Shown one piece after another: positions 1-48,821 of a stretch of 48,821 bases of DNA. How positions within the stretch are numbered: position 1 is the stretch's first letter; every line of letters begins with the position of its first letter. Below the pieces are notes generated by a model. It was not told the origin of the DNA and did no database searches. It saw only the letters and a program-made list of their open reading frames with translations. Position numbers and translations under genes: made by a program. This DNA comes from a virus, in the IMG/VR virus record IMGVR_UViG_3300037459_000261, positions 1 to 48,821 of that record; one strand, given 5' to 3'.

Positions 1-127
1 CGTGTTCCCGGCTATCCTGGCAAACCTGTATGGCAGCACCTATCGGGCACCCGAAGCTCAGAGGAGCTGTACGAAGGACTGCTAGCCCTCGGGCCTTCGC
101 CATCACGGGAGGAGATTGACGACCTCA
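1..127. repeat. Terminal direct repeat (start copy)
   Basis: Bases 1-127 are identical to bases 48695-48821, the last 127 bases of the window. An exact overlap of this length at contig ends is what a short-read assembler using a 127-mer leaves on a circular or circularly permuted molecule. It lies inside a protein-coding gene, so it is more likely an assembly overlap than a biological terminal repeat such as a cos or DTR end. Confidence 0.95.
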
Positions 128-339
128 TCGGAGGGACTTCATGGACACGAATCGAGTGCGACGAGTGCCGGGAAGACGTCGAGGCTGCCGTTATGGCCGG
201 ACAACCAGAGGATTACGACTCGGCGACGGCGACCCTTTGTGAGCCGTGCCTGCGGCAGGCGACCGAACTGTTAGCGGATGAAGACGAAGACACCGAAGAA
301 GGCCCGAGATCGTGGCCCGACTATGAGAACCTGCGATGA
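1..339 (+). CDS. Zinc-finger-like small protein, 3' part (gene crosses the circle junction)
   Basis: This is the downstream part of a gene that starts at 48608. The reading frame is continuous from position 1 to the TGA at 337-339. Joined across the repeat the protein is about 140 aa. Its C-terminal half has two CxxC pairs (CDEC and CEPC) about 27 residues apart, which suggests a single zinc-binding knuckle, followed by an acidic tail (DEDEDTEEG). The stop overlaps the next start as ATGA (336-339), so the two genes are translationally coupled. I do not recognise a named family; the zinc site is inferred from the cysteines alone. Confidence 0.8.
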   Translation, partial: RVPGYPGKPVWQHLSGTRSSEELYEGLLALGPSPSREEIDDLIGGTSWTRIECDECREDVEAAVMAGQPEDYDSATATLCEPCLRQATELLADEDEDTEEGPRSWPDYENLR

Positions 340-716
340 GCCTACAACAGCATCTCGAGGAAGCCCTTGAGCGGACCCCTCACAGCCCTGACCCCGTCCA
401 CGCCGCGGCCCGCAACTTGGTCGAGGCCGTGGTGGACGCCAAGGACCCGCTTCGCCCGTACGTCGCCCATGCCGTCCTGCGACTCGCCGACGTGTTGGCG
501 AACCCGGAGGCGCCAGCCATTCCCGCGACGTACGCATCGGTGCTTTCGTCTGAGGTCCGAACGGCCAGGCGAGCCCGGAAGCTCTCCCAACAGGAAGCCG
601 CCTCGGAGCTGGGGATCTCGCAACCGGCCCTCTCTAGGATTGAGGCCGGCAAGCTACAGCCCGGGGAAGGAACCGCGGGAAGACTCCAGACGTGGTGCAA
701 TGGGAGATTTTCGTAA
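336..716 (+). CDS. XRE-family helix-turn-helix regulator
   Basis: A 126-aa protein whose C-terminal third (about residues 70-115) is a lambda-repressor-like HTH: RRARKLSQQEAASELGIS, then QPALSRIEAGK, with the usual 'LSQ..AA..LGISQ..LSRIE.G' spacing. The N-terminal 65 residues are helical and not a recognised peptidase or sensing domain. Start and stop are both coupled to neighbours (ATGA at 336, TAATG at 714-718). It sits in the rightward early-like operon and is a plausible transcriptional regulator or an antitoxin-like DNA-binding protein. No toxin partner is obvious next to it. Confidence 0.85.
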   Translation: MSLQQHLEEALERTPHSPDPVHAAARNLVEAVVDAKDPLRPYVAHAVLRLADVLANPEAPAIPATYASVLSSEVRTARRARKLSQQEAASELGISQPALSRIEAGKLQPGEGTAGRLQTWCNGRFS

Positions 717-1555
717 TGGGCGAGAACACAGGGATCTCATGGTGTCATCACACGTTTAATCCCTGGATCGGCTGCGCGAAGATCTCGCCCGGGTGCAACA
801 ATTGCTACGCTGAGGAGTGGATCACCAACCGCATGGGGCGCGGCGAAGCCTGGGGTAAAAACGGCACCAGGGCGCAGACGAAGACCTGGCCCGACGTCCG
901 CCGCTGGAACCGCCAGGCTGAAGCCGACGGCGTTCGCCGCCGCGTCTTCCCGAGCTTGTGCGATCCCTTCGAGTGCAGAGACGCCGCCCAGATGTCGATT
1001 CTCGACGACATGTGGGGCCTCATCGCTGAATGCCCGGATCTGGACTTCCTTTTGTTGACCAAGAGGGCCGGAAACATCCGGGGTTCCCTGCCGGAGGACT
1101 GGGGTCCGGCAGGGTGGGCGAACGTCTGGCTCGGGGTCAGCGTCGAGTCAGGGGAGGACTCCTGTGTCTGCGGCGTCTCACGGCGCCCGGTCCGCGACCG
1201 CGTCCGGGTTCTATCAGGGGTTCCCGCGGTCGTTAGATTCGTCTCATACGAGCCTGCCATCGGCCCGCCCGGTCAACTTCTGTCTGGAGTCGACCGACTC
1301 GAGAACCCGCCGGACATGTGGATCTACGGCGGCGAGAGCGGCGGGCAGCGAAGACCTGAGGGGATCGCCGGGGATTCGAAGGCGTGGGCGCGTCAACTCC
1401 GCAGGTTCTGCAAGGTGCGAAAAGTCGCCTTCTGGCACAAGCAGAGCAAGGCCTTCCGACCCGGCCAGGGCGTCGAGCTCGACGGCGAGATCATCCAGCA
1501 GCTTCCGGCCCCGCGGCCCGGCTCGCCACTCCCGGGTCAACGGCCGCTTTTTTGA
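716..1555 (+). CDS. Phage Gp37/Gp68-family protein (DUF5131)
   Basis: A 279-aa protein that closely follows the Gp37/Gp68 family. Near the N-terminus is the signature FNPWIGCAKISPGCNNCYAE, with C20, C27 and C30, resembling a radical-SAM style or metal-binding cysteine cluster. Later come LDFLLLTKR, WLGVSVE, VRFVSYEPAIGP and WIYGGESGG, all in family order. I start it at 716, where ATG overlaps the upstream stop as TAATG, rather than at 692, because family members begin just before the '..W...FNP..GC' motif. The family is widespread in phages and mobile elements; its biochemical role is not established to my knowledge. Its stop abuts the convergent stop of the next gene (1555/1556). Confidence 0.93.
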   Translation: MGENTGISWCHHTFNPWIGCAKISPGCNNCYAEEWITNRMGRGEAWGKNGTRAQTKTWPDVRRWNRQAEADGVRRRVFPSLCDPFECRDAAQMSILDDMWGLIAECPDLDFLLLTKRAGNIRGSLPEDWGPAGWANVWLGVSVESGEDSCVCGVSRRPVRDRVRVLSGVPAVVRFVSYEPAIGPPGQLLSGVDRLENPPDMWIYGGESGGQRRPEGIAGDSKAWARQLRRFCKVRKVAFWHKQSKAFRPGQGVELDGEIIQQLPAPRPGSPLPGQRPLF

Positions 1556-1753
1556 TCAGCCATCGGCCGGCCTGACTCTCAGGCGAAGCCGCTCATTCTT
1601 CCCGCTGCCGCTTATCTCACCGTAGAGACGGCCGGTGTCGATGAGCTCGTCCGCCTCGTCCGCGCTCAGGCCGAGGTGTCTGGCGATTTCGGCCCGGAGC
1701 TCTGAATAGTCTGCCGTGGCCGCCTCCATCTTCGCCCGGGTGATCGCTGTCAT
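1556..1753 (-). CDS. Small hypothetical protein
   Basis: A 65-aa ORF whose stop touches the stop of the convergent DUF5131 gene. The sequence has a helical N-terminal half (ITRAKMEAATADYSELRAEI) with LGLSADEADELIDTG, weakly reminiscent of a helix-turn-helix or a small dimer. No clear Shine-Dalgarno site precedes ATG 1753. Instead a -10-like TACGAT with an upstream TG lies exactly 6 nt before it, a spacing shared with the genes starting at 44935 and 48543. Real gene likely but not certain. Confidence 0.5.
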   Translation of the reverse strand: MTAITRAKMEAATADYSELRAEIARHLGLSADEADELIDTGRLYGEISGSGKNERLRLRVRPADG

Positions 1754-2354
1754 GGCCTGATCGTACCATGCAAGCCCGCCGCCGGCGCCTGATCGCCAGC
1801 GGGAGGACGGTCACCCCGTCGTCTCTCGGACGGGGACAGCCGGTGAGGGTTGGTCTCCGGCTACCTCGCTGACGTCTGTCCTGCCCGGCTCTCCAGAGAG
1901 TCGGCGTCAGCTTGCGCCCGCTCTGGCGGTCGCCACGCCTCAGCGGTCTCTTGGCGGCCTCCCTGAGCGCTCCGGTGTCCCCAAGTCCTTGCGGTTGCGG
2001 TGTCCCAGATTCCTGGAGTCGTCCGCCTCCGTCGGAATAGACGACCCGGCGACGGCGAACGGTTGCTCACCTCTGCCCGCCTTGAACAGGTGACGGGCGC
2101 GGCCTTTTTGTTCTAGAAAGAGCTTCCAGGGCCCGTCTTGCTGAGCGGCCTCGCTTTCACCAGGGGTGCAACCAGGCGCTGGAGCGTCCAGGCTACCACC
2201 GCTACAAGTCCTTGTCAACGCGTCACTCGGCCCATGATGTATGCTACTCCGTGACGCTGGCCAGGGCACCACGGCTTGTCTTGGGGCTATGCTTCTCATG
2301 GCGTGACGGAATCGAACGAGATCCCCCGGCCAGCGAACCTCGAAGAATACCACG
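1754..2354. other. 600-bp gap without a supported gene
   Basis: Open frames here are GC-driven and overlap one another in several frames with no convincing start or family. A hairpin with a perfect 7-bp stem (CCCCGTC / GACGGGG, 8-nt loop) lies at 1814-1835. Weak promoter-like hexamers occur near 2212-2245 (TTGTCA, TATGCT) but their spacing is too long. The stretch may hold the promoter for the receiver-domain gene at 2355, or an untranslated RNA; nothing decisive is visible. Confidence 0.4.
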
Positions 2355-2771
2355 ATGGACACCGCCAGCCAACCGCTTACCGTCCTCGTCGTCGACGACA
2401 ACCACAAGATCCGTGGAATCATCCGCAAGATCCTGGAACCGGTCGGCTGCCGGGTGCTCGACACCGGCGAGGAGGAGGAGGCGGTCGAGCTCTACCGTCG
2501 CTCCTACGGCTCGGTGAACGTCCTCCTACTCGACGTCAGCATGTCGCCGGGCCGCGGCGCCAGGTACGTCCTCGACGAGCTCGGCGGCATCCTCGGGGGC
2601 GTCCGGGTGATCCTCGTCACCGGCGACGAGCCCAGGTCCGTCCAGGCGGCCTTCGGGGAGCACGAGATCACCGGCACGCTACAGAAGCCCTTCTCGATTG
2701 CAGCGCTCCTCGACGTCGTGGCGCCGGATCCGCCGGGTCCTCCTCCGTCCTCTGGCGCGACTGTCCCTTGA
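2355..2771 (+). CDS. Stand-alone response-regulator receiver (REC, CheY-like) domain protein
   Basis: A 138-aa single-domain protein with every conserved receiver position: the acidic pair D14-D15 in VLVVDDN, the phospho-acceptor D60 at the end of VNVLLLD, T89 in VILVTG and K111 in LQKPFS. No DNA-binding or output domain follows, only a proline-rich tail of about 16 residues. Known receivers are phosphorylated by histidine kinases; none is encoded in this window, so a host kinase would have to act on it, or it may bind a partner without phosphorylation. The Shine-Dalgarno site is weak. The last 104 nt overlap the convergent HTH gene at 2668-2895. Confidence 0.9.
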   Translation: MDTASQPLTVLVVDDNHKIRGIIRKILEPVGCRVLDTGEEEEAVELYRRSYGSVNVLLLDVSMSPGRGARYVLDELGGILGGVRVILVTGDEPRSVQAAFGEHEITGTLQKPFSIAALLDVVAPDPPGPPPSSGATVP

Positions 2772-2895
2772 CGACCTCGCGGATCGTCTCGTCGTCGACG
2801 CCGAAGATCTCGGCGATGCCGCGCTTGCCCCACCCTCGCTTGTGGAGGAAGCGAACCGTGGCGAGATCGGCGGGTTTGAGCGTGGCTCCCAGCAT
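2668..2895 (-). CDS. Small helix-turn-helix protein, antisense-overlapping the receiver gene
   Basis: A 75-aa ORF starting at ATG 2895. Residues 5-48 read as a compact HTH: LKPADLATVRFLHKRGWGKR followed by GIAEIFGVDDETIREVVKG, the pattern of phage proteins that choose between targets by sequence. The C-terminal 30 residues are basic and low-complexity and overlap the end of the receiver-domain gene on the other strand, so the true stop region may be functionally unimportant. It stands alone on the minus strand between rightward genes. A regulatory role is inferred from the HTH only. Confidence 0.6.
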   Translation of the reverse strand: MLGATLKPADLATVRFLHKRGWGKRGIAEIFGVDDETIREVVKGQSRQRTEEDPADPAPRRRGALQSRRASVACR

Positions 2896-2972
2896 GGTAG
2901 GATGTACAAGGCCGGCCCGGGTGCGTTGCCCTGGCCGACCACACGAACGACCCAAACGAGGAGAATCGTCCG

Positions 2973-3245
2973 ATGCCTCAATCTTCACAGTATCCCGTCC
3001 GCCAGTCAACCGACCCGGGCCGCACCCAGCGCGTCTTCGTCCTGCCTCCTGCGCTTGGCGATGGCGCATCCAGGAGCCTCGTCAAACCCGACGAGATGCC
3101 GTTTCTCGACCTCTTTAACATCCTCGAGGAGTGGCTCGACGGGGCGGACGACGGCGAGGAGATCACAATCGGCTGGCGGCTGGTCGCGGAAGGTGAACTC
3201 GAAGCCCTGGAGGACGACCATGGCTGCCGCGCATCCCGACCGTAA
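2973..3245 (+). CDS. Hypothetical protein, 90 aa
   Basis: ORF with a good Shine-Dalgarno site (GAGGAGAA about 8 nt before ATG 2973). The C-terminal half is acidic with a likely amphipathic segment (FLDLFNILEEWLDGADDGEE). No family recognised. Its 3' end overlaps the next gene by 26 nt, so the two are probably co-translated. Confidence 0.65.
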   Translation: MPQSSQYPVRQSTDPGRTQRVFVLPPALGDGASRSLVKPDEMPFLDLFNILEEWLDGADDGEEITIGWRLVAEGELEALEDDHGCRASRP

Positions 3246-3612
3246 CGACGTCGTCGAAGAGGGACCGCACGCCGAAGCGGCCCGCTTGGCGGCAGATGCG
3301 CCCGAAGGATGCCCGTGCTGCGAGGACGTCGACAGCTTCGGCCTCTCGTCCCACATGTGCGGCGGGTGTTACCGTTTCGTGTGCGGCGACTGCAAGGTCG
3401 ACGCGGCCGGCGAGTCGTCGCCGTGCCACGGCATCTGCAAGGACTGCCGAGCGAAGGGGCTCGACGAGGGCGCGCTGGCCATCCGGAGCTTGAAGAGGAT
3501 CGAGGCGGAGCTGAAAAGGGGCGACATCGAGGATCCGGCCACCGAGGAGATCGACGGGCTCGCCCGATCCATAAGGTGGCACTGTAGGACGCTTCGCTAC
3601 TCGCGATCGTGA
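3220..3612 (+). CDS. Cysteine-rich zinc-binding protein, 130 aa
   Basis: Start chosen at ATG 3220, preceded by GGAGGAC. The middle of the protein carries a cluster of cysteines and histidines: CPCC, HMCGGCYRFVCGDCK and CHGICKDC, enough for two zinc sites in a RING or treble-clef-like arrangement. The C-terminus is a helix with alternating charge (LKRIEAELKRGDIEDP). No named family. It ends the rightward cluster and is followed by a strong hairpin. Zinc binding is inferred from residue spacing. Confidence 0.7.
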   Translation: MAAAHPDRNDVVEEGPHAEAARLAADAPEGCPCCEDVDSFGLSSHMCGGCYRFVCGDCKVDAAGESSPCHGICKDCRAKGLDEGALAIRSLKRIEAELKRGDIEDPATEEIDGLARSIRWHCRTLRYSRS

Positions 3613-3618
3613 ACAACA

Positions 3619-3642
3619 ACGGCCCCGGCGAACCGGGGCCGT
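3619..3642. terminator. Perfect 10-bp hairpin between convergent genes
   Basis: ACGGCCCCGG pairs perfectly with CCGGGGCCGT around a CGAA loop. It lies 7 nt after the stop of the rightward gene at 3612 and 20 nt from the stop of the leftward gene at 3662. There is no U-tract, but position and symmetry fit a bidirectional transcription end or mRNA 3'-stabilising structure. Confidence 0.65.
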
Positions 3643-3661
3643 CAGGCGGAATGGTAGAGGG

Positions 3662-3745
3662 CTAGCCGCCGCCGGCGGTCTCTTCCTCCTGCTGCTCTTC
3701 CTCTTCTTCGTCGTCATGGCGTCGGAGCTTCGGCTTGTTCGGCAT
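3662..3745 (-). CDS. 27-aa acidic peptide
   Basis: A short ORF of basic N-terminus (PNKPKLRRH) followed by an acidic run (DDEEEEEQQEEE) and a glycine end. A strong Shine-Dalgarno sequence (GGAGG) lies about 10 nt before ATG 3745. It overlaps the end of the preceding gene by 32 nt. It is the last gene of the tail operon. Function unknown; too short for a family call, but the RBS and spacing argue that it is translated. Confidence 0.55.
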   Translation of the reverse strand: MPNKPKLRRHDDEEEEEQQEEETAGGG

Positions 3746-4070
3746 GGCGTAGTGCCTCCATTAGTTCGTTGAAGATGTCTTTCTCTACGGCAACGATTTT
3801 CCCTTGATCCCGTGCGCGCTCGAACCACCGCGACCGGATGTCCATGGCCCGAATCGACGGCGCCGCCGACTCGGACAGGATCTCCACCTTGGCCCAGCGC
3901 TCGCGCTCGGCCGATCTGTAGGCCTCCGTCGCGACTCGATCCTCGAACGCCGCCGCCTCAGCACGCCGGATGTACTGGTCGATCCTCCAAGCATTCGCCA
4001 GCTCGATCCCAATGGCGCAGACGAGGAAGACCCAGACGAGCGTCGAGGCCTCAATCCTTGCTTTTCTCAC
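3714..4070 (-). CDS. Single-pass membrane protein, 118 aa
   Basis: The N-terminus has one hydrophobic helix (TLVWVFLVCAIGIELANAW, about residues 10-28), followed by a long charged helical region with likely coiled coil. The topology is that of an inner-membrane anchored protein with a soluble C-terminus, which includes i-spanins and many unknown phage proteins. It overlaps the upstream gene by 20 nt. Neighbour at 4051-4476 also has membrane segments, so the pair may act together at the cell envelope, possibly in lysis. That role is inference. Confidence 0.65.
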   Translation of the reverse strand: MRKARIEASTLVWVFLVCAIGIELANAWRIDQYIRRAEAAAFEDRVATEAYRSAERERWAKVEILSESAAPSIRAMDIRSRWFERARDQGKIVAVEKDIFNELMEALRHAEQAEAPTP

Positions 4071-4476
4071 GAACCAGCTCCCTTATGAGATCGCGAAGGC
4101 TCTCAATCTGGCCTTCGACGGTTGAAAAACGCTCCGCCTTCTGGATCCTCTCAATCGCTTCGCCCAAAGACCGGAGATCTCCGGTCACCTGGGCGAGCGT
4201 CGCCGTGTGCTCGGTGATGACGTCGCTGTGGTCGGCGAAGCGAGCGCGGAAGCCCACGAGGACCTGCATCATGGCCCCGTAGGCGACCGCGGCGAGCAAC
4301 AGCGCCACGACGTTGACGATCATCAGGTTCCGGCTCGCCTTGAGGTCGTCGAGCTGGGTCACGTACTGCTCGTGCGCGTGGTCGGTCGCCTTGTGCGTCT
4401 GTCCGGCCACGCTCCCGACGACGAAGGCGCAAGCCAACATCCCGGCGACGACGAGGACGGACAGGGCGCGGAGCAT
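4051..4476 (-). CDS. Membrane protein with two hydrophobic segments and coiled coil, 141 aa
   Basis: I choose ATG 4476 rather than 4554 because the upstream gene ends at 4487 and the protein then begins directly with a hydrophobic helix (LRALSVLVVAGMLACAFVVG). A second segment (LMIVNVVALLLAAVAYGAMM) follows around residues 55-75, then a C-terminal coiled coil (about residues 85-135). The arrangement is compatible with a holin-like or envelope protein but no family is recognised. It sits in the distal tail/lysis position of the operon. Confidence 0.65.
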   Translation of the reverse strand: MLRALSVLVVAGMLACAFVVGSVAGQTHKATDHAHEQYVTQLDDLKASRNLMIVNVVALLLAAVAYGAMMQVLVGFRARFADHSDVITEHTATLAQVTGDLRSLGEAIERIQKAERFSTVEGQIESLRDLIRELVREKSKD

Positions 4477-4486
4477 CCGGGCCCCG

Positions 4487-5248
4487 TCAATCGTAGTCGG
4501 CCGCGACGACGCTCTCGTCGAGCGTGAACGTCGAGACGAGACCGCCATCGCCATGGCTGATTTGCTCCGGTCCGCCGACGCAGAGACGGAGCGGGTAGTA
4601 CCGCACCCAAAGCGCGCGGGATCCGTCGAGCTCGCCCGCCAGGTCCCCGGTCTCCACCGTGGTGGTTTCGATGGTGGGGTCGATCAGGATCTCGCCGACG
4701 GCAACGCTGGGGCCGACTTCGATCACCGTGAGGTCGACGTCCGTTCCGAGGAACGGCTTCGGAAAGTCGCGGATCGCGGCGATCGGCGTGTATTTCCCGG
4801 CGGCCGTGGTGTCGACGAGCAGGCCAGGCGTCGGCCGCGGCAAAGTGAACACGGTCCGCGGGTCATTGAGGCGCAGGTGCCAAACGACGTCGACCGGGCG
4901 CTCAATCCAGAGGTCGACGACCTGATCCAGGACGGCACGGCCCGCGAAGTACGACTGCACGGTCTGCAGCTGAAGCGTGAAGGTGTGAGAGTCGGCCACC
5001 AGGGACTCCGGGGCGTCCGGGTGCGAAAGGACGTTCTGGACGAAGGACGTACCGCTGAGCAGCGGGATCACGTTGAGCTGTCCGGGCGTCGTGAACGCGC
5101 GGGAGGACTGTACGTCCAGCCGCAACCCGTCGATGAAGACGTCGTCACCGAGGACCGGCGTCGCGCCCCAGGAGCCGCGGCCGAGGACTTTGTCGTCGGG
5201 GAGGGGAGCGAAGGTCACGCCTGGTGCCTCCGGGTCGCCCCAGCCCAA
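4487..5248 (-). CDS. Distal tail-type virion protein, 253 aa
   Basis: A beta-rich, aromatic-poor protein with a D-rich N-terminus and several hydrophobic strands (VDLWIERPVDVVWHLRL, RALWVRYYPLRLCVGG). It lies three small genes downstream of the tape measure gene, where siphophages place distal tail or baseplate components. No family can be assigned from sequence alone. The upstream gene overlaps its 5' end by 34 nt. Confidence 0.6.
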   Translation of the reverse strand: MGWGDPEAPGVTFAPLPDDKVLGRGSWGATPVLGDDVFIDGLRLDVQSSRAFTTPGQLNVIPLLSGTSFVQNVLSHPDAPESLVADSHTFTLQLQTVQSYFAGRAVLDQVVDLWIERPVDVVWHLRLNDPRTVFTLPRPTPGLLVDTTAAGKYTPIAAIRDFPKPFLGTDVDLTVIEVGPSVAVGEILIDPTIETTTVETGDLAGELDGSRALWVRYYPLRLCVGGPEQISHGDGGLVSTFTLDESVVAADYD

Positions 5249-5460
5249 CCGTAGACGTCGATCTCTGCGTCAGTGACCATTCGGTTAGACTTGCGGTAAC
5301 ATCGCATCCCGGGGTCAAATTCCCACCCTTGAAGACGCCTTTCAGCCAACATTACCCGGTGGCGGCACCGAGCCCGGAAGTCCTGACGCCGACGTCTCAC
5401 GGCGTCGAGCCGCTTCAGCCCCGCGCCCAAAAACGACTGCCACCGTTCGAGGTCGGTCAC
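5215..5460 (-). CDS. Hypothetical basic protein, 81 aa
   Basis: GTG start at 5460 overlaps the upstream stop as GTGA. The protein is arginine-rich in its first half (LDAVRRRRQDFRARCRHRV) and ends with a short acidic-aromatic stretch. Small basic proteins at this place in tail operons may be minor tail components; nothing more can be said. Confidence 0.6.
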   Translation of the reverse strand: MTDLERWQSFLGAGLKRLDAVRRRRQDFRARCRHRVMLAERRLQGWEFDPGMRCYRKSNRMVTDAEIDVYGWAGATRRHQA

Positions 5461-5543
5461 TTCGTCATCTCCTCGATGGCGCGGCCGACGGTGTAAGCCA
5501 CAGGCAGGGCAATCAAGAAGGAGATCGCCATCAGCACGCTCAC
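5457..5543 (-). CDS. 28-aa transmembrane peptide
   Basis: GTG start at 5543 overlaps the preceding TGA (GTGA), with GGAGG about 8 nt upstream, and the stop overlaps the next GTG start. The peptide is one hydrophobic helix (VLMAISFLIALPVAYTVG) with a charged C-terminus. Coupling on both sides makes it a real gene despite its size. Small single-pass peptides may be minor virion or lysis-regulating proteins; role unknown. Confidence 0.6.
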   Translation of the reverse strand: MSVLMAISFLIALPVAYTVGRAIEEMTK

Positions 5544-5794
5544 GGTTGTTGCCTCCGGTTCTCGGTCGCGGCGTTCGGCGGCGTCACCGGGAGGCGGTCG
5601 AAGATCTGGCCCAGGAGCCCGAAGATCCGGTCGTCGCGTCCAGGGGCGGCGGGGGCGGGCGTGGCGGCGGTTGCCACGCTCTGGCGCGCGGCGGCGCCCG
5701 CGAGCCCACGAAGGCCGGCAGCCGCGGACCTGGCGAGGCCCGGAGTCTTTCGCAGGTCGTCGTTGAGGGACTTGACGCTCATCGAGGACACCAT
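5540..5794 (-). CDS. Hypothetical protein, 84 aa
   Basis: Starts 6 nt after the tape measure stop, or alternatively at the internal ATG 5782. Alanine- and proline-rich linker in the middle (AATPAPAAP) joins a basic N-terminal helix and a short hydrophobic segment (RIFGLLGQIF). Tail operon member of unknown function. Confidence 0.6.
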   Translation of the reverse strand: MVSSMSVKSLNDDLRKTPGLARSAAAGLRGLAGAAARQSVATAATPAPAAPGRDDRIFGLLGQIFDRLPVTPPNAATENRRQQP

Positions 5795-5800
5795 ACCACA

Positions 5801-8800
5801 CTACCCTATGGACTCTTGCGCGTCGCCGAGGGCCTGGACCGCGTCTCTGGCCTCGTTCGCAGCGTCCCTGACCGCCCGCAGGCGAGGGATAAGGCTCTCG
5901 AGGGCGGTCGCCAGAGCGTTGACGGCTTGTTCCGTGGCACCGAGGTCACGGGCCGCCTGTGCCGCATCCTGTAGCCCCCTCGCGGCTTGCGGCGCGCTCG
6001 CGCCGATCTGATCGACTGCGGCGGCAAAGTCGGTCGGTGGGGAGACGGCCGAGAGTTGATCGGCGGCAGCGGCGAGGCTCTGCATCCCCGGGGAAGCCTC
6101 TCTCGCGGCGCTGGCGAGCCGCTCCGTCTGGGTGGCGAGATCGCCGGTGGGAGTCGCCGCCGCCCGGGCCTTCTCGCCGGCCTCCTCCGTCGCCTCCGAG
6201 ACCTCCTCCGTCACCCCGACCGCCTCTTTCTCGGTGTCGGCGAGCTCCTCCCGCGCCTCCTGCAGGATGGTGATGTTGCCCTCGGCGTCCTCGACCACCT
6301 TGACCTGGGTCTTGAGGGCCTCGTTTTGCTTTTCCGTCGCCTCAGTTTGTTCCTCGGTCTTCTCGCTCAGGGCGGCGAGCGACTCCTGGATCGACGTTAT
6401 GGCGTCCACGTTCTCCGGCGCCGTCTCCCCGGCGAAGGCGGTGAAGGTCTCGACGAGGGTCTGGATGTCGGCGTCCGTGAGGAGTCCGGCCTCGGCGAGG
6501 GTGGAGAAGGACTCGATCAGGCTGGACAGGGTCTCTTGGAAGGCGCCGGCCGTTTCCTCGCGGAAGCTGGCCAGGAACTCCTCCGACTTCAGAGTTTCGT
6601 CGATTTTGGCGATCACTTCGTCGAAGCGTCCCTTGATCTCCTGGGTGGCGGCGCCGACCTCCTGCGCGCTTTGCGTGGCGACCGGCCCGAACGCTCTGAG
6701 AGGAAAGGTGGCGTCGAGGATGGCCTGCTTGCCCCTCAGGATGGCGTCGGCGTCGAGCAGCCCTTTACCCTGGGCGCCGATTCGGACGAGCTCGTCGACC
6801 TCTTGCCGGAGCTGAGAGAGGGACTTCGTGACGGTGTCGACCTGGGCCGCGGTCTCGGTGAGCCCCACCGGCGCGCCGTCGCCGCCCGTGTCGGCCTCTT
6901 CGTCCGGAGCCTTGGCGGCGTCCCTGATGCCCGCGAGGCTGGCCTGTAGTTTCTCCTCGAGAGCGACCTTGTCGTCCGCCAGTTTTTCCGCTCGGGCGAG
7001 CTCCCTTTGTGCAAGCTGTTCTCTCTGCCGCTCCGCCGCGAGCTCCAAGTCGCGGATCTTTTGTTGGACTCCCCGCTCGATCTCAACCCGCTTCTCCGTC
7101 TCGAGTCCGGCCGCCGCCACGAATTCGGCGATCAACTTCTCCCGCTGACGTGAAAGATTCTCCTCGATCTTCGCGATGCTTTCTGCCGCCTCGCTCTCGC
7201 CGGCGACCCTCTCCTCGGCCTCAAACTTCGCCAAGTCCGCGAATCCACGGATCGCGTCCTCCCGCTGCTGGGTCGCCCGGGCCTCCGCAGCGGCCACACG
7301 ACGAGCCCCTTCGATCGCGTCCCTGACGGCCTCATCGTTCGCCTCACGCTGCCGCTCTGCCAGCTGGCTCACGATGCGGAAAGTTTCTTCCTCGAGAGCA
7401 CGCCGTTCGTTGTGGGATTGCCCGACGGCATCGGTGAGGCGCGCCTGCAGATTGCTCCGGAATTGGATGTCGCGGTCGGCGATCCGACCCAGATTCCGCG
7501 CCAGCTCTTCGGCGAGCTGGGTCCGGGCCGCGTTCGACAGCTTCGCGGCCTTCGTTTGCTCCTTGAAAGACTCCTCGGCTGCCTTGCGGATGCCGTCGAA
7601 GCTCTTGGCCGCGCCCTCGGCGCCCTCCTCGTTCGCGTCGATGATGCCCTGTCCGGCGAGGATCGCGGACTCCTCGATCCGCTTGAAAGCCTTCTCGCCC
7701 TCCGACCCGACGTCGATCAGCGAGTCCTTGAGGTCGTCGAGACCCAGGGCGTCGAAGATCGCCGGGAACTCCTCGGCGAACCCCTTGAGCCCGGTATTGA
7801 CGTCGTCGAGGGCTTCGACGACGACAGACAGACCGTCGGCGACGTCACTGAAAAGGCCGCCGAGCCCCGCGGCAAACTTCTCGATCTCGTCGCTGTTGTC
7901 GGCCACGGTCTTGAGCAGCCGAAGGAGACCGGGTTCCAGCTCGTCGGCGAGCGCAAGCTTCGCGTCTTCCGCCACTTTGCTGACCACCCGCAGGCGTCCG
8001 GCCAGCGTCTCCATGGCGTCGTCGGCGGCAGTGCCGGCCAGTTCGTTCAGGCCGATGGTGAGGGCCGGGATCGCCTCCTCGGCGGTCAGCTTGCCGGCGG
8101 CGGTCAGCTCGAAGAGGGAGGCCACGGTGCCGTCGAAGTCGGGCCGGATCTGCTGGAGGCCTGAGGCGAGAGCCTGGAGGGCGCCCGGGATGTTCTCTCC
8201 CAGCTGTTGACGAAGCTCCTCCATTTGGGCGACGCCTTTTCCGGCGATCTGGGAGACGGCGTTGATGGCCCTGCCGATGCTCTCTTGGCTCTTTCCGAAT
8301 GCCACGCCGGTGGCGGTCAGGGCTTCGAAGACCTCTTCGGTGTCCTTGCCGGCCACCGCCGTACCCCGGGTCGCCGCCGACAGGTTGACGAACCCGTCCG
8401 TCAAGGAGACCACGCCAACGCCGAGGCGGTCGGACAGCTCGTCGAGGAACTCAAGGCTCCCGGACGCGGCCGTGGCGCTGCCACCGATCTCCCGGAGCGC
8501 CAGGCGGGCGCCGTCGACTTTGCCCTTGAGGTCGGCGGACGCCTTGCCGAGCTCGGTTGCTGCGCTCGTGAAGCGCTGGATCACGTTGACCGCCATCGCG
8601 GCCAAGAGAGCGACGACGCCAGTCCGGAGGGACGTGACGGACTTCAGTACCTTTCCGATGTCGATGCCGGTCTTGTTGAAGCGCTCGAGCTCTTTCCGCG
8701 CCCTCTTCGTCGAGGCGCGGACGCGACGAAAGGCCTTTGCGGTTCCCTCGACCTCCCTGTTCTTGTCCGCGAAGTCGGTGACGGCCAGGCCGGTTCTCAC

Positions 8801-9088
8801 GACCTCTTTCCGAAGATCCCTGGCTTCCTTCGATCCCTCCTTGAACCCTTTGCCGAGTTCCGCTTGCTGAAAGTCGCGCTCCGCTTTCTGGAACTCCGAA
8901 AACAGCCGCTCGACTTCTTTCCGGGCGTCAACGATGTCGCCCGTGAGCTTGTCGAATCCGGCAGCGTCGGCAACGCCACCGACCGCTTTCTCGGTCCGTT
9001 CGGCCTCGTCGGCCAGTCCCTTCAGGACTTTTGATCCAGAGGTGTCCTTCCCTTCCACCTCCAGGGTCAGCTTGGCATCGGTGCCCAT
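5801..9088 (-). CDS. Tail tape measure protein, 1095 aa
   Basis: The longest gene. The N-terminal third contains the tape-measure domain hallmark around residues 270-310 (INAVSQIAGKGVAQMEELRQ, then QLGENIPGALQALA), preceded by a hydrophobic helix (VVALLAAMAVNVI, about residues 157-169). Long coiled-coil stretches rich in Ala, Glu, Arg and Gln fill residues 500-760 and 880-1000. In long-tailed phages the protein sets tail length and is packed inside the tube, then leaves during DNA ejection. As a rule of thumb, 1095 residues would correspond to a tail of roughly 150 nm. No frameshifted chaperone pair is evident upstream. Confidence 0.93.
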   Translation of the reverse strand: MGTDAKLTLEVEGKDTSGSKVLKGLADEAERTEKAVGGVADAAGFDKLTGDIVDARKEVERLFSEFQKAERDFQQAELGKGFKEGSKEARDLRKEVVRTGLAVTDFADKNREVEGTAKAFRRVRASTKRARKELERFNKTGIDIGKVLKSVTSLRTGVVALLAAMAVNVIQRFTSAATELGKASADLKGKVDGARLALREIGGSATAASGSLEFLDELSDRLGVGVVSLTDGFVNLSAATRGTAVAGKDTEEVFEALTATGVAFGKSQESIGRAINAVSQIAGKGVAQMEELRQQLGENIPGALQALASGLQQIRPDFDGTVASLFELTAAGKLTAEEAIPALTIGLNELAGTAADDAMETLAGRLRVVSKVAEDAKLALADELEPGLLRLLKTVADNSDEIEKFAAGLGGLFSDVADGLSVVVEALDDVNTGLKGFAEEFPAIFDALGLDDLKDSLIDVGSEGEKAFKRIEESAILAGQGIIDANEEGAEGAAKSFDGIRKAAEESFKEQTKAAKLSNAARTQLAEELARNLGRIADRDIQFRSNLQARLTDAVGQSHNERRALEEETFRIVSQLAERQREANDEAVRDAIEGARRVAAAEARATQQREDAIRGFADLAKFEAEERVAGESEAAESIAKIEENLSRQREKLIAEFVAAAGLETEKRVEIERGVQQKIRDLELAAERQREQLAQRELARAEKLADDKVALEEKLQASLAGIRDAAKAPDEEADTGGDGAPVGLTETAAQVDTVTKSLSQLRQEVDELVRIGAQGKGLLDADAILRGKQAILDATFPLRAFGPVATQSAQEVGAATQEIKGRFDEVIAKIDETLKSEEFLASFREETAGAFQETLSSLIESFSTLAEAGLLTDADIQTLVETFTAFAGETAPENVDAITSIQESLAALSEKTEEQTEATEKQNEALKTQVKVVEDAEGNITILQEAREELADTEKEAVGVTEEVSEATEEAGEKARAAATPTGDLATQTERLASAAREASPGMQSLAAAADQLSAVSPPTDFAAAVDQIGASAPQAARGLQDAAQAARDLGATEQAVNALATALESLIPRLRAVRDAANEARDAVQALGDAQESIG

Positions 9089-9098
9089 TTGGACACCC

Positions 9099-9317
9099 TT
9101 ACAGGATCCGAGACAGGGCCTTGAGGATCAGATCTTCGACGGTCAGAGCGGCGAACAACAGGCCCCAGAGGCCGGCACAAAAACGCCAGGTGAACGAGCG
9201 CCGCTGGACGTCGGCGGCCACCTTCGACGCCCCCACGGAGAGGGCGTCGAAGGTCGCGTACACCGCGAAGCCCAACAGCAGGCCCTTGGCCACAAGGTAG
9301 GCGATCAGGACAGCCAC
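9099..9317 (-). CDS. Small membrane protein, 72 aa, between tail and tape measure genes
   Basis: Two hydrophobic segments (AVLIAYLVAKGLLLGFAVYA near the start and WRFCAGLWGLLFAALTV in the second half) separated by a short polar loop. The position directly before the tape measure gene is where tail assembly chaperones often lie, but the composition is that of a membrane protein. Could be holin-like; function not assignable. Confidence 0.6.
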   Translation of the reverse strand: MAVLIAYLVAKGLLLGFAVYATFDALSVGASKVAADVQRRSFTWRFCAGLWGLLFAALTVEDLILKALSRIL

Positions 9318-9334
9318 GGCCCGACCTCACAGAG

Positions 9335-11179
9335 CTACGGCACCAGAGGCGTTGCAGGCGTCTGGGTCGCGGCGTCGAGCGTGTTGGTGAAGGTGAAGAC
9401 GGCGTCCTCCGGGAACGTGCCGCCGGGATCCTCGCCAGGTACCAGCGTGATCTCTTCCGGCCGCTCCGTCGGGCTTGTCACCGTGTGGCGTGGCGCCGTG
9501 TGGCGAGAATTCCCGAAGAAGAACTCCATCCGATACTGGGTCGCCGGCGAAGAGCCGGCGATGAGAAGCGGCCCGATAGCCACCACTTTGACCGAGACCT
9601 CTCGGGACGTTTCCTGCTCGATGATCACCGTCCCGTCGATCGCCTCGCGGGACATCGTCAGCTCGAGGACCCGGTTCCCGCGCTTGACCGGCAGACTCGG
9701 CCTCTTCTGGCCGGTGACCGGAGTCGAAACTACCGGCGGTGTCACCGTCCACGAGACGGAGTTGACGAGGAACGGCGAGCCGTCCTTTTCGACGGTGATG
9801 CCGAGGACGTTCATCAGCGGCGATTCGCCGAAGGCGCTCACGAACGACGGGCGCGTCTGGGCGACGCTCCACTGTGGCGAGACGGTGATCGTGGCGCCCG
9901 TGGTGCCGGCGACGTGATCCTTGACGAGGGTCGCGTTGTCCTTGTCGGCGATCGCCGCGAATCGGTGAACCTCGCCCGCGATCACCACCCGCTGGCCGAC
10001 GCGTGCCTCCGTCAACAGCTCCCCGTCGTTCCCGGGCGCGTTCAACGCCTTCGTCGATAGTGTGATGTCCCAGGAGCCGGATAACGAGATCTCATCGTTG
10101 AGTGTTGTGGCCGGCACGGCCGCGTTCGTCAGGGCCTTCTCGTGGAGGAACATCTCCACCTCGTCATGCGTCGTCAGGTCGCCGAAGGGCGCGCCGCTCC
10201 GCGAATCCTTGAGCTCGCCGTATTGAGCCGCCGCGGTGTCCAGGTTCAAGCCCTTCGGGAGGGTGGACTCGGTCGGGCCGAAGGTCTCGACGATCGTGAG
10301 CCCGGTGTCGGTGTTCGCATGGGCGGCGGTGAGCTCGAAAGTCGTGATGAAGCCCGCCACGATTGTCCGGCTCGCCACCTGGTGGAGGGCGTCGTCGATC
10401 TCGACGTAGTCGCCGTCGGCGAGCTCCGCCTCGGGGGCTCCGGCACCCGTTGGGGTGACCGTGGTCGTGCCGTTGATGTCCCAGGTGTCCGTCAAGACGA
10501 CCTCCGGGCCCTTCTTCGCCACCACCTGCATGGTGAGCGGATCGGTCGGCCCGGTGGCGACTTTGATGCTTTCCAGACGGATCTCAAGTGGCCCGGTCTG
10601 GCCGTTCCAGGCGCCGAAGTTCTCGAAGCCGATGACGGCCGCGGGTGCGAGAGTCGCGGTCGGACCAACGATCAGGGGGTCTCCCCAGTAGTCGCCGAGA
10701 GACGCCTGCAGGGTCAAGGTCGCGAGGAGAAGGGCGCCGGCGGTCGCGTCGAAGGCGACGGATGCCTTGACGTCCCACACCCGTTGGATAAATCCGTCGT
10801 CGCGCTCGAATTCGAAGGTGAAAAGAACACCGTTCCAGTCGATTGCCGTCTCCAGGGGTGACGCGATCGTCGTGAACACCGGAGTGGTGTCGACCACGGA
10901 TGCCCCTTCCTGGATCTGCAACAGGATCGGGACGACGTCCTCGGCGTTGACCTCGAGCACGATGTCTCCGCCGACGACGAACGGTCCCGGGAGGGCACGT
11001 TGCTGCATCCCGGTGCCACCGAGACCCTCGGGCTGGATCGAGGCTGGCGTGTTTACCACGGTCTCGGTGTTGATCCTCAGATGGAACGGCAGCAAGGTCG
11101 CCGGCACTCCCGGGCATTGCTGGGAACCATAGCGGACCTGGGTCTTGCCGGGGTCGAGAGTCGATGTTTGACCGGCCAT
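9335..11179 (-). CDS. Putative major tail (tube) protein with inserted beta modules, 614 aa
   Basis: A large beta-rich structural protein located between tail completion genes and the tape measure gene, the usual site of the tail tube protein. It is much longer than a typical tube protein (200-350 aa). Part of the excess is two copies of a ~65-residue module at residues 231-298 (begins TWDING) and 368-433 (begins SWDITL). A third copy lies in the connector gene at 12935-13117. Such modules may be surface decorations. The tail-tube assignment rests on gene order, not on a recognised motif. Confidence 0.65.
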   Translation of the reverse strand: MAGQTSTLDPGKTQVRYGSQQCPGVPATLLPFHLRINTETVVNTPASIQPEGLGGTGMQQRALPGPFVVGGDIVLEVNAEDVVPILLQIQEGASVVDTTPVFTTIASPLETAIDWNGVLFTFEFERDDGFIQRVWDVKASVAFDATAGALLLATLTLQASLGDYWGDPLIVGPTATLAPAAVIGFENFGAWNGQTGPLEIRLESIKVATGPTDPLTMQVVAKKGPEVVLTDTWDINGTTTVTPTGAGAPEAELADGDYVEIDDALHQVASRTIVAGFITTFELTAAHANTDTGLTIVETFGPTESTLPKGLNLDTAAAQYGELKDSRSGAPFGDLTTHDEVEMFLHEKALTNAAVPATTLNDEISLSGSWDITLSTKALNAPGNDGELLTEARVGQRVVIAGEVHRFAAIADKDNATLVKDHVAGTTGATITVSPQWSVAQTRPSFVSAFGESPLMNVLGITVEKDGSPFLVNSVSWTVTPPVVSTPVTGQKRPSLPVKRGNRVLELTMSREAIDGTVIIEQETSREVSVKVVAIGPLLIAGSSPATQYRMEFFFGNSRHTAPRHTVTSPTERPEEITLVPGEDPGGTFPEDAVFTFTNTLDAATQTPATPLVP

Positions 11180-11515
11180 TTATCTTTTCTCCTCGGGTGT
11201 GAGTCGTCTCGATCGTCGGACAGGAGGAGCCGCGGCCGGCTCTTCCTTCTCCTCTTCGGCCTCTTCGGCCTCTTCGGCCCTGGCGTCCGGCTCGTTCTTC
11301 CCCTTCGGCTCCGGAACATTCAGGACGTAGCAGCGGTCGGCCTCCAGCGCGGCAAGCTCGGCGTCGTCGAGCTCGACAACGAGGTAAGTGCCCCACGCGA
11401 GCCACGGCCGCACCTTCTCGCCAGTCGGGGACGTAGCTTGCCGACGGATGCCGAGTTTGACCCGGGAGTGGCCGCCGAGCTGCTTGGCGAAGCGAATTTC
11501 TCTCAGATGCGTCAT
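11180..11515 (-). CDS. Hypothetical structural-operon protein, 111 aa
   Basis: Globular N-terminal 70 residues (includes KLGIRRQATSPTGEKVRPWL and WGTYLVVELDDAELAALE) followed by an extremely acidic stretch (EEAEEAEEEKEEP) and a basic end (RRSRRLTPEEKR). Gene stop directly abuts the next start (11180/11179). Possibly a head-tail joining or capsid-related accessory; not a recognised family. Confidence 0.6.
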   Translation of the reverse strand: MTHLREIRFAKQLGGHSRVKLGIRRQATSPTGEKVRPWLAWGTYLVVELDDAELAALEADRCYVLNVPEPKGKNEPDARAEEAEEAEEEKEEPAAAPPVRRSRRLTPEEKR

Positions 11516-11518
11516 GTT

Positions 11519-12109
11519 TCACACCCTCACTGGAGGATTCTCCCAGTCGGCGACGCGGTAATTCGCCAGGAACTGGAAGGCGTTGTAGATTCCGGTGCCC
11601 GGATCCTCGCCGATGGCGTTCAAGCCGAAACTCAGGAAGACCTTGACGAGGGGAGCCCCACCGTAAGCGTTCTCGGCCAAAAGAGCATGCCGCGGGAGGT
11701 CGAGATCTTGGTCCTTCAGCAACCCCTCGACGTGGCGGAGAACGCCGTCAAGCGAGGCCTCGTCGTCGTCGAGCGCGCGGTGAAAGTTCTCGACGGAGAA
11801 GGTGATGGCGATCTGGGCCTCGCCTTCGATCCGGCCGACATCGGGGATGCTCTCGCGGTTGAAGACCGCGACGACGATGCTCGGGACGGCTTCCATCGGA
11901 ACCGGAATGGAGAGGCCCGAGCGGCCGATCCTGCCGGTCTTGTACGTTTGCGCGCCGGTGAGCCCGACGGGTGGGCGAGAACCGACTAGCCCCGGGCCGA
12001 GACCACCGGTGCCGCCGGCCCACTCGTTGACCAGCTGATCGGCGACGAGCGCGTCCTTCACCGTTACGGCGATCGGGTCGGAGGGTCCCTGTGGGAAAGC
12101 GCTAGGCAA
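11519..12109 (-). CDS. Tail completion/terminator-type protein, 196 aa
   Basis: Lies directly after a gpG-like gene and before the tail proteins, the place of tail terminator proteins in Mu-like and lambda-like orders. Sequence shows alternating strands (QIAITFSVENFHRALDDDEA, LVKVFLSFGLNAIGEDP). It overlaps the upstream gene by 8 nt. Call is by synteny; no diagnostic motif is visible. Confidence 0.55.
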   Translation of the reverse strand: MPSAFPQGPSDPIAVTVKDALVADQLVNEWAGGTGGLGPGLVGSRPPVGLTGAQTYKTGRIGRSGLSIPVPMEAVPSIVVAVFNRESIPDVGRIEGEAQIAITFSVENFHRALDDDEASLDGVLRHVEGLLKDQDLDLPRHALLAENAYGGAPLVKVFLSFGLNAIGEDPGTGIYNAFQFLANYRVADWENPPVRV

Positions 12110-12620
12110 GGAGGGCCTCCTCGGCGATCTTCTCGACCTTGCGGGCCAGCTCTCGATTCTTGTCGGCGAAGCGCCGCGCCGGTATGACGAGCGTCCTCGT
12201 CGAGGCCTTCAGATGGACGTCACAGGCGGCGCCCAGGAAGCGGCGCATCTTCTCGGTGACGCCGATCCTGGCGCCGAAGGCGTGCGCCCGCATCCCCGGA
12301 TGGGTGGCGATGATCGTAACGCTGTTTTTCGACGGGGCGGACCTCGCCGTCCGCCAGGCTTGCGCTAGCCCGCCCTGTGTGCCGCCGAGAATCTGCGCGG
12401 CCGGCGGACAGTCGCCGAAATCGTGCGTCTCGGCCCACCGTGTGAAGCCGCTGGGGCCGTGGTGCCCCTGGTCCCGGAAGTCCCGGACCGCTGAATCCCT
12501 CATCGCCTGGGCCAGGGGCTCTCGGGCGCGGCCGGCGACGGGGTTCTGGACGCGTTTGATCAGCGGGCGAAAGACGCCCTCGGCGCCGCGCAACGTCACC
12601 TTGAGACTCAGACCGGCCAT
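12102..12620 (-). CDS. Mu gpG-like virion morphogenesis / tail completion protein, 172 aa
   Basis: Pattern of the phage virion morphogenesis family: an N-terminal helix-rich part with MRDSAVRDFRDQGHHGPSGF, the conserved aromatic 'TRWAETHDF' region, a 'GGLAQAWRT' stretch and the C-terminal signature RTLVIPARRF (family form is 'iPaRpF'). These proteins join completed heads to tails. Start overlaps the upstream stop as TGATG. Order DUF1320-like connector then gpG then tail genes is the Mu-type order, which supports the call. Confidence 0.75.
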   Translation of the reverse strand: MAGLSLKVTLRGAEGVFRPLIKRVQNPVAGRAREPLAQAMRDSAVRDFRDQGHHGPSGFTRWAETHDFGDCPPAAQILGGTQGGLAQAWRTARSAPSKNSVTIIATHPGMRAHAFGARIGVTEKMRRFLGAACDVHLKASTRTLVIPARRFADKNRELARKVEKIAEEALLA

Positions 12621-13843
12621 CAGGTCACCGTCCCGATTCTCAGCCGGCTACCACCGTGGGTGTGCTCCTGGAAGGTCGTCCGGAGCCTCAAGAGAGGATC
12701 CGTCGGATCCGCCACGGCCTCAGCGAACCCGAACCCTGTGAGGGCGTCGGTCTTGGCGATGTCGGCGAACTTGAGTCGGCCCTGGCAGAGCCACCCGAGC
12801 TGTTCACGGACGACGGAGACAGCGTCCACGACGTTCTTCGGAATGTCCTCCGAACCGAAGGCGAGGTAGTAAATCGTCAGGACAGAGGACCATCGTCGCA
12901 AGAACGCCTCGCTGAGCTTCGGGACGGCCTTCGCCACGACGCTCGAGACACCGCCAACGTGCGCGGTCTTGAGCGAGAAGGCGTCGTCACTGGTGACGCC
13001 GAGAATCTCCCGCGTCTCGTCTCCGAGGACCACGAGCTGTCCGGGGCGGAGCTCAGACGACGCTTTGCCGCCCGTCCCCGTCACCTGTTGCAGGCCGGCC
13101 GAGACGTCCCACGTTCCAGCGAGGTCGCGGTGAAGGGGCACCGTGTAGCAGATCCCGGCGGACGCGTCGATCTCGGCCTCGGCCTGGCATCGTGCGCGGT
13201 CGATCAAGATCGCTGCCTGGTCCTGGTCCTGCAACATCTTGGAGAGCCGGCCGGTGTCGTCCAGGCTCCCGAAGACGTCGAGGTCGGCGCCGATTGAGTA
13301 AACCGCCTTGGCGCCGGCCGGGGCCGCGTCGGTCGCGGCGAGGACTCTCCAGTGAAATGAGTTCCGGACACCGCCGACGAAGAACGTCAGGTCGTAGTCG
13401 TCCGCGTCCAGCGGAGCCGCGCCCCACCCGGTGATCACCCAGTCTCCGAGCCCAGCAACGCCCTCAACGGCAGGATTCAGCCCACCGACGACCTCGGCGT
13501 CGTCGCGGTAGAGGCGTACCTCCATCGACGCGATGGTCTGCGCCGTGCTACGGAAGGGGATCACGCGGAAAGGGAAGTGGGGCGAGTCTTCCGGGTAGTA
13601 TTGCGTTGAGAAGCCGCCCGGCACCTTGAAGGTGACGGCGTAGATCGCGTCGTCGAGATCGGGTAGATTGGAGAACGTGACGGTGTTGGTTCCGGGCCCG
13701 GCGAGGGCCACGGCGACGGCGCCCGCGTCCACGGAAACGGCGTTCTCGTAGACCCTGCCGTCGAACCCTGCCACGGCGGTGAAGCCCGCGGCCACGGCGG
13801 CCGTCTGGTCGCCCGGCAGCGTCAAAGTGAGGCTACGGGCCAT
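12620..13843 (-). CDS. DUF1320-like head-tail connector with N-terminal extension and inserted beta module, 407 aa
   Basis: Residues 185-240 (FGSLDDTGRL to IDRARCQAEAEIDA) and 305-360 (FLRRWSSVLTIYYLAFG, then VREQLGWLCQGRLKF) match the two halves of Mu gp36-type DUF1320 proteins, which are normally about 140 aa. Between them sits a ~60-residue module (243-303, VTGTGG, LRPGQLVVLGDE) that also occurs twice in the tail protein at 9335-11179. The first 180 residues are an extra beta-rich region. A good RBS (GGGAGGAC) precedes ATG 13843. The fusion/insertion architecture is unusual; the DUF1320 call is from pattern memory. Confidence 0.65.
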   Translation of the reverse strand: MARSLTLTLPGDQTAAVAAGFTAVAGFDGRVYENAVSVDAGAVAVALAGPGTNTVTFSNLPDLDDAIYAVTFKVPGGFSTQYYPEDSPHFPFRVIPFRSTAQTIASMEVRLYRDDAEVVGGLNPAVEGVAGLGDWVITGWGAAPLDADDYDLTFFVGGVRNSFHWRVLAATDAAPAGAKAVYSIGADLDVFGSLDDTGRLSKMLQDQDQAAILIDRARCQAEAEIDASAGICYTVPLHRDLAGTWDVSAGLQQVTGTGGKASSELRPGQLVVLGDETREILGVTSDDAFSLKTAHVGGVSSVVAKAVPKLSEAFLRRWSSVLTIYYLAFGSEDIPKNVVDAVSVVREQLGWLCQGRLKFADIAKTDALTGFGFAEAVADPTDPLLRLRTTFQEHTHGGSRLRIGTVT

Positions 13844-13892
13844 CTGTCCTCCCGGCCTCGTGCCAAGCCATTCCGATGTCGACCCATGGCGT

Positions 13893-14318
13893 CTAGCTCT
13901 CGGCCTCGACGATTGAGAGCTCGGACAGTTTGATCGCTACACCAGCGTCCAGAACGTCGGGGTCGGCTGGCCAAACGTTACAATAGGTGACCGTCCTGTT
14001 GCGCCCCTCGGTTTCTTGATTGCATGTCCAGCTGGCTGCAGCGTCTGTCGTGTACCAGGCCTCGACGCGATGAGCCCACGTTGTAGCGTTTCTGCGAACG
14101 TCCCGGCCAAAGTCTTCACAGTCCTTTATCGCGGCAGGCGCAACGCAGCAGTCCGAGCCGCCGCAGCCTCCGAGCGCCGTCGGATGATCCGCCCAATCCC
14201 GCATGGATAGGATCGTCTTCCCGCGGACCTCGGCCGGCCCCTTCGCGGCGGGATTGGTCAACGCTAGGAGGATGATGGCTAGAATGACGGTAAGGACGAG
14301 CGTTTTTGCTTTTCGCAT
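13893..14318 (-). CDS. Exported cysteine-rich protein, 141 aa
   Basis: N-terminal signal-peptide-like segment (KTLVLTVILAIILLALTNPA) after a short basic start, then a soluble region with seven cysteines including GGCGGSDCCV and NQETEGRNR. Base composition is clearly less GC-rich than the flanking capsid genes. Together with the next gene it forms an unusual exported or membrane-anchored pair inside the head module. Possible roles are superinfection exclusion or a surface appendage; neither is shown by the sequence. Confidence 0.65.
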   Translation of the reverse strand: MRKAKTLVLTVILAIILLALTNPAAKGPAEVRGKTILSMRDWADHPTALGGCGGSDCCVAPAAIKDCEDFGRDVRRNATTWAHRVEAWYTTDAAASWTCNQETEGRNRTVTYCNVWPADPDVLDAGVAIKLSELSIVEAES

Positions 14319-14333
14319 ACAGAGCTCCTGTAG

Positions 14334-15245
14334 TTACTTTGTGAGAAACAGTCGAATGAAGTACGTTACATCACCGATTTCGAGCTCGATCCAGGCGTCC
14401 TGAGTCGCGCCGACTGTACCAGCATCGACAATCTCAAAATCTTCGGTCGGTAGCACCATATGCAGGGGCGATTCGGGGGTTGCTGTTCCTAGGCCAATGT
14501 CACCATTATTGGCAACGAAAAGAGCCAGACCGTCCCCGTCCGTCTTCGAGACTGCGAAAATGTCGCGACTCGCGTCACCATTGTTAGAAATCTCTGCACG
14601 AGTATCCGGAATGACAAAATTGTCAGACACAATCAACCGGTTCCGGACCTGGACCAGCAGTGTCCCTAGCGTCAGCTGGCGACTCGACCGAGCATTGATT
14701 TCAATGTCGCCACCAGCAGCTAACACGATCCTGTTAGTAAGTGACTCTATCAAGATGCGACCACTGGGCGCGTTAATATCCATGAAGCTCAGTGGGGACT
14801 CGATGACCATCCCTGCAACACCTGACTTGACGACATCGCCGTCAAATATTCCACCCGCTGATATGTCACCCGCTACGGTCAAGTTGTTGAGTGCAGCGTC
14901 GTACGTTATTCCTGGGTCAGTAATCAGGTTACCCCCGGACAACAGCGTAAGACCGCCATCATCAAACGGCGTTCCCGAAGTGACCCCAACATTTCCCACC
15001 GTTTCCCAGGTACCAGCGGCCGCGTTGCACCAGTGGACGGAGAACAGCTCCAGGTTGATGAGCGTCTGGTTCTCGTTCAGGTCCCGGCCAAACCCGCAAG
15101 GCGTGGCGTCCACCGCCGCCTGGTTGGCGACGGGGGGGATCTCGGTGGGGTCGGCCTCCAGGACCTGTTGCGCCTCCGCCACGCCGAAAGCCGCCGCCAC
15201 GAGGCCGACGGCGAGAATTCGGCGGACGAGGCGCTTGCCGGTCAT
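14334..15245 (-). CDS. Signal-peptide-bearing fibre/appendage-like protein, 303 aa
   Basis: Start at 15245 overlaps the upstream stop (ATGA). A clear signal peptide (RRILAVGLVAAAFGVAEAQQ) is followed by repetitive beta sequence (LTVAGDISAGGIFDGDVV, INAPSGRILIESLTNRIVLA) and LFVANNGDIGLGTATPESPL. The last is the 'N-G-xVGIGTxxPxxxLH' element that precedes S74 chaperone domains in tail-fibre proteins, but here no S74 domain follows. Most of the gene is much lower in GC than its neighbours, which suggests recent acquisition. Fibre-like or host-surface protein; the presence of a signal peptide is odd for a virion fibre. Confidence 0.7.
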   Translation of the reverse strand: MTGKRLVRRILAVGLVAAAFGVAEAQQVLEADPTEIPPVANQAAVDATPCGFGRDLNENQTLINLELFSVHWCNAAAGTWETVGNVGVTSGTPFDDGGLTLLSGGNLITDPGITYDAALNNLTVAGDISAGGIFDGDVVKSGVAGMVIESPLSFMDINAPSGRILIESLTNRIVLAAGGDIEINARSSRQLTLGTLLVQVRNRLIVSDNFVIPDTRAEISNNGDASRDIFAVSKTDGDGLALFVANNGDIGLGTATPESPLHMVLPTEDFEIVDAGTVGATQDAWIELEIGDVTYFIRLFLTK

Positions 15246-15514
15246 CTCTGGACGTCGCCGCCCTTCGGATGGCCTTTGCTGTCGAGGACTCCGGTTCGGT
15301 CGCTCTGGCCGGTGGTCGACGAGCTCGCCCCGGGAAGGTGATCGGCCTTGCCTCTCTGAACGACTGAGCCACGTTCCAGGAGCCTCTCCAGCCGTTCGGG
15401 CTCGAGGAACCCCTCTGGGATCGCAGTTCCCGGTCCGAGCCGGTGTCCCTGGCCGTCGCTCAGGTGTCCGACGGTCGCAAATTCGACTTCGGCCTCGTCT
15501 TTTTGTTTTGCCAT
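15242..15514 (-). CDS. Small protein next to the capsid gene, 90 aa
   Basis: Good RBS (AAGGAGC) before ATG 15514. The sequence is polar, with LGPGTAIPEGFLEPERLERL resembling short head-associated proteins found after major capsid genes in Mu-like phages. It starts 9 nt after the capsid stop. Function unknown. Confidence 0.6.
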   Translation of the reverse strand: MAKQKDEAEVEFATVGHLSDGQGHRLGPGTAIPEGFLEPERLERLLERGSVVQRGKADHLPGASSSTTGQSDRTGVLDSKGHPKGGDVQR

Positions 15515-15523
15515 GGGTGCTCC

Positions 15524-16519
15524 TTACAGGACCGTGTCCTTGAAAAGATGGCCGGCGCCGTTGGTGAGGAGGAAGCTCCGCTCGCGACCAAGCCACGGGA
15601 AGCGCCACACCCGGCCCTCGCCGGGGAGGAAGTACGGCTTCGCGGCGCCGGGACCGAGGTTGCGGAAGACCACCCCGAGGCGCGGGATGCCCCACTCGGC
15701 CGAGGAAGGAATCAGATCCCACGCGGTGTAGAGGATCGCGTCCTTGTTCCAGACCGGCACCCGGGTGCCGCCGCGGCTGGTGATGATCTGGATCCCGGTC
15801 TCGTTCGTCCAGACGTTGCCGCGTGGCAGGGACAGATAATCGGCCATCTCGTCGAGGGTGCCGAAACCCGATGTCGTGATGTTGCCGCCGGTCGTCCGGA
15901 AGGCCACGAATCCGACGTCCTGCTTGGCCTTGTCCCAGACGCTTGGCGACAGGTAGAGCTTCAACATGCGGCGACCGACGCCGACATTCTGCCGGATGGT
16001 GATCGCCTGAGCGTCGATGTCGGCCAGGATGTCGCCACCGGCCGCGCCCCACTCCGTGCCGGAGTTGTCGGTGAAGTTCGTCCCCCAGTTGGCGGTCGTC
16101 GTCAACAGCTCCTCGCGGTCGACCTCGTCGCTCCGGCGGACGAAACCGCCGGCGAAGGCGGCATAGCGGGCGCGGTTCTTGCGGATCGCGCCCTCGACGT
16201 TGGCGGTCTCGAGCTGGAAGAAGGCCTCTGTCTCTTCGGTCTCGAAGGCGCTGTAGCGAAGGGTGAACTCCTGAAAGTCGCTGGTGAAGGTCGCGTTGTC
16301 GATCTTCGTCCCGGGGTACCATCTGGTGTCGAGGTCGAGGAAGCGGTCCTCCTCTACCCAGTTCTCGACGATGACGCGGAACTTCTTCGCCGTCTCGACG
16401 CCGAGGATCATCTCGCCGGGAAAGACGACCTCGTCGAGGATCCCGAGGACGACCGTGGAAACGCCGGGGAAGAGTCCACCGGCGGCGGCGTGTCGGTCTG
16501 CTGGTAGTGTGATGGGCAT
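15524..16519 (-). CDS. Major capsid protein, 331 aa
   Basis: Located after protease and decoration genes, the expected place and size for an HK97-fold capsid protein. Features include an N-arm, an E-loop-like stretch (RFLDLDTRWYPGTKID), the long central helix region (RRMLKLYLSPSVWDKA) and a C-terminal beta region with TRVPVWNKDAILYTAWDL, reminiscent of Mu/lambda gpE-type capsid proteins. Assignment rests on order, length and this pattern. Confidence 0.8.
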   Translation of the reverse strand: MPITLPADRHAAAGGLFPGVSTVVLGILDEVVFPGEMILGVETAKKFRVIVENWVEEDRFLDLDTRWYPGTKIDNATFTSDFQEFTLRYSAFETEETEAFFQLETANVEGAIRKNRARYAAFAGGFVRRSDEVDREELLTTTANWGTNFTDNSGTEWGAAGGDILADIDAQAITIRQNVGVGRRMLKLYLSPSVWDKAKQDVGFVAFRTTGGNITTSGFGTLDEMADYLSLPRGNVWTNETGIQIITSRGGTRVPVWNKDAILYTAWDLIPSSAEWGIPRLGVVFRNLGPGAAKPYFLPGEGRVWRFPWLGRERSFLLTNGAGHLFKDTVL

Positions 16520-16528
16520 GTCGTTCTC

Positions 16529-16939
16529 CTATGCCGTGGTGGGCGCCGAAATCGGCGTCTTGAAGAGCCGGAGCATGACTTGCTCACCGGCGCCGCCCGT
16601 CGTCGCCGTGTTGGCGATGCCGAGGGCCTTGTTGCCGGCCGCCACGACGTAGACGACCGCGTCGCCGGAACCGTTCGACATGACGAAGTCGTCCAGCGCG
16701 ATCACCGCCGCGGCTGAGTCGACGAGAAGCTTGCCGTGGGTCACTAGACGGAAAGTCTCGCCCGCTGCGTCGGTCTCCGTGGCGTTGACCCCGTCGGCGT
16801 AGCCTCCCGACTGGGTCAGCACGCCCGCCTCCTTCGGCGCGCTGGCCGACGTAAAGCGGAAGAACTTGCGCCCCGCCACCGCCGCGACGGCGACGGCTGG
16901 AAGGGTGTCGTCAAACCGTTCGCCTTCGAGGACGCTCAT
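16529..16939 (-). CDS. DUF2190-like capsid decoration protein, 136 aa
   Basis: Start at 16939 overlaps the protease stop (ATGA). Small beta-rich protein with the alternating 'AG..F..F......G.L....G' pattern of DUF2190 capsid cement proteins (AAVAGRKFFRFTSASAP, NKALGIANTATTGGAGEQVM). It is placed between protease and capsid genes, as expected. A second DUF2190-like N-terminal domain occurs in the plus-strand gene at 18464. Confidence 0.7.
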   Translation of the reverse strand: MSVLEGERFDDTLPAVAVAAVAGRKFFRFTSASAPKEAGVLTQSGGYADGVNATETDAAGETFRLVTHGKLLVDSAAAVIALDDFVMSNGSGDAVVYVVAAGNKALGIANTATTGGAGEQVMLRLFKTPISAPTTA

Positions 16940-18342
16940 GACGTCACTCCGGCGGCGAGCTCGGTGAGACGCACGTATTCGGTTCGGTGAGCCGCCTTCC
17001 ACTCGGTCGACTTGTGGTCCGGGTTGACCTTGTCGGCCACGGCGATCGCCTGGGTGTTGCAAGCCGCGTCCGTCAGGTCAAACGAGCCCGGTGCGAGATC
17101 CAGGCCGCCGTCAGCCGGCACCGAGACGGATTCTCCGCCGGGCGTCGGGACGTCCAGACGGGTGTCGAGCAGTTCCCCGAGGCCATCGAACGCGGCGCGG
17201 TCGCGGCCGTCCTTCTCCAGCTTGGCGACATGCGCCTCCCGGAGCTCGGGAGTGAGCGCCTTGCAGACGGCGAGCTCGTGGTCGATGTCGGTCGCCTTCG
17301 CGGCCTCCAGGCGAGCCCGGAGCTTATCGTCGGCGCTCTGGGCAACGGTCAAGGCGAGTCCCTCGACGGTCGATGCGAGGGTCTCCACCGTTCCCTTGAG
17401 CCCGGCGATGCCTTGAAGCATGGCCTCGATTCTCGGATCGGGCACTGCCGCGGGAGGCGCGGCGGCCTGGGGCGCCTGCGCAGGCGGTGCGGCCCCTGAT
17501 TTTGGCTCCGGGCCCTTCCCGGCGCCCTTGTCGTTGTCGGCCATTTCGGCGTCCTCCGTTGGTGTGAAGAGTGAGGCCACAAATTGCGCCTCGGTGTCGT
17601 GGATTGCGTCCACCAGTCCCGCTTCCAGGGCCTCGGTGGCAGTGAAGTCTTGAGCTTTCATCAGCGGCTCGAGGTCTTCGAGACTGAGACCCCGGGGACC
17701 GGACGCGATGGTGTCGGCGAAGTCGGCCTTCGCCTCGACGGCCATCTCGAGGGCCGCGGCCACCTGCTCGGGGGTGATCTTGGCCCCGGGGACCGCGGAT
17801 CCCTTGAGCGAGTCGGGTGAGCTCACGATGATCTCGAAACCGGCCTTCTTGGCGGCACGCGAGGAGTCTTCCTGCAGGACGAACGCCGACAGGGAGCCGA
17901 CTCTGCCGTCTCGCGCCATGGCGACGGTGTCGGCGCCGGCCGCCAGCCCGTAGGCTGCGGAGAAGGCGCGTTTCGCGAAGACCGCGGTCCGGTTCTTCGC
18001 GTTGCGCAGCGCCGCGGAAGCCTGTCCCATGCCCACCGCCTCGCCCCCCCCGCTGTCGATGACGAGCAGGGTGGTGTCGGCCTTCGACGCGTCCGCGGCG
18101 GCGATGGCCTCCTGGATCTGATCGTAGGACGTAGCCCCGCCGAAGAACCGGTCGAAGAATCCGACCCGGCCTTGCAGAGAGCCGGAGATCTCGATCCGAG
18201 CAAGCCGCGCGGCTCCTTCAACACCTTCGAAGAGCTCGTCCTCTTCGTCGTCGTGCAGATCACAGCGGATTCGGAAGGGCTCCGGGTGCTCCAACGCCTC
18301 CGGATGGATGGCCAGCAAGCGCGGTCCATCGCCCCAGGTCAC
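16936..18342 (-). CDS. S49-type (SppA/SohB-like) prohead maturation protease with scaffold-like C-terminus, 468 aa
   Basis: The first ~240 residues carry the S49 fold: TTLLVIDSGGGEAVGMGQAS (crossover glycine loop), then FAKRAFSAAYGLAAGADTV, where the serine is the likely nucleophile, and VGSLSAFV. The second half has an Ala/Pro-rich linker and a helical, charged tail (LEAAKATDIDHELAVCKALT) typical of protease-scaffold fusions. I choose GTG 18342, which has GAGG 7 nt upstream; TTG 18369 is an alternative. The same frame stays open far upstream but that part is antisense to the divergent gene. Expected role: cleavage of scaffold and capsid during head maturation. Confidence 0.85.
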   Translation of the reverse strand: MTWGDGPRLLAIHPEALEHPEPFRIRCDLHDDEEDELFEGVEGAARLARIEISGSLQGRVGFFDRFFGGATSYDQIQEAIAAADASKADTTLLVIDSGGGEAVGMGQASAALRNAKNRTAVFAKRAFSAAYGLAAGADTVAMARDGRVGSLSAFVLQEDSSRAAKKAGFEIIVSSPDSLKGSAVPGAKITPEQVAAALEMAVEAKADFADTIASGPRGLSLEDLEPLMKAQDFTATEALEAGLVDAIHDTEAQFVASLFTPTEDAEMADNDKGAGKGPEPKSGAAPPAQAPQAAAPPAAVPDPRIEAMLQGIAGLKGTVETLASTVEGLALTVAQSADDKLRARLEAAKATDIDHELAVCKALTPELREAHVAKLEKDGRDRAAFDGLGELLDTRLDVPTPGGESVSVPADGGLDLAPGSFDLTDAACNTQAIAVADKVNPDHKSTEWKAAHRTEYVRLTELAAGVTS

Positions 18343-18398
18343 AGGCGAACCTCGACGCGTCGTGTATGGCAAGATCTCTTTTCCGTGACCATAGCTTT

Positions 18399-18431
18399 CT
18401 TGTCTACCACGTCGGCATCGTGGTATACAAG
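18399..18431. promoter_or_regulatory. Palindromic divergent promoter/operator
   Basis: CTTGTCTACCACG (18399-18411) and CGTGGTATACAAG (18419-18431) form a 13-bp inverted repeat with one mismatch and a 7-bp spacer. Read rightward it holds TTGTCT, an 18-bp spacer and TATACA. Read leftward it holds TTGTAT, 18 bp and TAGACA. One palindrome could therefore serve both the portal pair (plus strand) and the protease-capsid operon (minus strand), possibly under a dimeric regulator. Hexamers are only 4/6 matches, so strength is uncertain. Confidence 0.55.
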
Positions 18432-18463
18432 CTTCGTGCTGAGAAAAACCACAGGGGCCGCCC

Positions 18464-19732
18464 GTGGCCTGGGGTGACATCACCGCCCAGAGGCTCAACG
18501 GCGAGCCGTACGAAGACCTGGCGGAGGACACCATCGTCCGCGGACGCGCCGTGACCTTCGGATCCGACCGGCGCACGAAGGCGTGGAGCCCGGGTGACCG
18601 AGTCAAGGGCATCGCCCTGGAGTCGGCCGTCGCCGGCCAGCACGTCAGGAGCGCGCCGCCAGGCTCCCAGGTCGAGGTCGAGAACGGGCTCCTGCCGGGC
18701 GAGATCCTAGCCGCAGGCGATCCGGTCGCCGTCCTGAGCTCCGGCGCCTTCGGCCTGGCGGATCCAGACAACGACCTCCCCGCCACCGGCTCCTTGGTCG
18801 ACGCCGCCGTCGACCAGGCGGTCCCGGTCACCGATCCCACCTACCAGCCCCTCGTCGTGATCCTCGACGGGGCCATGACGACAGGAGACGGTATGCCCAC
18901 CATCGTAGAAATGGCGTCCGGGGATCTCAACGGTGCCAATCTGACCGTGAACCAGGGCACAATATGGTCGGGATACGATCGGGTCGCCTTCGTTCTCCCG
19001 AGGATCCAAGCCGCCCAAGACCTCTTCATCCGGTCGCTGGCCGTCGGCGACACGTCGCGGTCGATCGTGATCCGGCTTGTCAAGGGCCCGGACGCGGCGA
19101 TCCCGTTTGAGGAAGTCCATCTTGTCGTCTCGACAGACGGAAGCGACGCCACCACCCTGGTCAACCTCACCTCCGGCGTTGTCATCTTCTCCGGTGGCGC
19201 CGTACAGCCGTCGATCCCCGCGGCCGGCGTGATCGGCGGTACAGACGAGGAACCGCTAGACATCAACGCGATGTCTGTAAAACATCCCGTGACCTCAGCC
19301 GGTCCTTTCGAGATCATGACGGGACCTTCTGGGACTCCCGCCAACCAGGTCTTATTGGAAGTCCCGTCAACGCCGGATACTGGCGGCGTGACGAGAAGCG
19401 TCTCACAAGTTGCGGCGGTGACCGTTGTCGGAGGGTGGGAAGCCCAAGGACTGACGTTCGCCCATGCCGGGACCTTCGGAGAGGCCGAGGTCACGTTCGA
19501 AATTGAGCCCTTCGGAGAATTCAGAACGAGGGGGACGCGGTTCAAATTCAGTGTCATGGAGAGCTCCCAGGTCTCATTCGCCCCGTTCTTTCCTGCAGGG
19601 TCAGCGACCAGCGGAACTGCTTCGCTCATTGCCGGGACACGCCTGTCGGTCATCGCTGTAGCGCCGTCTGGCGTGGGTAACGAGGTAGTCGCGACCAACT
19701 TCGGCATCAGGATGAGGAAGCTCCCCACCTGA
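18464..19732 (+). CDS. Decoration-like protein with long C-terminal beta domain, 422 aa
   Basis: GTG start, with AGGGG about 7 nt upstream. The first ~120 residues follow the DUF2190 decoration pattern (DRVKGIALESAVAGQHVRSA, EILAAGDPVAVLSSGAFGLA). The remaining 300 residues are beta-rich, partly lower in GC (19250-19730), and end in GTRLSVIAVAPSG, reminiscent of jelly-roll adsorption domains. It could display a binding domain on the capsid surface. Start lies next to the palindromic promoter; stop overlaps the portal start (TGATG). The fusion reading is inference. Confidence 0.65.
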   Translation: MAWGDITAQRLNGEPYEDLAEDTIVRGRAVTFGSDRRTKAWSPGDRVKGIALESAVAGQHVRSAPPGSQVEVENGLLPGEILAAGDPVAVLSSGAFGLADPDNDLPATGSLVDAAVDQAVPVTDPTYQPLVVILDGAMTTGDGMPTIVEMASGDLNGANLTVNQGTIWSGYDRVAFVLPRIQAAQDLFIRSLAVGDTSRSIVIRLVKGPDAAIPFEEVHLVVSTDGSDATTLVNLTSGVVIFSGGAVQPSIPAAGVIGGTDEEPLDINAMSVKHPVTSAGPFEIMTGPSGTPANQVLLEVPSTPDTGGVTRSVSQVAAVTVVGGWEAQGLTFAHAGTFGEAEVTFEIEPFGEFRTRGTRFKFSVMESSQVSFAPFFPAGSATSGTASLIAGTRLSVIAVAPSGVGNEVVATNFGIRMRKLPT

Positions 19733-21111
19733 TGCCTCACGCCGTCCCAGACGACACCTTCCGGCGGCGGCCCCGACTCCTGAGTCGGCGCCTTGACCAC
19801 TGGTCTGAGGCGGTCTTCGGCGGCCTCGGCCGCAAGGAGCCGCTCGCCAACCCGTCCGAGGTGCTCGAGACCGCCGGCAGGGATGCGGGGCTCTACGACG
19901 AGATGCTCCGGACGGAGTCGTCCCTCTCGGCCGCGGTCGCGCTGCGCACCGACAAGGCCGCGGCCCATGGCAGCGGATTCGTCGCCGGCGAGGGTGACCG
20001 CGCCGAGCTCCTGCGCATGGTGGCCGAGGGAATCTGGAACTTCCGCGGCCGGGCCACCGTCGAGAGGGAGGTGATTCGCTCCTGGGCGATGGGCGTCGCG
20101 GTCCACGAGGCCTTCAAACTTCGACGCTTCGCCGTCGAGGGCAAGGAGTGCGTCGGTCCGCGCGCTCTTCATCGCGTCGACCTGGCACACGTCGAATTCA
20201 CCCAGGACGACGACCTTGTCCTCCTGCCGTCCGGAACCCGCACCGAGAACCGCGTCCTCAGGACCGAGAGCCTCGATCACCATCCTGACGCGCTCAAGAT
20301 GATGGTGTCCAGCCACGGCGATTCCGGCTCGCCGTACGGCGCCGCCGTGCTCGACGACGTCTGGCTCGACTGGGTGTGGCTCGGTGAGCTGTGGACCGGC
20401 TTCAGAACGGGCTTACACGGGACGAACGGACTCCTCGAGATCGCCAAGCGAGGCGTTTCCGCTCGCGGCGCGGGTCAGATCTCCGTCAATATGTCGCTCG
20501 CTGAGGCGAAGACGGCGGCCGACGAGATCCAGCGCTTCCGGTCCTCCGACGGTATCCTCATCGGCCTGGACGGGTTCGAAGCGAAGATCCTCGACTACAA
20601 AGGATCCGCCGAAACGTGGCTGGCGGCGATCCAGGAGAAGACGAAGTCCATCCGGATCCGGATTCTCGGTTCCGAGCTCTCCCAGGCGATGCCGTCGAGC
20701 GGCCGGGGAAGCTTCGCCGCCGCCAAGGTACAGGACCGGGCCCCGGAGTCCGCCGGTCGCTTCGACGTCGACTCTGCCGCCGAGAACATCACCAGGTACG
20801 TGAACGGCTGGCTCTTCGTCAACTTCCCGGGCGAGACGCTCGACGAGGCGGAGCTTCCCCGCTGGGAAAGCCGAATGGGCAAAGTGCCGTCCGTGGAAGA
20901 CGCCCAGGCCATCGTCGCCATGGGTGCCCCGGTCGATCTCCGTCAGCTGGCAAAGGACTTGAAGGTGACGCTCGTCGACGAGGAACCGGGCGAGCCGCTT
21001 GTCGCTGAGCGGGCGGCGCCGGTGGCGGCCCCGGCGGTCGAGGAAGAGAAAGACGAGGATGGCTCTCCTGATGAGGATCAGGACGACGTCGAGGAAGACG
21101 ACGAGGGATAG
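19732..21111 (+). CDS. Portal protein, Mu gp29-like (DUF935), 459 aa
   Basis: The sequence follows DUF935 portals: YDEMLRTESSLSAAVALRTD near the start, a central region with VWLGELWTGFRTGLHGTNG, SLAEAKTAADEIQRFRSSDG with GLDGFEAKILDYKGSAETW, and a C-terminal YVNGWLFVNF and ELPRWES with a very acidic tail (EDEDGSPDEDQDDVEEDDEG is split by family-typical linkers). Portals form the dodecameric DNA gate of the head. It is unusual that portal and terminase are on opposite strands and 15 kb apart. Confidence 0.8.
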   Translation: MPHAVPDDTFRRRPRLLSRRLDHWSEAVFGGLGRKEPLANPSEVLETAGRDAGLYDEMLRTESSLSAAVALRTDKAAAHGSGFVAGEGDRAELLRMVAEGIWNFRGRATVEREVIRSWAMGVAVHEAFKLRRFAVEGKECVGPRALHRVDLAHVEFTQDDDLVLLPSGTRTENRVLRTESLDHHPDALKMMVSSHGDSGSPYGAAVLDDVWLDWVWLGELWTGFRTGLHGTNGLLEIAKRGVSARGAGQISVNMSLAEAKTAADEIQRFRSSDGILIGLDGFEAKILDYKGSAETWLAAIQEKTKSIRIRILGSELSQAMPSSGRGSFAAAKVQDRAPESAGRFDVDSAAENITRYVNGWLFVNFPGETLDEAELPRWESRMGKVPSVEDAQAIVAMGAPVDLRQLAKDLKVTLVDEEPGEPLVAERAAPVAAPAVEEEKDEDGSPDEDQDDVEEDDEG

Positions 21112-21123
21112 CTCGCCCCGGGC

Positions 21124-21993
21124 TCAGTCCGACGACGTCGTGTAGGGTTCCTCGGCGCCGCATGAGGGACACCGCAGGATGCCCTCGGCCCAGTGAACTT
21201 CCGGACCGCTGGGTGTCCCTGGCTGGACCCCTGAGCGCTCTACGATGAACTCGGCGACGTCGCCGTCCGCAAGGCAGACGAACACCGTCCCATCCTCTCG
21301 GAAGAGATTGGACCGCGTCCCGTCGTCCGGGTTGAATCCCAGCTCCCGGCAGAGAGCGACGGCGTCGGCTTCTCCCTCTTCCATCACCGACTCGAAGATC
21401 TTGAAGACCTGGGCAGCGAAGGCGCCAGGAAAGTCAAAGCTGCCTCCAGTTGCGTCCTCGGCGGCCCGGCAGTAGCGCCTGGTCCTGGCCTGAATCAGGT
21501 CGCGCACCAGCTTGGCGTAGTCGCGGACCACCGGCTTGAGAGAAAATGGCGCCGAATCGATATCTCCGAGGGAGAACACGACGCCTCGACACCAGGGCTG
21601 CCCGTCCTCCAGCATGTCGAAGTCGGAATGCTCAACACCGAGGCGGTACGTCCAAGCGTACGGCTCGGCGCCCTCGTCGCACCACAGCGATTGAACCTCA
21701 AACGCCTTCGCCCGGAGCCCCGGGAAGTAGGGACAGTCGTCCCTCTCGTCGCACTCGTTCACCAGGAGCTTCCCGCCGCTGATGAAGGCGGATCCACCTT
21801 CCCAGCACCCGACTTCGTCGTCGATCGCGCCGCGGAGTTCCATCAGGTCGTCGCTCGCTCCGAAGACGATCACCAGACCGGAATCGCGGGCTGCTCCACC
21901 GTACCTCGAGACGACGTCGTCAAATAGTGCAATGTCGTGACCGTCGAGCAGCTTTGCCAGCTCGTCGGGGCTGATAGAATCTTGCTGGGCCAT
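21124..21993 (-). CDS. Phage hypothetical protein with C-terminal zinc knuckle, 289 aa
   Basis: Contains a stretch often seen in phage proteins of unknown function (LMELRGAIDDEVGCWEGG, followed by CDERDDCPYF), then an alpha-helical middle and a C-terminal RCPSCGAEE that may hold zinc. It converges on the portal gene with only 12 nt between the stops. Upstream sequence (around 22045, minus strand) has an extended -10-like TGGTAAGAT. Function unknown. Confidence 0.65.
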   Translation of the reverse strand: MAQQDSISPDELAKLLDGHDIALFDDVVSRYGGAARDSGLVIVFGASDDLMELRGAIDDEVGCWEGGSAFISGGKLLVNECDERDDCPYFPGLRAKAFEVQSLWCDEGAEPYAWTYRLGVEHSDFDMLEDGQPWCRGVVFSLGDIDSAPFSLKPVVRDYAKLVRDLIQARTRRYCRAAEDATGGSFDFPGAFAAQVFKIFESVMEEGEADAVALCRELGFNPDDGTRSNLFREDGTVFVCLADGDVAEFIVERSGVQPGTPSGPEVHWAEGILRCPSCGAEEPYTTSSD

Positions 21994-22042
21994 GGGATGC
22001 CTCCGTGGCTGTCGCGGTGGGCGTCCAATCGCCCCCGCGGCT

Positions 22043-22264
22043 CTATCTTACCACTTCGAGGGCAAAGAGCGGCCCGAAGTCCAGGGCTAGGATTCGGTGC
22101 TCTGTGCCACATTCGCATGCGTAGACTAGCCAGCGCCGATGGGTCCCATTGCAGGCGATGGTTCCGGAGTAGACGAACGCGTGGGTATGAGACGGAGGGC
22201 GCGGTGCGGCGCCGACCGAGGCGTCGGCGAGCGGGAGACGACCGGCCTGAGCGTTGACGATCAT
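22043..22264 (-). CDS. Small hypothetical protein, 73 aa
   Basis: I start it at ATG 22264, overlapping the methyltransferase stop (ATGA). The C-terminal half includes CNGTHRRWLVYACECGTEH, a possible metal site. No family recognised; translational coupling to the methyltransferase suggests a shared role or simply operon packing. Confidence 0.55.
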   Translation of the reverse strand: MIVNAQAGRLPLADASVGAAPRPPSHTHAFVYSGTIACNGTHRRWLVYACECGTEHRILALDFGPLFALEVVR

Positions 22265-23592
22265 CGGTCCCACGCGGGTAGATAGACCATTTCCGGCTCG
22301 GCGTCCGCGGGCTTCCCCAGGATTGTGCCGGCCTCGTCGTAGAGCCTTGCGGCAGTCGCCTGGATCTCGTCGTCAAGATCCCAAAGAGGTCCTTCGAATC
22401 CCGCGCACGTTCTCACGGGCGCCATCGTGTGGCTCACCGTACGCGCCGGCTCGAAGTTGAGCGTCAGCCACTCCTGCCGCCGTTCTCCGGGATCGCCGTT
22501 CTTGCGGCCCTTGCGCCAGGTGTCCTGGTTCGCCCCGTATCGACGTTGCAGCTCGACGCTGCGCCAGGGTCCGCCGTTGATGACGGGCTCCGTCTCGTGC
22601 ACCAGGACCCGGCAATCGGCCTCGTGCGCTTCCTCGGCGAGCTCGACGACACGCTCGCGGGTGAGGGCCGGACCGTAGCCCGTGGTCCCCTGGTAGGGCG
22701 GATCGATGCTGACGAGATCCCCCGGGCGGAAGACCGGCGAGGACGTGGCGAGGTCGAGGTACATGGCGGAGCCGGGGGCGGCGGTGAATCGGTCGAGGCG
22801 GTCGGCGTCGAGGGCGACCTGGAAGCGATCCTTCCAGCCCAGCCGATTCGCCGATTCGCTCACGGATGCGTAGCCCGCCACGCCCTCCCAGAAGGCCTCA
22901 AGGCCGTCGCTGGTGGAATCTTTGTTGCATCGCTTGACGAAGCCTTCGGCATCGCGTCCGGGTTCGCCCGGCGCCAGATGTCCTGAGTATCCCGCGACGC
23001 CCTCCCACTTCTCCCCGTACGAGAGCGGCTTCCCGCTGAAGTTCCCCTTCTGGAGGACGATCCACCGGGCGAGGCGTTCGTTGCGGGCGGCGAGCAGGTC
23101 GCGGTGAAGGCCGCCCTTCGGAGAGCTGGCGTGTTTCCACAGTCCGTCTCCGATCTTTGTCCGTTTACCTCGGACCCACTTCGCCCCGGCGGAGCCCACG
23201 GGGACGGCGGAGTGTATGCCCGCCTGCACAATCTGCCACCGCGCTACCCTCCCCAGCGGGTGAACTGGCACCGGCTCGTCCTTCCACAGCTTCCAGAGCT
23301 CCTCGCCGTCGCAGGGCGCGTCGCGGATGATCTCGGCGACTGCCGGGAGCCAACCGCCGAACGCCGCCTGCCAGAACTCCACGATCGCCACGTCCGCGTC
23401 GACCATGAGCCAGCGCGTCGGCCAGGTGCCGAGGACGTCGAGGACGTGCGCAGCGACGGCGCGCTTGCCGCCCATGCGAGTCACGGGCGGGAATTCGCCG
23501 GCCATGGCGCGGCACTCGGTGGCCGCGAGGCCGCAGCAGAGCGATATCCAGCGAGGAGACTGAGCGTCTTTCACCTCGACATCGGCGATCAC
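22261..23592 (-). CDS. Dam-like adenine-N6 DNA methyltransferase, D12 class, 443 aa
   Basis: Carries an N-terminal MGGKR motif (family 'GGK' region), WLMVDADVAIVEFWQAAFGG as a candidate SAM-binding strand, and motif IV as LVSIDPPYQGTTGY, the DPPY catalytic motif of D12 class adenine methylases. The protein is longer (443 aa) than Dam (about 280 aa), with a middle target-recognition region full of basic residues. It probably methylates adenines in phage DNA to resist host restriction. A separate small remnant of the same enzyme class lies at 34611-34667. Start and stop are both coupled to neighbours. Confidence 0.82.
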   Translation of the reverse strand: MIADVEVKDAQSPRWISLCCGLAATECRAMAGEFPPVTRMGGKRAVAAHVLDVLGTWPTRWLMVDADVAIVEFWQAAFGGWLPAVAEIIRDAPCDGEELWKLWKDEPVPVHPLGRVARWQIVQAGIHSAVPVGSAGAKWVRGKRTKIGDGLWKHASSPKGGLHRDLLAARNERLARWIVLQKGNFSGKPLSYGEKWEGVAGYSGHLAPGEPGRDAEGFVKRCNKDSTSDGLEAFWEGVAGYASVSESANRLGWKDRFQVALDADRLDRFTAAPGSAMYLDLATSSPVFRPGDLVSIDPPYQGTTGYGPALTRERVVELAEEAHEADCRVLVHETEPVINGGPWRSVELQRRYGANQDTWRKGRKNGDPGERRQEWLTLNFEPARTVSHTMAPVRTCAGFEGPLWDLDDEIQATAARLYDEAGTILGKPADAEPEMVYLPAWDR

Positions 23593-23828
23593 GGCTCCAC
23601 CGTCTTCGCCCCGGGCTTCAGCAGCGCGGACACCTTGACGCCGGAGCGCATCCCGAAGACGCCCGACGCGGCCAAAAGGAGGTATCGGAAGAGCTCCAGC
23701 TGACCCGGAGACGTCTGATCGGTCGCGATCATCGCCCCTCCGAGAAGGAAGAGGGCGAAGAAGAGCCGCATCTCGGCCGTCTTGGACGCCACGCGCAGCG
23801 GGTTGGCGGACTGGTCGGTCTTGCTCAC
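23589..23828 (-). CDS. Two-pass small membrane protein, holin-like, 79 aa
   Basis: Two hydrophobic segments (MRLFFALFLLGGAMIA and ELFRYLLLAASGVFGM) are separated by a short polar loop, with a basic C-terminus, matching the size and topology of class II holins. Overlaps the adenine methylase start (ATGA). No adjacent endolysin is recognisable, so lysis is only one possibility. Confidence 0.55.
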   Translation of the reverse strand: MSKTDQSANPLRVASKTAEMRLFFALFLLGGAMIATDQTSPGQLELFRYLLLAASGVFGMRSGVKVSALLKPGAKTVEP

Positions 23829-23856
23829 GGGTTCTCCGTTGGCGGGCTCGACGCCG

Positions 23857-25032
23857 TCAAGGCGCCGCGCTCAGGATCCCAGCGCGGCGCGCCAGAGACG
23901 TCCATGCCAGAGCAGCCACTCCTGGAAGCTGCCCATCGCCAATCGCCTCAAGTCGGTCCACCCTCTTGGCCAGGCCATGAGGTGCGATTCGACCCACTCG
24001 GGGTTCAGGAGGCCACCCTGGTCCGTACGCAGGTTCGGGCCACCCTGTGTTCTGCGCCCACTCCCTTGCCCGCCGTCGCCGTCGCTCTTCGTCGGCGTCG
24101 GGAAGCGCTCCGCCCTCGGCACCCACAGCCCCTCCGCTTCCAGGACCGCCCCCCGAAGTGTTGCCCCGCCGGTCTGTCCCGGGCTCGGGTCGGTGGCCAG
24201 CTGAGCCTCCGACTTCTTCGTCGGCGTCGGCCACATGTTCCGCCTCGCCATCGTCTCCAGGCTCGGCCGCACTTTCCCAACTCGGCCGGCTGCGCCGCCC
24301 TGGTTCGTCCCGTAGTTCCTCGCGGTCGGCGTCGGGAAGACCTCGCCGTAGGCGGGCCGCTTCCCACCGTTCCCGCTGTATCGCGCTTGCTCCTGGTCCT
24401 GGAGGGTCATCATCGAGGCGGTAGGAGTCGGGAAGATATCCGGCATGTAGACCGCGTGCATCAGGCTCGCGGACCTCCTGCCGCCTTTGTTCGCCGCCCT
24501 CGGAGGCATCCCGGCAGCGTCCATCGACGTTGGTGTAGGCCAAGATCCAGAGGCGGTCCCGGCGGTGAGGGGCGCCAAGGGAGGACGCTGGGAAACAGTC
24601 CCACTCCGCATCGAACCCGCACGCGGCCAGGTCTCCGAGTATGGATCCAAAGTACCCGTGAGCAAGGAGGCCTGGAACGTTCTCCAGCAGGACGAATCGG
24701 GGTCCCACCTCGCGAACGACCCGGGCGGTGTCGGGCCACATGTTCCGCGGGTCGTCCTTTCCGAGTCCCTTGCCGGCGACGGAGAAGGGCGGACAGGGGA
24801 AACCCGCGCTGATGACGTCGACCCGCCCTCGCCAGGCGGTGCCGTCGAAGTCCCGGATGTCGGAGAAGATCGGGAACGGGCATGTTCCCAGGAATCCGTC
24901 GCGCTGGCGAGCGCCGAGGACGTCCCGGCGGTAGGGATCGATCTCGACGGCAGCCACGGTGCGCCACCCGAGAAAATGATGGGTTCCAAGGAGTCCGCCT
25001 CCGGCTCCGGCGAAGAGAGCGAACTCATCCAT
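23857..25032 (-). CDS. C5-cytosine DNA methyltransferase, 391 aa
   Basis: N-terminal catalytic domain complete: motif I FALFAGAGGG, motif IV SAGFPCPPFS with catalytic C80, motif VI LLENVPG (117-119 ENV), motif VIII APHRRDRLWILAY (157-160). The C-terminal part contains RVDRLEAIGDGQLPGVAAL, the motif X-like end of the family. Between them lies a low-complexity Asp/Glu/Arg-rich region with repeated 'DAD' (LPDADREE, VADADEE, LPDADEE). ATG 25032 overlaps the preceding gene's stop. Remarkably, the +1 frame of the same DNA is also open and family-like (separate entry). Likely role: protection from restriction. Confidence 0.85.
   Translation of the reverse strand: MDEFALFAGAGGGLLGTHHFLGWRTVAAVEIDPYRRDVLGARQRDGFLGTCPFPIFSDIRDFDGTAWRGRVDVISAGFPCPPFSVAGKGLGKDDPRNMWPDTARVVREVGPRFVLLENVPGLLAHGYFGSILGDLAACGFDAEWDCFPASSLGAPHRRDRLWILAYTNVDGRCRDASEGGEQRRQEVREPDARGLHAGYLPDSYRLDDDPPGPGASAIQRERWEAARLRRGLPDADREELRDEPGRRSRPSWESAAEPGDDGEAEHVADADEEVGGSAGHRPEPGTDRRGNTSGGGPGSGGAVGAEGGALPDADEERRRRRAREWAQNTGWPEPAYGPGWPPEPRVGRIAPHGLAKRVDRLEAIGDGQLPGVAALAWTSLARRAGILSAAP
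23871..24812 (-). other. Second open, family-like frame inside the C5 methyltransferase gene
   Basis: The frame one base downstream (+1) of the methyltransferase is open from 25028 to the stop at 23871. From about 24812 it reads as the other well-known style of phage methylase C-terminus: CWRTFQASLLTGTLDPYSET, WPRAGSMRSG, then four PTPT boxes (SWPTPTSMD, FPTPTAS, FPTPTARN, WPTPTKK, FPTPTKS) and LNPEWVES, MAWPRGWTDLRRL, SFQEWLLWHG. Each PTPT box is the shifted reading of a 'DAD' box in the main frame. It has no own good start near 24812. Either overprinting, ribosomal frameshifting or shared ancestry by frame shift explains it. Confidence 0.6.
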
Positions 25033-25282
25033 TTTTCCCTAGCCCGACCAAGTCACTCACTCCGAACGAGGCCCGGATCGGAACCTCGCCGCAGATCTCC
25101 CGGCGGGCCTTGATTTCCAGACGGTCGAAATCGATTTCCTCGACGTACCATTTCGTGTCGGCGTCGTCTACTCGTACCGTGATCGTGGAGCCCTCGGGGA
25201 AGTGCTCGGCAAGTGCTCGACCGGCCCGAGACCGGGCCTCATGAGCATCGAGAACGATCATCTTCAAGTCCATGAAGGTCAT
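25025..25282 (-). CDS. Small hypothetical protein, 85 aa
   Basis: I choose ATG 25282 overlapping the upstream stop (ATGA); the longer reading lacks support. Compact alpha/beta sequence with LAEHFPEGSTITVRVDDADT and VEEIDFDRLEIKARREI. It ends overlapping the methyltransferase start by 8 nt. No family recognised. Confidence 0.6.
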   Translation of the reverse strand: MTFMDLKMIVLDAHEARSRAGRALAEHFPEGSTITVRVDDADTKWYVEEIDFDRLEIKARREICGEVPIRASFGVSDLVGLGKNG

Positions 25283-26418
25283 CCGTACACCTGGCCTGCC
25301 GCCAGCTTCCGCAAGTCCTGGAGGTCGGTCACCAGTCCACCGCCGTCGGTGATGGCGCGCCACAGCGGAAGCGGGGCGCCCTGAAGCGGCACGCCGCGGA
25401 GCGTCGTCAGGAGTTCGCCCTCCTGGTCGGTGTAGACGTCTACCTCGGCGGAGATGAAGGCGGAAAGGGAGATCGTGGTCGAGGTGCGCGGGAAGAGCTC
25501 GCGCCGATCGGCGTGAGCGAAGCCGCCCGAGACGATGACGTCGGACCCGGCGAAGGCGGCGAAGAAGTTCCCGTCTGTCGGTCCCAGCGGCGTCACCGAG
25601 ACGATGACGAGTCCGAACGGCACGATGACGAGAGCGCGGGAGAGCGAGCCGGAGGTCGCCGTCGGTGTCGTGGGTGTGCCGGCCGACTTGTCGCCTTTCA
25701 CCACGGTTCGCCCCCCCACGGTGTCGAGAATCAGGGCGGCGTAGCTCTCGCCGGCGAGAAGCGCCTGGGCGGAGCCGTCGAGGTCGTCGAAGGTCAGCAC
25801 GGAGGCGGGTTCGTGGCGCGCCACGCCCTGCACCACCACGGTGTAGCGCGGCGCCACCACGGTGTCGTCCGGCGCGGTGGCAGCTGTGAACACGCCGTCG
25901 GCGTGCGCGACCTGGAAGGTGGTGCTGTCCCCGCGGCCCGTCTGCAGGCCGTTCGGATGGGGTCCGATCAGCCCGCTTTTCGTCCTGACGTGGTCGAGGA
26001 TGAACTCGAGCGCGCTGGCGGAGACGTCGGCGGGCAGCACGAATTCGATGTCGATCTCCAGGAACGACCCGGCGGGGATGTCGGGCGCGGGGAAGACGGT
26101 GTCGCCGCCCAGCGCCAAGGGAGACCCCGGGGTTCCCTCGGGCGACGTGGCGGAGACCGAGATCCGGAAGCCGCCAGCGTCCAGCACCTGGAAGCCCTCG
26201 GCCTCAAACTCCGCGGACGTGTCCTTGATCCGGGCCTGGGCGAGGATGCCGTAGCCGATGGCGTCGTCAATGCCGCCGACCCCGGCGAGGTCGTTGTGAA
26301 CCCGGAGCGTGCCGGCGAACGTCGTCGCGCCCGGCGTCGCGTTCACCACCGCAAGCGGCGCGGCGGAGTCGTTCAGGACGTCGGACGTGTCCGTCCAGGT
26401 GATCACTGGGGCTGCCAT
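25279..26418 (-). CDS. Beta-rich virion-like protein, 379 aa
   Basis: Long run of beta strands with Thr, Ala, Val and Gly (RYTVVVQGVARHEPASV, LVIVPFGLVIVSVTPLG) and no enzyme motif. Ends in a helical LVTDLQDLRKLAAGQVYG. Composition and operon context among other structural-type genes suggest a tail or baseplate appendage. Not a recognised family; alternative is a cell-surface protein. Confidence 0.6.
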   Translation of the reverse strand: MAAPVITWTDTSDVLNDSAAPLAVVNATPGATTFAGTLRVHNDLAGVGGIDDAIGYGILAQARIKDTSAEFEAEGFQVLDAGGFRISVSATSPEGTPGSPLALGGDTVFPAPDIPAGSFLEIDIEFVLPADVSASALEFILDHVRTKSGLIGPHPNGLQTGRGDSTTFQVAHADGVFTAATAPDDTVVAPRYTVVVQGVARHEPASVLTFDDLDGSAQALLAGESYAALILDTVGGRTVVKGDKSAGTPTTPTATSGSLSRALVIVPFGLVIVSVTPLGPTDGNFFAAFAGSDVIVSGGFAHADRRELFPRTSTTISLSAFISAEVDVYTDQEGELLTTLRGVPLQGAPLPLWRAITDGGGLVTDLQDLRKLAAGQVYG

Positions 26419-26427
26419 GGGTGGAAT

Positions 26428-26757
26428 CTACTCCTCGGGGGCGGCCGGGTCAACCGGTCGAGGCTCGCGTTCTGCGGCCTGGCGACGGGAGAGCTTCTCG
26501 TATCGCTGGATGACTGCACGCGTCTCGGCGTCAGGAAAGTTCAGGAGAAGGGAATCCCGGATGCGGCGGCGGGCGATCCCCAGGCATTGTTCACGACTCA
26601 TCTTACCCTCTGCGGCGTCGAGCCAAAGGTCGGCCGCGTGGGCCTCGGCGTGCGCACCGACCGGGTCCGAATACTCGGCGCGCAGGCCCACCGAGACCGC
26701 CAAGAGGGCCACACAGCAGAGGCATACGATGAGGATTGCGGGTTTTTGTTTTTCCAT
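26428..26757 (-). CDS. Membrane-anchored small protein, 109 aa
   Basis: Start chosen at ATG 26757, just after the preceding gene's stop. An N-terminal hydrophobic helix with cysteines (PAILIVCLCCVALLAVSVGL) precedes a helical periplasm-like region (REQCLGIARRRIRDSLLLNF) and a proline-rich end. One-TM proteins of this size next to a holin-like gene are often spanin components; that is a positional inference. Confidence 0.55.
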   Translation of the reverse strand: MEKQKPAILIVCLCCVALLAVSVGLRAEYSDPVGAHAEAHAADLWLDAAEGKMSREQCLGIARRRIRDSLLLNFPDAETRAVIQRYEKLSRRQAAEREPRPVDPAAPEE

Positions 26758-26765
26758 GGGCGGGT

Positions 26766-27038
26766 CTACCTCAGAATCCACGAGCTCCACCACAGCGCCG
26801 CTGTGGCGGTGCCGCACCAGGCGATGGCGATCGGGCCCTTCGTCCAGACGGGCCGCTTGACGATGCCGGCGACGTCGATTCTGTCACCGTCCAGGAAACC
26901 GAAGACGGCCACCTTCACGGCGAAGTAGCATCCCAGGGCGAAGAGCATCACGGCGCAGACCAGCCCGAAGACGTCGAGCTGGGCCATCAGGTGGGCGAGG
27001 TACTGTCTGATCAGTTCGGCGACTGCGTTCATGTACAT
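26766..27038 (-). CDS. Holin-like membrane protein, 90 aa
   Basis: Strong RBS (AAAGGAGAAACC) before ATG 27038. Two hydrophobic segments (FGLVCAVMLFALGCYFAVKV and GPIAIAWCGTATAALWWSSW) with a short loop fit holins or small membrane proteins. Next to the single-TM gene at 26428 it may form a lysis cassette, though no endolysin was recognised. Confidence 0.6.
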   Translation of the reverse strand: MYMNAVAELIRQYLAHLMAQLDVFGLVCAVMLFALGCYFAVKVAVFGFLDGDRIDVAGIVKRPVWTKGPIAIAWCGTATAALWWSSWILR

Positions 27039-27051
27039 GGTTTCTCCTTTG

Positions 27052-27423
27052 TCAGTTTGGAAAAGCGCCCACGTCGAGCACGTCGAGGAGCGCGCAAAGC
27101 TTGTCCGCGGCCAGCTCGATCAGCCGGCCACTCTTCTCGTCGATCGTTCTCGCGACTTCCGCGTAGGCGTCGATGCGTTCGTCCGGGCTCGCGTCTACGC
27201 CGACTTCTTCCTGAGCAATCCACAGAAGACCCTTACCGGCCTCGGAGGCCTCGCGGATCAGAAGGGCGGCGTTGGCGAAGTCGTCAAAACCGGGCTTGTA
27301 AACGAGCCCCGCCGGCGTCGGCACGACCTCGACGGGGGTCAGTATCTCCAGGACCGCCTGCTCAAGGCGGCCGACGACGGGGCCTTCTGGGCCGTCGGGT
27401 CGGGGACCGATCGGGACGGTCAC
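27052..27423 (-). CDS. Hypothetical protein, 123 aa
   Basis: Soluble, mostly helical protein with VVGRLEQAVLEILTPVEVVP and AEVARTIDEKSGRLIELAAD. Start overlaps the upstream stop as ATGA (27420-27423). Unknown function within the virion-accessory operon. Confidence 0.6.
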   Translation of the reverse strand: MTVPIGPRPDGPEGPVVGRLEQAVLEILTPVEVVPTPAGLVYKPGFDDFANAALLIREASEAGKGLLWIAQEEVGVDASPDERIDAYAEVARTIDEKSGRLIELAADKLCALLDVLDVGAFPN

Positions 27424-27659
27424 TCAACGCCCTTTTTGACCCGTAACGCCTTGGCGATCCCGTCCAGGACGTCGAATGTCAACCCGGCGGCGATCTCCTC
27501 CTCGATCAGGGCTGCACGAAAGCGCGGAGCCTCGACAAAAATGCCGCCTGGGCCGTTCGGATCGTCCCTGTGGTCGAAGACCGTTACCTTTTCTGGGAAT
27601 GGTGCGGGTCCCGCTTCGACGTATTGACGGGCAGTCCTGAGGATCGGTGCGTTCTTCAT
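27420..27659 (-). CDS. Small hypothetical protein, 79 aa
   Basis: I choose ATG 27659, with GAGG 8 nt upstream. Sequence includes RQYVEAGPAPFPEKVTVFD and GLTFDVLDGIAKALRVKKG. Coupled to the next gene by ATGA. No family recognised. Confidence 0.6.
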   Translation of the reverse strand: MKNAPILRTARQYVEAGPAPFPEKVTVFDHRDDPNGPGGIFVEAPRFRAALIEEEIAAGLTFDVLDGIAKALRVKKGVE

Positions 27660-27694
27660 TTGGTGGCCTCGCCTCGCGTCGGAGGAATCAATCA

Positions 27695-28783
27695 TTACCC
27701 ACCAAACCGGAAATTCTGGTGGTAGGCGTCGTCGGGGGGGCCTTCGGTGAGGTAGGTCCCACCGAAAGGGATGTCCCCGCCGGCTCCGCCTGTCGACCAT
27801 TCCGCGGTAAATGCCGATGAACTGGCATATCTCGGCGGAGGGGAACCACTACCCACTTGGTTTTCGACCCTGACGATCGTGGTGTCCTGCTCCAACGTCC
27901 AGTAGGTCACGCCGATGGGACTTCCGCCCGTCCATTCCGTCAGGATGTCATCGACGACGACTGTTGCCGTTGAGATACTCAAAACCGCGTTTGGTCGGGC
28001 TTTCTTGAACAAGAAGCCGGTATTCGTAGTCGGGTCTACTTGTCCCGGATGGTCCCCGTACCGACGCTCCCAGATCTGGCCGCTGCCGACGCCGTAAGTC
28101 GTTTCTACCGCGGGATCATTGATGGACGCCAACGGCCAGACCGGACCGGCGGGCATGACAACAGCGTTTCCGAGGTTGCGTAACCCGGAAATGTGGTCGT
28201 TTGTGGCGATCATGTACTCGAGCGGGCCGGCCATGACGCCGGCGTCGCCGTGGGCCGAGAGGTCCGTAAGATCGGTAAGGCAGCTATACAAGGTTCCGAC
28301 GTCGTCGCTGTCATCGATGGCGAAGAAATAAAGCCTCTCGCCGAGCTTTACGGGTCCCTCAATCAACGTTGTCGGATCCTCGAGCGTCAAAGTGAAAAGG
28401 TTGTCGATCTCCCAGTCCCAGACGAAGAGGTAGGGCACCCGGCCATCGTGGAACCGGGTGTTTCCGACGATCGAGTGCTTAGAAACCTTGCCGTTGGCAC
28501 CCATCATAAAGTGGTGAGTCCGCCGGAAATCCGTATTCGTTCCGGACCCTTGGGCTCCGCCGCGGTTGAACTCGCCCAGGACTTCGGTCTTGGCGATAGG
28601 CAAAGGAAGCGTCGTCTCGCGAAGGAGTGGACCGAGCACTCCGAAGATCGAGGGAGAATCGTAGATCTGCAACTTCAGGGCGTCCGGGCTAGAATGAATG
28701 AACCATCGCAAGATGAAGCTGGACCCTGTCGGAGCAACGGTGATGGACGGGACCACGCGGGAGACGTCGAATGTTTGGGTCAT
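27695..28783 (-). CDS. Virion-associated-type protein, 362 aa, lower GC
   Basis: Beta-rich protein with many aromatic residues (RVPYLFVWDWEIDNLFTL, RLYFFAIDDSDDVGTLYS) and a glycine-rich end. Its composition and reduced GC set it apart from its neighbours and suggest exchange with other phages, as is common for host-recognition proteins. Function not recognised; a tail tip or appendage role is a guess from context. Confidence 0.6.
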   Translation of the reverse strand: MTQTFDVSRVVPSITVAPTGSSFILRWFIHSSPDALKLQIYDSPSIFGVLGPLLRETTLPLPIAKTEVLGEFNRGGAQGSGTNTDFRRTHHFMMGANGKVSKHSIVGNTRFHDGRVPYLFVWDWEIDNLFTLTLEDPTTLIEGPVKLGERLYFFAIDDSDDVGTLYSCLTDLTDLSAHGDAGVMAGPLEYMIATNDHISGLRNLGNAVVMPAGPVWPLASINDPAVETTYGVGSGQIWERRYGDHPGQVDPTTNTGFLFKKARPNAVLSISTATVVVDDILTEWTGGSPIGVTYWTLEQDTTIVRVENQVGSGSPPPRYASSSAFTAEWSTGGAGGDIPFGGTYLTEGPPDDAYHQNFRFGG

Positions 28784-28790
28784 GTCAGCT

Positions 28791-29063
28791 TCACCTCCTG
28801 GCGTTTAAGGCCCCCGCCCTGTAGAGCGTGGTGGCGCTGAGGCCGGCTCGTTCTGCGACCTCGCGCGGTAGCAGGCCCTGACCCTTCAGGCCCACAGCTA
28901 TTTTGACGCCGCGGCGAAACCTTCGAAGAAGCGAGCTCGGGATGCAAAATTCCGCGGCGATCTGTGCTGCACGCTGCTTGGTCACTCCGCCGAGTCGGCG
29001 GCCGGCCACTTCGAAGGTCGGAGCGTCTGCGAAGGCTGCCTCGACTGCTGCCCGTGTTCTCAT
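28791..29063 (-). CDS. Small helix-turn-helix protein, 90 aa
   Basis: C-terminal LLPREVAERAGLSATTLYRA is a typical HTH (recognition helix near 'SATTLYR'), preceded by a possible second HTH-like part (LGGVTKQRAAQIAAEFCIPS). Start and stop lie within the structural-type operon; coupled to the gene at 29060 by ATGA. Probably DNA-binding. Confidence 0.6.
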   Translation of the reverse strand: MRTRAAVEAAFADAPTFEVAGRRLGGVTKQRAAQIAAEFCIPSSLLRRFRRGVKIAVGLKGQGLLPREVAERAGLSATTLYRAGALNARR

Positions 29064-29701
29064 GCGTCCGCCCTTCTGACGTCGAAACTCAGCGAGGCCC
29101 CGGAGACCGGCGAGCCGAGCGGCGCGGCCGGGTGGCCCGCGTCTACGTCGATGTCGGCCTTGAACGCCTGCGCTCCCGGCCCCAGGTTCAGGCCGTCGAG
29201 CTCGGCGCCGGTGACGAAGCTGAGGTTGGAGATCGTGGCCAAGGTGTCGGGGATCGGCACCTCCTCGGTGCTGCCGGGCACGACGAGGGTCACGATGTCG
29301 AGCGGGTCCTCCTGGAGCTCGAAGCCGACGAGGTAGGTTCCGGGGTTGGTGCTGCCGGCCAGGAAGAAGGCCGGGATGGTGGCGGTGATCGAAGGATCCG
29401 CCGTCAGGGTGAAGGCCTCGTCGTCGAATCCGAAGGTCGACCGACCGGCGAAGCCCGCTGGCTCTGCGCGCAGGATGGAGACCTGGGGCTGGCCGAAGGG
29501 GTTCACTCCGACCAGGATCGAGCCAGGGGATCGCGAGCCGGCGGAACCGGCGACGAGGTCGACCGCGCAGCCGATCTCTCGGACCCGGTGCTTGTCCGTG
29601 CCCAGCGGCCGGACCATGACGAAGCGGCGGGCATTGGTGTTGCGCTGCGCATCCCTGTGGACCCGGGTGGCGGGGAGTTGGCGCTCGCGAGCAGTCGTCA
29701 T
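29060..29701 (-). CDS. Virion-like beta protein, 213 aa
   Basis: Basic N-terminal arm (RERQLPATRVHRDAQRNTNA), then beta strands with 'GTYLVGFELQEDPLDIVTLV' and a C-terminal ALGSPVSG-like turn region. Resembles small capsid or tail fold proteins without being assignable. Located between small genes of the 25-30 kb operon. Confidence 0.55.
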   Translation of the reverse strand: MTTARERQLPATRVHRDAQRNTNARRFVMVRPLGTDKHRVREIGCAVDLVAGSAGSRSPGSILVGVNPFGQPQVSILRAEPAGFAGRSTFGFDDEAFTLTADPSITATIPAFFLAGSTNPGTYLVGFELQEDPLDIVTLVVPGSTEEVPIPDTLATISNLSFVTGAELDGLNLGPGAQAFKADIDVDAGHPAAPLGSPVSGASLSFDVRRADA

Positions 29702-29725
29702 CGTCGTCCTCTCCCGCTAGTCGGC

Positions 29726-30085
29726 CTAGCCGGCCTCGTCGTATGCGACGGCTACGCCCACCGGGGTGAGCTCGCGAAGGCGCGCCTCTAGAATGTCGGT
29801 GTTGGTGATGCGCGCGAGGACGGCGGCGTCCTCGGAGGCCTGTGCGTCAGCCTTCTCTTCGGCCTCGCGCTCAAGACGCTTCTCGCGGCACCCGGCGGCG
29901 TGGTCGGAAAGAGCGTCGGCGGCAAAGCGGGCGGCGAAGATCCGGACGTCTTCATCGTGGCGCGTTGCGTCGGCCGCGATCTCGACCCAGTCGGCCCAGC
30001 TCACTTCGTCCTCCGGCCTGTCGCCGCAGCAGATGACGAGGCTTACCCTCGCCTTCGGCTTCGCGGTGGTCTTCTTCTCACTCAT
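29726..30085 (-). CDS. Hypothetical helical protein, 119 aa
   Basis: ATG 30085 overlaps the upstream stop (ATGA). Basic N-terminus (SEKKTTAKPKARV) and a long charged helix (GCREKRLEREAEEKADAQAS). No recognised domain. Confidence 0.6.
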   Translation of the reverse strand: MSEKKTTAKPKARVSLVICCGDRPEDEVSWADWVEIAADATRHDEDVRIFAARFAADALSDHAAGCREKRLEREAEEKADAQASEDAAVLARITNTDILEARLRELTPVGVAVAYDEAG

Positions 30086-30360
30086 CTGTCGATCTCGGTA
30101 GTGCGGGGAGGGAGGGGAGCCGGAGGCTGCTGGCAACCGGCGTCCGCCTCGCCGCGGGGTGAGGGTATCACGCGTACGGTGATGCCTTGGATCTTCAAGA
30201 GGTCGATTGCCATCGCCGCGGCAAGACCTGGACGGAGGTTGTCGGCCAGAGCGATCAGACCGTAGGCCCCGAGCTCCAGGAAGCGCGCGACGAATCCGCG
30301 GACGGTGCCGAGGTCGTCCACGACTTCGTCGAGCTCGCCGTTCGCCCAGTCGATCGACAT
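30082..30360 (-). CDS. Small hypothetical protein, 92 aa
   Basis: ATG 30360 shares its A with the TGA of the preceding gene (TGATG). Contains a hydrophobic helical stretch (GFVARFLELGAYGLIALADN) and a proline-rich end. Unknown. Confidence 0.6.
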   Translation of the reverse strand: MSIDWANGELDEVVDDLGTVRGFVARFLELGAYGLIALADNLRPGLAAAMAIDLLKIQGITVRVIPSPRGEADAGCQQPPAPLPPRTTEIDR

Positions 30361-30650
30361 CACACCTCCTCCGCCACCGTCAGGAGCTCGGGCTGCAAAC
30401 CGTCGCGGGCGATGCGCTGAGCGGCGAATTTGACGGAGAGCGAGAACCACTGCCCGACGTCGCCGGGCGGCTCTGGCCCTGCTGGCCGGTCCCAGGCCTC
30501 AGCGATCTTCCCGATGGACACGCCGCCGCCGGCGGGCTCGAAGAGGATCCGGAGGGTGGGGAGGGCGGCCAACTTCATGAGGCGAGGCTCCTGAGCGCAG
30601 GCACCAGGAACGGGACCCAGAGACGCTCCCAGAAGTTCGGGCCAGGTCAT
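30360..30650 (-). CDS. Small hypothetical protein, 96 aa
   Basis: ATG 30650 overlaps the upstream stop (ATGA). A second possible start is ATG 30578, which begins the better-ordered region (KLAALPTLRILFEPAGGGVS). No family recognised. Confidence 0.55.
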   Translation of the reverse strand: MTWPELLGASLGPVPGACAQEPRLMKLAALPTLRILFEPAGGGVSIGKIAEAWDRPAGPEPPGDVGQWFSLSVKFAAQRIARDGLQPELLTVAEEV

Positions 30651-30967
30651 GCCCTGGCCCCACAGTCGTATAGATGCTCCGCCGCGACGTCGAACCGCTC
30701 GGCGAAACGGGGGAGGTTCCAGAGCTCGAAGGCCACCTTCATAGCCGGCGCCTCACTTGCGCCCGTGCTCTCCCGAAACGTCCGCTGGACGGCCTGGACG
30801 AACCGAATCCATTCCGGGATCCCCATGCTGTAAGCGATTCCGGCACTACACTCGTCCTGCCCGTCCTCGACGGCACAACCGCCCGCCGCGCCCTGGGCGA
30901 GGTCTACGAGCCGACACTCTAGCTCTATCAGATCCTGCGCCTTCTGGTCTTTTTGCTTCTTGGTCAT
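30647..30967 (-). CDS. Hypothetical protein, 106 aa
   Basis: Lysine-rich start (TKKQKDQKAQDLIELECRLV), four cysteines including GGCAVEDGQDECSAG and a helical C-terminus. Coupled to neighbours by ATGA at both ends. Unknown function. Confidence 0.6.
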   Translation of the reverse strand: MTKKQKDQKAQDLIELECRLVDLAQGAAGGCAVEDGQDECSAGIAYSMGIPEWIRFVQAVQRTFRESTGASEAPAMKVAFELWNLPRFAERFDVAAEHLYDCGARA

Positions 30968-31227
30968 GCCGCCACCTCATGGAATCGCCGGTATGCCCGC
31001 CGCGCCGCCGCGATCGAATCGGGGCGCGCCGTTCGGCAGAAGGGGAGGGCGATCCACTCGCCGTCCGCCCAGGTTCGGCCGCAGTTGAGGCAAGTCTTGT
31101 CCCACCCATACCAGGGCGTGAAGATGTTGACGAAGGCGCTCCGCTTGCGCTTGCAGTCGGGGCACGGGCCGCGGTCGACGTTCGCCTCCGTGGGGTGCGG
31201 TGCGTGGACGTGGACGGTGCTCTTCAT
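30964..31227 (-). CDS. Zinc-ribbon protein, 87 aa
   Basis: Start chosen at ATG 31227 (ATGA with the upstream gene). Two CxxC knuckles, CPDC and CLNC, 24 residues apart, form a classic zinc ribbon (PCPDCKRKRSAF ... KTCLNCGRTWADG). Such phage proteins bind nucleic acid or protein partners. Specific role unknown. Confidence 0.65.
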   Translation of the reverse strand: MKSTVHVHAPHPTEANVDRGPCPDCKRKRSAFVNIFTPWYGWDKTCLNCGRTWADGEWIALPFCRTARPDSIAAARRAYRRFHEVAA

Positions 31228-31514
31228 TCGGACTCCTGCTCCTTCTCGGGCTCGTAGAGTTCGCCCGTGTCGAGCCAACGAGTCAAGGCGTCTCTGAGGC
31301 CGGCGACGGCGACGCGATCCAGGTGCGGACGGTCCACGTGCTCGCTCCACGGGCCGATCCACAGAAACGACGATCCCGGGCGGACGAGGTCTTCTTCTCG
31401 TGGTCCGATGGCAGACGACTCTTGGACCACGCTGACTCTCTCAAGACTGTCTGGAGGGAGCGCTGTCAGGCACTGAAATCCCCGCTCTGTTTTGTCTTTT
31501 TTCAGCCCTCTCAT
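31224..31514 (-). CDS. Hypothetical protein, 96 aa
   Basis: Start ATG 31514 overlaps the stop of the short RHH gene (ATGA). Contains SFLWIGPWSEHVDRPHLDRV and a glutamate-rich tail. No family recognised. Confidence 0.6.
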   Translation of the reverse strand: MRGLKKDKTERGFQCLTALPPDSLERVSVVQESSAIGPREEDLVRPGSSFLWIGPWSEHVDRPHLDRVAVAGLRDALTRWLDTGELYEPEKEQESE

Positions 31515-31678
31515 CCTGCGCCCTCGTCCTGATCGAGTCGCTCCGCTTCATCCTCGACCCACTTCCGGATTGCTTGGCGGAAGGCCTCGACCTTGGAAAC
31601 TTTGGCCCGACTGGCCACCAGGACGAACCTGTCCGACAGGTCAGCGTCGAGGCGGAATGAGTGCTGCACGTGTGGCAT
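31511..31678 (-). CDS. Ribbon-helix-helix-type small protein, 55 aa
   Basis: A 55-aa ORF not longer than a single ribbon-helix-helix domain: a beta-strand-like start (QHSFRLDADLSDRFVLVA) then two helices (KVSKVEAFRQAIRKWVEDEA). This is the pattern of CopG/Arc-type DNA-binding dimers. Stop overlaps the next start (ATGA), and it follows the gene at 31682 with 3 nt between. Probably a DNA-binding regulator. Confidence 0.6.
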   Translation of the reverse strand: MPHVQHSFRLDADLSDRFVLVASRAKVSKVEAFRQAIRKWVEDEAERLDQDEGAG

Positions 31679-31681
31679 GAC

Positions 31682-32320
31682 CTACGCGAAGACCGGCGGC
31701 GAGCCGCCGCCAAGCTTCTCCCGGAGGCACTTCGCGACACTCTCGACCGCCTCGAGGCGCCACCTCTCGTCTGGCGTGGCCACGAGCTTGAACTGGCCGG
31801 ACTGGTTCCAGCGGAAGACGAATAACCCCAGAGGCTGGGATACCTCCGGGAAGGTCCGCCACGGGGCGAGACTCAGCGGGTTGTCTTCGTGGGTCCACTC
31901 GACAGGTCCGGCACTTGTCTCCGTCTTTGTCATCTGGCCGCCCATGTCGTCCTCGATTACCTCCTGGTTCTTCCGTACCGTGGTCCTCATCATCTTGAGG
32001 ATCTTGTTCCGGTCGCCGAGCTCGGCCAGTCCGAGGAGCGTCGGCACCAGGTCGTAGACGACCCGAGACGGACTCGCGACATGGATCCAAAAGATGCATC
32101 CGTCTCCGGCGTCGAGTCCGTCCAGATTCGCAAGTACGTACTTGGCAAAAGCGTCGAGCGTGTGGACTTTGCGGCCGGTCAGAAGGGGCACTCTGGGAAG
32201 AGGCGGCCGGAAGGTCTCACGGTCGAAGACCGTGAGACCGTCGTCGTCCGTGAGCTTGTTGGCCTTGCCCTGGTTGTCGCGCATCCAGGCCAGGGTCTCG
32301 GCGTCGCATTGAATATGCAT
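31682..32320 (-). CDS. Hypothetical phage protein, DUF2303/YfdQ-like, 212 aa
   Basis: Pattern resembles the YfdQ/DUF2303 family: KVHTLDAFAKYVLANLDGLD (family 'tLdglv.yv..n.d'), then long region with WNQSGQFKLVATPDERWRLE near the end. Found in phages, often near recombination or accessory genes; function unknown. First gene downstream of the 32330 gene. Family call is tentative. Confidence 0.55.
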   Translation of the reverse strand: MHIQCDAETLAWMRDNQGKANKLTDDDGLTVFDRETFRPPLPRVPLLTGRKVHTLDAFAKYVLANLDGLDAGDGCIFWIHVASPSRVVYDLVPTLLGLAELGDRNKILKMMRTTVRKNQEVIEDDMGGQMTKTETSAGPVEWTHEDNPLSLAPWRTFPEVSQPLGLFVFRWNQSGQFKLVATPDERWRLEAVESVAKCLREKLGGGSPPVFA

Positions 32321-32329
32321 CGTGATCTC

Positions 32330-32674
32330 CTAATTCTGTGCCTTGACGTCGCCGGAGACGTCGCCGTCGTGGTCGAAGAGTCCCGCGTGCCCGTCCTCGC
32401 TGCTGTTGCGTTCGTACGCGACGGCTACGCCTTTTTCCAGGTCCAGCTGGATCCCCATAACCGTGGGATAGAGCGGTCGCCCCATCTTGATCGTCGAGAT
32501 CTCCATCTCGAGCCGTCCTACCTCGCGTGATCGCGCTGTGTGGGTAAACTTCAGCGTGAAGCCCCGCTTGCCGGCCGGCTCTTTGCCCGGGTCCCAGATG
32601 TCGTCGATGAGGCCTTGCAAGGCCTCTTGGAAGTCGCGCTCGAAGGCGCCGTCCTTCATTGTCGAGAAATTCAT
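32330..32674 (-). CDS. Hypothetical protein, first gene of leftward operon, 114 aa
   Basis: Start at ATG 32674, preceded by GAGG 12 nt away and a strong promoter at 32722-32749. Contains ALQGLIDDIWDPGKEPAGKR and EVGRLEMEISTIKMGRPLYP. Likely functions with the following gene, with which it is co-transcribed. Family not recognised. Confidence 0.65.
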   Translation of the reverse strand: MNFSTMKDGAFERDFQEALQGLIDDIWDPGKEPAGKRGFTLKFTHTARSREVGRLEMEISTIKMGRPLYPTVMGIQLDLEKGVAVAYERNSSEDGHAGLFDHDGDVSGDVKAQN

Positions 32675-32721
32675 CCTTCGGTGGCCTCTTGTTAGCGCCT
32701 CTGGATTGAGGCTTGGCGTCC

Positions 32722-32749
32722 ACAATAGCATGCTTGCTTGCTTTGTCAA
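32722..32749 (-). promoter_or_regulatory. Sigma70-like promoter, minus strand
   Basis: On the minus strand, a perfect -35 TTGACA (32744-32749), 16-bp spacer and -10 TATTGT (32722-32727) with the extended TGC immediately upstream. Transcription would start near 32715 and lead into the gene at 32674. A CTTGGCACG box (32756-32764) just upstream matches the box found at the promoters near 41.5 and 42.05 kb and may be a shared regulator site. Confidence 0.75.
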
Positions 32750-32901
32750 ACCAAACGTGCCAAGATCCTCCTGCCGCCGCAGCCCGATCAGGCCGAGAGC
32801 GGGGTCCCGGAGGCCCGGAACTTTCGGGTGAGACCTCGGGGAGGCCGATACACCCAAGTCCCCGGCGCTCCGCGGAGCGCATTCCAACGCAAGGAGACGA
32901 C

Positions 32902-33102
32902 ATGGACGACACGATGACGAAGGCCCACAAGTCGATGACGCGGCTCGCCATGAGAATGGGCAAGGCCGCCGTCCACTACGCGCTGCTGGCCGACAGTTCC
33001 CGCGAGGCAGCCGCAGACCTCCGTGAGGCAGCCGAAGCACTGCGCGACGACGAGCGCGTCCCTACACCACCGGCACCCGCAGCACCACCCGACCCAGAAT
33101 AG
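32902..33102 (+). CDS. Small helical protein, 66 aa, plus strand
   Basis: AAGGAGACGAC precedes ATG 32902, a good RBS. Helical protein with a likely coiled coil (SREAAADLREAAEALRDDE) and a proline-rich tail. It stands alone on the plus strand; its last 41 nt overlap the convergent hub gene. Function unknown. Confidence 0.6.
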   Translation: MDDTMTKAHKSMTRLAMRMGKAAVHYALLADSSREAAADLREAAEALRDDERVPTPPAPAAPPDPE

Positions 33103-34495
33103 GCTGCGGCGCCCCGCGCGGGCTCCTCTCCGCCTGGCGGTGCGCGATCGTGTGGATCCAGCACGGCTCGTCCGTCCAACCACGCTCCGGCAGGTGCAGG
33201 TCCACGCGCTGGTTCTGGCGCAAGGTGGCGTTGGGCGGGACGTCGGCGGCCACTTCGATGGCCGTCAGCTCGCGAAGCCGCTGGATGCCGAACGCCCTTG
33301 CCTCGGCGATGTTCTCCACCCAGGGGTTGTCGAGCACCTCAATCCGGGCGTGTCGGTGGCGCTCGCCGGCGCAAACGATTGCGCCGAACGGCTTGTTGGA
33401 GTTCCGCAGGGCGCTGTCCAGGCTGCAGGCCTGGGCGGCCGGCAGGTAGCTGAGTAGCTGCTCGCTGATGATGTCCGTGACCGAGCCCTTGTCGAGGTTC
33501 GTGGTGATCGCGCCATGCGTCGACTCCTCGCCGGCGATCGCCGTGCGGACGATCTCTTCACGGGTGAGCACCAGCGCCCGCTCGGCGTCGTGTTCGCTCC
33601 GTGTATTGGCCTCGTCGTCGTAGCTGAAAACGCCACTCCCGGTGATATCGAAGCCGATGTTCTCGGTCGCTCGCCCGACTTCGTAGCCCGTGTCGTGGTC
33701 GATCTCGAGCGTTTGGACCTGGAACCAGACTACGATCAGCGGGAAGACCACATCGATCTGATCCGGCCCGTCCGGAAGCAGGTCATCCGGACCGCCAAAG
33801 AACTTCTCCTCGGATAGCTGAACTCCTCCCCCGTTGCCGCGCAGAAACACGCTGAGGGGAGTCTGGGTCTCGGTGACTGGATTCACCGTGAAGAGAGCCG
33901 CCCTGGGATTGAAGAACCTCCCGGTGCGGATCGTCGTGTTCTCAAGCTCGCCCTCCGGCCCGGTGTAGTTTGGCGTGGTAACGACGCGGCTGATGAGACG
34001 GAGGCGCTCGACGGCCTCGACGTAGGCGGTCTCGGTCCCGTTCTGGGTGGCGTCGGCATCGAGGAAGACCCCGGCCCTGGCCAGGATGGACCCACTGGGG
34101 CCACTTTGCGAGAAGCGGGCCGCCTCGGGACGAAAATTCTCTTCCGTATCGACCTGGATCCGCTGGACGCAGCCGTTCTCCCTCGTCGTCTTGGTAGTGA
34201 TCCGACGGACCAGCTGGAGCACGGTGGGTTTGTCCCCGCCGCCCGGAATCGGGGTGAGCTCTCCCTCGAACACCTTCTGAGAGAAGCTTGCTCCCTTGAG
34301 CGCGTAGGGCTGAAAAAGCTCGACGACGGTCGGCGTCTCGACGATCGCGCCGCCCTCGCCCTCGCCAAGAGTCGTCGTCGACCCGTTGACGATCAGGCAC
34401 GTCGGCACGTCGGTCGTGGCCGACTGGGTCGCCGGCGAGACCGTCGTCACGTCGTTCGCCGTGACGCGCCAGTAAAGACCGGGCTCGGCTGCCAT
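33062..34495 (-). CDS. Tail hub / baseplate protein, C-terminal portion, 477 aa
   Basis: Large beta-rich protein with features of siphophage tail hub proteins: TTDVPTCLIVNGSTT (family 'vPTrvvV.Gs.t'), 'LVLTREEIVRTAIAGEES', a long region with YLPAAQACSLDSALRNSNKP and a C-terminal 'NATLRQNQRVDLHLP' beta barrel with IHTIAHRQ, as in hub domains that handle coordinates of the tail tip. Together with the gene at 34684 it looks like one hub protein split in two by a ~190-bp insertion (34496-34683). Hub call and split are inference from pattern and order. Confidence 0.65.
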   Translation of the reverse strand: MAAEPGLYWRVTANDVTTVSPATQSATTDVPTCLIVNGSTTTLGEGEGGAIVETPTVVELFQPYALKGASFSQKVFEGELTPIPGGGDKPTVLQLVRRITTKTTRENGCVQRIQVDTEENFRPEAARFSQSGPSGSILARAGVFLDADATQNGTETAYVEAVERLRLISRVVTTPNYTGPEGELENTTIRTGRFFNPRAALFTVNPVTETQTPLSVFLRGNGGGVQLSEEKFFGGPDDLLPDGPDQIDVVFPLIVVWFQVQTLEIDHDTGYEVGRATENIGFDITGSGVFSYDDEANTRSEHDAERALVLTREEIVRTAIAGEESTHGAITTNLDKGSVTDIISEQLLSYLPAAQACSLDSALRNSNKPFGAIVCAGERHRHARIEVLDNPWVENIAEARAFGIQRLRELTAIEVAADVPPNATLRQNQRVDLHLPERGWTDEPCWIHTIAHRQAERSPRGAPQPILGRVVLRVPVV

Positions 34496-34517
34496 GGCGG
34501 GAGGGTATCACAGCGGG

Positions 34518-34590
34518 CCGCAGGCCGAGGATTCGAACCTCGTGCCAGGCCTTTGGAACCCGGCAGCGATCCAATACGCCCAGTGCCGGA
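34518..34590 (-). other. tRNA-like remnant with perfect T-arm
   Basis: The minus strand has a perfect T-arm at 34526-34542: 5-bp stem CGAGG/CCTCG around TTCGAAT. At canonical distance upstream lie T33, an anticodon-like UCC (Gly) and a D-loop-like TTGGA. Acceptor and anticodon stems do not pair, so it is not a working tRNA. It could be a degraded tRNA, or the tRNA 3'-end core that temperate phages carry as attP; no integrase is present. Confidence 0.4.
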
Positions 34591-34610
34591 TGCCCCCCGG
34601 GTCTGGTCTC

Positions 34611-34667
34611 GAGGCGCCACTTGCCGCCGAAGTAGCGCAGCGCCGGACGATGGGGTCTCGGGCTCAT
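34611..34667 (-). pseudogene. Remnant of a Dam-like adenine methyltransferase N-terminus
   Basis: ATG 34667 begins SPRPHRPALRYFGGKWRL, which matches the start of D12-class adenine methylases ('RPiLRYhGGKWRLApWI') for 13 residues and then diverges. The frame then runs on antisense-free only into the hub gene region, so the gene is truncated. The start lies 16 nt after the stop of 34684-35487, a typical operon position. The short match makes this tentative. Confidence 0.4.
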
Positions 34668-34683
34668 GTGGCAGTGCTCGCGG

Positions 34684-35487
34684 TCATGGTCCAAAGATCG
34701 TCCCTAGCTCGCTCGATTCCCGCGGCTCGGCGTCGAAGACCGGAGGGTCGTCCCGCGTCTCGATCAGGACGTAGCCCGCGGCCTCCAGGACGTCGCGGGC
34801 GTGCTGTAAGCCCTCGGCGCAAGGGATGTCGAACGGATTCGTCCGCGGGCTCCCGATGTCGGCGCCCACCTTGATCTGCGCGATCGGGACGCCCATTGCC
34901 AGCAGGATCGCGCGGCACACCTCCCCGTGGGTTAGGCCGTGCTTCGGGGGCAAGCTCAGGACGCCGGTGGCGCGGTCGAAGGGCTTGGCGCCGCCCATCC
35001 CCGTCAGGGTGATCCGGTGGACGCCGAGCGTCTGGGAGCTCTCCAGCGAGTAGCCGGAGAAGAGCGTGAACGGCGACGTCGTGCCGTCGAGGAGGACGTA
35101 GAGGAGCTCCAGCCGCACCAGCCCGGTACCGGGTGGTGGCGCGCCGCCAAAGTCCTGAGGCCAGCCGAAGAACCCGTGGTCCAGGTTGTCGCCGGCGAAC
35201 ATGGTGATCGTCCAGGAGGTGCCCGCGTCGATCGTCTCCTCCGTCTCCCAGCTGACGATCTGGTGGCCGAAGACGGCACCGCGACCGGCCGGCAGGTCGG
35301 CGGTGACGCGGACCATGAGACGCTGGATGGTCTGACCCCGTGGCCGGATGATCGCCGACAGAGCAGCGTTGACCGTCAAGGTGACGACGCCATTGTCCTG
35401 GCTCGTCGTCGAGGTCAGGGTGACGAAGGCCCGGGCCGTGTCGGTCGGCGCCGGGGCGAGCGTGAGGGTGACGTAGGCAGAGCTCAC
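34684..35487 (-). CDS. Tail hub / baseplate protein, N-terminal portion, 267 aa
   Basis: GTG 35487 overlaps the upstream stop (GTGA). Beta-rich domain followed by HRITLTGMGGAKPFDRATGV, LTHGEVCRAILLAMGVP and 'DVLEAAGYVLIETRDDPPVF', which resemble the first half of phage hub proteins where an 'i....G.....g.......w.l..d..G.v.v' stretch precedes the second domain. The second half appears to continue in the gene at 33062-34495. Confidence 0.65.
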   Translation of the reverse strand: MSSAYVTLTLAPAPTDTARAFVTLTSTTSQDNGVVTLTVNAALSAIIRPRGQTIQRLMVRVTADLPAGRGAVFGHQIVSWETEETIDAGTSWTITMFAGDNLDHGFFGWPQDFGGAPPPGTGLVRLELLYVLLDGTTSPFTLFSGYSLESSQTLGVHRITLTGMGGAKPFDRATGVLSLPPKHGLTHGEVCRAILLAMGVPIAQIKVGADIGSPRTNPFDIPCAEGLQHARDVLEAAGYVLIETRDDPPVFDAEPRESSELGTIFGP

Positions 35488-36305
35488 GAATCGAATCCCG
35501 GATGCTTGGTTTGAAAACCTGCCGCGTGCGCGTGACCGCCACCGCCACGCCGCTTCGCGATCTCCGAGACGTCCGGCCCATCCGAGGTCGATCGTAGCTC
35601 CCATCGGTAGGTGTCGCCGTCCAGGTGCCAGACGACGCCTATGCCGCTCTCTGAGCGCTTGGCGAGCTCGTGACCGATCTGCGAGGCCATGCCGTCGCTG
35701 TTGGCCATGAGGACGTCGAAGCCGTCCAGGACGGCCTTGGAGGCCTTGGCGGCAATCCTCTCGACCTCGACCTCGACGCGGCGGAGGATCGCGTGGCCAC
35801 TCCTGAAGACGGGCTCCATTCCACCGGCCGCCAGTCCGTCCCAGTGCTCGAAGTCGCGAGGCTCGCACCAGAGACCTTGCCGGAACTCCCGAGAGCCGTC
35901 GAGCTCCCACCGCCAGAGATCGGCGTCCTGGATGTAGAGCAGGAGCATCGGGACGGGCTGGTCCGGGAAGACGTGCTCCCAGGTGAGGACGGCGCCCGAC
36001 TTCTCCATGTCGAAGATCGCGCAGGAGAGGCCTTCGAGCTCGGCGGCGCCCGTCTTGTGATGGTCGATCACCGTCACCCCGCTGTTGCTCTTCATCCTCA
36101 GCAAGAGTTCCATCTCGAGCCGTTTCCAGCTAAAGTCGACGATCCAAATCTGGTCGCCGGGATCGTGCTCCGGCACCGGGTCACCGTAGCTCACCGGCTG
36201 GAAGTCGATCGGACCGCCCATCTCACCGGCCTGGTGACTCTTCCAGAGACACCAGGCAGCCCCAAAGCCGTCGAGGCAGTTGGCGTGGTACCAGACGCGG
36301 ATCAT
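35484..36305 (-). CDS. DHH-family phosphoesterase (NrnA/oligoribonuclease-like), 273 aa
   Basis: DHH signature VIDHHKTG at residues 79-86 (DHH 81-83), an N-terminal CLDGFGAAW aspartate motif (D12), IVDFS (D57) and the C-terminal DHHA1-type GGGGHAHAAGF. These are the metal ligands and nucleotide-binding loop of DHH phosphoesterases, which degrade short oligoribonucleotides, linear dinucleotides such as pGpG or pApA, and in some cases cyclic dinucleotides. Co-transcribed with terminase. In a phage it may recycle nucleotides or quench signal nucleotides; the latter is inference. Confidence 0.85.
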   Translation of the reverse strand: MIRVWYHANCLDGFGAAWCLWKSHQAGEMGGPIDFQPVSYGDPVPEHDPGDQIWIVDFSWKRLEMELLLRMKSNSGVTVIDHHKTGAAELEGLSCAIFDMEKSGAVLTWEHVFPDQPVPMLLLYIQDADLWRWELDGSREFRQGLWCEPRDFEHWDGLAAGGMEPVFRSGHAILRRVEVEVERIAAKASKAVLDGFDVLMANSDGMASQIGHELAKRSESGIGVVWHLDGDTYRWELRSTSDGPDVSEIAKRRGGGGHAHAAGFQTKHPGFDS

Positions 36306-36330
36306 CGTTTCTCCCCGACGTAGGAGGACC

Positions 36331-36516
36331 TCATGCCGACCCCGGCCACAGGAACCCAGAGGACTTCAGCTCCACTACGTCGACGTGGGGCAAGGGATCT
36401 CTCAATAGTGACGCCTTCTCGCGATCCTCCGCCAACGCGGTGAACTTGCGGACCAAAAAATCAACGCGGTCCAGGTGCTGCTCTTGCCTGGAGGTAGGGC
36501 TCTCTGCGTTCGCCAT
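36331..36516 (-). CDS. Small hypothetical protein, 61 aa
   Basis: Start chosen at ATG 36516 with AAGGTGG upstream; an in-frame GTG lies 9 nt earlier. It follows the large terminase stop by 13 nt. Helical with LVRKFTALAEDREKASLLRD. Unknown. Confidence 0.55.
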   Translation of the reverse strand: MANAESPTSRQEQHLDRVDFLVRKFTALAEDREKASLLRDPLPHVDVVELKSSGFLWPGSA

Positions 36517-36529
36517 GCTCCCCACCTTA

Positions 36530-38104
36530 TCACAGTCGCCCGCGCCCCATCAGGTCCGCCGTCCGCGGCGATCCGACTGGGTCGCGCGTCCGGCTCGGCT
36601 TGCCGGCGGCCCGCGCCCGCGCCGCATCGACCTCGACGAGGAAAAGCGCCACCAGGTACAGAATCGTGTCCCCGGCGTCGCTTGGCCCGTCCTTCTTCGG
36701 CGGGATGTTCTTCCGGTTGACCTCTTCGATGTCGACGCCTTCGGGCACGTCCCATTGCCAGTTTTCCAGGGCCTTCCAGGCCTCCAGGCATGCTTTGTGG
36801 ACCCGGAGCGTACCTTTGGCCAGCATTTCGTTGGTGATCGTGGCGAGCTTCGTCTTCCACGGCGTAGAGTTGACCGTCAGCTTGACGTCGGTGATCGGCT
36901 CGACGTAGCCGTGCAAGTCGACGAAGAAGATCCCTCCGGAGGCGATGCCTTGCTTCCAGTCGCTCCGGTCGTGGGCCGTCCCGTGGCCGCCCGGGTCGAT
37001 GACGTGCAAGCCGCCGCGCCCGTAGCGCTCAAGGTGGTCCCCGACGACGCCCTCGCCGGCTTCCCACGAGGCGACCCGCGGCCATGTCCGGTCGTAGTCG
37101 ATCCAGAGGATGGGCTCCGGGGCCCACTCGATCATGCCAGCTATGCAAACCGTCTTGAAGGCCCGGGACCCGGTGTCCCACGCCCCGAGGAGCGGTGCCG
37201 TCTGTCGGAGTTCGACGTCGAACGACGCCGTCTCGTCCACGTACTCGACGGCAGCGCGCTTGCAGAGGTCGAAGACGCGTCCCTTCTTCTCGGCCCGGAC
37301 GAGCCAATTGCTGTCGAGAAGCCGGCCGCGGTCCAGCGGGTCGAGGGCTTCCAAGGTGGCCCTGTACTCGGGGGTGTCGCTGTAGGGATTGTCGGCCAGG
37401 GTGCCGGGGACGTAGGTCATGCTGAGCGGAGAGCAGCCCGGGAAATCGTCGCGGAGCCCCTCTGCCGTGTCGTTCCACAGGAAGTCTCCGCCCTTTCGGA
37501 TGAACCACCGGAGCTCGCCGGCGCGCTCCTGAATGGCCAGGCCCGTCTCCTGGTCGATCCACCACGCGATCATGTCGGCGACCCAGGAGTCCGCGTCCGG
37601 GTTGGTGGTGCAGCGAACGTAAGGCCGGATCACGTCCTCACGGTCGGCGCCCGGCCGGCCTCGCTTCTGCCTTCCGCGGGAGAAGGCGATGTAGGAGAAC
37701 TGCGGCCATGTAAAATGGGTGAGCTCGTCGAAGCACCGGAGCGGCACCTGGGAGCCTTGCCACTTCGTCTTGTCCTTCTCGTGCTGCAGGTGCGCGAGCT
37801 TGATCCGCGCACCGCCGGGGAAGATGAAGTCGAGGTAGTCCCCGCCGCGGCCGGTCGCCCCGCAGGGTAGATAGAGGTCGCAAGCCTCCTCCCAGAGCCC
37901 GCCGGGGTTGGTGATCTCCGGCGTGGTTCGGCGGAAGATGACGGCGCGAAAGTCGGGGTTCCTGATGTGTCGCAGGCACTCGTGGAGCAACGCCCGGGAC
38001 TTGCCCGCGCCCGCCGCGCCTCCGCCGATGACGAAGTCGGCCGACGATGCGAGGAAGGCCTCCTGGAAGCCGACGTTGGGGCGGACCTCGATGCACTCAG
38101 ACAC
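36530..38104 (-). CDS. Terminase large subunit, 524 aa
   Basis: ATPase with Walker A GGGAAGAGKS (residues 27-36), adenine-motif-like 'RAVIFRRTTPEI', Walker B-type LRCFDELTHF, and coupling motif TTNPD. The C-terminal nuclease half begins around GAWDTGSRAFKTV and has acidic positions in DYDRTWPRVAS and GPSDAGDTILYLV, as in RNase H-like terminase nucleases. The protein pumps DNA into the head through the portal and cuts concatemers. Small terminase candidate lies upstream at 38413. Confidence 0.92.
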   Translation of the reverse strand: MSECIEVRPNVGFQEAFLASSADFVIGGGAAGAGKSRALLHECLRHIRNPDFRAVIFRRTTPEITNPGGLWEEACDLYLPCGATGRGGDYLDFIFPGGARIKLAHLQHEKDKTKWQGSQVPLRCFDELTHFTWPQFSYIAFSRGRQKRGRPGADREDVIRPYVRCTTNPDADSWVADMIAWWIDQETGLAIQERAGELRWFIRKGGDFLWNDTAEGLRDDFPGCSPLSMTYVPGTLADNPYSDTPEYRATLEALDPLDRGRLLDSNWLVRAEKKGRVFDLCKRAAVEYVDETASFDVELRQTAPLLGAWDTGSRAFKTVCIAGMIEWAPEPILWIDYDRTWPRVASWEAGEGVVGDHLERYGRGGLHVIDPGGHGTAHDRSDWKQGIASGGIFFVDLHGYVEPITDVKLTVNSTPWKTKLATITNEMLAKGTLRVHKACLEAWKALENWQWDVPEGVDIEEVNRKNIPPKKDGPSDAGDTILYLVALFLVEVDAARARAAGKPSRTRDPVGSPRTADLMGRGRL

Positions 38105-38119
38105 GGATACGCGACCAAG

Positions 38120-38416
38120 TCACGGTTGATTGGTTCTCTTCCTGAGCCGGAAATGTCCAGTCGCGAGCATCGAGCAATGCTCCGCCGTTCTGTCGTGCCC
38201 GAGAGCCTCCAGGAGCTCGGCGGCCTTCGCCCATCCTGCTAGTGTCGGCTGGTAGAGGTCCAGGAGGCCTCTGCTGGTAAGCGCCCGCCTCGTTCGCGAG
38301 TGACGAAAAGAGCACGGCACGAGACCGGCGAGCGTCCCCCTGGCTTGGCTTAGCAATCTCCGTTCCATGGTCGGCGACAGCTTTCGTTTCGTCCATGTCG
38401 TCGACGTAGAGGTCAT
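38120..38416 (-). CDS. Small winged-helix-like protein, 98 aa
   Basis: Start overlaps the small terminase stop (ATGA). Basic protein with RRALTSRGLLDLYQPTLAGW, reminiscent of the recognition part of winged-helix phage proteins ('T.RAL..RGLL'). Lies between small and large terminase genes; may assist packaging or regulation. Confidence 0.6.
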   Translation of the reverse strand: MTSTSTTWTKRKLSPTMERRLLSQARGTLAGLVPCSFRHSRTRRALTSRGLLDLYQPTLAGWAKAAELLEALGHDRTAEHCSMLATGHFRLRKRTNQP

Positions 38417-38808
38417 CGTCGATTCTCCGGCGAGTAGATGACGATCTCCGCGGCGCCCTTGCCCTTGCCGGCCCTGATCGCCATGGCCCGGGTCTCGTCC
38501 GCCTTGACCCGGCGGCGTACCTTCTCCAGCCACCACTCCGGGTTGGCTTTGTGAGTAGCCTTCTGGGCCGCTGCCGTCGCCCTGGCTCGCGCGCACGCTA
38601 CGGCTAGCCACAAGTCGGCCTCCTTGCAGACCTCGCCCTTCCTCGCCGCCGTCTTGCCGCGCTTCAGCCACCTGGCGACCGTTCTGGACGAGACAGGAAT
38701 GTGCGAGAGGACGGCGTCCACCCGGTCGGCACCGGCGGCGACGTCGGCCTCGATGTCGGCGAGACGTTCGTCCGTCAGGCCCTCGATCTCGTCTGGCCTA
38801 CCGGTCAT
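38413..38808 (-). CDS. Terminase small subunit-like protein, 131 aa
   Basis: Helical protein with an HTH (HIPVSSRTVARWLKRGK) followed by a helical region (ADLWLAVACARARATAAAQK) and ANPEWWLEKV, a pattern common in small terminases. Position immediately upstream of the large terminase supports it. Role: recognition of phage DNA for packaging. Confidence 0.7.
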   Translation of the reverse strand: MTGRPDEIEGLTDERLADIEADVAAGADRVDAVLSHIPVSSRTVARWLKRGKTAARKGEVCKEADLWLAVACARARATAAAQKATHKANPEWWLEKVRRRVKADETRAMAIRAGKGKGAAEIVIYSPENRR

Positions 38809-39481
38809 CGTCAGATTTCCTTGCTCCGTCCGCGCTCGGGTTCACGTCCGGTGTCCGGTGGTGCTCCGAAGGACGAAAGATGTCGAACGCGCCCTCGTGG
38901 AAGGGTCCCTCATTCCAGCCCTCGACGGCATAGGTGTTGCCGAGCCGCACGACGCGTCCTTGGCGGTCCCTCATCTCGTCGCCGGGTTGCGCGACGTCGT
39001 CCCTGGTCTCCGGTCGCCACTGGCGCAGGCACGGCCTTGGCGCGATTGGCAGGTCCGGCAAGGGCGGGCCCTCGACCCCGGCCGAGTGCCCACCGGTCTC
39101 GTGGTAGGTCTTGAGCTTGCGGCCGGCCCGGAACGCGTCGACCGCGTCCGCCAACCCGTTGGCCCAGGGCCAGACCTTGTCGAGATCATCCATCGAGATC
39201 TCGGTGATCTCGACGGCGATGTCCTTGAGCTGACGGATGATGTTGGCGCAGGTCATCGTGCGGCCCTCCGGGGAAGTGATGATGATCTCCCACGGCACGA
39301 GTCGGAAGCGGTCTATTCCGTGGTGGGTTGGAGAGCAACTGTATGCCTGCTCGAAGTCGTCCCACGACTCCCACGCCTGCTCTCCGCCGAGATCGACGAA
39401 CCGATCCAGTACCGTGTCCCAGAATGCGAATTTCGCCCCGGTGTCCTCATAGGTGTGTCGAAGATCTACGAAGTGAATCAC
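38798..39481 (-). CDS. Hypothetical protein, 227 aa
   Basis: GTG 39481 overlaps the upstream stop (GTGA). Includes AKFAFWDTVLDRFVDLGGEQ, CSPTHHGIDRFRLVPWEIII and MTCANIIRQLKDIAVEITEI. Resembles phage proteins of unknown function found near terminases. Internal ATG after 'EGRT' could start a shorter product. Confidence 0.6.
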   Translation of the reverse strand: MIHFVDLRHTYEDTGAKFAFWDTVLDRFVDLGGEQAWESWDDFEQAYSCSPTHHGIDRFRLVPWEIIITSPEGRTMTCANIIRQLKDIAVEITEISMDDLDKVWPWANGLADAVDAFRAGRKLKTYHETGGHSAGVEGPPLPDLPIAPRPCLRQWRPETRDDVAQPGDEMRDRQGRVVRLGNTYAVEGWNEGPFHEGAFDIFRPSEHHRTPDVNPSADGARKSDDDR

Positions 39482-40194
39482 CGTGCGGCCCTCCGGGAAA
39501 CGGCGGCGGCGGACGGCGGAATGGAATCGCCGTCCGCCGCCGGTCCCGTGCTGGAGATCGTGGCGGGCCGCGTGGCGGGATCGGACCTGGCGCCGGAGGC
39601 AGACTTGCGCGCCGGCTCGGTGAGAGATCGGAATTTGTCGATGGCTCGGCGGACGGCGGCACGCTCGGCGACGGAGACGTCCTCCCAATCCTGCGAATCG
39701 TCCTGGGCGGCGTCCCAGCAGGCCTTTCCCTCGGCCGCGACCGGACCGTCTTCCGGCTCGCCCTCTTCGTCGGTGCCGAAAATCCTCGCCTCGCGCCGCC
39801 TGCGTAGCTGGCCCAGGGTGATGTCGGGGACGAGGGACAGCTCATCGTCGCGGGACGGGGAGGGGTGCGCGAGCCTCGACGAGGCAAGGACGGGGCCGCC
39901 CTCGAGGTCTCCGTCTTCGTCCGTGTCGAGAACGGGAGCGTCGAATACGTCCGGCCAGTCGGCCACCTTCTGGGATTTTCTCCGGAGGTGCCGCGGGGCC
40001 TCGCGATCGAGCTTCGCCACCGTCTCGGCGCCCATAGCGACCTCGGCATCGTGGCGTGTCCAACTCATGAAGCGGCGGTGGACGAACCTGGCCTCCGGGT
40101 CGGCGCCGAGTTTGACGTCGGCGGCTCGGTTGCGGGCGGCGCGGGCGGCGTCGTGGCGGGCGAAGTCGACGAGAGCCTGCGGGAGGGTGCTCAT
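39478..40194 (-). CDS. Hypothetical acidic protein, 238 aa
   Basis: Start at ATG 40194 (ATGA). Mostly helical and charged with DADVKLGADPEARFVHRRFM-like region, an acidic middle (FGTDEEGEPEDGPV) and AERAAVRRAIDKFRSLTEPA. Function unknown. Confidence 0.6.
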   Translation of the reverse strand: MSTLPQALVDFARHDAARAARNRAADVKLGADPEARFVHRRFMSWTRHDAEVAMGAETVAKLDREAPRHLRRKSQKVADWPDVFDAPVLDTDEDGDLEGGPVLASSRLAHPSPSRDDELSLVPDITLGQLRRRREARIFGTDEEGEPEDGPVAAEGKACWDAAQDDSQDWEDVSVAERAAVRRAIDKFRSLTEPARKSASGARSDPATRPATISSTGPAADGDSIPPSAAAVSRRAAR

Positions 40195-40442
40195 GCCGGT
40201 GTCCTCTCGGGATCGTCCGATTCGGGGCGGTGCCATATGCTCCCGACCGAAGGGTTACCGACCGGTTTGTCCAGGCATTGAATCGTGACCCCGTCAGAGC
40301 GAAGCCTCTGAAATCGGCGACAACGCTTGATCCCCCGCGAGCACCGGGCGACCGAAATCGGGCAGGTGTCGCAACTCACTTCTCCGTCATTACCGGACGG
40401 CGACCTCTGCCGCTCCGTCCAGGGTCCATGGTAAAAACTCAC
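40191..40442 (-). CDS. Cysteine-rich small protein, 83 aa
   Basis: GTG 40442 overlaps the upstream stop (GTGA). Four cysteines in CDTCPISVARCSRGIKRCRR suggest a metal site. Unknown. Confidence 0.6.
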   Translation of the reverse strand: MSFYHGPWTERQRSPSGNDGEVSCDTCPISVARCSRGIKRCRRFQRLRSDGVTIQCLDKPVGNPSVGSIWHRPESDDPERTPA

Positions 40443-40879
40443 GACGTCCACCCCCAGTCCCTGGACGACTGCGCCGCCCGTTGCCGCGAGACGAGATCGC
40501 CGGCCACGTAGGACCCCTCAGCGGTGGCGATGTAGGCCTCCCGCTTCGCCTGCTGCGGCGCGAGGGGAGCGAGGCACACCCAGGCGGCGAGGACGGCGGC
40601 GGCGAGTCGCTCGAGAGTCCTGCGCTCGACCAGTCGGTTACCCTCCCGGATCTCCACAACCTCCTGCGTCACCAGGTCATCCTCGTCGGCGGGGGTGAAC
40701 TTGAGACCGCCAGGAGTCAGAACGACGGGACGACATCGAGAGCCGGACGTCTGGCGCGCCGAGCGCCGCGGATAGGACGAGCGTGCCTTGGTGAGCTTCC
40801 ACACCTCAGACGCGAGCGTCCAGGGCGAGGGCGGCTTCTTCGTGGCGGCGTCGGCCCAGGTCGGCAGCTTGGTGGTCAT
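40439..40879 (-). CDS. Hypothetical protein, 146 aa
   Basis: ATG 40879 overlaps the upstream stop (ATGA). Basic N-terminal half (SSYPRRSARQTSGSRCRPVV) and a helical C-terminal half (ERRTLERLAAAVLAAWVCLA). Could be nucleic-acid or membrane associated. Unknown. Confidence 0.55.
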   Translation of the reverse strand: MTTKLPTWADAATKKPPSPWTLASEVWKLTKARSSYPRRSARQTSGSRCRPVVLTPGGLKFTPADEDDLVTQEVVEIREGNRLVERRTLERLAAAVLAAWVCLAPLAPQQAKREAYIATAEGSYVAGDLVSRQRAAQSSRDWGWTS

Positions 40880-41130
40880 CCTGCGGCCTCCTCGTATGCG
40901 ATGAAAAGATTCTCGCCGTCGAGGCGGAAGATTCTGGCACCGCTTGGCTCGTCGTGGATCGTGTAGTCGTCGAGATCGACCTCGGTGAGATTTCCGATGT
41001 TGACGTAGTCGTTCCAGTCGTCGATTTCCGTGTCGAGGAATTCGCCACAGGTGTACTCGGCGACCTCGCCGCTCGGCCGGGTGGTCGTCGTGGGGTTCAA
41101 GGTGGCGCCGTAGATCGTGAAGTCGGCCAT
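40876..41130 (-). CDS. Small acidic protein, 84 aa
   Basis: Start chosen at ATG 41130 with GGGAGAC upstream. Acidic with FLDTEIDDWNDYVNIGNLTE and IFRLDGENLFIAYEEAAG. Small acidic phage proteins sometimes mimic DNA; here that is only a possibility. Confidence 0.6.
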   Translation of the reverse strand: MADFTIYGATLNPTTTTRPSGEVAEYTCGEFLDTEIDDWNDYVNIGNLTEVDLDDYTIHDEPSGARIFRLDGENLFIAYEEAAG

Positions 41131-41197
41131 GGTCTGTCTCCCTGTTTTGCCGCTCGTCGGCGGCATGGTATCACGGTCGGCGGTCGGTCGGTCTCCC

Positions 41198-41216
41198 GAG
41201 CCCCCGGGAGGGGCTC
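41198..41216. terminator. Hairpin between genes at 41130 and 41233
   Basis: GAGCCCC pairs with GGGGCTC across a CGGGA loop (7-bp stem). It lies between two leftward genes and lacks a U-tract; may be a weak terminator or processing site. Confidence 0.4.
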
Positions 41217-41232
41217 AGGGGGCCGGTCGGCC

Positions 41233-41448
41233 CTACGCCGCCTCTAGGAGGAGGTCGTCTAGCCGGTCCATGAGAAGGTCGCCATCTTCCGGCGTCGTGC
41301 GTTCTACGTATTCGTCGATCAGGGCGGCCCGAACCATGCGCCCCTCGGTTGTCATCGTGTCCCAGGACTTGTTGCCAACCTGTAGGGTAGAGAGGATCTC
41401 ATCGGTCTTCATCGTCTTGGCTTTGGCGGTAAGGGCGTTTGGTCTCAT
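41233..41448 (-). CDS. Small helical protein, 71 aa
   Basis: GGAGACAAGAAC precedes ATG 41448; a second Met (TMKTDEIL) lies 12 residues in. Promoter-like element at 41497-41518 drives it. Includes ILSTLQVGNKSWDTMTTEGR and ends in an acidic helix. First product of the leftward operon from the control region; possibly an early regulator. Confidence 0.6.
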   Translation of the reverse strand: MRPNALTAKAKTMKTDEILSTLQVGNKSWDTMTTEGRMVRAALIDEYVERTTPEDGDLLMDRLDDLLLEAA

Positions 41449-41496
41449 GTTCTTGTCTCCGGTGTTGGTTTCGGGCTTTCCAGTCGTACACCAGAT

Positions 41497-41518
41497 ACTA
41501 TAGCAAGTTGCGTGCCAG
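41497..41518 (-). promoter_or_regulatory. Sigma54-like / extended -10 promoter, leftward
   Basis: Minus-strand CTGGCACG-CAAC-TTGCT (41502-41518) fits the sigma54 consensus TGGCAC-N5-TTGC exactly, and TTGC runs into TATAGT (41497-41502), an extended -10. A mirrored copy lies at 42058-42079; 32 of 38 surrounding positions agree. Confidence 0.5.
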
Positions 41519-41673
41519 TTCGTGACGTTACAAAGTCCTTGCTTTTGCGTCGTTTCTCGTCGCTACCGCGGCACCCGGTGACACTTTTTGTTTCCCGTAA
41601 CGGCATGGATCCGCACGTCCTGCGGCATACCCGTCCGCGGAGCCCTTGTGCGCGTTGTTTCCCAAGGGTGACA

Positions 41674-42018
41674 TTACTTAGCACCGTCGTGACACGGAGT
41701 GTCAACTTCTATGCCTTCGTCGCCACCAGGCGATGCCGCATCCTCAAGAGCGAGGTGCTCAGCCATTCTCCGGTAGAAAGTTCTCACGCCGACGCCGAGC
41801 CGTTCGGCCGCGGCCTCCTTCTCGATCCGGCGGCTGATGAAGTCCTTGACGACGACGCCGAGGTCGTCCTGTAGCTCCAGCCTGATAGGCCCCATGCCCC
41901 TGTCTGCCGGGGTCCCGAGGCGGATTCGGCGGTATCCCGAGTCGATCGTGATGCGGTGCCTCCTGGCGACCGCCTCGGCTTCGCGGCGCAGGGGTGACGG
42001 GTCTCTCTTGGTTGCCAT
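41674..42018 (-). CDS. Helix-turn-helix regulator between divergent promoters, 114 aa
   Basis: GAGAG lies just before ATG 42018. Residues 65-90 (RIEKEAAAERLGVGVRTFYR) form an HTH of the sort seen in phage regulators. Gene lies between leftward and rightward promoters and itself has a similar element (42032-42048) upstream, so autoregulation and control of both arms is likely. Its last codons overlap a TGACAC-GGA-GTGTCA palindrome (41690-41704). Confidence 0.7.
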   Translation of the reverse strand: MATKRDPSPLRREAEAVARRHRITIDSGYRRIRLGTPADRGMGPIRLELQDDLGVVVKDFISRRIEKEAAAERLGVGVRTFYRRMAEHLALEDAASPGGDEGIEVDTPCHDGAK

Positions 42019-42031
42019 GCTCTCTTTGTGT

Positions 42032-42048
42032 TGCTAAATCCGTGCCAG
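42032..42048 (-). promoter_or_regulatory. Sigma54-like element for the HTH gene
   Basis: Minus-strand CTGGCACG-GATT-TAGCA matches TGGCAC-N5-TTGC with one mismatch (TAGC). It is the inverted partner of the rightward TTGGCATG box 9 bp away. Leader to ATG 42018 would be very short. It could equally be an operator half-site. Confidence 0.4.
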
Positions 42049-42057
42049 CGTCACGAC

Positions 42058-42079
42058 TTGGCATGCGCCTTGCTATAGT
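42058..42079 (+). promoter_or_regulatory. Sigma54-like / extended -10 promoter, rightward
   Basis: TTGGCATG-CGCC-TTGCT (42058-42074) fits TGGCAY-N5-TTGC; TATAGT (42074-42079) follows. Mirrors the leftward element at 41497-41518. It would drive the three small rightward genes at 42243-43041. Confidence 0.5.
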
Positions 42080-42242
42080 ATCTTGTGTCGATAGGGAGCA
42101 ACGACTAGCCCGCCCGACAAATTGACAACCTGAACGCGACCGCCGGAAGCCCCGCTCAGACTTGGCAGGCGAGAAGCGACCCACACGGAAGAGTGGAGTG
42201 AGCGGCCGAGATTCTTCGGCCCCTCGCCAAGGGAGAACGACC

Positions 42243-42443
42243 ATGGGATTCAGCACCTACACCGACAGAGACATCGCCTCGGAGGCGCGTGACGCCCGCA
42301 AGGCCTTCGCCAAAAAGCTCAAGTCCTTGGGCCACACCAGGGAAGACGCAAAGATCCATCGGGGATGGAAGCTGAGGATCGGCCAGAACGGCGTTGCACT
42401 GGTCCTGGAATCGGCGCATGACCTCTTCTCCGTCATGCTCTGA
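42243..42443 (+). CDS. Small basic protein, 66 aa
   Basis: GGGAGAACGACC precedes ATG 42243. Contains RDARKAFAKKLKSLGHTRED and ends with LVLESAHDLFSVML. First product of the rightward transcript, followed by hairpins. Function unknown; could bind nucleic acid. Confidence 0.65.
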   Translation: MGFSTYTDRDIASEARDARKAFAKKLKSLGHTREDAKIHRGWKLRIGQNGVALVLESAHDLFSVML

Positions 42444-42454
42444 GGGAGCCCGCC

Positions 42455-42469
42455 GAGAGGCGGCCTCTC
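42455..42469 (+). terminator. Short hairpin after the first rightward gene
   Basis: GAGAGG pairs with CCTCTC around CGG, 12 nt after the stop at 42443. Weak on its own; first of three hairpins spacing the small genes. Confidence 0.35.
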
Positions 42470-42491
42470 ACTTCACTCTTCCGGGAGATGC

Positions 42492-42519
42492 GAGAGGGGC
42501 GGAACACCCCGCCCCTCTC
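42492..42519 (+). terminator. Strong 11-bp hairpin before the gene at 42537
   Basis: GAGAGGGGCGG pairs perfectly with CCGCCCCTCTC, loop AACACC. It ends 17 nt before ATG 42537 and could act as attenuator, terminator or mRNA-processing site. Confidence 0.55.
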
Positions 42520-42536
42520 TACTTTGGAGAAGCGCC

Positions 42537-42737
42537 ATGTTACAGCATGAAGCTACCGCCGCCCCCGATCCTACCACCTTTCACGGATCGTTCGGCGGCG
42601 GCTCGCGGGTCGTGGTCGTCGACTGCGACGACACGGACGACCTGCCCGACTGGTACGACCACGAGGAAGCTGACTTCGACCTGTTCGACGTCGACCAACT
42701 CGAAGCCGAAACGGCCTACGCCGCGGCTTGCATGTAG
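42537..42737 (+). CDS. Small acidic protein, 66 aa
   Basis: GGAGAAGCGCC precedes ATG 42537. Strongly acidic from residue 28 (VVVDCDDTDDLPDWYDHEEA, FDLFDVDQLEAE). Charge pattern is that of DNA-mimic or anti-host proteins, but no family is recognised. Confidence 0.65.
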   Translation: MLQHEATAAPDPTTFHGSFGGGSRVVVVDCDDTDDLPDWYDHEEADFDLFDVDQLEAETAYAAACM

Positions 42738-42740
42738 GGA

Positions 42741-42760
42741 GGACGGCCGCAAGGCCGCCC
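42741..42760 (+). terminator. GNRA-type hairpin after the acidic gene
   Basis: CGGCC pairs with GGCCG around a GCAA tetraloop, extended by flanking GG/CC with one bulge. It directly follows the TAG of the gene at 42737 and is followed by CCTCTCGTATCC, like the sequence after the hairpin at 42492. Confidence 0.45.
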
Positions 42761-42807
42761 CTCTCGTATCCTCCGGACCCACACGACCGACCGACAAGGA
42801 GAAAGCC

Positions 42808-43041
42808 ATGTTCGTTAGTGGATACGAAGACTGGAGCCCCGAAGAAATCGCCCGTCAGCTCAGCGGCGAAAACATCAAGCTTGACGATCCTGAAGGCCTT
42901 CACGGCGCCGTCATCGTCCTCTGTCACCGAGTCGCCGAGCTCACGGCGCGGCTCAAGGCGACCGACGGCGTCGCCGGACGAGCGCTTGACATCGCCGAAC
43001 GGCTCGACGACGAAGACACCAACACGAGCCCAGGTTTCTGA
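42808..43041 (+). CDS. Small hypothetical protein, 77 aa
   Basis: AAGGAGAAAGCC precedes ATG 42808. Helical with WSPEEIARQLSGENIKLDDP and LHGAVIVLCHRVAELTARLK. Last rightward gene, converging on the DUF1376 operon. Unknown. Confidence 0.65.
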   Translation: MFVSGYEDWSPEEIARQLSGENIKLDDPEGLHGAVIVLCHRVAELTARLKATDGVAGRALDIAERLDDEDTNTSPGF

Positions 43042-43087
43042 CGCTGGTCCCTCTCGGCGGTCGGCTACCAGCTCCGCCTCGATCTCC

Positions 43088-43322
43088 CTACCCCCCCCGG
43101 GGGGGGTCCGCTCGTCGTTCCTGGACCCGCTCATCGGCTTTCGCAGCCAGCTCCGCCATGATCTCGTCCAGGCAGCTGCGGCACGCGCGCTGCCACTGGG
43201 TTCCGGAGCACCGGAAGGTGATAGGGAAGAGCTCGCGGCGCACGCTTCGCCGGTGGATCCGCCGACACCGCCGACAGTAGGCGGAAGCGCTCCGTCTGCA
43301 GGACCAGGACGCGGACGGTCAC
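43088..43322 (-). CDS. Short ORF downstream of the replication gene, frame uncertain
   Basis: Two frames compete. GTG 43322 overlaps the upstream stop (GTGA) and gives a 63-aa product ending at 43131. The other frame continues in-frame after the TGA at 43319 to a TAG at 43088-43090 and contains CRRCRRIH and RACRSCLDEIMAELAAKADE, a plausible CxxC-CxxC zinc protein, but lacks a good start apart from an internal GTG. The second would require stop readthrough or an unseen start. Treat as tentative. Confidence 0.4.
43090..43107. repeat. Perfect C8G8 palindrome
   Basis: A, eight C, eight G, T form an 18-bp perfect palindrome between convergent genes. Homopolymer runs like this can slip, fold into a tight hairpin or block polymerases; it lies where transcripts from both sides should end. 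Confidence 0.8.
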
Positions 43323-44386
43323 AGGGACTCCAGGTAGGCCTTGAGCTCCGCCTTGAAGACCGGGTCCGCGTTGATGACCTGGAGATCGGCCCGTAGAGAC
43401 TCTTCCGACCGGTCGAGGTCATCGTCCTGCTCGTCGATGTCCCTCTCAACCTGCGGGAGCGTCCTGAGTCCGTCGAGACGGGCCTTGCGCATGACGTAGA
43501 GAGCGACGGCGCCCGGCCGGTCCTCGTCGTATCCTGAGCCGTTCCCCGAGCCCGGAGGGTAGGCTCGGGGGTCGTCCTGCCACGTCTTTGCCGTTACGAA
43601 GGGCCAGAGCCCCGGGATGTACCGCCCGTCGTCCTCCGTCCACTTCCCCGACACCACGGCGATGTCGAGGAACGCCTTCGCCTGGACGAGATCCCGGTCC
43701 GCGGCCTTGAGGCGGCACCAGGCCGCGCGAGCCTTCGCCTTCTTCGTCGGATTTGGATAGATCGCGGCCAAGATCTCGAAGTCGCGCTCGGCCTTCGACA
43801 GGGCGCGCTCGTGTTCGCCGTCCGCCGGCGGACAAGAGAGACCGTCTTCGGCCTCGCTCTTCTCTTTTCCGGGACCAGGAGGAGGAGAAGGAGGGGATAA
43901 GGAGGGGGAAGCTAGCTGGGAAGGTGCTTCCGAGGGTGCTTCGGAAGGTGCTTCGGAGCTGCCTTGAAGGTGCTTCGCCCTGGCCTCGGCGCTGGCCTTC
44001 CCGCCGGCCTTCCAGGCCGCCTTCTTCTTGAGCCAAGCGGCACGATCGGTGCGAACCCGTTCGTTCCAGACGAACATACCGTCCGTCTGGTAGCACGGGG
44101 ACAGCGCCGCCCAAAGCGTCCCTGCAGCCGGCTCCTCGAGGCTCCCGTCGCCCACGAGGTCGGCGGCCGTGACGTGACGCTCCCCGTGGCTTGCCCGCAG
44201 GGCGAGCAGCCGAGGTTCGGCCGGCAGGTCGCCCTCGCGCCACTGGCACGACAGGAGGCGCATGTAGACCGCGAGCTGGTCGCCCGTCATGATCTTGACG
44301 TGGTCCGAGCCCCATAACGCCTCGAAGTCGAAGAGCATGGCCTCGTCGATCCTGGGAGGTGGGCTCCTCGGGGTGTCAGGCCTCAC
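43319..44386 (-). CDS. DUF1376-type (YdaU-like) replication protein, 355 aa
   Basis: GTG 44386 overlaps the upstream stop (GTGA). N-terminal region FEALWGSDHVKIMTGDQLAV, YMRLLSCQWREGDLPAEP matches DUF1376, a module common at the start of phage replication-initiation proteins. A repetitive linker (SEAPSEAPSEAPS, SPSLSPPSPPPGPG) joins it to a helical C-terminus (IYPNPTKKAKARAAW, then 'YIPGLWPFVTAKTWQDDP'), a combination typical of phage replisome organisers. Likely binds origin DNA; no helicase or loader gene follows. Confidence 0.75.
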   Translation of the reverse strand: MRPDTPRSPPPRIDEAMLFDFEALWGSDHVKIMTGDQLAVYMRLLSCQWREGDLPAEPRLLALRASHGERHVTAADLVGDGSLEEPAAGTLWAALSPCYQTDGMFVWNERVRTDRAAWLKKKAAWKAGGKASAEARAKHLQGSSEAPSEAPSEAPSQLASPSLSPPSPPPGPGKEKSEAEDGLSCPPADGEHERALSKAERDFEILAAIYPNPTKKAKARAAWCRLKAADRDLVQAKAFLDIAVVSGKWTEDDGRYIPGLWPFVTAKTWQDDPRAYPPGSGNGSGYDEDRPGAVALYVMRKARLDGLRTLPQVERDIDEQDDDLDRSEESLRADLQVINADPVFKAELKAYLESL

Positions 44387-44697
44387 GATGCCTCCGCCGG
44401 CTCCTCGGGCAGGGCCAGAGCATTCCGACAACCCGCCAACGCCAGGGTTTCCTCGGGGCCGTAGTGAGGATGGGAAAAGTCGGGGTCCTTGGCGTTCAAG
44501 ACCTCGCGCACCTTGCACCACGAGCCGATAGGCTCGGTCGTCTCCGGCTCGCTGAAAACCACGACGTGGCGCCCGTCGAAGGTGAGCACTGGCGAGTAGA
44601 GACTGAAGTCGTTCCAAGGCGGCAAGACCCTGGCGAGAAAATCGTGGCGGCTTTCTCCGGGCCGGTGTCCGGCCCGGCGGTCAACGGGCCTCGGCAT
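44383..44697 (-). CDS. Hypothetical protein, 104 aa
   Basis: ATG 44697 overlaps the RHH gene stop out of frame. Contains VLTFDGRHVVVFSEPETTEP and WCKVREVLNAKDPDFSHPHY. Unknown. Confidence 0.6.
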   Translation of the reverse strand: MPRPVDRRAGHRPGESRHDFLARVLPPWNDFSLYSPVLTFDGRHVVVFSEPETTEPIGSWCKVREVLNAKDPDFSHPHYGPEETLALAGCRNALALPEEPAEAS

Positions 44698-44935
44698 TAT
44701 TGGAGGCCTTGAAATCTTCCAGACGCTCGGCGTCCATATCGACCATCTCGCAATCGCTATCATCCCTCCCGCTCAAAGTGGCCAGGGACTGAGCTTCGGC
44801 AGGTTCGGCGAGAAGGGCACGTCGAAGGGCGAAGCGGATCCACTCGGAAACGCCACAGCCTTCGCGGTCAGCGGCGGCGCGGATCCGGTCTCTCATCCTG
44901 GGCGGGAGGGGCAGATTGATTCTTGAGTCGTTCAT
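44681..44935 (-). CDS. Ribbon-helix-helix regulator, 84 aa
   Basis: Typical RHH start: RINLPLPPRMRDRIRAAADR then EGCGVSEWIRFALRRAL. ATG 44935 coincides with the predicted transcription start of the promoter at 44942-44971, so the mRNA may be leaderless. Likely a DNA-binding repressor of this operon. Confidence 0.75.
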   Translation of the reverse strand: MNDSRINLPLPPRMRDRIRAAADREGCGVSEWIRFALRRALLAEPAEAQSLATLSGRDDSDCEMVDMDAERLEDFKASNNAEAR

Positions 44936-44941
44936 GCGCCT

Positions 44942-44971
44942 ATTCTAGGGCCGACTCTTGCGCAAAGTCAA
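44942..44971 (-). promoter_or_regulatory. Sigma70-like promoter with leaderless layout
   Basis: TTGACT (44966-44971), 18-bp spacer, TAGAAT (44942-44947), only 6 nt before ATG 44935. Two 5/6 hexamers. Confidence 0.65.
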
Positions 44972-45046
44972 CCCTTCGCCGCCTCATCTCGACCACCAGA
45001 CCATACGCAGCAAGGGAGCTGGCGGCGCCGTCGATCCTGGGAGGAT

Positions 45047-45409
45047 TCACTCGGCCGCTCTTCCGGCCTCGTCGACCTCTTCCTGCGCCAGGACGCCCTC
45101 GGCGACGAGCGGGGCCAGGGCTTTCCGCCGTTCCGCCGGAGTGAGACGTTTGACGTGCCGGATGAACCTCTCCGTCTCTTCCATCGCTGCCTGCTCTTCC
45201 ATCGCCGCGGCGATCGACGGAATCACGGACGGGTCCTCGTACCATCCTTCTGGCCAGCCGCGCTCCTGGCCTTCCAGGCAGACCGAGTTGACGACCAGGT
45301 CGGCGCTCTCGCGGTCGGTCTTGCGGTGCCGGTAGTCGAAGGCGAAGAAGTAGCTGAGGCTCACCAGGGCCTGGTCGGAGAGGGCGGAGAGGTCGATGGC
45401 GGCCTTCAT
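45047..45409 (-). CDS. Hypothetical protein, 120 aa
   Basis: Start ATG 45409 (ATGA). Helical: ALSDQALVSLSYFFAFDYRH, AAAMEEQAAMEETERFIRHV, LTPAERRKALAPLVAEGVL. Unknown, end of the leftward recombination operon before the 44.9 kb promoter. Confidence 0.6.
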   Translation of the reverse strand: MKAAIDLSALSDQALVSLSYFFAFDYRHRKTDRESADLVVNSVCLEGQERGWPEGWYEDPSVIPSIAAAMEEQAAMEETERFIRHVKRLTPAERRKALAPLVAEGVLAQEEVDEAGRAAE

Positions 45410-45428
45410 GGCGCCACCTCGTCGCTCG
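45404..45428. repeat. 25-bp direct repeat, copy 1
   Basis: Matches 45754-45778 in 24 of 25 positions. Each copy spans the end of one gene and the start of the next, so both upstream proteins end in SDEVAP. Probably the trace of a small gene duplication. Confidence 0.8.
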
Positions 45429-45759
45429 CCTCGGCAGCGGCATCGTGGCGCTTGCGCAAGGTACTCCCGGCGAAGACCAGATCCACAAACGGGACCCTTT
45501 GGAGATCCTTCTTGTACCTGTCGAGAGCCGTCCACCAGAGCGCGAATTCTCCGGCCTGGCCAAAGGGCCTTGTCTCGCCGTCGCCGTCGTAGACTTTCGC
45601 GAGGGCGTTCCCGTGCTCGTTCCAGCCGCCGAACGTGGCGATCACGAAGGCCCGGCGCGCCGCTGTCCACGGGTCACGGTCTTCCAGACGTAGCGTCTGG
45701 ACGGATTGGTCGGGTATCTGGGCCTCCAGTTCGACGACGTAGGGCATGCAGCTCTTCAT
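45406..45759 (-). CDS. Hypothetical protein, 117 aa
   Basis: ATG 45759 (ATGA). Begins CMPYVVELEAQIPDQSVQTL and has RRAFVIATFGGWNEHGNALA; resembles phage proteins that pair with the next gene. Ends in SDEVAP like its neighbour. Unknown. Confidence 0.6.
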   Translation of the reverse strand: MKSCMPYVVELEAQIPDQSVQTLRLEDRDPWTAARRAFVIATFGGWNEHGNALAKVYDGDGETRPFGQAGEFALWWTALDRYKKDLQRVPFVDLVFAGSTLRKRHDAAAEASDEVAP

Positions 45760-45778
45760 GGCGCGACCTCGTCGCTCG
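45754..45778. repeat. 25-bp direct repeat, copy 2
   Basis: One mismatch (45764) to copy 1 at 45404-45428; see that entry. Confidence 0.8.
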
Positions 45779-45998
45779 GCGCTACGTCGGCATCGTCGGG
45801 GCAGGACTCGATCGTCGTCGCTCGCGTCGACCTCAGCCGAGCGAACGCCATCCGGGCGAACGCCCTTCCGCCGACGTAGATCGCGGCCTCGGCGCCGGTG
45901 ATGCGCACGGATGCGTTGAAGGTCCCGTGCCACTGGTGCCAGGTGACGCCGCCCAGGCCATCAGGGAGGGAGAAGACGGGGCCGGTGAACGGGTTCAT
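45756..45998 (-). CDS. Hypothetical protein, 80 aa
   Basis: I use ATG 45998 (ATGA) rather than 46010. Beta-rich with WHQWHGTFNASVRITGAEAA, ends SDEVAP. Unknown. Confidence 0.6.
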   Translation of the reverse strand: MNPFTGPVFSLPDGLGGVTWHQWHGTFNASVRITGAEAAIYVGGRAFARMAFARLRSTRATTIESCPDDADVAPSDEVAP

Positions 45999-46381
45999 GC
46001 CGACGCCCATTCCAAGCAGCTCAGCTCGCCGCGGCGCCCACCGAAGACCTCGGGCCTGACCACGTCTCCGTCATCAACCTGGGCGACCTGCTCCCGGCTG
46101 GCGACGTGTGCCTCCAGGGCGATGCGCTCGCGTTCCCGACGGTGCTCCCTCTTCCGGCGCGATAAGGCTTCCAGTTCCTTCAGGATGCGCTTCAACCACA
46201 ACGTCAGCACGGCGCCTCCCTTCGTCTCGTCCCTCAGACGGCCGATGATCGACCGGGCGATAGGAAGGTTGCCGTTGAGCGAAAAAAGGAAGGCCTTGAC
46301 CGAGTTCAAGGAGCGGAAGCGCCCGGTTGGCGCAGTGAAGGCGCCGCAGAGTTGATTTACGGTGAGCGTTGCGGCGTTCAT
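45995..46381 (-). CDS. Hypothetical helical protein, 128 aa
   Basis: Start overlaps the RecT stop (ATGA). Long charged helix (LKELEALSRRKREHRRERER) suggests coiled coil or nucleic acid binding. Position after RecT fits a recombination accessory; not recognised. Confidence 0.6.
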   Translation of the reverse strand: MNAATLTVNQLCGAFTAPTGRFRSLNSVKAFLFSLNGNLPIARSIIGRLRDETKGGAVLTLWLKRILKELEALSRRKREHRRERERIALEAHVASREQVAQVDDGDVVRPEVFGGRRGELSCLEWASA

Positions 46382-47175
46382 GTTGCGATTTCCCCTTGTG
46401 CTTCCTCGAATGCTTCCCGTTCTTTCGGACTCATTTCAGGTGGTTTTTCTTCGCCGACAATTGCGTCGACAAGCGCTTTCTCTTCGGCTGGCGTCGTCTC
46501 GTCTAAGTCGTTGGCGTCTTGCGAGTTGGGCGGCTGGAAAGTCGGCATGAGAGACACTTCGGAGGCCGCCTCAATCTTGTCCATGACGCCCCTCTCCTCG
46601 ACGATCGCGATCCCGTGAATCACCTCGGGGCAATGCCTCCGACACCACCACATTGCCCCGACGTAAGCAAGTTTCTGATCCTGGGCTGCCCCGGGAAACT
46701 TCCACATGTCGTTATCACTCCCTCGAGACAACTCCGCGACCGATCCCGTAAAGGTGCGGGCTTGGTCTTCTCCCTTGAAAGTACCTGAGACGGTGACGGA
46801 TCGGGACATGCTCTTGCCGGAAAAGTTGTAACTGAGACGGCCGGACAATCCGGCCCTGGTATTCACGACGGAGGCGACGACTTTGCCCTCATAGCAAAGT
46901 TTCCCGTGAACGATATAACTACCTGCCATGAGCTGAAACGGAGACATCTCCCATGCTCCGGCCTGCATGACGATCAGGAAACAGTTTGCGGCCGTCTGTT
47001 TCTTGTCCTGTCCCTTCAGGTGGTTGGGAACCAAGCTCATGGCCGCCATGGCATTGGCCACCCGGTACGCCTGGTCAAACTTCGCCGCGTCGAGCCAGGC
47101 GTGCTCGCTGTTGACGATAGTGGTGATCTTGCCGGGGCCGCCGTTGTCGACCACGAGCTCTTTTGCTTCGCTCAT
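46378..47175 (-). CDS. recT: RecT-family single-strand annealing protein, 265 aa
   Basis: Pattern of RecT/Bet-type phage annealing proteins: AANCFLIVMQAGAWEMSPFQ, 'LMAGSYIVHGKLCYEGKVVA' and 'DQKLAYVGAMWWCRRHCPEV', with an acidic disordered tail. Lower GC than its neighbours. Works with the exonuclease encoded just upstream to anneal complementary single strands, useful for recombination and genome circularisation. Start overlaps the exonuclease stop (ATGA). Confidence 0.85.
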   Translation of the reverse strand: MSEAKELVVDNGGPGKITTIVNSEHAWLDAAKFDQAYRVANAMAAMSLVPNHLKGQDKKQTAANCFLIVMQAGAWEMSPFQLMAGSYIVHGKLCYEGKVVASVVNTRAGLSGRLSYNFSGKSMSRSVTVSGTFKGEDQARTFTGSVAELSRGSDNDMWKFPGAAQDQKLAYVGAMWWCRRHCPEVIHGIAIVEERGVMDKIEAASEVSLMPTFQPPNSQDANDLDETTPAEEKALVDAIVGEEKPPEMSPKEREAFEEAQGEIAT

Positions 47176-48041
47176 GCCGCTTTCCTCCAGCTCTCAAAGA
47201 GCTGCTCTCTTGTTTCTCTGATACCGCCGAGCGCACGCTCGACGGCCGGTCGCGTCTGGTCGATGAGCGTCTCGGGGACGTGCCACCACCGCTCGACGGG
47301 GATGCCCCTCGGGTCCACCGCGAGAATTGCCGAGGCCCGCTCTTGCTTCGGGTCGATCGCCTCGCCGACCATGCGGTAGAGGGTGGCCTGGGTGATCGCG
47401 CCCCACTTCTCGGCCAGGCGCTCGACGCCGAAGCGGGCGAGGTCATTCCAGACTTTGAAGTCGGCCTCAGCCTCGACGGCCCCGGCGCCCCATTGCAAAT
47501 CCACGCGGCGGCGGCACGGGACACCGCGGAGCTCGACGCCTTCCCCGACCTGGGTTCTCAGGTGGCCGTGCCGCTGGAGCTCCAGGAGCGATCGGACGGT
47601 GTTGACGTACGCATCGGCGTCGTCGACGTAGCCCACGGGGGACGCGGCGGATACACGGCGCGCTACCTTCCTCGCCTCTTCCTCCTGTCGGTCGGTGCCG
47701 GAGGCGTGCTCGCGCTCCGCCACGTCGTCAGGCGACCACAGCGCCCACTCAAGGAGTGCGCCGCGCACCATCGCTGGCGTCCGCGTCACCCGGGCCGCAT
47801 CGGCGAGCTCGGCCGCCATGGAGAAATCTGGCGGGATCGGTCCAAAAGAGCGGCGGCATTCGTCCACCACCGGGCCCCACACGTAGCGCGCGACGTACGT
47901 CCGCATGTCGCCCACCGCCTCGCCGTCGAGCCAGCAGGTGACCTCCGATGAGCCCACGAAGGTCTTGCCGGGCATGCCAAAGTAGAGGTCGGGGGTGGCG
48001 AGGTTGACGGCGACCGAGTGTTGGGTGCGGTGAGAGGTCAT
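47172..48041 (-). CDS. PD-(D/E)XK exonuclease partner of RecT, 289 aa
   Basis: ATG 48041 (ATGA). C-terminal catalytic part shows RRRVDLQWGAG followed by EAEADFKVWNDLARFGVE, the D...(D/E)xK core, and WGAITQATLYRMVGEA, as in RecE-like and DUF3799-type phage exonucleases. N-terminal half is helical and less conserved. It probably resects double-strand ends 5' to 3' for RecT. Confidence 0.8.
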   Translation of the reverse strand: MTSHRTQHSVAVNLATPDLYFGMPGKTFVGSSEVTCWLDGEAVGDMRTYVARYVWGPVVDECRRSFGPIPPDFSMAAELADAARVTRTPAMVRGALLEWALWSPDDVAEREHASGTDRQEEEARKVARRVSAASPVGYVDDADAYVNTVRSLLELQRHGHLRTQVGEGVELRGVPCRRRVDLQWGAGAVEAEADFKVWNDLARFGVERLAEKWGAITQATLYRMVGEAIDPKQERASAILAVDPRGIPVERWWHVPETLIDQTRPAVERALGGIRETREQLFESWRKAA

Positions 48042-48223
48042 CGCTGCAACCTCTTCGGCGTGCGCCGACCGTTGGCGGGCATCTCGGCCAATCGCCACGA
48101 CTCAGACGGCCAACGGCTGAACTGTTCGAGGTCGACTTCTTCGTGCTCGCGAGGCTTCGGAGACGCCTCCCTGTTCAGGGAGCAGCCAAGGACGCGCCGT
48201 GGCCCTTCAGCTTCGATCTTCAC
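48038..48223 (-). CDS. Small basic protein, 61 aa
   Basis: Coupled to both neighbours by ATGA. KIEAEGPRRVLGCSLNREAS and a basic end. Unknown. Confidence 0.55.
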   Translation of the reverse strand: MKIEAEGPRRVLGCSLNREASPKPREHEEVDLEQFSRWPSESWRLAEMPANGRRTPKRLQR

Positions 48224-48543
48224 GGCGTCTCCGTGAGGAAGAGCCTGCCACCCTCCCGGTCAACCTGCTGGCCCGTCTTCGCCGCGACGATGTCGAGCCG
48301 CCTCCGGGCCGACTCCATCCATTCCTCCGTGTTGCGGCTCTTCACCGTCAGGAAGAAGGACGCGAGCTCAGACTCCGCGCTGGCGTCGAGGGTCGCCTGG
48401 TCGACAAGCGCCGCGAGGCCGTGCCGAACGACCGCCGCCGCGGTGGGGAACCGACGGCCAGTGGCCGCGATCGCGTCGACGGCTAGCTGGCGGTCGACCT
48501 TGACCTGGACCGGTCTGTCTTTTTGGGCTTGTGTTTTGCTCAT
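48220..48543 (-). CDS. Ribbon-helix-helix/CopG-like regulator, 107 aa
   Basis: Start at ATG 48543, not the longer reading. DRPVQVKVDRQLAVDAIAAT then FPTAAAVVRHGLAALVDQAT fits an RHH domain, followed by a helical C-terminus. First gene of the RecT operon, likely autoregulator. A CATACT hexamer lies 6 nt before the ATG. Confidence 0.65.
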   Translation of the reverse strand: MSKTQAQKDRPVQVKVDRQLAVDAIAATGRRFPTAAAVVRHGLAALVDQATLDASAESELASFFLTVKSRNTEEWMESARRRLDIVAAKTGQQVDREGGRLFLTETP

Positions 48544-48549
48544 CGGCCT

Positions 48550-48579
48550 AGTATGCTTTAGGCATGCTAGAGAACGCAA
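48550..48579 (-). promoter_or_regulatory. Weak promoter before the RecT operon
   Basis: Minus-strand TTGCGT (48574-48579), 18 bp, CATACT (48550-48555), 6 nt before ATG 48543. GCATGC palindromes lie between the hexamers. 4/6 matches; layout like 44942-44971. Confidence 0.4.
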
Positions 48580-48607
48580 GCAAAATCTTCACAGGAGGAC
48601 GATAAAG

Positions 48608-48821
48608 ATGAAGAGAATCATCCGAGAGGAGGTTTGCGCCCGGGTTGCCGACCGCTGGAAGTCTCAATACTTCAGAGCTTCCACGGGTTTGGGGCGTGTT
48701 CCCGGCTATCCTGGCAAACCTGTATGGCAGCACCTATCGGGCACCCGAAGCTCAGAGGAGCTGTACGAAGGACTGCTAGCCCTCGGGCCTTCGCCATCAC
48801 GGGAGGAGATTGACGACCTCA
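48608..48821 (+). CDS. Zinc-finger-like small protein, 5' part (continues at position 1)
   Basis: Starts at ATG 48608 with a strong AGGAGG (48593-48598). Sequence KRIIREEVCARVADRWKSQY then a Trp/Tyr-rich stretch. The frame runs to the window end and continues in the copy at position 1; see the entry at 1-339 for the zinc motif. First gene of the rightward early-type operon, divergent from the RecT operon. Confidence 0.8.
   Translation, partial: MKRIIREEVCARVADRWKSQYFRASTGLGRVPGYPGKPVWQHLSGTRSSEELYEGLLALGPSPSREEIDDL
48695..48821. repeat. Terminal direct repeat (end copy)
   Basis: Exact copy of 1-127; see that entry. Removing one copy gives a 48,694-bp circle. Confidence 0.95.

Follow-up and report, generated by a model that had tools for sequence, protein, structure and literature searches.

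Constraint on two overlapping frames of a phage C5-methyltransferase gene points to a two-polypeptide enzyme

Introduction

In M.EcoHK31I, the coding sequence of the small subunit reportedly lies within that of the large subunit but in a different frame, an arrangement that Lee, Kam and Shaw are said to have described in NAR in 1995. M.EcoHK31I (YGGCCR) is a natural two-polypeptide C5 methyltransferase that carries motifs I–VIII and X on its large chain and motif IX alone on its small chain, with the predicted TRD in the large subunit (PMC3404938), and it has been termed 'naturally split' (PMC3439449). M.AquI (CYCGRG) also consists of two subunits, one carrying motifs I–VIII and the other, small one carrying part of the recognition region together with motifs IX and X (PMC3404938).

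Here we describe a viral locus at which a C5-methyltransferase gene is open and constrained in two frames. The window, by which we mean the whole stretch of DNA that was analysed (48,821 nt, IMG/VR record IMGVR_UViG_3300037459_000261), contains ORF A (23857–25032, minus strand, 391 amino acids) and, in its +1 frame, ORF B (23871–25028, minus strand, 385 amino acids), which share a strand and overlap over nearly their full length. A first-pass annotation of this DNA had proposed a conserved second protein in the +1 frame of the methyltransferase gene and offered three readings of it: overprinting, programmed frameshifting, or an old frame shift that founded one protein family from another. We show that both frames are under selection, that both possess starts and that the methyltransferase motifs are split between A and B. 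The pair very probably encodes a two-polypeptide C5 methyltransferase of the EcoHK31I kind, with A as the putative alpha and B as the putative beta subunit; for this enzyme we infer the assembly, the mutual dependence of the chains, the target and the role. Our literature search, with most subscription journals outside its reach, found no paper describing the phage A/B overlap.

Results

ORF A matched PF00145 in Pfam (E = 4e-32, with the match ending at residue 168) and PHROG 363 (E = 9e-59), and scored under the curated cut-off of the NCBIfam dcm model. ORF B matched two C-terminal PHROGs as well as PHROG 1008, 'DNA methyltransferase' (E = 6e-26); a Pfam search found no family for it and a profile search against the PDB gave no significant match. 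The catalytic large domain occupies residues 1–170 of A (24523–25032, minus strand; FAGAGGG, GFPCPPFS, LLENVPG, GAPHRRDR), and the variable region of B contains five PTPT boxes on the same strand, reading WPTPT (24528–24542), FPTPT (24420–24434), FPTPT (24324–24338), WPTPT (24219–24233) and FPTPT (24090–24104). Towards its end B carries LNPEWVESHLMAWPRGWTDL (23949–24008, minus strand), assigned as motif IX by alignment to canonical motif IX, and this segment is overlapped by the motif X region of A (EPRVGRIAPHGLAKRVDRLEAIGDGQLPGVAALAW, 23902–24006, minus strand), placed by AlphaFold2 and by sequence.

Both ORFs are open and B encodes a conserved protein, as the first-pass annotation had proposed, and the five PTPT boxes, TWPRAGSMRSG and LNPEWVESHLMAWPRGWTDL all lie where it had put them. 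Its proposal that each PTPT box is the shifted reading of a DAD-type box holds for three of the five (boxes 3, 4 and 5, read by A as PDAD, ADAD and PDAD) and fails for the other two. The two-frame reading explains why DAD boxes recur in these methylases, as the frame-A shadow of the PTPT boxes in B. When A's synonymous codons in the window were shuffled, B contained on average 0.20 PTP boxes versus the five present (a number reached in 0 of 5,000 shuffles), and LNPxWV appeared in 0.4% of shuffles.

Frame A contains motifs I, IV (PC), VI (ENV) and VIII and the large-domain fold. AlphaFold2 modelled A of the window as a large domain plus motif X without a small domain, with a pLDDT of about 95 over residues 1–170 and of 90–95 over the motif X helix, while residues 171–360 were mostly of low confidence (pLDDT below 50 over most of this intervening part). 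Foldseek returned M.HhaI as the top match for this model, over 172 columns that correspond to the large domain. Motif X in A is supported by the predicted helix and by GDGQLP in the window, which stands for GNGQVP in relatives. A does not combine a TRD with motif IX as a single-chain enzyme would; motif IX lies in B, where the family C-terminus LNPxWVEWLMGxPxGWTD aligns to the canonical motif IX, RLTPTECERLQGFPDGWTD, of the single-chain enzyme L346, with alignment z scores of 9–10 for B family members and 3.9 for the window copy. The AlphaFold2 model of the B protein alone was poor (pLDDT 57.6) and this low-confidence model returned no fold match, so that the assignment of B as the small domain is based on motif IX and on position. 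Motifs I–VIII and X thus sit on one polypeptide and motif IX on the other, with both polypeptides encoded and under selection, as in the EcoHK31I type. The two conserved proteins, which had been read as two styles of methylase on one DNA, are better described as the two halves of one enzyme.

In the window copy the motif IX/X zone is longer by one codon in both frames (23902–24008, minus strand), and motif X reads GD for GN. With these two departures from consensus it may be weakened, and its sequence suggests that it may be drifting.

Translation signals are present for both frames. A begins with ATG at 25030–25032 and B with ATG at 25026–25028, 4 nt after the A start and in the same placement as in relatives, and a Shine–Dalgarno-like AGGG (25037–25040) precedes the A start by 4 nt and the B start by 8 nt, all on the minus strand. 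An upstream ORF (25025–25363) ends in a TGA (25025–25027) that overlaps B's ATG as ATGA. In 132 loci, the window included, B's ATG lies exactly 4 nt downstream of the A start position, at which we found ATG (65 loci), GTG (44), TTG (18) or TTA (5), and the Shine–Dalgarno core again stands at modal spacings of 4 nt (A) and 8 nt (B). At the five loci with TTA, A must begin elsewhere, and in-frame upstream candidate starts for A are present there. The base before B's ATG is A in 126 of the 132 loci and G in the window; together with an A start ending in TG, a base A at this position creates a frame-B TGA that abuts B's ATG. In the branch resembling Paenibacillus phage Shelly, B starts inside A, and 19 of 21 internal B starts are preceded by a Shine–Dalgarno match of at least 4 nt, against a background of 26%.

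Stop codons in frame B are depleted across the family. Expected numbers were obtained by permuting A's synonymous codons within each gene. Among 49 genes chosen by the frame-A peptide RVxRLxxLGN, a less biased sample although that peptide shares DNA with B's GWTDL, frame B contained 59 stops versus 281 expected, and the third frame 840 versus 704. The corresponding frame-B counts were 139 versus 430 in a B-selected sample of 71 genes and 80 versus 274 in 59 genes from bacterial genomes, the third frame of the latter having 930 versus 705. At a GC of 0.68, the lack of stops in the window's frame B does not by itself reach significance (1 versus 3.0, p = 0.11); the length of the open stretch does (p = 0.024), and does so strongly in low-GC relatives. 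Gene GC ranges from 0.39 to 0.72 across relatives, and both frames are open in those at 0.39–0.50, including the lowest-GC case (L339; gene GC 0.39, flank/contig 0.31). In low-GC genomes the GC of the gene is raised over that of its flanks (flank 0.38, gene 0.49, slope 0.41; bacterial-genome loci L184–L263). The same excess in GC of dual-coded genes over their flanks, again in low-GC genomes, was noted among loci L184–L263 and L264–L343.

Selection was assessed by classing isolated differences between independent pairs according to their effect in each frame, using 28 pairs from viral, phage-record and plasmid sequences (set 1) and 16 pairs from bacterial genomes (set 2); the values come from plain counting, in which transitions had a fixed weight, rather than from a full maximum-likelihood model. 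In the variable region dNN/dNS was 0.12 (0.08–0.18) in set 1 and 0.06 (0.03–0.09) in set 2, with dNS/dSN at 2.9 in both sets, and the usual codon-position pattern of A was reversed. Neighbouring control genes gave 0.82 (0.50–1.49) and 0.09, respectively, and set against them the variable-region ratios identify B as the main coding frame there. A dominates in the catalytic region, where dNN/dNS was 0.32 and 0.28, ratios that place B under constraint there as well. Purifying selection is acting on both frames, with constraint passing from A in the catalytic part to B in the variable part. The depletion of stops in B and the purifying selection on it exceed what A explains, and selection on both frames lends support to overprinting among the three readings; selection on frame A alone, which the first-pass annotation had named as a refuting outcome, was tested for and was not borne out.

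Three pattern scans recovered at least 424, at least 564 and at least 548 relatives, and a single-protein scan in which ORF B of the window was run against viral contigs gave no pattern matches. In the IMG/VR loci, which were found by the B motif, the recognised B motif always lies in the +1 frame with respect to motifs IV, VI, VIII and X. Contigs of Pseudomonas, Acinetobacter, beta-proteobacteria, Verrucomicrobia and others carry relatives, presumably within prophages, and further relatives were found in E. coli genomes, Salmonella phages and plasmids of Leptospira and Acinetobacter. Matches of B to phage records by tblastn fell within genes annotated as cytosine methyltransferase. Paenibacillus phage Shelly, in which the gene region has a GC of about 0.46, has the B frame listed as 'g55 internal gene', and in Babsiella gp55 sits within gp54.

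Several annotations of these loci are worth recording. The records of Pseudomonas phage phPA-G and of a P. aeruginosa plasmid (L171, 1001–1729; L176, 1001–1687) give frame B as the CDS, under 'hypothetical protein', and leave frame A unannotated. An E. coli PCP07014 locus (L349, 601–1362) is annotated as a pseudogene, and both of its frames are broken at nearly one point. In the window, the methylase is adjoined by an ORF of 443 amino acids (22261–23592, minus strand) with a DPPYQG stretch like adenine-methyltransferase motif IV; this ORF had no Pfam or PHROG match.

Other phages and plasmids carry the same modules in different arrangements. At locus L264 (1790–2302 and 1992–3059), motif VIII is directly followed by the end of A, and B comprises the PTPT boxes together with motifs IX and X. 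Streptomyces phage Samy (L347, 1351–1881 and 1943–2692) has separate genes in tandem, the one with motifs I–VIII and the other with PTPT boxes and motifs IX and X. In the Megaera plasmid L181, motifs IX and X are found in frame A and the PTPT boxes remain in frame B. Methylases that carry this segment in the catalytic frame have C-termini that are matched by the same PHROGs as B. Judged by their sequences, these rearranged layouts fit a single enzyme whose recognition part may sit in either frame. Of the third reading, an old frame shift, the idea that a switch of frame carried pieces across, in one direction or the other, gains some support from motif IX, motif X or the PTPT boxes occurring in other frame combinations in other phages. 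A candidate split relative, Lucky2013 gp113/gp114, was rejected on account of an ordinary motif IX and a lack of PTPT boxes.

Discussion

We propose that one mRNA, with one ribosome-binding site serving two start codons 4 nt apart, would yield both A and B. A would supply the AdoMet-binding and catalytic large domain with motifs I–VIII and X, the part between motifs VIII and X being a presumed weakly constrained spacer, and B would supply the target-recognition region, with its PTPT boxes, and motif IX. The two chains would then assemble into one enzyme, which probably methylates the phage DNA and could so protect it from host restriction. On a broader scale, it is likely that the catalytic and recognition subunits are maintained as one fully overlapping gene pair in a lineage spread widely among phages and prophages. 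Recognition would then evolve in B, with A needing only to stay open there, and transfer of the PTPT boxes and of motifs IX and X from frame to frame in different phages would have produced several split layouts of one enzyme.

Under programmed ribosomal frameshifting, a single chain would instead run from the catalytic portion of A into the recognition portion of B; since the variable region and motif IX follow in B, an A-to-B fusion would make a plausible methylase except for motif X. We regard this as very unlikely, because B possesses a conserved ATG and a ribosome-binding site of its own, where a frameshift gene would have a second frame without a start, because in most relatives a TGA precedes that ATG in frame, and because the fusion would forgo motif X, which stays conserved in A; B is, moreover, constrained upstream of any such shift. 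The separate possibility that B is translated but acts outside the methylase, for example as an anti-restriction or regulatory protein, could draw on the fact that B alone has neither a Pfam match nor a confident fold. It remains unlikely, though somewhat less so, given that B carries the motif IX that A does not have, that the PHROGs it matches extend to methylase C-termini in the catalytic frame and that L264 and phage Samy join the same segment to motif X.

An origin of B as a by-product of the conservation of A and of high GC, whether as an annotation artefact or as the fossil of an old frame, is the least credible of these alternatives and extremely improbable. The similarity of B in the catalytic region does follow in part from conserved A residues, and B alone is annotated as a hypothetical protein in some records, but stops are depleted in B only, the variable region is constrained more in B than in A, and both frames stay open at low GC. 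Opening of B by chance at high GC was ruled out by this B-only depletion in relatives, whose third frame is undepleted, and conservation of A as the sole source of B by the reversed codon-position pattern of the variable region together with the control genes.

Shared by hundreds of diverse phages, a same-strand overlap some 385 codons long would, by our own estimate, rank among the longest and most widespread cases of dual-coding genes in dsDNA viruses. Many records annotate just one of the two proteins. The arrangement predicts that frame A cloned alone would give an inactive methylase, and it offers a natural system for the evolution of an enzyme as two frames of one gene.

Compared with described enzymes and families, A and B resemble several in part. 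PHROG 363 and PHROG 1008 contain A and B, respectively; they are listed as separate families, with no indication that a single DNA stretch encodes both in different frames, and PHROG 1008 also matches C-termini in the catalytic frame. The large domain of M.HhaI matches A over 172 columns, although M.HhaI is a single chain with its own TRD and motif IX. M.AquI shares with the phage pair the placement of catalytic motifs and of recognition region and motif IX on separate chains, but has motif X on its small chain, whereas the phage motif X stays in A; the division at L264 and in Samy is AquI-like. The likeness to M.EcoHK31I, compared by its described layout, lies in A holding motifs I–VIII and X and B holding motif IX. 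Phage B differs in that it nearly spans A, starts only 4 nt later and has repeated PTPT boxes and a constrained variable region, and the predicted TRD of M.EcoHK31I is in its large subunit, whereas we assign the phage recognition region to B. By this analogy, the phage A/B family most likely works like M.EcoHK31I.
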